In this document: piece after piece, positions 1-31,532 of the stretch
How positions within the stretch are numbered: the first letter of the stretch is position 1
Layout of the letters: each line of letters opens with the position of its first letter
IMG/VR virus record: IMGVR_UViG_3300017991_000297
Span: 1-31,532 of that record
Strand: one strand, 5' to 3'
Source of the DNA: a virus
DNA: 31,532 bases
Position numbers and translations under genes: made by a program
The notes under the pieces: generated by a model
The model's database searches: none
What the model was told of the DNA's origin: nothing
The model's input: only the letters and a program-made list of their open reading frames with translations

Positions 1-68
1 CGGGCAGCGCGGGCGGTTTGTGCGCAAAAAAAATGAAATGGAATGGAAAACGGAAAAGGTCCTTTTGA

Positions 69-1772
69 ATGAGTGATGATTCCAAAAAAGATGATCCAAA
101 AAATGTAATCGATATGCGCCGGAAGGTCGAGGCCCGGATACAAGAGGAAAAGAAGCAACTCAGCGATTCCGGTGGCGGGGATGGTGGAGAGAAGGGATCG
201 AGGTTCGGGGATGCCGGCGACGGGGACGGTGGAAAAATCGATTCGAGGTTCATCCTCGATTGTCTGAACGCGAATGAGCTCGGTGACGGCAGCCTTTTCA
301 AAACCCTGCACCAGGGCAAGTTCGTTTTCTGCAAATCAATGGATGCCTGGCTGGTGTGGAACGGCCACCACTGGGAAATCGATATCCTGGACCAGGCCCT
401 GGCCGCCGTCGAGCGGGTTGTCGACACCTACCTGGATGAAGTCGACCGGATCAACGAGCAGCTTCGCGGGATGTACGGCAACCCTGACCAGAAAGACGTT
501 ATTTCGCGCTTGGAGGCAACAAGAACCAATCTTTTTAAGCGTGTAAGCAGGCTGCGGTCCAGCAAGGGCCGGAAGAACTGCCTGCATTTCGCCCATACCT
601 GCGATGAGCCCATGGCGATCAGGGGGGATGAACTGGACCGCAACCCTTATCTGCTGGCCTGCAAAAACGGTGTTATTGACCTGAAAACAGGGCTCCGCCG
701 TGACGGCCGGCCGGAAGATTACCTCCTGAAAGCCAGCCCGATCGAATGGACGGGCATCGATGAGGCCTGTCCTTCCTGGGAGAAATTTTTAACAGAGATT
801 TTTTCCGAAAACGAGCAGCTGGTCAAATTCGTTGACCGGGTGCTTGGATACGCCCTGGTGGGGATCAGCCCGGAGCACATCATCGTCGTGCTGTCAGGAC
901 GCGGGAGAAACGGAAAAGGCACCATTGTCGATATCCTGTCTTTTATCCTCGGCCGTCTGGCCGGGCCGATCCGGGCGGAGATGCTGCTGGACCAGTCGAG
1001 ATACGCGAGTTCGGCGGGACCCACGCCGGACATCATGGCTTTGCGGGGCCTCCGGATGGCGTTTGCCTCTGAAACGGACGAAAACGCCAAAATCAGCCCC
1101 TCGAGGGTGAAGTGGCTCACCGGGAATGACGAGCTCACCGGCAGAAACCCGCACGACAAGTACGAAACAACGTTCAGGCCCACACACACGCTTTTTCTTC
1201 TTACCAATCACAAACCTCACGCGCCGGCGGACGATTTCGCCTTCTGGGAGCGGGTCCGGCTCGTTCCTTTCGAGCTGTCTTACGTCGACCGGGATATCCG
1301 GAGTGAAAACGAGCGTGTAGCCGACAAGGATCTGCCGGAAAAGTTGAAACTGGAAGCCTCGGGGATCCTGGCCTGGCTGGTGAGGGGCTGCCTGCTCTGG
1401 CAGAAAGAAGGCCTGGACCCGCCGCCGGTGGTGAAGAAAGCCACGGAGGAATACCGCCGGGACGAGGACATCATGGCGGATTTTATGGATGAATGCTGTA
1501 TTCTGGACGAAACGGTGGAGGTGGGCGCGTCGAATTTATACACCGTGTTCGAGGCCTGGTGGAAGATCAACGTTCACAAAAACCCGCCCAAGCAAAAATG
1601 GTTCGGTAAAATCGCCGGACGTCGTTTTGAGCGGGCAAAAGTCAGCGGCACTTACCGGTATTATGGAATCCGTCTCCTCGATCACATTCAGGAATATGTG
1701 GACACCTCGGAGCGTATCGATGAGCGGGAATTGACCGATTTATTGAAATTCGGGGTCCAATCGGGGGCATAA
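69..1772 (+). CDS. Phage P4/D5-family SF3 replicative helicase (primase-helicase C-terminal type)
   Basis: 567 aa. It probably unwinds the phage origin and forks. After a low-complexity acidic and Gly-rich N-terminus (about residues 1-60) comes a D5_N-like region containing WLVWNGHHWE near residue 100. A superfamily 3 helicase core follows: Walker A GRGRNGKGT at about residues 278-286, a Walker B-like region with ASETDEN at about 332-338, and a sensor-like LFLLTNHKPH at about 378-388. Residues about 471-555 form the C-terminal winged-helix type domain of P4 alpha and Pox D5 proteins, which in P4 alpha binds origin DNA. This last domain is repeated in the ORF6N protein at 4232-5140. No primase catalytic domain is obvious; the separate gene at 2054-3406 supplies it. 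The ATG at 69 follows AAAAGG, which overlaps a GGTCCT box (58-63). Confident of the family; origin binding is inferred. Confidence 0.9.
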   Translation: MSDDSKKDDPKNVIDMRRKVEARIQEEKKQLSDSGGGDGGEKGSRFGDAGDGDGGKIDSRFILDCLNANELGDGSLFKTLHQGKFVFCKSMDAWLVWNGHHWEIDILDQALAAVERVVDTYLDEVDRINEQLRGMYGNPDQKDVISRLEATRTNLFKRVSRLRSSKGRKNCLHFAHTCDEPMAIRGDELDRNPYLLACKNGVIDLKTGLRRDGRPEDYLLKASPIEWTGIDEACPSWEKFLTEIFSENEQLVKFVDRVLGYALVGISPEHIIVVLSGRGRNGKGTIVDILSFILGRLAGPIRAEMLLDQSRYASSAGPTPDIMALRGLRMAFASETDENAKISPSRVKWLTGNDELTGRNPHDKYETTFRPTHTLFLLTNHKPHAPADDFAFWERVRLVPFELSYVDRDIRSENERVADKDLPEKLKLEASGILAWLVRGCLLWQKEGLDPPPVVKKATEEYRRDEDIMADFMDECCILDETVEVGASNLYTVFEAWWKINVHKNPPKQKWFGKIAGRRFERAKVSGTYRYYGIRLLDHIQEYVDTSERIDERELTDLLKFGVQSGA

Positions 1773-2047
1773 TGGTCCTAAAAGCCGAAAAAACCCCGAA
1801 TGGTCCTGTTTGCTTCAATATATTTATTTTATTGGAGATTTCAATGATTATCAGAAAAAATAAGGACGATCGTGCCGTTTTTCCACCTATCTTTAGAATA
1901 TTACTTTTACTTATTTTATTATGATTTTTTCTAAGAAAAAAGGTCCTATAGTCCTTAAAAGTAAAAAAGAGCAATGATAACAGCCAAATATATAGAAGGA
2001 CCATTGCAGGACGGACGTTTTTAAAGGTCCTGAAGGTCCTTTGGGGG
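1773..2047. other. Candidate replication origin: AT-rich gap with GGTCCT iterons
   Basis: This non-coding gap between helicase and primase is strikingly AT-rich, especially about 1810-1940, inside a GC-rich genome. It carries repeated GGTCCT boxes at 1774-1779, 1802-1807, 1942-1947, 2026-2031 and 2035-2040, one inverted copy AGGACC at 1997-2002 and a partial copy at 1950-1955. Another copy lies at 58-63, just upstream of the helicase gene. Three copies share the longer form AATGGTCCT (1771-1779, 1799-1807, inverted 1997-2005). Iterons beside an AT-rich stretch next to replication genes are typical of origins. The same boxes could instead be operator sites. No protein-coding ORF of note is seen here. 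Confidence 0.55.
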
Positions 2048-2053
2048 GTGTTT

Positions 2054-3406
2054 ATGAACGTACTCGAGTTGATCCGGTCCAGGGGTACCCGGGTCCGAAA
2101 AGTTGCCTCGACCAAGGGGGGTGAATACCATTCTCCGTGTCCCGGATGCGGTGGGAAAGACCGGTTTCATGTCTGGCCGGAGCAGAACGAAGGAAAGGGC
2201 TCCTGGTGGTGCCGGGGCTGCGGCAAGGGGGGGGATAATGTCCAGTTTCTGATGGATTTCGACAACAAGAGCTTCGCCGAGGCCTGCAGGGCCCTGGACA
2301 GGCCGATTCCGGGAAGGAAAGCGCACAGGGCCCCGCAACTGAAGGGCAACAACCGAAACAAATCCACCTGGCGGCCGCCGGTGTACGGTGATCCCGGCGC
2401 CCTCTGGCAGGAAAAAGCCCTGAAACTGGTCGGGTGGGCCCATGAAAAACTGATGAAAAATGAAGAGCAGCTGGCCTGGCTGGGGGCCCGGGGGATCACT
2501 CAAGAAACGGCGGCCGCTTTCAAGCTGGGCTGGAACCCGGAGGACCGCTGGCGGCCCAGGGAGTCCTGGGGGCTGCCCACGGAGATGAAAGAAGGCAGGA
2601 AAAAAAAGCTGTGGATCCCCGGGGGCCTGGTCATTCCCTATCTGGTCGAGGGACAGGCGCAGCGGATCCGAATCCGGCGCCCGGGCAGCCAGGAGCCGAG
2701 GTATTATGTGCTTCCAGGTTCCGGTATGGCGCCGATGATCATCGGTAAAGACCGAGAGGCCTTCGTGGTGGTGGAGTCGGAACTGGATGCCCTGATGCTT
2801 TCCGGGACCCTCGATGAGCCGGTCGGCATCCTGGCCCTGGGTTCATCTTCCGCCCGGCCGGACCAGTCGAGCTTCGAAGCCCTGCAGGCCTCGATCCACA
2901 TCCTGAACGCCCTGGATTTCGACCAGGCCGGCGCCGATGCCTGGGCCTGGTGGAGCGCGCACTTTCCCCAGGCCGAACGGTGGCCGGTACCGGCCGGGAA
3001 AGACCCCGGAGAGGCCTTCGCGGCCGGCGTCGACCTGGGGCTGTGGGTGCTGTCGGGCCTGCCGCCCGTGTTCCACGTCGGACGTTCTTCCCTGGAAAGT
3101 CAACAAAAGGGGAAAGCGGAAAATATTCTTACGGCGCCGGCCCCGGAAGCCGCTGAAGCAAGCCAGGGGCCGCCGCGGGTGGATTCTCCCATCGATGAGC
3201 TGTTCGGGCTCCTGCGATCGAGCCCCGTAAAAATCAGGGTGACGCCGGAGCGGATGTCGATCCTTGAAAACGAGGCATGGGCCGGTAAAAACTGGAATAA
3301 AAGCAAGCGGATATCGGAGCTGGTGTATCTCGACGGCGAGGTGTTTGAATATCTGAACGCCCATCCGGACCAGACAATTACCAAGGATAACTTTTGGGGG
3401 GATTGA
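2054..3406 (+). CDS. DNA primase with zinc-binding and Toprim domains
   Basis: About 450 aa; synthesises RNA primers for phage replication. A CHC2/P4-type zinc-binding domain sits at the N-terminus, with CPGCGGKDRF and WWCRGCGKGGD giving a Cys4 site (pairs about 24 residues apart). A central Toprim domain has the glutamate motif VVVESELDAL (about residue 240) and the acidic motif LDFDQAGADAW (about residue 290). The C-terminal 100 residues look like a linker plus a small helical domain that could contact the helicase. A GTG at 2048 is in frame, but the ATG at 2054 is better placed after the GGGGGGTG ribosome binding site at 2043-2050. Separate primase and helicase genes replace the single fused alpha protein of phage P4. 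The AT-rich candidate origin lies directly upstream. Confidence 0.88.
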   Translation: MNVLELIRSRGTRVRKVASTKGGEYHSPCPGCGGKDRFHVWPEQNEGKGSWWCRGCGKGGDNVQFLMDFDNKSFAEACRALDRPIPGRKAHRAPQLKGNNRNKSTWRPPVYGDPGALWQEKALKLVGWAHEKLMKNEEQLAWLGARGITQETAAAFKLGWNPEDRWRPRESWGLPTEMKEGRKKKLWIPGGLVIPYLVEGQAQRIRIRRPGSQEPRYYVLPGSGMAPMIIGKDREAFVVVESELDALMLSGTLDEPVGILALGSSSARPDQSSFEALQASIHILNALDFDQAGADAWAWWSAHFPQAERWPVPAGKDPGEAFAAGVDLGLWVLSGLPPVFHVGRSSLESQQKGKAENILTAPAPEAAEASQGPPRVDSPIDELFGLLRSSPVKIRVTPERMSILENEAWAGKNWNKSKRISELVYLDGEVFEYLNAHPDQTITKDNFWGD

Positions 3407-3440
3407 CATGAACAAAGATGTAAAAAAGGAGGAGTGAGTG

Positions 3441-3602
3441 ATGTATTTCTACTATTGGTATTGGAAAAAGAAACTGCCGGATCGACACGGGGCATCCTGC
3501 CGGGTGGTGGCCAGGGGGGCATTGAACAGTGTTTTGGTGGAATTTGAGGACGGGTACCGGGTTGTCACCAGCCGTTATGCGGTGCGGAGGGTGAAATTAT
3601 GA
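3441..3602 (+). CDS. Small hypothetical protein (53 aa)
   Basis: A short ORF starting ATG after a strong AAAAAGGAGG ribosome binding site and overlapping the next small ORF by ATGA. The N-terminus is aromatic (YFYYWYW) and followed by basic residues. The rest, containing NSVLVEFEDGYRVVTSRYAVR, reads like a small SH3-like or Tudor-like beta-barrel, because 'V.VEFEDG...V..R' is common in such folds. It follows the primase with only a 9-codon leader ORF (3408-3437) in between. No family was recognised. The strong ribosome binding site and translational coupling argue that it is expressed. Confidence 0.6.
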   Translation: MYFYYWYWKKKLPDRHGASCRVVARGALNSVLVEFEDGYRVVTSRYAVRRVKL

Positions 3603-3757
3603 AGGAATTATCCATCAGAATAGGGCCGTTCGGGCTGTTTTTCAGGTTCAAATCGTCGGGTGTTCGGCACTCGGCAAGGGTGATGGTGACCATGCGGGGG
3701 AAAAATGTCCGGGCCTGGCGGCGGAGGCTCATGAGGAAATATGGCAAAAAATCTTGA
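3599..3757 (+). CDS. Small basic hypothetical protein (52 aa)
   Basis: The ATG overlaps the stop of the preceding 53-aa gene (ATGA), suggesting translational coupling. The product is strongly basic: its last 20 residues include RAWRRRLMRKYGKKS, which could bind nucleic acid. No family was recognised. The end of this gene contains a perfect TTGACA hexamer (3754-3759) that may be the -35 element for the RNA downstream. Confidence 0.5.
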   Translation: MKELSIRIGPFGLFFRFKSSGVRHSARVMVTMRGKNVRAWRRRLMRKYGKKS

Positions 3758-3782
3758 CATACCGGCCAAAAAACAGTACCTT
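3754..3782 (+). promoter_or_regulatory. Candidate sigma70 promoter for the C4-like RNA/antirepressor operon
   Basis: A perfect -35 TTGACA at 3754-3759 is followed after 17 bp by TACCTT at 3777-3782, a weak -10. Immediately downstream is a 6-bp inverted repeat TGGTTT/AAACCA (3782-3787/3793-3798) with a 5-nt loop, placed where a repressor operator could lie. Confidence 0.35.
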
Positions 3783-3789
3783 GGTTTCA

Positions 3790-3945
3790 TTTAAACCATG
3801 GGTACGCTTCCGGCTCCGTGTCCCATACAGGCCATGGAAGGGGGTGTAAGTAACATTGAATCAGTACGGTTCAAGTGGCCCGGATACCGCGAGGTCCGGG
3901 GCGTTCCTATGGGCGTGAATACCACTTGGGCCGTTTCTTTTTTTT
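3790..3945 (+). ncRNA. Structured RNA resembling phage P1-type C4 antisense RNA
   Basis: Visible pairings are: CTTCCGGC (3807-3814) with GCC (3831-3833) plus GGAAG (3836-3840), with a two-base bulge; CAAGTGG (3872-3878) with CCACTTG (3922-3928), stacked directly on CCCGGA (3879-3884) with TCCGGG (3895-3900); and a possible long-range pair CCCATA (3822-3827) with TATGGG (3908-3913). The outer stem is soon followed by a T-run (3934-3945), as in an intrinsic terminator. Segment TCCTATGG (3905-3912) is complementary to CCATAGGA (3970-3977) at the ribosome binding site of the next gene. A second segment, GGGCC (3928-3932), is complementary to GGCCC (3946-3950). In phage P1, C4 RNA blocks antirepressor translation through two such complementary segments. 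The downstream ORF6N protein is antirepressor-like, so the context fits. The Rfam match has not been tested. The weakly coding reading frame across it (from 3798) is probably not translated. Confidence 0.55.
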
Positions 3946-3969
3946 GGCCCCATATTTTAAATATTCAAA

Positions 3970-3980
3970 CCATAGGAGGT
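3970..3980 (+). promoter_or_regulatory. Ribosome binding site of the antirepressor operon, complementary to the C4-like RNA
   Basis: The sequence CCATAGGAGGT contains the Shine-Dalgarno for the ATG at 3987 and decides that start. Its first eight bases are the exact complement of TCCTATGG at 3905-3912, and a G.U pair extends the match by one. Pairing would hide the ribosome binding site. Confidence 0.55.
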
Positions 3981-3986
3981 GCAAGT

Positions 3987-4235
3987 ATGTCTAGTTTAAA
4001 AGAAATACCTACGTTAGATCGATCCAGCCGGTCCTCGAAAACAATCAAATTCCCCAAGAAAAACAGACGAATGCAAGAAATCCCGGAAGTCGAACCGAAG
4101 GGGTTGGGGGAAGGAGATCCCGCATTTTTCGCGAAAATCTTCCTCGATCTGGCCATGCAGGAACTCAAGAGGGTCGTCGGGGAACGGGACGCGTTGGAAC
4201 TGGCGCTGAAAACAATCAAGGGGGTGAAATCATGA
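3987..4235 (+). CDS. Small hypothetical protein (82 aa) upstream of the antirepressor-like gene
   Basis: The start is fixed by ATAGGAGGT six bases upstream; the frame stays open back to 3798, but that part overlaps the structured RNA. The N-terminal half is basic and Ser/Lys-rich (RSSRSSKTIKFPKKNRR). The C-terminal half is a predicted amphipathic helix ending KRVVGERDALELALKTIKG. The stop overlaps the next start (ATGA), so translation is likely coupled. In phage P1 the small icd gene sits in the same place, between c4 RNA and ant. The resemblance is positional only; no sequence similarity is claimed. Confidence 0.65.
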   Translation: MSSLKEIPTLDRSSRSSKTIKFPKKNRRMQEIPEVEPKGLGEGDPAFFAKIFLDLAMQELKRVVGERDALELALKTIKGVKS

Positions 4236-5140
4236 ATGAAATCGTCGAAATCGAAGGGAAAGAGGTAGAGCGGATCGAATATAAAAATCAACATGTTGTC
4301 ACGTATAAAACAATAGACCATCTTCATGACCGGCCTGAAGGAACGGCGAAACGAACATTTTCTAAACATAGGGACCGGTTCGAAATGGGATATCATTATT
4401 TTGAGGTGCCATATGAAGAGTGGTCACAGATACCCGCGGTACGTTTTACGTACGCTGAAGAAACGGGTCAGAGAAATCCGATAAATTTGTTCACCGAGGC
4501 TGGATACCTTCTCCTGGTCAAACCCTTCCGAGATGATCGGGCCTGGCGGGTCCAGGACAGGTTGATCAAATATTATTTCGCGGCGAAAAAGATGATTCAT
4601 GAGGAAAAGATCGCCTCGTTCACGCCCCTGGCCCGGGAGTTTTACAACGCCAAGCGGCTGGCCGTCCACATGGGGCTGCCGAAACAAGAGGCGGTGTGGC
4701 AGGCGAACGAGGCGGTCAAGAAGCTGTTCGGCCACGACTGCGCCCGGCTGATCGGGGCGGAGGCCTATGTCTTTCCCCCTTCCCCGAAGGCGCCGGCGGA
4801 CCCGGTGGCGGAATTTATCGGGGATTGCTGCATCGCGGACGAACCGGCGCAAACCGGGGCGACGGTTCTGTACACCGTGTTTCAGGTCTGGTGGCGGGCC
4901 AGGGGGTACAAAAGGCCCCCCGCCCAGAAGTGGTTCGGCCGGGTCTTTTCCCAGCATTTCGACCGGGCCAAGGTCAGCGGCACCTACCGGTATTACGGGG
5001 TCCGCCTCCTGAACCACCTCCGGGGGTGCCTGGATGACTCGGGGCGGTTTGACAGGGCCGCGCTGGAAAGGCTGCTGAAAACAGACCTTTCTTCGGAACC
5101 GGCGGCGCCCATCTATGCGAATGAAGGAGGATTTGTATGA
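4232..5140 (+). CDS. ORF6N-domain antirepressor-like protein fused to a D5/P4-helicase C-terminal domain
   Basis: 302 aa. Residues about 5-115 match the ORF6N domain of phage antirepressor and KilA-N type regulators (VEGKE/VVTYKTIDHLHDRPEG, then a KHRDRFEMGYHYFEV stretch). Residues about 194-285 are clearly homologous to residues about 471-560 of the helicase at 69-1772: both contain LYTVF, an AWW or VWW tryptophan pair, QKWFG and AKVSGTYRYYG in the same order. The similarity persists at DNA level, for example around 1635-1665 and 4969-4999. The gene follows the 82-aa ORF by ATGA overlap and leads by ATGA into the next small gene. It probably binds DNA or a regulator. The helicase-type tail suggests binding at the same GGTCCT sites, giving replication control. 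That role is inference. Confidence 0.8.
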   Translation: MNEIVEIEGKEVERIEYKNQHVVTYKTIDHLHDRPEGTAKRTFSKHRDRFEMGYHYFEVPYEEWSQIPAVRFTYAEETGQRNPINLFTEAGYLLLVKPFRDDRAWRVQDRLIKYYFAAKKMIHEEKIASFTPLAREFYNAKRLAVHMGLPKQEAVWQANEAVKKLFGHDCARLIGAEAYVFPPSPKAPADPVAEFIGDCCIADEPAQTGATVLYTVFQVWWRARGYKRPPAQKWFGRVFSQHFDRAKVSGTYRYYGVRLLNHLRGCLDDSGRFDRAALERLLKTDLSSEPAAPIYANEGGFV

Positions 5141-5337
5141 AATATCAAGATGCTAAAAATAAGTGCCATGTGAGAAGTGCCATTTTCAGGACATCTGCGC
5201 CTGATTTGATGTATTGGAAAAATCACACAGAAAGCTTAGATAGCCGAGTGCCAGAAGCCGACAAACTGGCCAGTGATTGGGAAGAATATGATCCAAGGGA
5301 TGATGACGACGGATCGCTGTTTATGTTTAATGATTGA
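5137..5337 (+). CDS. Small protein resembling the Tad2/DUF2829 family (possible anti-Thoeris)
   Basis: 66 aa, coupled to the ORF6N gene by ATGA overlap. The start MKYQDAKNKCHVRSAIFR and the end VPEADKLASDWEEYDP follow the pattern of DUF2829 proteins, which begin with an 'A....k.VrR..W'-like stretch and end in 'D..A.DWe'. Tad2, a member of that family, counters the Thoeris defence system by sequestering its cyclic ADP-ribose signal. The last 12 residues are acidic (DPRDDDDGS). The assignment rests on two short motifs recalled from the family, so it is tentative. Its codon use is more AT-rich than that of the terminase genes that follow. Confidence 0.5.
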   Translation: MKYQDAKNKCHVRSAIFRTSAPDLMYWKNHTESLDSRVPEADKLASDWEEYDPRDDDDGSLFMFND

Positions 5338-5340
5338 TCA

Positions 5341-6078
5341 TTGAATACCATGCAGGAAAAAACAGAAAAGTTGCAAAAAAGAATCAACGCCCGGGAGCGG
5401 GAGGACCTGGAGCTGCTCCTGGGCGTGCTCGAGAAGAAACGGGCCGAGTTCGAAGTTGACGGCTCCGAACCCGCCGGCCAGGCCTGGGAGGGCGCCCGGG
5501 ACCGGGCGGAGAAGTTCGTGGACCGGCTGTATGAGAAGTATTTCGTGGAGGACCCGGCCTTCGACAGCCTGGCGGCGGTGCTGCGGAGCCTCAAGGAGCA
5601 GGGGTACAAGGTCCAGAAATCGAAGCTCTACCAGGACCGGAAGGCGGGCCTGATCAAGGTGCGGCCGGACCATTCCGTGGTCGAATCGGAGGTTTTGGCC
5701 TACATCCAGCGGGCGGGCCTGCAGAAAAAATGGGACCACTCCGGGGAGATGGACGAAACGTTCTCCGATAAAACCCGGAAGGAGGTGACCAGGCTGGAGC
5801 TGCAGATCGAGCGGGAACGGTTCGATCTGGACAAAAAAAGGGGCAAATACCTGCTGAAAACGGACGTGGAAACGGCCCTGGCCATCCGGGTCGGGGTGTT
5901 CGAGGCGGGCCTGAAGCACCTTTTTCAGACCCGCTTCCGGGAATGCATCCAGCTGGCGGGGGGAAACCCCAAAAAAACACAAATGGCCATCGAATATTGG
6001 AACAACGGCATCGACGAGCTGCTGGACGAGCTGGCCCGGATGGAAGAAATCGAGGTGGTGGCTTATGGCGGGGCTTGA
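5341..6078 (+). CDS. Terminase small subunit (probable)
   Basis: 245 aa. It overlaps the large terminase gene by 14 nt, the usual place for the small subunit that recognises the packaging site. Residues about 60-105 (LRSLKEQGYKVQKSKLYQD) look like a helix-turn-helix. The middle is charged and probably coiled coil (about 140-180), and the C-terminal half is helical, consistent with an oligomeric small terminase. The ORF opens with TTG at 5341; an ATG at 5350 is in frame, and neither has a clear Shine-Dalgarno, so the start is uncertain. The assignment relies on position and helix-turn-helix character. Confidence 0.7.
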   Translation: MNTMQEKTEKLQKRINAREREDLELLLGVLEKKRAEFEVDGSEPAGQAWEGARDRAEKFVDRLYEKYFVEDPAFDSLAAVLRSLKEQGYKVQKSKLYQDRKAGLIKVRPDHSVVESEVLAYIQRAGLQKKWDHSGEMDETFSDKTRKEVTRLELQIERERFDLDKKRGKYLLKTDVETALAIRVGVFEAGLKHLFQTRFRECIQLAGGNPKKTQMAIEYWNNGIDELLDELARMEEIEVVAYGGA

Positions 6079-7984
6079 AAGACCCATTCGCATAGACCCC
6101 AGATGGATCCCGGCGGACTTCCCGGACCCGGAAAATTTCAATTTCCGGTTCAAGTTCACCGGGGGGGAAAAAAAGATCATGCGCAAACCCCGGCCGATCC
6201 CGGCCTCCGATTGGGCGGAGCGGAACCGGGTGCTGACCATGTCGAGCGTCCCGGGCCGGTGGAAAAATTCCACCACGCCGTACCTCGCCGGGATCATGGA
6301 CGCCGGCTTTTTCAAATCGGTGGACACGGTCATCATTTGTGCTGCGCCCCAGACCGGAAAATCGGAATGCGTCAACAACTGCATCGGCTACGCCGCGGAC
6401 CGGCGGCCGGGATCCGTGCTCTATATCTACCCCGACGAGATCACCGCCCGGGAAAACTCGAGGGACCGGATCCTGCCCATGTTCACCTCGAGCCCCCGGC
6501 TCAAATCCTACATGACCGGCCTGGACGACGACGCCTCGTACCTCCGGATCAAGCTGCGGCACATGCAGATCTACATGGGGTGGGCGCGGTCGGCGGCCAG
6601 GCTTTCCAACAAGCCTTTGCCCTATGTCGTGTTCGATGAAACGGACAAGTATCCCGCTACCGCCGGGAAGAAAGAGGCGGACCCGATCTCCCTCGGTGAA
6701 AAGCGGACCCGGACCTTCCGGTCCCTGCGCAAGATCTGGAAACTGAGCACCCCCACCACGGAGGACGGCCCCATCTGGAGGGCGCTGACCACCGAGGCCC
6801 AGGTGGTGTTCGATTACCACGTCCGCTGTCCGGTGTGCGGGGGCGTCCAGCTGATGCGGTTTGAAAACATCAAATGGCCGGAGGACCAGCGGGACCCCCA
6901 GCGCGTGAAAGAAGGGGAGCTGGCCTGGTACGAATGCGAAAAGTGCCCGGCCCGCTGGACCGACGAAGACCGGGACGACGCGGTGCGCCGGGGGGAATGG
7001 CGGGCCCGGGACAAGGGGCTGGCGCTGATGACGTATCTTACCGCCCACCAGCCGAAGGCCATCGGTTTTCACATCCCTTCCTGGCTGTCTCATTTTGTGA
7101 GCCTGTCCGAGGTGGCCGCGCGTTTTCTGAAGGGGCTCAACAACAAGGAGGCGCTGAAGGATTTCTTGAACGCCGACAAGGCCGAGCCCTGGAAGTTCTA
7201 CACCCGGGAGCGGGAAGAGGATCGCATCCTGGCCCTGGCCGACGACCGGCCCCGGGGAACGGTCCCGGGCCGGGGGGCCGTGGCCGCCCTGGTGGCCGGC
7301 GTGGACACCCAGGACGACGGGTTCTATTACGAGATCCGGGCCTTCGGGTGGGGCATGGAAAAAGAGAGCTGGTGCGTCCGGGAAGGGTTCGTGACCACGT
7401 TTGACGCCCTCCGGCAGGTGCTCTGGGAGGACGAATACCTGGACGGGGACGGAAACAGGTACCTGGTCCGGTTCGCGCTCCAGGACGCCATGGGGCACCG
7501 CACCGCCGAAGTGTACGACTTTGTCCGGGGGCACCGGGGGAGGATCCTCCCCACCAAGGGGGAGCAGCGGATGAACCAGCCCCACGCCTATTCCAATATC
7601 GAGTATTATCCCGGGACGAAAAAGCCGATCGTCGGCGGGGTCCAGCTGCTCCGGGTGAACACCCAGTATTACAAGAACGATCTTTCCAACATCCTGGAGA
7701 TCGCCCCGGCGGACCCCGGGACGTGGCATTATCACGCGGATGTCACCCTGGACTGGGCCCTGCAGATGACGGCGGAGCACGTGAACGAAAAAGGCGTATG
7801 GGAATGCCCTTCCGGGAGGGCCAACCACGCCTGGGACTGCGCGGTCCTCTGCCTCGCCGCGGCCGACGTGATCGGGGTGAAGCACTGGAAGCGGCCGTCG
7901 GCCGAAGAAAAAACGGACAAGAGAATGCCCGAAAAAACCCGCCCCGGGGGCTGGATTGAAAAGAAAGCCGGCTGGCTGGGCTGA
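6065..7984 (+). CDS. Terminase large subunit, lambda GpA family
   Basis: 639 aa; the ATP-driven motor and nuclease that packages phage DNA. The ATPase part has a Walker A-like APQTGKSE at about residues 93-100 and a Walker B VVFDETDKYP at about 188-197. A zinc-ribbon-like CPVCGG...CEKCPARW follows at about residues 255-300. The nuclease part begins at about residue 408 with VAGVDTQDDGFYYE, a catalytic acidic motif, and ends near DWALQMTAE and NHAWDCAVLCLAA. Length and motif order are those of the lambda GpA family (PF05876). A GAGGTGG ribosome binding site precedes the ATG inside the small-subunit gene. Confidence 0.95.
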   Translation: MAGLERPIRIDPRWIPADFPDPENFNFRFKFTGGEKKIMRKPRPIPASDWAERNRVLTMSSVPGRWKNSTTPYLAGIMDAGFFKSVDTVIICAAPQTGKSECVNNCIGYAADRRPGSVLYIYPDEITARENSRDRILPMFTSSPRLKSYMTGLDDDASYLRIKLRHMQIYMGWARSAARLSNKPLPYVVFDETDKYPATAGKKEADPISLGEKRTRTFRSLRKIWKLSTPTTEDGPIWRALTTEAQVVFDYHVRCPVCGGVQLMRFENIKWPEDQRDPQRVKEGELAWYECEKCPARWTDEDRDDAVRRGEWRARDKGLALMTYLTAHQPKAIGFHIPSWLSHFVSLSEVAARFLKGLNNKEALKDFLNADKAEPWKFYTREREEDRILALADDRPRGTVPGRGAVAALVAGVDTQDDGFYYEIRAFGWGMEKESWCVREGFVTTFDALRQVLWEDEYLDGDGNRYLVRFALQDAMGHRTAEVYDFVRGHRGRILPTKGEQRMNQPHAYSNIEYYPGTKKPIVGGVQLLRVNTQYYKNDLSNILEIAPADPGTWHYHADVTLDWALQMTAEHVNEKGVWECPSGRANHAWDCAVLCLAAADVIGVKHWKRPSAEEKTDKRMPEKTRPGGWIEKKAGWLG

Positions 7985-7995
7985 AAGGTTGATCA

Positions 7996-8223
7996 GTGAG
8001 CAAGGAAACCATGCGGAGTGACAAAATTTTAAAGGGGCAAAAAGAAATCGAGGCGTTTTTAGGAATGTCCTGGCCAACCATTCTGAAGTTGATCGAAAAA
8101 TACAGGCTTCCTGTTTCATTGATCGAGGGCTGCTGGTACGCCCATGCCGGAAATTTGGAAAAGTATTTCGAAGACATGACGCGGATCGGATCCCCGGAAA
8201 AGGTACACGAAAATGGTGTGTAA
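7996..8223 (+). CDS. Small helix-turn-helix DNA-binding protein
   Basis: 75 aa. The GTG start follows AAAGG seven bases upstream; an ATG at 8011 is an alternative. Residues about 12-55 (QKEIEAFLGMSWPTILKLI and an NLEKYF end) have the layout of a MerR/excisionase-like winged helix: helix, turn, recognition helix with the typical SW..I pattern, then an aromatic wing. It sits just after the large terminase and converges with the minus-strand gene at 8230. It could assist packaging, as gpNu1 does, or regulate late genes; I cannot tell which. Confidence 0.65.
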   Translation: MSKETMRSDKILKGQKEIEAFLGMSWPTILKLIEKYRLPVSLIEGCWYAHAGNLEKYFEDMTRIGSPEKVHENGV

Positions 8224-8229
8224 CACGTT

Positions 8230-8619
8230 TCAGGTGGTTAATTTCCTTAATTTCTCGACGGCCTTTTTTTGGGCTTCACTATCGAAGTTTTCGAGCATTA
8301 GGCCGTGGCTGGAGGTTTCCGTGACTTCCAATATGGCCCTTGCGAGTTCTTTTACGGCAGTTTCGGTCTCTTTCATGCCCTGGAGGGTTAATTCTCCCTT
8401 GCTTAGAGAGAAAGACTGAAGCCTGTGTAGACGAGGAAGCAATATGCTGAATATCATAAAGAAAATTAGAACAATCATAAAAGACGGTTCAGAAAGATTT
8501 GAATATTCCTTTAACCACAGGGCAACCTTGAACCCTATACCCAGGGCGATAATAACGATTATGGGAATAGCTGTGGTTTTTATTATGTTCGCGATTTTAT
8601 TCGTAGAATTATCTATCAT
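8230..8619 (-). CDS. Two-transmembrane-segment moron protein
   Basis: 129 aa, the only minus-strand gene inside the structural operon. The start at 8619 is chosen because GAGGGG lies four bases upstream; the frame continues to 8652 without a better ribosome binding site. Two hydrophobic segments are visible, about residues 13-33 (AIPIIVIIALGIGF) and 46-66 (SFMIVLIFFMIFSILL). A cytoplasmic amphipathic region rich in coiled-coil pattern follows (KGELTLQGMKETETAVKEL). The gene is AT-rich compared with its neighbours. Opposite orientation, different composition and its own likely promoter fit a moron, a late-acquired gene expressed in the lysogen, for example for superinfection exclusion. The function is not known. 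Confidence 0.7.
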   Translation of the reverse strand: MIDNSTNKIANIIKTTAIPIIVIIALGIGFKVALWLKEYSNLSEPSFMIVLIFFMIFSILLPRLHRLQSFSLSKGELTLQGMKETETAVKELARAILEVTETSSHGLMLENFDSEAQKKAVEKLRKLTT

Positions 8620-8706
8620 ATTTCCCCTCATGGTTTTGAAAAATATTGTCACGGGTAAAAAGGTATTTATTGATAAACCTTAAGATACATATTCCATTAT
8701 TCACAT

Positions 8707-8735
8707 CTAAAACACATCTAAAAAAAACCTGTCAA
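8707..8735 (-). promoter_or_regulatory. Candidate promoter for the minus-strand moron gene
   Basis: On the minus strand a perfect TTGACA lies at 8735-8730, followed after 17 bp by TTTTAG at 8712-8707, a weak -10. It points toward the moron start at 8619 in the AT-rich gap 8620-8868. Confidence 0.35.
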
Positions 8736-8739
8736 CCCT

Positions 8740-8805
8740 AAAAATGGTATCGTTTAGTCGAAAAATGGTATCGTTTAGTCGAAAAATCGTATAAAAATCG
8801 ATTTT
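8740..8805. repeat. Tandem 21-bp repeats and adjacent palindrome in the moron/head intergenic gap
   Basis: Two perfect, abutting 21-bp copies occupy 8740-8760 and 8761-8781; their core is ATGGTATCGTTTAGTCG. A truncated third copy starts at 8782. A perfect 12-bp palindrome AAAATCGATTTT follows at 8794-8805. The array sits directly upstream of the candidate minus-strand promoter, and of the head genes on the plus strand, so it could be an operator array. The gap 8653-8868 holds nothing else recognisable. Confidence 0.75.
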
Positions 8806-8868
8806 GCCGAAAAACCCCATGGTATGGTAGGCGGAAAAAACGGAACCACTATCCATGGAGGTTTTTAC

Positions 8869-9141
8869 ATGGCAAAATGTCAAGGCCTTACGAAAAGCGG
8901 TACCCCCTGCAGCAGAAACGCCGTTCAAGACGGGTTCTGCGGCCAGCACCTGCCTGAACAAACACCCGAAGAAACAAACCTGCATCCCGGACTCAACGAC
9001 AGGATGATGAGCCATCAACGAAACCCGGTATGCCCGAGGTGCGGCGCGCACCCCACGGTCTGCACCCTGCGGCGGGGAGCCTATTCCGCCCACCGGTGCC
9101 GGGTTTGCGGCAGCCGCTGGGATAACGGGGGGGCCGGCTGA
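8869..9141 (+). CDS. Small protein with two zinc-finger motifs
   Basis: 90 aa. The start is set by GGAGG seven bases upstream; an in-frame ATG at 8824 lacks a ribosome binding site. The N-terminus has a treble-clef-like pattern, Cys4, Cys14, Cys24 and His27 (KCQGLTKSGTPC...FCGQH), seen in small DUF5763-like proteins. The C-terminus has a zinc-ribbon pattern, Cys55/Cys58 and Cys77/Cys80 (CPRCGA...CRVCGSRW). It is the first plus-strand gene after the moron and overlaps the gpW-like gene (TGATG). Zinc-ribbon proteins of this size can be phage transcription regulators, but no role is proven. Confidence 0.65.
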   Translation: MAKCQGLTKSGTPCSRNAVQDGFCGQHLPEQTPEETNLHPGLNDRMMSHQRNPVCPRCGAHPTVCTLRRGAYSAHRCRVCGSRWDNGGAG

Positions 9142-9377
9142 TGGCGACTTTTTCCACCTGGGCGGCCTTACGGACCGCCATCAAGGACGCCATCGCGGAC
9201 CGGGTGGCGGGGGAGCCCTGCGTGGGGGAATTCCGCAAGGGGAACCGATCGCTCCGGTACAATTCCTTCGAAGACCTGGTCGGGCTGTACGAAAAAACCT
9301 ATCAACTGGAGGCCCTGGAATCGTCAGGCGACCTTTCTCACGCGGTCTCCTACGGAAGACCCCGGAGGTTTTCATAA
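9141..9377 (+). CDS. gpW-like head-tail joining protein
   Basis: 78 aa. Its size, the two-helix plus hairpin pattern (an N-terminal helix TWAALRTAIKDAIADRV, the central strands FRKGNRSLRYNSFEDL and a final helix) and its place between large terminase and portal all match lambda gpW, which closes the filled head. Similarity is structural and positional more than sequence-level. It ends directly before the portal start. Confidence 0.7.
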   Translation: MATFSTWAALRTAIKDAIADRVAGEPCVGEFRKGNRSLRYNSFEDLVGLYEKTYQLEALESSGDLSHAVSYGRPRRFS

Positions 9378-11012
9378 ATGGGACGGCTCAACAACCTGAT
9401 AGCGAAAATCGCCCCGGAATACGCCATGAAGCGGGAAATCGCCCAGCAGAGGCTGAAGCGGCTGCAAACGGCGTATAAAAACGAGCGCAGTTTCGACGCG
9501 GTGGCCGGAGGAAGGCTGCGCTACAATTTTCTGACCGATTCCCGGAGCCCCGATTCATCCATCGCGAACGACATCAAGTCCCTGCGGAACCACGTGCGGC
9601 AGATGGAGTACAACTCCGGTTTCGTTTCCGGGCCGATCCAGCGGATCGTCAAAAACGTGGTGGGCCAGGGCATCCGGTACCAGGGGAGGGTGATGGCCGA
9701 CGACAACGATTTCGAATTTCCCAGGATCACCCAGGCGGAGGCCGACGCCTTCAACTACTCGGCCGAAAAGCATTTCAAACAATGGGCCAAACGGGCCGAC
9801 AAGCGTTTGATGGTGAGTTTCTGGGAGATCCAGTCCCTGGCCGAGGCGGCCCTGATCCGCGACGGCGAATGCCTGGTGATCGGCCGGACGAGCGGCCGCC
9901 GCGACCGGCTGATCCCCTATTGCCTGGAAGTGCTCGAGGCGGACCGACTGCAAACCCCGCCCGAAGAAATCCAGAACCCCAGGATCCGGAACGGGATCCG
10001 GTTCGACGACGAAGGGGCCCCGGTGTCTTACTTCCTGCTGAAAGCCCACCCGGGAGAAAGCCTCTCCATCCTGCACAACGCGAGCGACTTCGAAGAGGTC
10101 CCGGCCTTCAACGCCAACGGGACCCGGAAGGTGATGCACCTTTTCAACCCCCTGAGGCCCGAGCAGACGCGGGGTTTCAGCCAGTACGCGGCCGGTCTGA
10201 AAGACCTGCAGGACCTGGAGCGGTACATGGAGGCTGAAAAAATAAAGACCCTGGAGGCCGCCTGCATCACCGGGATGGTGACCACGGAAAACCCGGTGGG
10301 ATACGTGGGGAATTACACCCAGGATTCAGGATCCGACGATTACGAAAGGATCCACGAGTTCGCCCCCGGGAAGTGGCACTATTTCAAACCGGGTGAAAAA
10401 GCGGAGATTTTCAACCCCAACAAGCCCAACGAGGCCTTCGGGGACTACATCGACCAGCTCGTGCGGGGCCCGGCCAACGCCCTGGACATCCCCCCGGAAG
10501 TCTTTTCACAGAACTGGCGGGGGATGAACTATTCCAACGCCAGGACGGTGCTTTTGCAGTTCTACGCGGCCTGCGCCGAGCGCCAGTTTTTCCTCATCAA
10601 CCATTTGTGCACGCCCGTCTGGGAAAACGTGGCCCGGTGGCTGATCGTCAAGGGCAAGGTCCCGGCCACCGGTTTCGACCGCAGGCCGGAGGATTACCTG
10701 AGGTCGGCCTGGATCCCTTCGGTTTACCGCAAATGGGTGGATCCGCTGAAAGAGGCCAAGGGCAAGGAAACCAACGTGAACAACCATTTCGAGACCCTTT
10801 CCGACATCCACGCGGAGCAGGGGAAGGACTTCGACGAAGTCATGGAAACGCGGGCCCGTGAGCTGCGCAAAATCAAGGAGCTCGAGGAAAAATACGACAT
10901 CAGCCTGGGCGCGGGAGGGGCAGGATCCGACGAACCCGTCGAGGACGACGAGGAAGAGGCCGGCGGCCTTCCCCCCAGGGTCTATTCCATCAAAGGGGGA
11001 AACAGGAAATGA
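9378..11012 (+). CDS. Portal protein, lambda GpB family
   Basis: 544 aa; forms the dodecameric ring through which DNA enters and leaves the head. The N-terminal half shows the family pattern of Phage_portal_2 (SLRNHVRQMEYNSGFVSGPI then NVVGQGIRYQGRV at about residues 67-110), and the middle has LEVLEADRLQTP and GANALD-like PANALDIPPEVFSQNW. The C-terminal 50 residues are acidic and probably disordered. The ATG follows the previous stop directly, with GGAGG upstream. The stop overlaps the protease start (ATGA). Confidence 0.93.
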   Translation: MGRLNNLIAKIAPEYAMKREIAQQRLKRLQTAYKNERSFDAVAGGRLRYNFLTDSRSPDSSIANDIKSLRNHVRQMEYNSGFVSGPIQRIVKNVVGQGIRYQGRVMADDNDFEFPRITQAEADAFNYSAEKHFKQWAKRADKRLMVSFWEIQSLAEAALIRDGECLVIGRTSGRRDRLIPYCLEVLEADRLQTPPEEIQNPRIRNGIRFDDEGAPVSYFLLKAHPGESLSILHNASDFEEVPAFNANGTRKVMHLFNPLRPEQTRGFSQYAAGLKDLQDLERYMEAEKIKTLEAACITGMVTTENPVGYVGNYTQDSGSDDYERIHEFAPGKWHYFKPGEKAEIFNPNKPNEAFGDYIDQLVRGPANALDIPPEVFSQNWRGMNYSNARTVLLQFYAACAERQFFLINHLCTPVWENVARWLIVKGKVPATGFDRRPEDYLRSAWIPSVYRKWVDPLKEAKGKETNVNNHFETLSDIHAEQGKDFDEVMETRARELRKIKELEEKYDISLGAGGAGSDEPVEDDEEEAGGLPPRVYSIKGGNRK

Positions 11013-11998
11013 AGCGAAGCAAAGACGACTTTTTTTACAGATCATTCGCCCTGGACCGGGCGAAGGTGGACGAGAAAACCAGGTCCGTGCCCGTGTCTTT
11101 TTCGTCCGAGACGCCGGTGAAGCGTTATTTCGGCGACGAGTACCTGCTGCACGGGAAAAACAACGTGGACCTCACCCGCCTCAAAAGCATGGGGGCGGTG
11201 CTGATGAACCACGACGCCGGGAGCATCGTGGGGCCCATCCGGAACCCGAAAATCGAAGACCGGCGGGGAACGGCCACGGTGGTTTTCGACGACGACGACG
11301 ACGGGAACAAGGCCATGAAAAAAGTCCAGTCCGGGAGCCTGAAAGGGGTTTCCGTGGCCTACCGGATCCAGAAGTTCCGGGAGCTGGCGCGGGGGGAAGA
11401 ATGGGAAGACGACGAGGGCCGGAAGTTCAGGGGCCCCGCTTTCATCGCCACGCGCTGGACGCCGTTTGAAATCAGTTTGACGCCTATACCGGCGGACGCG
11501 TCCGTCGGGGTGGGGCGTTCCGAAAATTTAGAAGGGATCGAGATCGAGCGGTCCGAAACACTCAACAAAGGGGGGCAGGAAATGACCGAGGAAGAAATCA
11601 GAAAAATGCTAGAAGGGTTCCGGGGCGGCATCATCCAGGATGTGCTCGGGGCCATCCAGGAGGGCCAGCGGCCGAAAATGACGGTGACCGTGGACCAGTC
11701 AAAGGACCTGCTGGGCCGAGCCGGCGCGGTTTCGGTGGAATGCAAGTCCAAGGTGGCCGACCAGATCATGGACGGGAAAACGGAGCCCGAAATTCTCCGG
11801 TTCATCGGCGACGAAATGCACCAGGCCGACGGCGGAGCGAAACCGGGCGACGCAAGCGACAAGGGAGACGGCGGGAACCCGGACGACGGGAACCGCGGGA
11901 ACGGTTTTCAGGTGAAATACAGAAATGCGGCCGAGATGCCGGACGATGATTTTGCCCGGATGATCAGTTCGCCGGCGATGCTGCCCGCGTTCAATTAG
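11009..11998 (+). CDS. Prohead protease fused to a scaffold-like C-terminal region
   Basis: 329 aa. Residues about 8-165 are an HK97-type (U35-like) prohead protease: the catalytic His68 is in VLMNHDAG and the serine, probably Ser115, in SLKGVSVAYRI. These enzymes cleave scaffold and capsid proteins during head maturation. Residues about 190-329 are helical, charged and rich in Gly/Asp, as expected for a scaffold domain. An in-frame ATG at codon 192 (11582) follows AAAGGGGGGCAGGA, so a free scaffold protein may also be made. A catalytic Asp was not identified with confidence. Confidence 0.88.
   Translation: MKRSKDDFFYRSFALDRAKVDEKTRSVPVSFSSETPVKRYFGDEYLLHGKNNVDLTRLKSMGAVLMNHDAGSIVGPIRNPKIEDRRGTATVVFDDDDDGNKAMKKVQSGSLKGVSVAYRIQKFRELARGEEWEDDEGRKFRGPAFIATRWTPFEISLTPIPADASVGVGRSENLEGIEIERSETLNKGGQEMTEEEIRKMLEGFRGGIIQDVLGAIQEGQRPKMTVTVDQSKDLLGRAGAVSVECKSKVADQIMDGKTEPEILRFIGDEMHQADGGAKPGDASDKGDGGNPDDGNRGNGFQVKYRNAAEMPDDDFARMISSPAMLPAFN
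11582..11998 (+). CDS. Possible nested scaffold protein (internal start in the protease gene)
   Basis: 138 aa, same frame as the protease gene. It begins MTEEEIRKMLEGF after a GGGGGG/AGGA Shine-Dalgarno-like stretch at 11571-11580, whose spacing is plausible for the G-run and too short for the AGGA. The arrangement copies lambda C/Nu3, where the scaffold is translated from inside the protease gene. The product is helical and acidic, with a charged, probably unstructured end. Separate expression is an inference. Confidence 0.45.
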   Translation: MTEEEIRKMLEGFRGGIIQDVLGAIQEGQRPKMTVTVDQSKDLLGRAGAVSVECKSKVADQIMDGKTEPEILRFIGDEMHQADGGAKPGDASDKGDGGNPDDGNRGNGFQVKYRNAAEMPDDDFARMISSPAMLPAFN

Positions 11999-12005
11999 CG
12001 GAGAA

Positions 12006-12053
12006 TCCCCGCGGGGAACGCTTTAAACATCAATCAACGATGATACAATCATC
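12006..12053 (+). promoter_or_regulatory. Leader with palindrome and hairpin before the decoration gene
   Basis: A perfect 12-bp palindrome TCCCCGCGGGGA lies at 12006-12017. A hairpin GATGAT/ATCATC (12039-12044/12048-12053, 3-nt loop) ends 25 nt before the decoration gene start and is followed by an A-rich stretch and a GGGGGAG ribosome binding site. There is no T-run typical of a strong terminator. A 5' hairpin protecting the mRNA of abundant virion proteins, or a processing site, is possible. Confidence 0.35.
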
Positions 12054-12078
12054 ATTTTAAAAAAGGGGGAGCAGGAAA

Positions 12079-12912
12079 ATGGCAACAAACAAATATCCTT
12101 TTGTGAAGAACCTCGGGGGGGCGGAAAAACCGCTGCAGTTCCCCGGGCTGGTTCAGGCCGGATCGACCCAGGCGATCAAAATGGGCGAGCTGTGCGTCTA
12201 CAACGAAACGGCTTCCAACTGGGTGCCGGCGGACGCGGCCGGCGACCATGTTTATTCTCTGGCCATCGCCGCCGAGGAGCAGAAAGCGGCGGATTCGGCG
12301 CGCTACATGAACTTTTTCGCCCTGCGCCCGGACGACGTCTGGGAGTTCGCGCTTTCGGCCGCGGCGTCCGCCGCGCTGGGCCAGGCGGTGGAGGTCAGCA
12401 CCTCCCAGGCGCTGACCCTGGACGTTGACGGAAACGGCGTGGGCGTGGTGGTCGGTTTCGACAATTATCCCCAGACGGGGACCACGATTCGCTCCATTTC
12501 CAATGTCCAGGTCTCGTTCCTTCCGGAGTTTTCCTACTGGATGAAAAACGTGCTCCAGAAAAACACGAAGAAGGTCATCGCCGCCACGGCGGCGTACACC
12601 CTCACCCTGGAAGACTGCGGGGCGATCGTGACGAACAAGGGCGCCTCCGGGTCGGTGACGATTACGGCGCCGAGCGGCGTGGTGCCCATCGGGTATTCCT
12701 TCAAGCTGGCGGTCATGGCGGACCAGGCCTTCGTTTTCGATCCGAAACCGGACACGGCCTCGGTGTACATCAAGGGCGCCGCCCAGGCGGCGGGAAAATA
12801 CGTGTCCATGACCGACATCGGCGATTTTGCCGAGTTTGTCTGGGACGGCACCGACTGGCTGGCGATCAACTCGATCTCCGGTGCGGACGGCGACATCACC
12901 GTCGAGGGCTAA
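12079..12912 (+). CDS. Putative capsid decoration (cement) protein
   Basis: 277 aa, between protease and major capsid genes, where lambda places the decoration protein gpD. Residues about 1-150 resemble small phage head decoration proteins (DUF2190-like: KPLQFPGLVQAGSTQAIKMG, then a beta-rich stretch). Residues about 170-270 form a second beta-rich domain (SVTITAPSGVVPIGYSFKL ... FVWDGTDWLAINS) of a kind common at the ends of phage surface proteins. The two-part layout would display the second domain on the capsid surface. The strong ribosome binding site AAAAAGGGGGAG suggests high expression. The role is based on position. Confidence 0.6.
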   Translation: MATNKYPFVKNLGGAEKPLQFPGLVQAGSTQAIKMGELCVYNETASNWVPADAAGDHVYSLAIAAEEQKAADSARYMNFFALRPDDVWEFALSAAASAALGQAVEVSTSQALTLDVDGNGVGVVVGFDNYPQTGTTIRSISNVQVSFLPEFSYWMKNVLQKNTKKVIAATAAYTLTLEDCGAIVTNKGASGSVTITAPSGVVPIGYSFKLAVMADQAFVFDPKPDTASVYIKGAAQAAGKYVSMTDIGDFAEFVWDGTDWLAINSISGADGDITVEG

Positions 12913-12934
12913 TCGAGCCAATTAAAGCAACGGT

Positions 12935-12948
12935 ATGATTTTTATCAT
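12935..12948 (+). promoter_or_regulatory. Leader hairpin upstream of the major capsid gene
   Basis: ATGAT (12935-12939) pairs with ATCAT (12944-12948) around a TTTT loop, ending 31 nt before the capsid start. It resembles the hairpin before the decoration gene, and both are followed by the same A-run plus GGGGGAG ribosome binding site. Confidence 0.3.
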
Positions 12949-12979
12949 TCCATCAATCAAAAAAGGGGGAGTCGGAAAA

Positions 12980-14194
12980 ATGGAAAAAAAGAGATTTCAC
13001 ACCGGGATCAGCCTGAAAGCGGGGATGGACATTTATTCCCTCCGCGCCCTGGCACAGAACGATCCCACGGGGTTCATCGGAAAGGCGGAACGGCTGATCG
13101 AGGAAGGCGCGATCACACTGGGCCGCATCTCGAACTGGCCGGGACTGTACGCCGCCCTGGCGGACGTGTCGGTGCCGATCAATATCGAAGTGGGGGGCGC
13201 GCAGCGGGCGGTCACGGCCTCGGCGTTTCCGGTGCTGGCCGGGAACACCATCGTGGCCGCGATCAATGCCGCCTACGAGTCCGTTGACACCATCGGGCAG
13301 CACCTGGTGGAGGAAATAGAGGACAACAAGAAGGTGACCACGGTGGCCGCGATCCATTCCCTGGACAAGAACGTGGACGAGGTCAAGGAGACGGAAGATT
13401 TTCCCGAGATCGGCTCCACGGAGGAAAGCGTGGAGATCCGCCACCGGAAAAACGGCCGGATCCTCAAGATTTCCGCCGAGATGATCCAGGAAAACGAGGC
13501 CCCGAACATTACGGCCCGCGTCAACGCCCTGGGCGAGATCGCTTCCGACTACGTCGAGGAGCTGACCCTGAAAAGGGTCACCGACTACAACGGGTCCGCG
13601 GCCTCCGGGGCGGAGCCCTACGCCTATCGGCCGGACGGCACCGGGACGGCCCTGTATTCGGCCACCGCGAACACCCCGGGAACCCGGGCGCCCTCGGGCA
13701 ACTGTGTCGAGAGCAACGCCTTTGTCGATGAATCGGACCTGGACGCGGCCCGCACACGGCTCGCCACCATGAAAAACAACCGGGGAACAAGGATCACGGT
13801 CCCGAGATCGGAGATCGGCATCCTCTGCCCGGACGCGATCCTTTCCAACGTGCTGAAGACCCTCTCGTCCGAGTACGTCCCGGGCGTGGAGAACGAGCTT
13901 TCCATGTGGGGACCCAGGGGGAAATTCAACATCCCGGTCGAGCGGGTTTTCTCAAGCCCGAAGCTCGACGATCTTTCGGCCTCGGCCTGGTATTACGGGG
14001 CGTTCCGCCGACAGTTCAAGCGCAAGTGGAAGCTCAGGTTCGAGTACGTGACCCTGGGCCAGGACACCCAGGCTTACCTGCAGAGTCAGATCGCCTTCCA
14101 GGCGCGGGTGGCGTGGGACTGCGAGGTGGGGGCGACGGATTACGTCAACGTGATCCAGAACCTTTCCGGGAGCACCTTTCCCATCGATGAATAA
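12980..14194 (+). CDS. Major capsid protein
   Basis: 404 aa. The start at 12980 is chosen over upstream in-frame codons because AAAAGGGGGAG precedes it. The product follows the protease and decoration genes and has the length of a capsid subunit. Features include an N-terminal arm, a central EEIEDNKKVTTVAAIHSLDKN region, and the segments RHRKNGRILKISAEMIQENE and EIASDYVEELTLKRVTDYNG typical of phage coat proteins that switch from head-shell helices to beta-rich loops. The end reads ATDYVNVIQNLSGSTFPIDE. An HK97 fold is likely but cannot be shown by eye. Whether the protease trims the N-terminus is not visible. Confidence 0.85.
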   Translation: MEKKRFHTGISLKAGMDIYSLRALAQNDPTGFIGKAERLIEEGAITLGRISNWPGLYAALADVSVPINIEVGGAQRAVTASAFPVLAGNTIVAAINAAYESVDTIGQHLVEEIEDNKKVTTVAAIHSLDKNVDEVKETEDFPEIGSTEESVEIRHRKNGRILKISAEMIQENEAPNITARVNALGEIASDYVEELTLKRVTDYNGSAASGAEPYAYRPDGTGTALYSATANTPGTRAPSGNCVESNAFVDESDLDAARTRLATMKNNRGTRITVPRSEIGILCPDAILSNVLKTLSSEYVPGVENELSMWGPRGKFNIPVERVFSSPKLDDLSASAWYYGAFRRQFKRKWKLRFEYVTLGQDTQAYLQSQIAFQARVAWDCEVGATDYVNVIQNLSGSTFPIDE

Positions 14195-14251
14195 TCGGCC
14201 GGGATGAACCGGGGATAATCCATTCATCATTCCGACGGAGGAGATAAATCG

Positions 14252-14548
14252 GTGGCGGAAACAGGTCATTTCTGTGTTCATGAACGGGACTTCGGTGTGT
14301 TGGAGGAGCATGTCAACACCTCCGTCAGGGACATGAAGGAAATCAAGGAAACGACGAAAAAGATTTTTAAAATACTGGACGGCAACGGAAACTGCGGCCT
14401 CGTGGCCCGGGTCGCCGTCCACGACGTAAAATTCAGGGACCTGCCGTCGCCCCGGCAAATGATGTTTTACTCGACCGTGGGCGGTGGTGTGGTGATGTTC
14501 GTCGGTCTGATCGGTTTCGCCATCATCAAAGCCATAACAGGAGGATAA
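14252..14548 (+). CDS. Small tail-anchored membrane protein (holin- or XhlA-like)
   Basis: 98 aa. The GTG start has GGAGGAG upstream. The N-terminal two-thirds are soluble, with coiled-coil character (LEEHVNTSVRDMKEIKETTK). One hydrophobic segment at the C-terminus (YSTVGGGVVMFVGLIGFAII) is followed by KAITGG. This topology resembles XhlA-type accessory lysis proteins and some holins. It lies between the capsid gene and the signal-peptide protein, away from the peptidase gene, so the lysis role is uncertain. Confidence 0.5.
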   Translation: MAETGHFCVHERDFGVLEEHVNTSVRDMKEIKETTKKIFKILDGNGNCGLVARVAVHDVKFRDLPSPRQMMFYSTVGGGVVMFVGLIGFAIIKAITGG

Positions 14549-14554
14549 CGCATC

Positions 14555-15376
14555 ATGAAAAAATTTCGTCAGTGCATGAAATCTTTCGGCCTGATCGCCA
14601 TACTCGTTTCGATGGCGGCGATCGGCCTGGTCTGGGCCGGCGCGGTTTCGGAAAGGCCCTACGGTGTTTCCACGCCCTACTGGTACGGATACACGAGCGG
14701 CGCGAAAACGGGTTATTACATCGGGTTTCCCACCCTGACCGCGAACGTGGCGCCTTTCGTTTCCACCTTGACGACCAACGCGCCGGACGCCGCCAATTCT
14801 ATATGGGGAATATCGAACAAGCTCCAATTCGAAGGCGCCACCGCCGACGCGTATGAAACGAGCGTCACGCCCGCGGACCCCACGGCGGACCGGACCATCA
14901 CCCTGCCCGACTACACGGGGGGGATTCCACTGGTCATTGCCCAGGGCAGCACCCAGACGAGCGTGGCGAATGACACGGCCGACGTGACCGGATCGAGCCT
15001 GTCCCTCGCGGACGGGTGGTTCACCGCGGGGAAAACCCTGAAAATCACCATCTACGGGACCTGCACCGGCGCGAACGCGATCAAGAACGTGATCCTGTAT
15101 ATCGACGACGCGGCGATCGTCACCCTCGCCACGGCTTCGGCCGATGTGGGGGACTGGAAAGCGGAGTTCATATTGCACGAGCACACCGACACCGCGAACC
15201 AGGACGCCATGGGTGTTTTGACCATGGACCAGGAAGCCGTGTACGTGGATTACGCCACGGACACGACCGATTTCAACGACGGCGGCGCGACGACGGTCAA
15301 ATGCCAGATCGTTTCCGGGAACGCCTCGGACACGATCACGGCGGAATACGTCCTCATCGAGCACTGGAACAAATAG
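14555..15376 (+). CDS. Signal-peptide-bearing beta-rich protein in the head-tail gene block
   Basis: 273 aa. The ATG follows GGAGG. The first 30 residues form a clear Sec signal: a basic start MKKFRQCMKSFG, a hydrophobic core LIAILVSMAAIGLVWA and a likely cleavage site after AGA. The mature part is Thr/Asp-rich and beta-rich. A stretch LQFEGATADAYETSVT with the following PTADRTITLPDYTG is a motif common in phage tail-fibre and head-fibre proteins, and a second beta domain follows. Export is unusual for a gene embedded among virion genes. It may coat the cell surface or be a virion-type domain captured for export. Not assigned to a family. Confidence 0.6.
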   Translation: MKKFRQCMKSFGLIAILVSMAAIGLVWAGAVSERPYGVSTPYWYGYTSGAKTGYYIGFPTLTANVAPFVSTLTTNAPDAANSIWGISNKLQFEGATADAYETSVTPADPTADRTITLPDYTGGIPLVIAQGSTQTSVANDTADVTGSSLSLADGWFTAGKTLKITIYGTCTGANAIKNVILYIDDAAIVTLATASADVGDWKAEFILHEHTDTANQDAMGVLTMDQEAVYVDYATDTTDFNDGGATTVKCQIVSGNASDTITAEYVLIEHWNK

Positions 15377-15382
15377 TTTGCC

Positions 15383-15718
15383 ATGGCCGTCAACGACCAG
15401 GATTATAGCTTTTTCGGGGTTTCGGCCGTCTACACGCCCGACGGGGGGAGCCCGGCGAGCGTGACGGCGGTGGTCTCCGAGGAACCGGAACTCGACGCGG
15501 ACGGACGGGTGGTCAGGCACAAGACCCTGATTTCCGTCCGGCAGTCCGAGGTCTCGGCCCGGCCCGGGTACCGGGACACCTTTGTTTTGAATGACGGCGC
15601 GGGGACCTCCCAGACCTGGACCATCGTCGATGACGGGGTCCGGGAAGCGAGGGAAGTTTCCGATCTGGGGGGTGAATGGGAGTGCGAATGCTCCCGTCAG
15701 GAGCGACCGATCCTATGA
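15383..15718 (+). CDS. Head-tail connector, lambda gpFII-like
   Basis: 111 aa, starting six bases after the previous stop and overlapping the next start (ATGA). The size, the Asp/Ser-rich beta pattern (TLISVRQSEVSARPGYRD, then TWTIVDDGVREAREV) and the place just before Z- and U-like genes match lambda FII or similar head-closure proteins, which join the finished tail to the head. No strong Shine-Dalgarno is seen; translation is probably coupled. Confidence 0.65.
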   Translation: MAVNDQDYSFFGVSAVYTPDGGSPASVTAVVSEEPELDADGRVVRHKTLISVRQSEVSARPGYRDTFVLNDGAGTSQTWTIVDDGVREAREVSDLGGEWECECSRQERPIL

Positions 15719-16362
15719 TAGAAGCCCGTTTTCTGTTCAACAACCCGAGGCAGTTCCGCGCCGGGATCGAAAAAGGGGTTACCGGGATGCGGAAGGCCAC
15801 GGACACGGCCCTGAAGGTGGAGGGTTTCCGTCTGAAGAAACTCCTCGAAAAGGAGCTGAAGGCCGGGGCCCCGGGGGGGAGGGCTTTCGACCCCCTCACC
15901 GAGATGGCCCGGCGCACCATGGGAAAATACGACAAAAGCGTAAGACCGGCGCGCAAAGCCCTGACACGGTCCAGGGGCGCCGAATCCATGCACAGGGCGA
16001 TCCGGTACAACGCGTATTCATTGTATCGAAAGTTCGTTTTCGCGTTCGGGTTCATCGATCCAGCGAAGGGGGAAAAGCTGTCCAAATCCTGGAAACGGCT
16101 CGCCAGGCTGCACCAGGAAGGCTTTGTCAGAACGGTCACGGAGGCACAGCGGAGATATTACGCCCGCCGCGGCAGCAAGCTGGTCGGAAAAACGGGCCGG
16201 AGGCTGAAGGCGGCCAAGTTCTTTTTTCTAAAAAAAGGGACCACCACCTTCAGGACGCCGGCCAGGCCCATCATCGATCCCTTCTGGGCCGCCCACCGGG
16301 GCGAGGCGGAGCGGAACGTCAAGTCCAATTTCGAAAAGAAACTGCGGGGGGAACGGATATGA
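15715..16362 (+). CDS. Minor tail protein, lambda gpZ-like
   Basis: 215 aa. The start overlaps the FII-like stop, and AGGAG lies 11 bases upstream. The protein is very basic and helical (RLKKLLEKELKAGAPGGRA, TGRRLKAAKFFFLKKGT), ending in a conserved-looking ARPIIDPFWAAH stretch. Basic proteins of this length between FII and U genes are gpZ-type tail completion proteins. The stop overlaps the tail terminator start (ATGA). Confidence 0.7.
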   Translation: MIEARFLFNNPRQFRAGIEKGVTGMRKATDTALKVEGFRLKKLLEKELKAGAPGGRAFDPLTEMARRTMGKYDKSVRPARKALTRSRGAESMHRAIRYNAYSLYRKFVFAFGFIDPAKGEKLSKSWKRLARLHQEGFVRTVTEAQRRYYARRGSKLVGKTGRRLKAAKFFFLKKGTTTFRTPARPIIDPFWAAHRGEAERNVKSNFEKKLRGERI

Positions 16363-16835
16363 ACATGAACACGCTCCTTGCCAGCCTCCGGAACGCCGTT
16401 CACGACGACTCGGACCTCCAGTCCTGGTGCGCGTCGAATTATTCCAGGAACCACAAGGTGTATGTGGGCGTCGACACGCGCCGACCTCCGGCCGAAGACC
16501 AGTATCCGCTGGTCTATCTCTACCCGGTGGCCAAGCGCGGCGGCTACGGCCTGGGGACCCAGGATCATGTCATCGGCGCCGCCTGCGGGCTGGCCGATGA
16601 AGACACGCGGGCGGTGTCCGGGAAGACCAACCTCGTCGAGCTGGCCGGGGTCCAGCACCTGAGGACTTTCCGGAAGTATGTCGACGCGGCCATCCTGGGC
16701 GCGGAGCTGGGGGATCTTACGGCGGGTTCGGTGGAGATCGCGTTCGAGACCCTCGATTTCTTTCCGTTCTTCCTGGCCACGATGGAGTTCACGTTCACGA
16801 ACGAATACGCCCAGGGGGACGATCCGTTCGAGTAA
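16359..16835 (+). CDS. Tail terminator protein, lambda gpU-like (first copy)
   Basis: 158 aa; position between Z-like and tail-tube genes implies it caps the tail tube. The ATG at 16359 overlaps the previous stop; the frame is open much further upstream, but that part lies across the Z-like gene and is not used. Motifs include LRNAVHDDSDLQSWC, EDQYPLVYLYPV and DFFPFFLATMEFTFT. A second, highly similar copy lies at 27013-27597. The gpU assignment is from gene order and length. Confidence 0.72.
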   Translation: MNMNTLLASLRNAVHDDSDLQSWCASNYSRNHKVYVGVDTRRPPAEDQYPLVYLYPVAKRGGYGLGTQDHVIGAACGLADEDTRAVSGKTNLVELAGVQHLRTFRKYVDAAILGAELGDLTAGSVEIAFETLDFFPFFLATMEFTFTNEYAQGDDPFE

Positions 16836-16876
16836 TAAAAACACAATAGCACACACAGGAAAAGGGGGATTTAACC

Positions 16877-17293
16877 ATGGCCTACAACACCACGCCCTTT
16901 CACGGCAAAACCGCCAGGATCGAGAAAAACACGGTCCTGATCGGGTATTCGGACGGCTGGGAAATCGAGGCGGAAGTCGATTTTGACGACATCACCAGCC
17001 AGGGGGACAGCTGGGAGGACCAGATCGCCGGGATCGCCCGCTGGCGGGGGTCCATGAGCTTCAAGTTCGTCGCGGGCAACACGGAGCAGAAGGCCCTCAT
17101 GGACAACGTGATCACCGCCACACCGGGCACCAAACTGACCGACGTCCAGTTCAACCTGGATTCGACAACGAACGCGTTCACCGGGGACATTCATCTTTTG
17201 GGCGCGAGTATCGCGGCGAACAAGGGCGGGAAGGTCACCTATAACGTTCCGTTCAAGGGGTCCGGGGCGCTCACGCTGACCGCCTCGGCATAA
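16877..17293 (+). CDS. Major tail tube protein
   Basis: 138 aa, with a strong AAAAGGGGGA ribosome binding site. It is beta-rich, as expected of a gpV-like tube subunit. Its core IEAEVDFDDITSQGD, with WEDQIAGIARWRGS following, reappears in the next protein. Position directly after the tail terminator and before the G/GT chaperone supports the role. Confidence 0.75.
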   Translation: MAYNTTPFHGKTARIEKNTVLIGYSDGWEIEAEVDFDDITSQGDSWEDQIAGIARWRGSMSFKFVAGNTEQKALMDNVITATPGTKLTDVQFNLDSTTNAFTGDIHLLGASIAANKGGKVTYNVPFKGSGALTLTASA

Positions 17294-17310
17294 AAAGGGG
17301 GGATTGAGGC

Positions 17311-18207
17311 ATGCCATCACCAACCACGCCTACCCACGGGCTCCACGGGGCCATCTACCGCCTGCGGCCGAACAATTTCAAGGGGAACGGGCTGAACGAT
17401 CTCACCTGGGGGACCGGTTATTCCGGCGGGGGGTCTTCCGCGTATTTCGAAGTGGAAATCGACGGCGAGGGAAGTCCGGACACCTTCCAGTGGCGAAAGG
17501 ACGGCGGGGCCTGGACCACCGATGTCAGTATCACCGGGGCCGCCCAGACCCTGTCCGACTCACAGACGGTCACCTTCGGCGCGACGACGGGGCACAGCTC
17601 CGGCGACAGCTGGGCCATCGGGAACCTGGACACGGAGGCCTGCACCGAGTCGAGCGATGAGGCCCAGATCACCGACACGTCGAAAAGGATCATCAACCCG
17701 AACGCTCCGCCCACCTGGACGGATTCCGGCGGGGAAACCCTGCTGCGGACCGATTTCAGCCAGGCCAAGGGGTATTTCAGCGGCAACGTGGCCGCGGTCA
17801 CCGTGTCCGGGAACAACGGCTATGTTGTGGAATCCGGGCTCGAGAAGGTCGGATACCTGTTGGACTGGAGTTTCGAGGCGGAAGTGGATTTTTCGGACAT
17901 CACGGCCATGGGGGACAGATGGGAAGACCAGCTCGCCGGGATCGCCAGGGCCCGGGGTTCGGCCAACGCTTTTTTCATCGGCTGCGATTCCTTTTTCGAG
18001 GATCTGAAGGCCCACGCGGACGGGTCCCAGGATTATTTCTTCCTCCAGCTGTTCAACTACGACCCGGACCAGGACCAGACCGGGGACCATTTCAATTGCT
18101 GGGTGAATTTCACGAACCTCAACATCAACGCGCCCATCGGCGAAGTCGTCAGGGAACCGATCAGTTTTAAAGTGTCGGGGATCCCCTCCTTCAATGCGGA
18201 CGCGTAA
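17311..18207 (+). CDS. Second tail tube-related protein with an inserted N-terminal domain
   Basis: 298 aa, starting 17 nt after the first tube gene with its own GGGGGGA ribosome binding site. Residues about 175-298 are homologous to the first tube protein (FEAEVDFSDITAMGDRWED, then QLAGIARARGS). Residues about 30-130 add a beta-rich domain (YFEVEIDGEGSPDTFQW, then VTFGATTGHSSGDSWAI). It could be an ornamented tube subunit, a tail-tip adaptor, or a second tube protein in a mixed tube. Tandem duplication followed by domain insertion is the simplest origin. Confidence 0.65.
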   Translation: MPSPTTPTHGLHGAIYRLRPNNFKGNGLNDLTWGTGYSGGGSSAYFEVEIDGEGSPDTFQWRKDGGAWTTDVSITGAAQTLSDSQTVTFGATTGHSSGDSWAIGNLDTEACTESSDEAQITDTSKRIINPNAPPTWTDSGGETLLRTDFSQAKGYFSGNVAAVTVSGNNGYVVESGLEKVGYLLDWSFEAEVDFSDITAMGDRWEDQLAGIARARGSANAFFIGCDSFFEDLKAHADGSQDYFFLQLFNYDPDQDQTGDHFNCWVNFTNLNINAPIGEVVREPISFKVSGIPSFNADA

Positions 18208-18234
18208 CAATAAAAAGAGAGGACATCAACAGCC

Positions 18235-18681
18235 ATGGATCTGAACGAGCTTATCAAGAAACCGGGGCAGGACCTGTTGGTATGGGTCGAGTTCAAGGGC
18301 CTCGAAATAGAGTTGATCTATGCCGACCGGGTGACAATTGACGGGTTGGTCAACCGGAGCAAAATCACGATCTACCGGAAGCACCAGCCGTTGGAACAAC
18401 TGAACGAATCACTTGTTTTGAAAAACATCTCCCGCCTGATCAACGACTGGCGGATCACCCTGGGTCAACTGGCGGAGCTGATCCACATGGACATCGGGGA
18501 CCAGGACCCGGAAACCAAGGTTCCCTGCACCGAGGCGAACAAGGTCGCGCTGTTGACCAATTTATACGATTTTGACACCTTCGTGTTCGATACGGTGACG
18601 GAGCTGCAGAATTTCAGGGCCGGAAAGATGGAGGAAGAAATAAAAAACTCCGGGACTTCGCGGGGGGTAGACTCGGCCTGA
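18235..18681 (+). CDS. Tail assembly chaperone, short form (gpG-like)
   Basis: 148 aa if translation does not shift frame. Located between tail tube and tape measure, the usual site of the G/GT chaperones that coat the tape measure protein during tail assembly. GAGAGGA lies about 12 bases upstream of the ATG. The protein ends soon after the slippery site. A longer product is made by the -1 shift at 18642-18648. Confidence 0.75.
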   Translation: MDLNELIKKPGQDLLVWVEFKGLEIELIYADRVTIDGLVNRSKITIYRKHQPLEQLNESLVLKNISRLINDWRITLGQLAELIHMDIGDQDPETKVPCTEANKVALLTNLYDFDTFVFDTVTELQNFRAGKMEEEIKNSGTSRGVDSA

Positions 18682-19001
18682 CAGCCGATCCCTGCGAAGT
18701 CTGCAAAAGAGGCCAAAAGGAGTTCGGTACAATACCGAAGTGTGAAGGGTGCGAAACGCCGCCTTTGATGCCCGAGAACGAATGGATCGTCGAAGCCGTC
18801 GTTTCGGTGTTGCCGATTTTGTTTGACGGTCTTGGCGGCGTCAATGTTCGGGCGCTTGAAATGGCCGTAGACAGCGCGGAAACAGGGACCGGCTGGCGGA
18901 GGCGTGAAGCGATTCAAAAGGCGGTCGCGTTGATCGAGTCGATCCGGGAGATATCGGAAAGGGAGGAAGAAAATGCCCGCACAAATGCGGATCAATCTTG
19001 A
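18235..19001 (+). CDS. Tail assembly chaperone, frameshifted long form (gpGT-like)
   Basis: About 255 aa, produced by a -1 ribosomal frameshift at A AAA AAC (18642-18648). The first 138 residues equal the short form. The added 117 residues are read from 18648 to the stop at 18999-19001. The extension begins LRDFAGGRLGL and carries four cysteines as two CxxC pairs (CEVC...CEGC), then a helical part ending RTNADQS. A Cys-rich extension before 'pENEW' is seen in other phage T-type chaperone parts. The -1 frame is open from at least 18600, so no other start is needed. It overlaps the tape measure start by 29 nt. Confidence 0.78.
18642..18702 (+). promoter_or_regulatory. Programmed -1 ribosomal frameshift signal
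   Basis: The heptamer A AAA AAC (18642-18648) lies in the correct phase: codons ATA AAA AAC in the zero frame. Five to six bases later a long stem begins: GACTTCGC (18654-18661) pairs perfectly with GCGAAGTC (18694-18701). GGGG (18662-18665) continues with CCCT (18690-18693) through one G.U pair, and an outer G.U pair closes 18653/18702. The loop holds a further 5-bp hairpin TCGGC/GCCGA (18673-18677/18684-18688). Slippery site, spacing and structure are those of canonical -1 frameshifting. Confidence 0.85.
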
Positions 19002-20487
19002 GGTTGACGACAAGGGGTCGATAGTCGTCAAACAGTTCAGTTCCACGGCGGTGAGTTCCATCGATCGTCTGAAGACACGCCTGTCGTCCATGGGTTCGTT
19101 TACAAGCACCCTCAAGTCCCGCTTCCAATCCCTGGGCAGGGGGATCGGCAGCGTTTTCGGCGGGGTAATCAAGCAGCTTACGAGCCTGAAAGGCCTTATG
19201 GCCGGCGCCCTCGCCGGATACGGGCTGAAAAACCTGTCCCAGTCCTTCATCGATGCGGCCAGCACGGCGGAAGGATACCAGGTGCGATTGAACACCCTCC
19301 TTGGGTCTGTGAATGCGGGAAACCAGCTTTTTGAAGACATGGCGAAATTTGCCGGAAGTGTGCCTTTTGAATACAGGGAAATCATGGGCGCCGCGACACA
19401 GCTTGCCGGTGTTATGCGGGGCGGGGTCGAAGAGATCAACAAATGGATGCCGATGATTGCGGACCTGGCCGCGGTGTCCGGCATGGGCATACAGGAAACC
19501 ACCGGGCAGGTGATCAGGATGTATTCGGCGGGGGCCGCAAGCGCTGACATGTTTCGCGAACGAGGTATCCTGGCCATGATGGGTTTCAAAGCCGGTGTAA
19601 GCTACACGGCGGAAGAAACCCGCAAGATGATGTTCGAGGCATGGGATGCCAGCGGGAGCAAATTCAAAGGGGTGACCGAAGACTTGGCTAAAACATGGAA
19701 AGGTTTAACCTCCATGCTCGCAGACAAGTGGGAGATATTTCGCAAGGCGGTAATGGATGCCGGGCTTATGGATTTTTTAAAAGACCGGTTGCAATTGATA
19801 TTGAACATGATCGACAAGTTCAAAGACACGGGCGGGTTTGATTCCCTGGCGCGATCCATAAGCGACTACCTGGTTGATGCGCTCACCGTCGTTAATAACA
19901 AGTTTTGGGACCTGGTCGACACCTGGGCGGAAGTAAAAGCAGTCTTGGAAAAAGGAGGCAATGTCTTTGATCTGGTCGGGGGCTTTATCAAAAAAATTAC
20001 TGACGGGATTTCACCGCTGACGAGCAAAATAAGCGGTCTGGGTTCAACAATAAAAAAATTAATGAACGACATCGGGCCGTTGATAAAATTTTTAAAATGG
20101 TTGGCTACAGGCGCCGGACAGCTTGCAGCTAAAACGGCACAAGTGGCGGGGGGGCTATACGGGCGGTGGGAGTCGGGCCAAGCACTGTTTGATTTTACGC
20201 GGGACCAAGCGCCCTTGACCGGCGAGCGTACCGATGCTTTCGCCACCGAACCGAAGAAATCCTATGCCACCGGTACCGGGCTGCGCGGCCTGCCGCGGAC
20301 CGGCCTGTTCATGGGCCACAAGGGAGAGATAGTGAAGTCGCCGGGGGAAAGCAGGGCTGAACGCCGGGGGAAATCCGGCAATGTTTACAACGTGACAATC
20401 GCGCCGCAAATAATGACCGGCGACCGTGCCAGCATCGCCCGCGCTTGGAACGAATTTGAAAACTATAAAAGATCAGTGGGGAAATAA
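18973..20487 (+). CDS. Tape measure protein
   Basis: 504 aa, beginning inside the end of the GT reading frame. It is helical and Gly/Ala/Ser-rich, with a tape-measure-like N-terminus (SSTAVSSIDRLKTRLSSMG), a hydrophobic stretch (LMAGALAGYGLKNL) and a central conserved region (LLGSVNAGNQLFEDMAKFAG, then VPFEYREIMGAATQLAGVM). The C-terminal YATGTGLRGLPRTGLFMG with GHKGEIVKSPGES is typical of tape measure proteins. Because tail length scales with this protein, the tail should be shorter than that of lambda, whose gpH is 853 aa. Confidence 0.88.
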   Translation: MPAQMRINLEVDDKGSIVVKQFSSTAVSSIDRLKTRLSSMGSFTSTLKSRFQSLGRGIGSVFGGVIKQLTSLKGLMAGALAGYGLKNLSQSFIDAASTAEGYQVRLNTLLGSVNAGNQLFEDMAKFAGSVPFEYREIMGAATQLAGVMRGGVEEINKWMPMIADLAAVSGMGIQETTGQVIRMYSAGAASADMFRERGILAMMGFKAGVSYTAEETRKMMFEAWDASGSKFKGVTEDLAKTWKGLTSMLADKWEIFRKAVMDAGLMDFLKDRLQLILNMIDKFKDTGGFDSLARSISDYLVDALTVVNNKFWDLVDTWAEVKAVLEKGGNVFDLVGGFIKKITDGISPLTSKISGLGSTIKKLMNDIGPLIKFLKWLATGAGQLAAKTAQVAGGLYGRWESGQALFDFTRDQAPLTGERTDAFATEPKKSYATGTGLRGLPRTGLFMGHKGEIVKSPGESRAERRGKSGNVYNVTIAPQIMTGDRASIARAWNEFENYKRSVGK

Positions 20488-21219
20488 ATGGCGTCGATAA
20501 CAATATTTGCACGAAATATACTCGAAACCGGAACCGTGACGGTTACAGGAACGCCGGATACGGGGTACGCCAAAGAACGACTTTATGATCGGTCAATATC
20601 GCTGTTTTGGAAAGACACCGGCGCGACTACTTATGTGATTCACGTTGACCAGGGCGCGGCAAATATACACGACGTCGATTTTTTGGCGATCGAAAAACAC
20701 AATTTCGATGCAAAAAACTTATATTGGCAATTCTCTGACAATGACTCCGTGTGGACGAATTCAGAAGCGATTATGCCACAGAGCGGAAACGATCAGATTA
20801 TAGTCGAAGAGTCAAGCCCCGCAACACATCGATACTGGCGTTTTTGGCTATCAACGACAGATCCGATGTGTTCTGAAATCTACATGTCAGAGGGCGCTAC
20901 GTTTAACGTACGGTCAGACCCGGCGCCGGAAGCAAGTTTTCTTGCAAACGTGCAATGGAATCGATCCGTCGGGGGTCTTGAACGATCAACAAAATTCGGC
21001 GCGAAAAGACGCGTTAGAAACTATGAAATGTTTTTAAGCGCGGCGGATTTGGCGACATGGCGCGCAGCCGTCGATTTATTGGAAGATTACAGCTTGCCGT
21101 TTTACATAAAAGACCATGACGGCAATTATTATATGTGCCGTTTTCAGGAGCCGCCGACGGAAATATTCGATAATCCGACACACACACATGTTGAATTTTC
21201 GGTCATTGAAGAATTATAA
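20488..21219 (+). CDS. Distal tail / minor tail protein
   Basis: 243 aa, directly after the tape measure, with GGGGAAA upstream. The N-terminal part (about residues 10-140) looks like a discoidin-type beta sandwich (FWKDTGATTYVIHVDQG, HRYWRFWLST). The C-terminal part (about 150-243) resembles distal-tail or baseplate rim proteins (WNRSVGGLERSTKFGAKRR, LPFYIKDHDGNYYMCRF). It probably links tube and hub. The stop overlaps the hub gene start (TAATG). It is more AT-rich than the head genes. Confidence 0.65.
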   Translation: MASITIFARNILETGTVTVTGTPDTGYAKERLYDRSISLFWKDTGATTYVIHVDQGAANIHDVDFLAIEKHNFDAKNLYWQFSDNDSVWTNSEAIMPQSGNDQIIVEESSPATHRYWRFWLSTTDPMCSEIYMSEGATFNVRSDPAPEASFLANVQWNRSVGGLERSTKFGAKRRVRNYEMFLSAADLATWRAAVDLLEDYSLPFYIKDHDGNYYMCRFQEPPTEIFDNPTHTHVEFSVIEEL

Positions 21220-23687
21220 TGAAATCATTATCCGCATACAATACGACCGCCTCCGACAATCCCCATGTGAACGTTGTCAGGCTTTGCAAAATCGAGTTTT
21301 CCGGCTTGACCCTTTACTTGTGCGACCGGGTTTTCGGAACCGACGATCTTTGCACGTTTGATTCCCAGGTATGGGAACCAATTGTGTTGGATTGGTCAAC
21401 GGTTGAAACCGGCAAGATTGACCCGATAACATACGCGACCACGCCGGGAAGTGCGGAAATCACGATTGACAACAACACGCCGATCGGTGGCGCTGCCCGG
21501 TTTGCGACATTGTTTGCAACGTATGATCCGCATTATACAACGATTACCATATCCGACCTCTTCATCGGCGCATCCGCCGAGATCGACATTTTCAAGGGGC
21601 AGATCGAAAACATACGCGGAATAGCGGCGGATCAATTGACGCTGGTATGTTCGTCGTTTGAGCTGGACCTCGCAAACAAGTTTCCGATAACAATATGCAA
21701 TTCTGACGATTACAGTGGGGCGGATCCGGACGACTTGGGCAAAATGATACCCAAGGTATGGGGTCAGGCAAAGAAGGTGCCGGCAATCGCCATTGACGCC
21801 GGGGGCAAGACAACCATTGCCGAGGACATGACGGATTCGTCGCCGGGGAACAGCGGAACCCTGGATATAAGCGACGGATCAGCATTTCCGACGGGTGCAT
21901 TCATACTGCAGGTTGATGCGGAACAAATATCGATCGCGAGCCGGTCGGGAAATACCTTGACACTTGCCGCTGCCGGCGCCAGGGGATACGGTTCGACAGA
22001 CGCGGCAGATCATGACGCGGGGGCGCATTGCGCGGAAATACAGACGCAATATTATTATTGCGTGGCCGATCACCCGGTCAAGGCCATTGACGCGGTTTAT
22101 GTCGACAATGTCCTGGTGGATTCAGGCGACTATACCGCGTACACCGGGCAAACGGGTGATAATGATCCGTCCGGGCTCTACGACGGCATGGCGATAATTA
22201 ATTTTGACGCGTTGCCGCTGTTTGAAAAACAGGTAAATGTTACTGTCACTAATGGCGATCTTGATGTTGATACCGGGGATCATACCCACACTTCAGGGTA
22301 CTTCTACGCTGTATATTATGCTGAAACCTATGTTTCTCATACCGGCGACCCGGCGGGCGACATGGAAGACGTTTGCGGAAACAATGTAACCGCAGGGGCC
22401 AGCGTGTGTTTCAACGAAGCCGACGAAACTGCAAGATATGAGTTTATGACTACGAAGCAGGAGCAAGGCGCTCTGTACCAAATACGCCTTGGTTGTTTTT
22501 ACAAAGTGCCGGATACTTATGACACGCCATTGAGCCTTTACTTTAAAACAAGCGGCGGAACTACATTAGCCACAGGAACAACCGGTTCAACGACAGGAAC
22601 AATAACCGGAAAAGTCGGTTCATGGTCTAGCCTTAGCGGGTATTCTTGGTCAGATATCAGTAACGGATATTTTTATATTGATTGCAATGACGACAATAAC
22701 GAAAACCGGGTGTGCATTTATAATATATGGATAGAGGTTTCATATAGTGCGGATTCAAGCGCCGCGACCGGGGTTGCATTGACCGGAAGCGTAGGCGGGG
22801 GCGGCAATTCCACGGCTGAAACCGTGATCGGGTCAAGCGTATCCGCTGACGTGGACGGATACCAGGACACGGCGGGCGGAACCTATACCGGAAGTGCGAA
22901 CGCATTGATCGAACGACCGGACCATATATTGCATCATATGCTTGTGGCCATAGCCGGGCTTGCCGCCGGCAACCTGGACCTTGCCGGAAGCTACACCGAC
23001 AGCGGCACGGAATACGCGTCGGGATCCTACGCCCTGGCCGTGGTCGTGCTGCAAAGGCCGAATTTTCGAGAGCTGATCAACCGCATCGCGTTTCAGGCAA
23101 AATCGATCGAATTCTGGGAGGCCGGCGTTCACCATCTGATGTTTGTCGAGGCCGCACCGTCCACAGACAAAACCGTTGAGGCGAGTTTTATCGACCTCAA
23201 TCAGGCCTGGATCAAATACACCGACAGAATTGCCATATTGAACACTTTTACCGCGCGCTATGCAAGAGAGTGGTCGGGGTATGGCGACACGGTTTCGTAC
23301 TCGGCGGAAGAAACCGCCGACCGCGCGGTGGTCGGACCGATCACTGACTCTGGGAGCGTCACGAAATACGGAACCCTGGAAAGCGACGCGCTTTCGTTGC
23401 CGTATATCACGACCAGCGGACACGCGACGGCGGTCGCCACCTGGCGGAAAGACGAACTGGCGAACCCGCGCCTGATTGTCGAGTTTTCCGGGGGGTATTA
23501 CCTGACCGACATTGAAAGGGGCGATGTGATCGAATTCGCCGAGGCCCTGACCGTGCCGGGGGCCGACGCAAGTACATACCTTGCGGATCTTTTCGCGGGC
23601 CTTGTGACAATGGAAAGCGATCAGTTTCGCGTATTGGACGTATCGCGCACAAAGGGCGGAATATATATTCAAGCGATAGCGATTTGA
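21219..23687 (+). CDS. Tail hub / tip attachment protein
   Basis: 822 aa. The N-terminal region (about 1-170) has a tail-hub character (VVRLCKIEFSGLTLYLCDRV, ATTPGSAEITIDNNTPIGG). Residues about 370-500 form a Thr/Ser/Gly-rich beta domain containing THTSGYFYAVYYAETYVSH and TTGSTTGTITGKVGSWSS, probably an inserted surface-binding module. The C-terminal third returns to a hub pattern (NFRELINRIAFQAKSIEFWE, YYLTDIERGDVIEFAE). It is the counterpart of lambda gpJ or of a gp27-like hub. Receptor binding by the inserted part is inferred. Confidence 0.72.
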   Translation: MKSLSAYNTTASDNPHVNVVRLCKIEFSGLTLYLCDRVFGTDDLCTFDSQVWEPIVLDWSTVETGKIDPITYATTPGSAEITIDNNTPIGGAARFATLFATYDPHYTTITISDLFIGASAEIDIFKGQIENIRGIAADQLTLVCSSFELDLANKFPITICNSDDYSGADPDDLGKMIPKVWGQAKKVPAIAIDAGGKTTIAEDMTDSSPGNSGTLDISDGSAFPTGAFILQVDAEQISIASRSGNTLTLAAAGARGYGSTDAADHDAGAHCAEIQTQYYYCVADHPVKAIDAVYVDNVLVDSGDYTAYTGQTGDNDPSGLYDGMAIINFDALPLFEKQVNVTVTNGDLDVDTGDHTHTSGYFYAVYYAETYVSHTGDPAGDMEDVCGNNVTAGASVCFNEADETARYEFMTTKQEQGALYQIRLGCFYKVPDTYDTPLSLYFKTSGGTTLATGTTGSTTGTITGKVGSWSSLSGYSWSDISNGYFYIDCNDDNNENRVCIYNIWIEVSYSADSSAATGVALTGSVGGGGNSTAETVIGSSVSADVDGYQDTAGGTYTGSANALIERPDHILHHMLVAIAGLAAGNLDLAGSYTDSGTEYASGSYALAVVVLQRPNFRELINRIAFQAKSIEFWEAGVHHLMFVEAAPSTDKTVEASFIDLNQAWIKYTDRIAILNTFTARYAREWSGYGDTVSYSAEETADRAVVGPITDSGSVTKYGTLESDALSLPYITTSGHATAVATWRKDELANPRLIVEFSGGYYLTDIERGDVIEFAEALTVPGADASTYLADLFAGLVTMESDQFRVLDVSRTKGGIYIQAIAI

Positions 23688-23791
23688 GGATCACAAACTG
23701 AAGGAACAGGCGGTCGACGACTACCCGCCGGTGTCTCCGGCAAAGTGAGGGCCGGCCATTTAAACCCGCAAACACCAGAGGATGAGATAGT

Positions 23792-25204
23792 TTGGAAATA
23801 TTAGTCAAAACATTGACACGACATCGAGACACAAAAGACCCTTTGTATATGAAGGATGTCACAGCTTTTGATGTATTGCCTATCATGCCTGATGGCTATT
23901 ATACAAAGAATAGGCACGGTGGCGCAAAAAAGATGGGTGTTGTCTTGAAGGTCGCTGGTGATGTTCCCAAGGGTCTTGTAAAGCATAACATATGGGAAGA
24001 AAAACAGGAATATGACTATCAAAAACTTGAGACCGTGACAAAATATCCCTTGGTTGCAAGGGCTAGCCACATTGTCGATCTTACCAAGTTGCTTTCTGAC
24101 GCACAGATAAAAGACTGTTTTAACCACGACCTGCTGGTCGATCCCATTACAGTCAATAAAAGTTATTTGGACCTGTTAATACCAAGGGATCAGAGAACAA
24201 CACTGCATCCTTATGACAAGTCTGGCTCTTTTGCTTCTGGCAATGTTGATGTGGGGCCGAATGGTCATTCTGACGCAAACACTTTCTTCGAGTTCGAGAG
24301 CAATATTGCAGATCCCTTGACCGGCAATCTTACAGGGAACACAGACGAGGGTAGCTGGAGTGAAACTGATGATATTTATATTATCGGGACAACCACGGCA
24401 AGCGACAAGGTTTTGACCTTTTCAGCCAGCGGTGACGGCAGGCATGGCGGGAAATGGGACAGTGGTGCTCATTATTTTGACTTAACGAACGAGGGTTTTC
24501 CGATACGAACAGATGAGGACTATATCAACTTTGACGGTCTGCAATTCAAGATGACTTCAACCACAACCAACAGTCGGGGTCTTTATGTTGGTGCTGCATC
24601 CGAGTTTAACGCATCTAATCTTGTGTTGTGGGGTGTGAATACGGGAGCTGCATGGAATCGTGGGGCAATGGTCTACGCGCCCGGAGCGTGGTCGAATATT
24701 GTGCTGTTTGGAACGCACCAGTACGCAATGTATATTGGTGGTAGTATAGACATTGTGAACTGCGGTTTTTACGGTGACGGGGTCGGTACTGGCTTGTTTG
24801 GCGCTTCCGGTACGATCAATGCTTACAACTCGGTAGTTATCAACTGGGGTACAGGCGTAGATTTCAACGGCACGTTCAACACAATAGATTACTGCGCCCA
24901 TGACGATGCTGAGGCTGGCGAAACTAACAGGGTCAGCATTGTGGGCCAGACCGCAAGCAATTATGCGGCACTGGTGACGGATGGGCCTAATGGTGATTTT
25001 ACTCCAACAAACACGAGTTCCGCTTTATATAACGCTGGGGATGACGATCCCTTGGGTGATGGAACAGGATCGCCGGATGCAGCTGGTAATTCAAGAAGCA
25101 CCTGGGACGTGGGGCCGATTGAATATCAAGCCCCGGCGGGCGGAAACGCCCCGACTGGAACCATTTACGGTCCACTGGCAGGGCCATTAGGAGGGCCAAT
25201 ATAG
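23792..25204 (+). CDS. Putative tail protein with beta-helix-like region
   Basis: 470 aa. The likely TTG start (23792) follows AGAGGATGAG; an ATG at 23852 is the main alternative. Residues about 1-150 form an N-terminal domain of unknown type. Residues about 155-430 show the short repeating turns of a right-handed beta-helix (INFDGLQFKM, FNASNLVLWGVNTG, IDIVNCGFYGDG, INAYNSVVINWGTG), as in phage tailspikes and polysaccharide-acting proteins. The end is Pro/Gly-rich (GPLAGPLGGPI). No catalytic residues were identified. The gap 23688-23791 before it holds no recognisable gene. Confidence 0.6.
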   Translation: MEILVKTLTRHRDTKDPLYMKDVTAFDVLPIMPDGYYTKNRHGGAKKMGVVLKVAGDVPKGLVKHNIWEEKQEYDYQKLETVTKYPLVARASHIVDLTKLLSDAQIKDCFNHDLLVDPITVNKSYLDLLIPRDQRTTLHPYDKSGSFASGNVDVGPNGHSDANTFFEFESNIADPLTGNLTGNTDEGSWSETDDIYIIGTTTASDKVLTFSASGDGRHGGKWDSGAHYFDLTNEGFPIRTDEDYINFDGLQFKMTSTTTNSRGLYVGAASEFNASNLVLWGVNTGAAWNRGAMVYAPGAWSNIVLFGTHQYAMYIGGSIDIVNCGFYGDGVGTGLFGASGTINAYNSVVINWGTGVDFNGTFNTIDYCAHDDAEAGETNRVSIVGQTASNYAALVTDGPNGDFTPTNTSSALYNAGDDDPLGDGTGSPDAAGNSRSTWDVGPIEYQAPAGGNAPTGTIYGPLAGPLGGPI

Positions 25205-27013
25205 ATGATACGCGACTTAGGGGTAGTGACACCGGGATCAACGATAGTTGTTCCTTTTCATACGTTTTCATCCGATGATCCCAGCGCGTCGATGACGATC
25301 ACCGGGCTGGCGGTGACGGACATCGAGATATATAAAAACGGCGGTACGACTCAGAGATCAAGCGATAGTGGCTATACCCTGCTTGATACTGATGGAATAG
25401 ATTTTGATGGAACAACAGGCATTCACGGGGCTTCCATCGATCTGTCTGACAACTCCGATGCGGGGTTTTATGTCTCAGGTGCGCAGTACACGGTCGTAAT
25501 TGCCAGCATAACCCTTGATACTGCGACAATCAACTTCATTCCCGTTACATTCAGGATCGGGTATCCGACCGCTATCCTCAACACCACGATTGCGACGCTG
25601 GCTTCTCAAACCAGCTTTACTTTAACGGCGGGACCCGCGGAGGACGATGCCTTAAACAATATGTGGATAATCATTCACGATATAGCGAGTGCCGTACAGA
25701 TGGGGTATGCCGTGATCAGCGACTATACCGGAGCGACAAAGACGGTGACTTTGGCGGCCGGCACAACATTTACGGCGGCGCAGGGTGACAACATTGCGAT
25801 CATGGGGCCGATGCCGCTACAGCCTACGGTGGCAGGTCGGACAGCCGATGTTCAGTCTACTGGCGAGATGGATTCCAACCTGACGATGATGGGCGGGGAG
25901 GCACAGTCGGCAACCGACTTGAAGGATTTCGCTGACGCCGGCTATGACCCGGCGACCAACAAGGTCGAGGGGGTCAAGACCGTTGATACGACAACGGAAA
26001 ATACCGACATGAGGGGAACCGATGGCGCGAATACGACCACGCCTCCCACGGTGGCCGAGATCCAGGCGGAGCTGGAGGAGGACGGGGCGAGTCTGCTCGA
26101 TACCATCAGGGACATCGTCTCGAGCGGGACCTATGGGAATTCGGCCCTGAAAACCCTGATCGATGCCGTTCCGACCGCTTCCGAGATCCAGGCCGAAATG
26201 GAGGAAAACGGGGCAAGCGTATTGGATACAATCAGGGATGCTGTTGAAAACGGAACATATGGATTGAGTGCGCTTCAAACCTTGATCGATGCGCTTCCCA
26301 CAGCTGCTCAGATCCAGACCGAATTGGAAGAGAATGGATCGAGTGTCCTTGATTCCGTTCGTGACTATCTTGAGAATGTCACTTATGGATTATCTGCCCT
26401 AAAAACTTTAATTGATGCTATTCCCACCGCTTCCGAGATCCAGGCGGAGCTGGAGGAGGACGGGGCGAGCCTGCTCGACACCATCAGGGATATCGTCTCG
26501 AGCGGGACCTATGGGAACTCGGCCCTGAAAACCCTGATCGACGCTATACCAACCGCCGCGCAGAACCGGGCGGAAATGGATTCAAACAGCACACAGCTGG
26601 CGGCCATCCTGTCGAAGATGCTTAAATACTTTCAGTTAGCGTTACGGTCTGACTCTGCCATTGAAACGGACAATGCAACGGAACTGACGGCGATCAACGC
26701 GGACGGCGGATCCGGCGCCGGCGATTTCAGCGCCCAGACCGATTCGGGAGAGGCCCTGCAGGCCTTGATTGCCGCGCTGAACAATATCTCGATAGCGGAT
26801 ATTTTCACGGGCACGGAGGTCGACAATGACGGCACCTCGATCAACCTTACCGGAGCCATAAAACTGCTGTTGAGCGTGCTGACGGGTGAAAGTTTCGGCG
26901 GAGGCACTGATACCGTCGGTTTCAGGGACCTCCAGGACACCAAAAACCGGATATCGGCGACGGTTGACACGGATGGCAACAGGACGGCCGTCGGGACCAG
27001 GGACGCAACATAA
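25205..27013 (+). CDS. Tail fibre-like protein with 42-residue repeats
   Basis: 602 aa, ATG immediately after the previous stop and AGGAGG upstream. The N-terminal ~210 residues are beta-rich (IRDLGVVTPGSTIVVPFHTF) and may anchor to the tail. Residues 281-448 consist of four tandem 42-residue units with the pattern PT..EIQ.ELEE.GAS.LDT.RD......YG.SAL.TLIDA, followed by a partial fifth unit. The repeats are strongly helical and suit a trimeric coiled-coil shaft. The remainder is Asp/Ser/Thr-rich, with a final beta-like segment. The same layout is common in phage fibres and their chaperone-assembled shafts. Confidence 0.68.
   Translation: MIRDLGVVTPGSTIVVPFHTFSSDDPSASMTITGLAVTDIEIYKNGGTTQRSSDSGYTLLDTDGIDFDGTTGIHGASIDLSDNSDAGFYVSGAQYTVVIASITLDTATINFIPVTFRIGYPTAILNTTIATLASQTSFTLTAGPAEDDALNNMWIIIHDIASAVQMGYAVISDYTGATKTVTLAAGTTFTAAQGDNIAIMGPMPLQPTVAGRTADVQSTGEMDSNLTMMGGEAQSATDLKDFADAGYDPATNKVEGVKTVDTTTENTDMRGTDGANTTTPPTVAEIQAELEEDGASLLDTIRDIVSSGTYGNSALKTLIDAVPTASEIQAEMEENGASVLDTIRDAVENGTYGLSALQTLIDALPTAAQIQTELEENGSSVLDSVRDYLENVTYGLSALKTLIDAIPTASEIQAELEEDGASLLDTIRDIVSSGTYGNSALKTLIDAIPTAAQNRAEMDSNSTQLAAILSKMLKYFQLALRSDSAIETDNATELTAINADGGSGAGDFSAQTDSGEALQALIAALNNISIADIFTGTEVDNDGTSINLTGAIKLLLSVLTGESFGGGTDTVGFRDLQDTKNRISATVDTDGNRTAVGTRDAT
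26045..26587 (+). repeat. Tandem 126-bp coding repeats in the fibre gene
   Basis: Units at 26045-26170, 26171-26296, 26297-26422 and 26423-26548, then a partial unit to 26587. Units 1 and 4 are almost identical in DNA, with a handful of apparently silent differences, whereas units 2 and 3 have diverged in both DNA and protein. Confidence 0.9.
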
Positions 27014-27597
27014 TGCTGACAGCGGGGTACTTTCAGTCAAGGTACTGGCCGGAGGACTACTGGCAGGACCGTTACTGGCCCGATTACGGGGAAGGGTCCC
27101 TGCCCGAGGACCCGGGCGCCAACACGCTTTTGATCAGCCTGCGGAACGCCGTACACGACGATTCGGACACCCAGACCTGGTGCACGGCGAATTATTCACG
27201 GAACCACAAGGTGTACGTCGGGCTCGACACCCGCGAACCCCCGGCCGAAGACCAGTACCCGCTGGTGTATATCTACCCGGTGGTCGAGCGCGCCGGCTAC
27301 GATCTGGACAGCCAGGACCTGGTCATCGGCGCAACCTGCGGGATCGTCGACGACGACACGAGAACGGTGGCGGGGAAGACCAACGCCGTCGAGCTGGCCG
27401 GGGTCCAGAACATAGAGACCTTCCGGAAATACGTCGAAACGGCCATCGTGGGCGCGGAACTGGGCGACCTGATGATCAGCACGGTGGAAATCGCCTACGA
27501 AACCATCGATTTCTTTCCGTTCTTCATCGCCACGATGGAGTTCACCTTCACGGACGATTACGCCCAGGGGGACGACCCCTTCGCGTACGACGATTAG
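27013..27597 (+). CDS. Second tail terminator-like protein with a YW-repeat N-terminus
   Basis: 194 aa. Residues about 38-192 are roughly three-quarters identical, by eye, to the tail terminator at 16359-16835 (LRNAVHDDSDTQTWC, YSRNHKVYVGLDTR, EDQYPLVYIYPV, DFFPFFIATMEFTFT). The DNA is also clearly related. The extra N-terminus carries three aromatic repeats (RYWPEDYWQDRYWPDYG), a pattern seen at the ends of some phage tail operons. ATG overlaps the fibre gene stop by one base. Its function at the distal end of the tail operon is unknown. It could be a regulatory or tip-specific copy, or a recent duplication. Confidence 0.75.
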   Translation: MLTAGYFQSRYWPEDYWQDRYWPDYGEGSLPEDPGANTLLISLRNAVHDDSDTQTWCTANYSRNHKVYVGLDTREPPAEDQYPLVYIYPVVERAGYDLDSQDLVIGATCGIVDDDTRTVAGKTNAVELAGVQNIETFRKYVETAIVGAELGDLMISTVEIAYETIDFFPFFIATMEFTFTDDYAQGDDPFAYDD

Positions 27598-27605
27598 GCG
27601 GCTTT

Positions 27606-27986
27606 ATGATCGGGGTAAAGGATAAAAGCGTTTTAAGGGAATTGACCGAGGTCCCGTCACATCCGATATTGCTGGACGTGATCGACTTTATCCTGGAACG
27701 GTATCCGGACATCACCTTCACCTCGGGGTACCGTGCCGGGGATCCCGGCGTTCACGGAACGATCCCCTGCAGGGGCCGGGACATCCGGTCCGCGGGGATC
27801 CCGGACCCGGAAAACGTCGCCGCCTGGATCAACATGCACTGGCGATACGATCCGGCCAGGCCGACCAGGCTGGTGGCCGTCTATCACCGTGTAAAAAAAC
27901 CGGACGGGTCCTGGGGAGGCCGGCATTTTCACATCCAGGTCCATCCGAATACCATTCATACAGGCATTGCTGTAGGGAGGATTTGA
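27606..27986 (+). CDS. M15-like peptidase (probable endolysin or tail-associated murein hydrolase)
   Basis: 126 aa. The frame is open far upstream, but ATG at 27606 is the first sensible start. Candidate zinc ligands are His50 (GDPGVHGT), Asp59 (CRGRDIRS) and His109 (GGRHFHIQVHP), the arrangement of D-Ala-D-Ala/L-Ala-D-Glu peptidases. Arg42 in TSGYRAG also fits the family. The spacing between His50 and Asp59 is two residues longer than the usual SxHxxGxAxD. No signal peptide or membrane anchor is seen, so a holin would be needed if it acts in lysis. Confidence 0.68.
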   Translation: MIGVKDKSVLRELTEVPSHPILLDVIDFILERYPDITFTSGYRAGDPGVHGTIPCRGRDIRSAGIPDPENVAAWINMHWRYDPARPTRLVAVYHRVKKPDGSWGGRHFHIQVHPNTIHTGIAVGRI

Positions 27987-27987
27987 C

Positions 27988-28515
27988 ATGCCGAGATGGC
28001 TCTCAAAAGACGACATCCTGGGCCTGCCCGAAGACGTTTTTCCCCTGGCGGTTCTTTCCTTCAATTACCGTTCCTTTATTTCTACCGGCATCAACATCCG
28101 GAAAAACAGCCATTACAACCATTTCATGTGGGCCCACAAACCCGGCCTGGTGGCTTCCCAGGGAATCTTCTTCCGGGAAGAGAAAATAACCGCCTACCTG
28201 GACCACCACAGGCTGAAATTCTGGCACAATCCCCACTGGACCACAAGTGACAAGGGGATTTTAAAAGAAGCCATTCAGCGCGATCTGGACAAGCCGAAGT
28301 ACAAAACCCGGTACGATTTCATCGCCATCCTCGGCCAGCTCCTGGGAAAGACCGGCATCCAGGTTCCCTGGACCCGGATCTGTTCCGATTACGCCGACTA
28401 CCTGAAAAAGCTGGATTCAAATTACGATCTGCAACATCCGGCCCCGAACGACGTGAACAACTGGTTTGCCACCCGGCCGGATTATGCCGTGTATGGCAGG
28501 TATGTGAAGGACTGA
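27988..28515 (+). CDS. Permuted papain-like (YiiX/NlpC-P60-type) hydrolase candidate
   Basis: 175 aa, GGGAGG upstream, one base after the peptidase stop. The order His45 (NSHYNHFMWAH) before Cys132 (TRICSDYADYL) is that of circularly permuted NlpC/P60 proteins, in which 'CS..' starts the catalytic helix late in the sequence. The remainder (GLVASQGIFFREEKITAYL) fits the strand between the two. Such enzymes cleave amide bonds in cell walls or lipids. Beside the M15-like gene it could be a second lysis or entry enzyme. Family assignment is by motif only. Confidence 0.5.
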   Translation: MPRWLSKDDILGLPEDVFPLAVLSFNYRSFISTGINIRKNSHYNHFMWAHKPGLVASQGIFFREEKITAYLDHHRLKFWHNPHWTTSDKGILKEAIQRDLDKPKYKTRYDFIAILGQLLGKTGIQVPWTRICSDYADYLKKLDSNYDLQHPAPNDVNNWFATRPDYAVYGRYVKD

Positions 28516-28525
28516 CGGGTCAAAC

Positions 28526-28906
28526 TCAAGACGTGGTTGTTTCCGGGGACGCTTTCAGTTTTTTACGGGCCTGCACTTTCTCCCAGCACCCGGGACAAAG
28601 GGTGACGTTCAGGTGTACTTTCTTGTCAGCCGAAGGAAATTCATTCTTGCACTTATAACATTCCGCCATCCGGATTTTCTTTTTGACAGGTTCCGGCCCG
28701 ACAGTATCCACGGATTTACCATTCTCAGAGTCAAGGTTCCGCTGCAAAAGATCGATGACCACCGCCAGCCTTTTGTTCCCCAGGATCATTTCATTTCTAA
28801 TTCGGTAGATAAAAAAGGGAATAAACAGGGTCAATATGCCCAGAATGACACAGAAGACGGTAAATATTATGCCGAGGACCCCAAAGGTTCCCGCTAACTG
28901 TTCCAT
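28526..28906 (-). CDS. Membrane protein with zinc ribbon
   Basis: 126 aa, converging on the structural operon. One long hydrophobic segment (about residues 5-35, GVLGIIFTVFCVILGILTLF) is followed by a basic/helical linker and a C-terminal zinc ribbon with Cys pairs in CYKCKNEF and LCPGCWE. AAAGGGGG lies about 11 bases upstream of the start. A membrane-anchored zinc ribbon outside the virion operon suggests a lysogenic or host-interaction role. Function unknown. Confidence 0.6.
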   Translation of the reverse strand: MEQLAGTFGVLGIIFTVFCVILGILTLFIPFFIYRIRNEMILGNKRLAVVIDLLQRNLDSENGKSVDTVGPEPVKKKIRMAECYKCKNEFPSADKKVHLNVTLCPGCWEKVQARKKLKASPETTTS

Positions 28907-29020
28907 ATGAGAATCAGCCCCCTTTAGAATTGAAAAGCAGGATGACTATATTTTCATAAAATGAGGAAGTTCATTCATACCACTTTTAAAGAAGATGATC
29001 AAATGCCCCTGGTAATACAA

Positions 29021-29058
29021 TACCAAAAAAGCAAAACGCCGATTTTGAAAAATCGGCG
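29021..29058 (-). terminator. Rho-independent terminator (minus strand)
   Basis: A 9-bp stem CGCCGATTT/AAATCGGCG (29037-29045/29050-29058) with a 4-nt loop. Read on the minus strand it is followed by TTTTGCTTTTTT. It lies downstream of the integrase and of the tRNA fragment, so it would end transcripts from either; after integration it could serve the reconstituted tRNA gene. Confidence 0.75.
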
Positions 29059-29076
29059 TAAGTGCTTGAAATTATT

Positions 29077-29121
29077 TGGTCGGGAAGAGAGGATTTGAAC
29101 CTCCGACCCCAGCGTCCCGAA
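29077..29121 (-). other. attP core: 3' part of a tRNA-Pro(CGG) gene
   Basis: Read on the minus strand: anticodon loop TTCGGGA, stem CGCTG, variable GGGTC, T arm GGAGG-TTCAAAT-CCTCT, acceptor strand CTTCCCG, discriminator A and encoded CCA. That is 45 bp of tRNA-Pro with anticodon CGG. The 5' half is absent: DNA beyond 29121 has no matching D arm or acceptor strand. Tyrosine integrases commonly use the 3' half of a tRNA as the crossover region, and the integrase gene is 140 bp away. Confidence 0.8.
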
Positions 29122-29260
29122 GGCAAAAGGCGATTTTAGTTGCTTGTTTTTATTAACTATAATACCGATAATACTTGGTAATACATTTTGTGTTATCAGT
29201 GGCCTTTTCGGTTTGAATTACGTCATGTTTTATCGAGGGTCAAGGCTATCAGCATACTTG

Positions 29261-30340
29261 TCATTTGTCTAGGTTTCTGTTCAAGCCGGGCAGTTTTCCG
29301 ATGGTTTTTTCGGATAATTCTTTTGAAATATGCTGGTAATGTTTCATGGTTGTTTCGGTCCTGGAATGCCCTATCATCTGGCTTAGGGTTTTGAGGTCTC
29401 CACCGTCTTCCAGGATTGCGGTGGCGAAGGTATGCCGGAAAGCATAGGGCGGAAGCCGGCGTTTGATCCCCGCGGCCGTTTTGGCGCGATTAAAGGCTTT
29501 TATGATCCTTTTTACGGGTTGTCCCCGATAATGAACGATGTATTCCGGTACGCTTTCGGCTTTAAACTCATTTTTCCAGGCGATATCTTCTTCGTACCAC
29601 TGGCAAAGGCATTCCCAGAACTCTTCGTGGATCGGAACGACCCGGATCCTGGGACCCCTTTTTTTGGCCGATGTGATCGTGACCGTCTTCCGGTCCCAGT
29701 CAATGCTGCTCCATTGCAGATAGGTCAGTTCGGCCATACCGGGGCGAAGGCCGCTGTAATAGGATGTTAAAATCGCCCTTTGCACATGGCCGGCAGCCTT
29801 ATCCAGAATTTTATTGATTTCCTCTTCGGTGGCCGGGTAGATGATCGCGTCGTCGCGTTCAGGCAATTTGTATCCGGCCATCGGGTTTACCAGGATATGC
29901 TGACGTTCCGGGGCGGCCGCCCAGTTTAGAATCGCCCTTATGTCTGATAATTCCCTGTGGATCGTGGTCCGTTTTTTGCCGGCGTTCAAGCGTTTTTTCA
30001 CAAAACGATCGATCCTGGCCGGGTTCATGCTGTTGGCTTTTACCGTGTCGAATTCCGGCAGGTATACCCCGTTGATCTTGTATTTCAGGTTGTCCTGTGT
30101 CGATTTTTCAGTCCGGGCCAGTTTTGCCAGGCAATAGGCATCCACCAGTTCGCCAAACGTAGGGGATTTCGTTTCCACCGGTCTTTTGGTATATTCCCGG
30201 ATCCCCAGGGACTTCTCATATTCCACCGCGGCCCTTTCTCCCTCAATGCCGCGGCCGAAATATTTCCTTGAATATCCGCTTTTTTTGGTCTTATCCCGCC
30301 ACTGAACGATCCAGCGGCCGTCTTTTAGTTGGTAAAGCAT
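29261..30340 (-). CDS. int: Tyrosine-type site-specific integrase
   Basis: 359 aa. N-terminal arm-binding-like region (RWIVQWRDKTKKSGYSRKYF), SAM-like core-binding domain about residues 60-155, and catalytic domain with Arg199 (SGLRPGMAE), Lys226 or Lys227 (TSAKKRGP), Arg302 and His303 (YAFRHTF), His325 (IGHSRTE) and the nucleophile Tyr335 (KHYQHI). The first His of the HxxR box is replaced by Tyr299, a known variation. It catalyses integration and excision at attP/attB; the attP core lies downstream of the gene. The start has AGGGGAC upstream, and the previous gene ends directly before it, so the two are cotranscribed. Confidence 0.95.
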   Translation of the reverse strand: MLYQLKDGRWIVQWRDKTKKSGYSRKYFGRGIEGERAAVEYEKSLGIREYTKRPVETKSPTFGELVDAYCLAKLARTEKSTQDNLKYKINGVYLPEFDTVKANSMNPARIDRFVKKRLNAGKKRTTIHRELSDIRAILNWAAAPERQHILVNPMAGYKLPERDDAIIYPATEEEINKILDKAAGHVQRAILTSYYSGLRPGMAELTYLQWSSIDWDRKTVTITSAKKRGPRIRVVPIHEEFWECLCQWYEEDIAWKNEFKAESVPEYIVHYRGQPVKRIIKAFNRAKTAAGIKRRLPPYAFRHTFATAILEDGGDLKTLSQMIGHSRTETTMKHYQHISKELSEKTIGKLPGLNRNLDK

Positions 30341-30865
30341 TTATGTCCCCTGCATCACCAGTTCCACTTCATCCAGTTTGTAGTCTTCCGGAAGCAGGGG
30401 CAGGCCTCCGAAGATGCCTTTGTCGAACCATTCCTTGATTTTGTCGTGGCATTCCCGGTCCACGGCGTAGAGGGCCACCTTGTAGGGTCCTAGGGGGCCG
30501 CCTTCGTGGATGTTCAGGTCGAACATGGTGTTCGGTTTGTCGCAGGCCCTTTTAGGCCAGCAGCGGCCCAGCTCTTCCACGGTGACCACGATCCAGACAT
30601 GGGGCCTTTCCCTGGTGATGTTTTTTGTGTAGCCGGCGATCCGGATGTCCCTGGCCGTGCGGGTTCTTTCCACGGGAAAGGTGATTTTACCCCTGGGTTT
30701 TGTGGCGAATGAATATGAAGCAAAGGCCGCCACGGAAACAAGCACCAGGGCCAGCATGAGTCCAAGTACCTGAAACGGCCTTTTGTGATAGAAGGGTGCG
30801 GGAGGTAGTCGCTTTTTATATTTCAGCAGGGACTCTACAATTTCATCCTCGAAGTCATCTGTCAA
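30341..30865 (-). CDS. Single-pass membrane protein with an extracytoplasmic domain
   Basis: 174 aa. The TTG start is supported by AGAGGGG five bases upstream. A cytoplasmic segment of about 30 residues is followed by one transmembrane helix (VLGLMLALVLVSVAAFASYSFA, about 33-54; FQ precedes it). The rest is a beta-rich extracytoplasmic domain (RIAGYTKNITRERPHVWIVV, HEGGPLGPYKVALYAVD) with two conserved-looking Cys (GRCWPKRACD). It ends directly at the integrase start, so it is cotranscribed with int. The domain looks like a predicted ligand-binding beta sandwich; a link to immunity or exclusion is inferred from context only. Confidence 0.6.
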   Translation of the reverse strand: MTDDFEDEIVESLLKYKKRLPPAPFYHKRPFQVLGLMLALVLVSVAAFASYSFATKPRGKITFPVERTRTARDIRIAGYTKNITRERPHVWIVVTVEELGRCWPKRACDKPNTMFDLNIHEGGPLGPYKVALYAVDRECHDKIKEWFDKGIFGGLPLLPEDYKLDEVELVMQGT

Positions 30866-30880
30866 AACAACCCCTCTTTC

Positions 30881-31477
30881 TCAATCCAATAATGGTACGA
30901 CAACGACTTTTTTTTCGGTTTTTGTTTCTGTTATCACATTTGTGGGTGTGTATTCAAAGCGCAATGGCATCGCCATGGGGTATGAAAAGGGCAAGGATGT
31001 AGTAACATCAATGACACGAACGGTCTCCAAATTTAGAGGCTCTGTGGTCGTATTGCAAACACAGCTCTCAGGCCAATCAGGGAAAGATTTAGAAGCAACT
31101 ATCTGTCTGGTCTCACCGGAAAACCCGTCTGATTCCCTCATATAGATTTTATCATCAGGGCACCAACTCAGTATTCTGTAACGTAAATGATCGCTGCCGG
31201 CGGCTTTGGCATAGGGCTGTCCGGTGCAGTCTGGGGTTGTATAATAAAAAGTTACTCCATCTGTCATTAAGTACTCATTAGAAGCTGAAAGCCAGATAAT
31301 TTTTTTTACGCTGGGCACGAAAACATTTATTGATGGCGTAACGCCTTTATACTCTGAAGTTGAGCCAATTAAAACACCAACGAAATCATCGTTCGCGTCA
31401 TACACCCTGATCTCGGCAGATTGAACCGACACGGAAAGTGTCAGCAGCACCAGACAAATTATAACTGATTTTTTCAT
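30881..31477 (-). CDS. Secreted hypothetical protein (signal peptide)
   Basis: 198 aa. The first 21 residues are a signal peptide (MKKSVIICLVLLTLSVSVQSA). The mature protein begins EIRVYDANDDFVGVLIG, with a beta-rich body and three cysteines in the central/late part (TPDCTGQ, SWCPDD, ESCVCN adds a pair). Periplasmic or surface location is likely. Only 15 bases separate it from the next minus-strand gene, so it probably heads the integrase operon. No family function was recognised; it could act in superinfection exclusion or modify the lysogen surface. Confidence 0.6.
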   Translation of the reverse strand: MKKSVIICLVLLTLSVSVQSAEIRVYDANDDFVGVLIGSTSEYKGVTPSINVFVPSVKKIIWLSASNEYLMTDGVTFYYTTPDCTGQPYAKAAGSDHLRYRILSWCPDDKIYMRESDGFSGETRQIVASKSFPDWPESCVCNTTTEPLNLETVRVIDVTTSLPFSYPMAMPLRFEYTPTNVITETKTEKKVVVVPLLD

Positions 31478-31532
31478 TTCTCAATATGGTGTTAATCGGG
31501 AATGCGCATATTTATGTGAACAACCGTATGGA

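Follow-up and report, generated by a model that had tools for sequence, protein, structure and literature searches.

A probable c4-2-type antisense RNA of the C4 clan preceding an ORF6N antirepressor-type operon in a D5-type phage

The C4 clan of phage-borne RNAs comprises the C4 RNA of phages P1 and P7 (RF01695), which is processed by RNase P to an RNA of about 77 nt, and the c4-2 motif (RF02944, clan CL00128), reportedly introduced in NAR in 2017. In the open literature searched, no paper naming the c4-2 motif and no tested function for c4-2 RNAs were found. In canonical C4, segment b' occludes the ribosome-binding site of the target, segment a' provides specificity, and the RNA is processed into a separate molecule (PMC5320573). 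Two further phage systems share parts of this organization, namely Gifsy-1, where the regulatory RNA IsrK is located by a small ORF (orf45) translationally coupled to an antirepressor gene (anrP), and P4, where the antisense immunity RNA CI is accompanied by two target copies, seqA and seqC (PMC4825925). The window analysed here is the entire 31.5-kb sequence (31,532 nt) of an IMG/VR virus record, in which the segment 3866-3936 (+) is in all likelihood a c4-2-type antisense RNA of the C4 clan that blocks translation of an antirepressor operon.

Genomic setting and structure of the element

The element lies between the replication and packaging genes of the window, in the following gene order:

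69-1772 (+): D5 helicase-primase
2048-3406 (+): CHC2-type primase, followed by two short ORFs and then the element
3987-4235 (+): small ORF of 82 aa, first gene of the operon, after the Shine-Dalgarno sequence AGGAGG
4232-5140 (+): ORF6N antirepressor-type protein of 302 aa with C-terminal Pox_D5, assigned with Pfam and PHROG
between 5140 and 6065 (+): a small ORF, then a possible terminase small subunit
6065-7984 (+): GpA-type large terminase
29261-30340 (-): integrase

A small ORF and an ORF6N gene had been named as the next genes when the DNA was read from its letters alone, and both are present, with the stop of the former and the start of the latter overlapping in ATGA. The protein encoded at 4232-5140 matched ORF6N (2.2e-14), Pox_D5 (3.8e-6) and the PHROG anti-repressor group (3.5e-29); the small ORF at 3987-4235 had no Pfam or PHROG match. 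Residues 190-288 of the ORF6N protein (window 4799-5095) share 52% identity with the C-terminal end of the D5 helicase that the phage itself encodes (69-1772), and comparable fusions were seen elsewhere, joining Rha to a D5-like C-terminus (L028:2803-3648) and an RNA polymerase alpha-CTD to Pox_D5 (L003:9809-10570). None of the scanned window proteins could be recognised as a CI-like repressor that might be the antirepressor's partner. Two strongly similar tail-type proteins appear in the ORF list at 16400-16835 and 27013-27597, about 10.6 kb apart, and the ORF at 25205-27013 carries repeated units of the type AEIQAELEEDGASLLDTIRDIVSSGTYGNSALKTLIDA.

The element and its surroundings comprise the following features:

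3754-3782 (+): putative sigma-70-type promoter of the RNA, read from the sequence and assigned by position
3786-3802 (+): possible partial upstream target copy (a1/b1-like), TTCATTTAAACCATGGG, near the predicted transcript 5' end
3803-3848 (+): strong hairpin separating the putative 5' end from the antisense RNA, in both minimum-free-energy and centroid folds
3866-3936 (+): c4-2-like antisense RNA, from RF02944 match, R1 model match, fold and descriptor match
3866-3878/3922-3934 (+): outer stem P1, 13 continuous bp in the fold
3879-3900 (+): hairpin I, with a UA bulge and a GCGA loop
3901-3916 (+): hairpin II, from the fold
3905-3912 (+): segment b', UCCUAUGG, made up of the hairpin II loop with its weak closing pairs
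3916-3921 (+): segment a', UGAAUA, in the junction, complementing the leader immediately 5' of b
3917-3921 (+): three-way junction strand, from the fold
3935-3945 (+): U-rich tract TTCTTTTTTTT after P1, putative intrinsic terminator read from the sequence
3962-3967 (+): target site a, UAUUCA, exact complement of a', 2 nt upstream of b
3970-3977 (+): target site b, CCAUAGGA, overlapping the Shine-Dalgarno sequence AGGAGG at 3974-3979

The folded region ending in a T-run, as originally noticed, was recovered: the fold of 3785-3955 has an energy of -64.4 kcal/mol (z -2.24; 6 of 200 shuffles equally good), and the U-rich tract is present. Its core, 3866-3934, forms a three-way junction in which the 13-bp outer stem encloses two hairpins, and a structural descriptor of this shape had a single match in the window when both strands were scanned. 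The upstream TTGACA (3754-3759) is likewise where it had been noted; the -10 hexamer that follows after a 17-nt spacer (TACCTT, 3777-3782) is poor, and a consensus promoter scan did not flag the site. A simple terminator scan, which requires a short loop, did not flag the tract at 3935-3945.

At Rfam gathering thresholds no family matched in the window. Below them, 3866-3936 (+) gave a full-length match to c4-2 (27.9 bits, E 7.4e-4, in a search of 361 nt against 4227 families), the only c4-2 match in the window and under the gathering score of 41 bits. The C4 covariance model, to which the sequence-only reading had pointed, was silent, RF01695 being absent from the matches to 3700-4060 up to an E of 10, in a search that kept only the best overlapping match of a clan; it was the related c4-2 model that matched, below its threshold. 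Upstream in the window the a1/b1 element model (RF03163) had no match. A model built from 27 Bacteroidota c4-2 RNAs with the window left out (R1) found the element as its sole match in the window (18.9 bits, E 0.0021). In the family alignment, which is model-fitted and so leans towards its own structure, 94.6% of pair cells are standard and two-sided changes occur at 23 of the 24 pairs. Since the Rfam score cut-off was tested and the score falls below it, the window RNA is not filed as a formal RF02944 member but is regarded as a divergent relative in the same clan.

The complementarity between RNA and leader is exact in both places. As already noted in the sequence-only reading, TCCTATGG at 3905-3912 is the perfect complement of CCATAGGA at 3970-3977, over the Shine-Dalgarno region, and 9 nt separate site b from the ATG at 3987; b' occupies the same position as in most of about 60 relatives. 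The second segment turned out to be a different one from that first put forward. The pairing of GGGCC (3928-3932) with GGCCC (3946-3950) does occur, yet several such 5-nt matches exist and relatives use a different position; it was rejected as the functional segment in favour of TGAATA (3916-3921) with TATTCA (3962-3967). The 2-nt gap between sites a and b matches c4-2 leaders, and the pair UGAAUA/UAUUCA stands in place of the usual c4-2 pair UAGGA/UCCUA, a matched change. Both segments jointly give a duplex energy of -20.8 kcal/mol, and their pairing score of 14 (8 + 6 nt), found nowhere else on the + strand of the window, was reached by 14 of 50,000 dinucleotide-shuffled leaders. Local alignment of the upstream stretch 3786-3802 with the target (3961-3979) gave a score of 20, reached by 31/2000 and 24/2000 shuffles; with p about 0.015, and at chance by the strict two-segment score, this is only suggestive of a partial upstream target copy.

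Relatives in Bacteroidota, in phages and upstream of ORF6N genes

The c4-2 RNAs collected for comparison came from one IMG/VR contig, one Muribaculaceae genome and Bacteroidota genomes (about 45), with a c4-2 match in 11 of 395 genomes of a phylum sample and 15 of 393 of an order sample. A pattern scan of genome contigs gave 13 matches, among which L044 alone was recognised as a real c4-2. At most c4-2 loci the hairpin II loop (b') and the 3' junction strand (a') exactly complement adjacent stretches of the leader: a' is usually UAGGA, and the leader carries site a (UCCUA), then 2-4 nt, then site b, ending 0-4 nt before the ATG. For 46 c4-2 loci plus the window, pairing of each RNA with its own leader averaged 10.09 vs 6.74 +/- 0.34 in permuted combinations (0 of 10,000 permutations reached the observed mean), and the window score of 14 ties for second-best in this 46-locus set. 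Matched changes of a' and a were found at two further loci (UGGUA/UACCA in L057, UAAGA/UCUUA in L082). A second target copy lies upstream of the RNA, near the promoter (score with the own upstream 11.9 vs 7.9 +/- 0.29; 0 of 2,000); this copy and the leader complementarity are features identified here rather than parts of the Rfam model. In most cases the RNA is followed by a short ORF, about 75-100 codons long, and in L035 a Rha-type gene comes after that ORF. Tandem c4-2 RNAs about 120-180 nt apart were seen in Bacteroidota genomes (L064/L081 and L065/L083).

A second group of c4-2-like RNAs, here the phage branch, is carried by contigs that we read as proteobacterial phages, from two Pseudomonadota loci and the protein families present rather than from IMG/VR hosts. 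The two loci are weak c4-2 matches in Pseudomonadota genomes (L182, 34.8 bits; L183, 34.0 bits) with a continuous outer stem as in the window, leaders complementing b' beside the Shine-Dalgarno sequence, and Rha-type genes downstream, one with a clear and one with a weak Pfam match. An IMG/VR pattern scan returned 41 stretches, about 16 of them c4-2-like elements, and in the phage branch only L189, L192, L206 and L191 lie just over the Rfam cut-off (41.5-41.7 bits). Own-leader pairing again exceeded that of permuted combinations (10.11 vs 8.18 +/- 0.36; 0 of 10,000; 17 loci, mostly proteobacterial-phage, plus the window), with the window score the best in the 17-locus set; L186, L191 and L096 did not show it. 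Four loci (L194, L214, L219 and L223) have similar downstream genes and four different but matched pairs of hairpin loop and leader, as expected for switching of immunity specificity. KilA-N and Bro-N proteins are among the genes directly following phage-branch RNAs, and an AntA protein is encoded further downstream in L194. In L191, a c4-2-like RNA (about 450-550, -) lies directly downstream of a tRNA-like sequence recognised by eye.

A model of the phage branch (R2), over-trained on the pattern that had collected its members, had no match in the window with filters on; without them it scored the window weakly (11.8 bits, E 0.0067 in 401 nt). The window is accordingly no close member of this branch. 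A family search of Bacillota was also negative (0 of 398); as the same tool missed the element when run on its whole own record, such negatives say little about weak variants.

Close homologues of the exact element were found neither in D5-phage relatives nor at 80 IMG/VR ORF6N loci. The D5 relatives L002-L034 have no ORF6N module between primase and small terminase, and an RNA of the window type, sought there, was not found; protein look-ups with the small ORF and the ORF6N protein in IMG/VR, phages and plasmids returned no close relative. Homologous leaders, whose alignment had been proposed as a check on the pairing, were not found in close phage relatives; matched changes of RNA and leader were found across the c4-2 relatives.

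The ORF6N target had been presented as a clear extension of C4 control, a claim that did not hold. An E. coli phage-plasmid (L036, 71.7 bits) and a Halomonas plasmid (L039, 67.1 bits) each carry C4 together with a1b1 just ahead of an ORF6N gene, and in L102, the closest IMG/VR ORF6N relative (50% identity over 116 residues), a C4 RNA (57 bits) precedes the ORF6N gene with a small ORF between. All three C4 RNAs are over the Rfam cut-off, so C4-controlled ORF6N genes are not new. The L102 RNA pairs CCUUUUGG with CCAAAAGG on the Shine-Dalgarno sequence and CUGUUAA with UUAACAG upstream; in L036 and L102 C4 uses the same two strands, with a and b about 22-32 nt apart, and in L039 a clear exact match comes from the a' strand only. 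At another ORF6N locus, L107, an int-alpA RNA (RF02996, 1411-1475) is located directly upstream of the gene.

Proposed mechanism and alternative explanations

The core of the sequence-only reading, a C4-like antisense RNA with complementarity to the operon leader in two places, is upheld by the model match, the family covariation and the matched RNA-leader changes. The RNA would be transcribed in the direction of the operon, just upstream of it, and end in the U-run. Pairing would join the hairpin II loop b' to the small ORF's Shine-Dalgarno region and the junction strand a' to the leader segment just upstream, so that ribosomes would be kept off the small ORF and, through overlapping or coupled translation at ATGA, off the putative ORF6N antirepressor; lysogeny would thereby be kept, and the locus would gain a swappable immunity specificity. 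A separate, translation-blocking RNA is the best reading in view of the published description of C4 (PMC5320573) and the coupling in Gifsy-1 IsrK-orf45-anrP (PMC4825925).

Action in the manner of P4 CI, through pairing with the nascent leader and premature transcription termination, with a translation block secondary or absent, is an unlikely alternative: the general layout of CI/seqA/seqC, an antisense RNA between target copies, is the same (PMC4825925) and a U-tract lies between the window RNA and its target, but b' covers the Shine-Dalgarno sequence in the window and in most relatives ends about 0-11 nt from the ATG, a placement that points to translation initiation, and a scan of the downstream leader on the + strand turned up no terminator-like site. 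For 3785-3990, the fold of minimum free energy joins b' to b within one molecule, as a cis-acting 5' leader element would if the same transcript served as an attenuator or riboswitch-like switch; the centroid structure of the same stretch drops this pairing, however, most transcripts would stop short of the target, to judge from the U-tract that follows P1, and canonical C4 becomes a separate RNA by processing (PMC5320573), making such an element a little less likely still.

That the upstream copy (3786-3802) and its hairpin act as an IsrK-like activator counteracting the antisense RNA, with net induction of the operon, is improbable. Upstream target copies close to the promoter do characterise c4-2 loci, as described above, and IsrK activates orf45-anrP through such an arrangement (PMC4825925), but the copy in the window is partial, marginally significant and fails the strict score. 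Least of all is to be expected from chance, with a fortuitous fold and fortuitous complementarity inside one 145-codon gene. From the ATG at 3798 one frame does stay open through the element (3798-4235), and the RF02944 match is below the Rfam cut-off; against this, two independent lines agree (model E-values of 7e-4 and 0.002, and a family-geometry pairing reached by 14 of 50,000 shuffles), and a good Shine-Dalgarno sequence precedes the ATG at 3987 and none that at 3798.

With a c4-2-type antisense RNA that blocks translation as the preferred reading, c4-2 RNAs would gain a testable mechanism with concrete base pairs, and the P1-type antirepressor switch would be extended to a D5-type phage. 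A wider view, which we favour by a modest margin over its negation, places the window in a largely unannotated, phage-carried c4-2-like branch and takes the C4 clan as one broad two-site antisense immunity system of Bacteroidota and proteobacterial phages, in which a new specificity arises when loop and leader are replaced in step, and in which antirepressor domains (ORF6N, KilA-N, Bro-N or Rha) are freely exchanged, the one present here being fused to a duplicate of the C-terminal domain from the phage's D5 helicase. The loci L194, L214, L219 and L223 would allow heteroimmunity switching by a few bases to be studied directly. The surprise is moderate, as both families are already in Rfam and C4 already precedes ORF6N operons.

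Comparison with known systems

With c4-2 (RF02944) the window RNA shares the three-way junction, a hairpin I with a 2-nt 5' bulge and a GNRA loop, and complementarity of hairpin II loop and junction strand to neighbouring stretches immediately ahead of the start codon in the following, short ORF. The two differ in the outer stem, most Bacteroidota members carrying a UAU/UAAA internal loop where the window has 13 continuous bp; this loop is also absent from phage-branch members, including L189, which passes the cut-off at 41.7 bits, and it may not be universal in c4-2. The proteobacterial-phage c4-2-like RNAs (L182, L183 and L186-L224, mostly below the Rfam cut-off) resemble the window in their continuous outer stem, in a hairpin I with a GNRA loop and in a b' that covers the Shine-Dalgarno region, for most of them about 6-11 nt upstream of the ATG. 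Their hairpin I reads GGUAUC...GACC, partly fixed by the search pattern, vs GGAUACC...GGUCC in the window, and KilA-N, Bro-N, Rha or small ORFs take the place of ORF6N as their targets.

The C4 RNA of P1/P7 (RF01695; c4-a1b1, RF03163) likewise has a three-way junction and a long continuous outer stem, places its b' loop on the ribosome-binding site and its a' junction upstream (in the window, as complementarity only), and precedes an icd-like small ORF and an antirepressor gene, ORF6N included. Hairpin I differs, however, and a and b are about 22-32 nt apart in C4 leaders and 2 nt apart in the window, which has no clear a1b1 element, unlike L036 and L039; the upstream target copy of c4-2 loci resembles that element. 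By sequence and a/b spacing, the window RNA is nearer to c4-2 than to C4. The RNA folds of IsrK and P4 CI are different from that of the window element, and IsrK activates rather than represses, so that the likeness to Gifsy-1 lies in a regulatory RNA beside a coupled small ORF and antirepressor gene, and that to P4 in an antisense RNA with two target copies. The window RNA is very probably a distant cousin of the C4 and c4-2 RNAs and not a new kind of switch.
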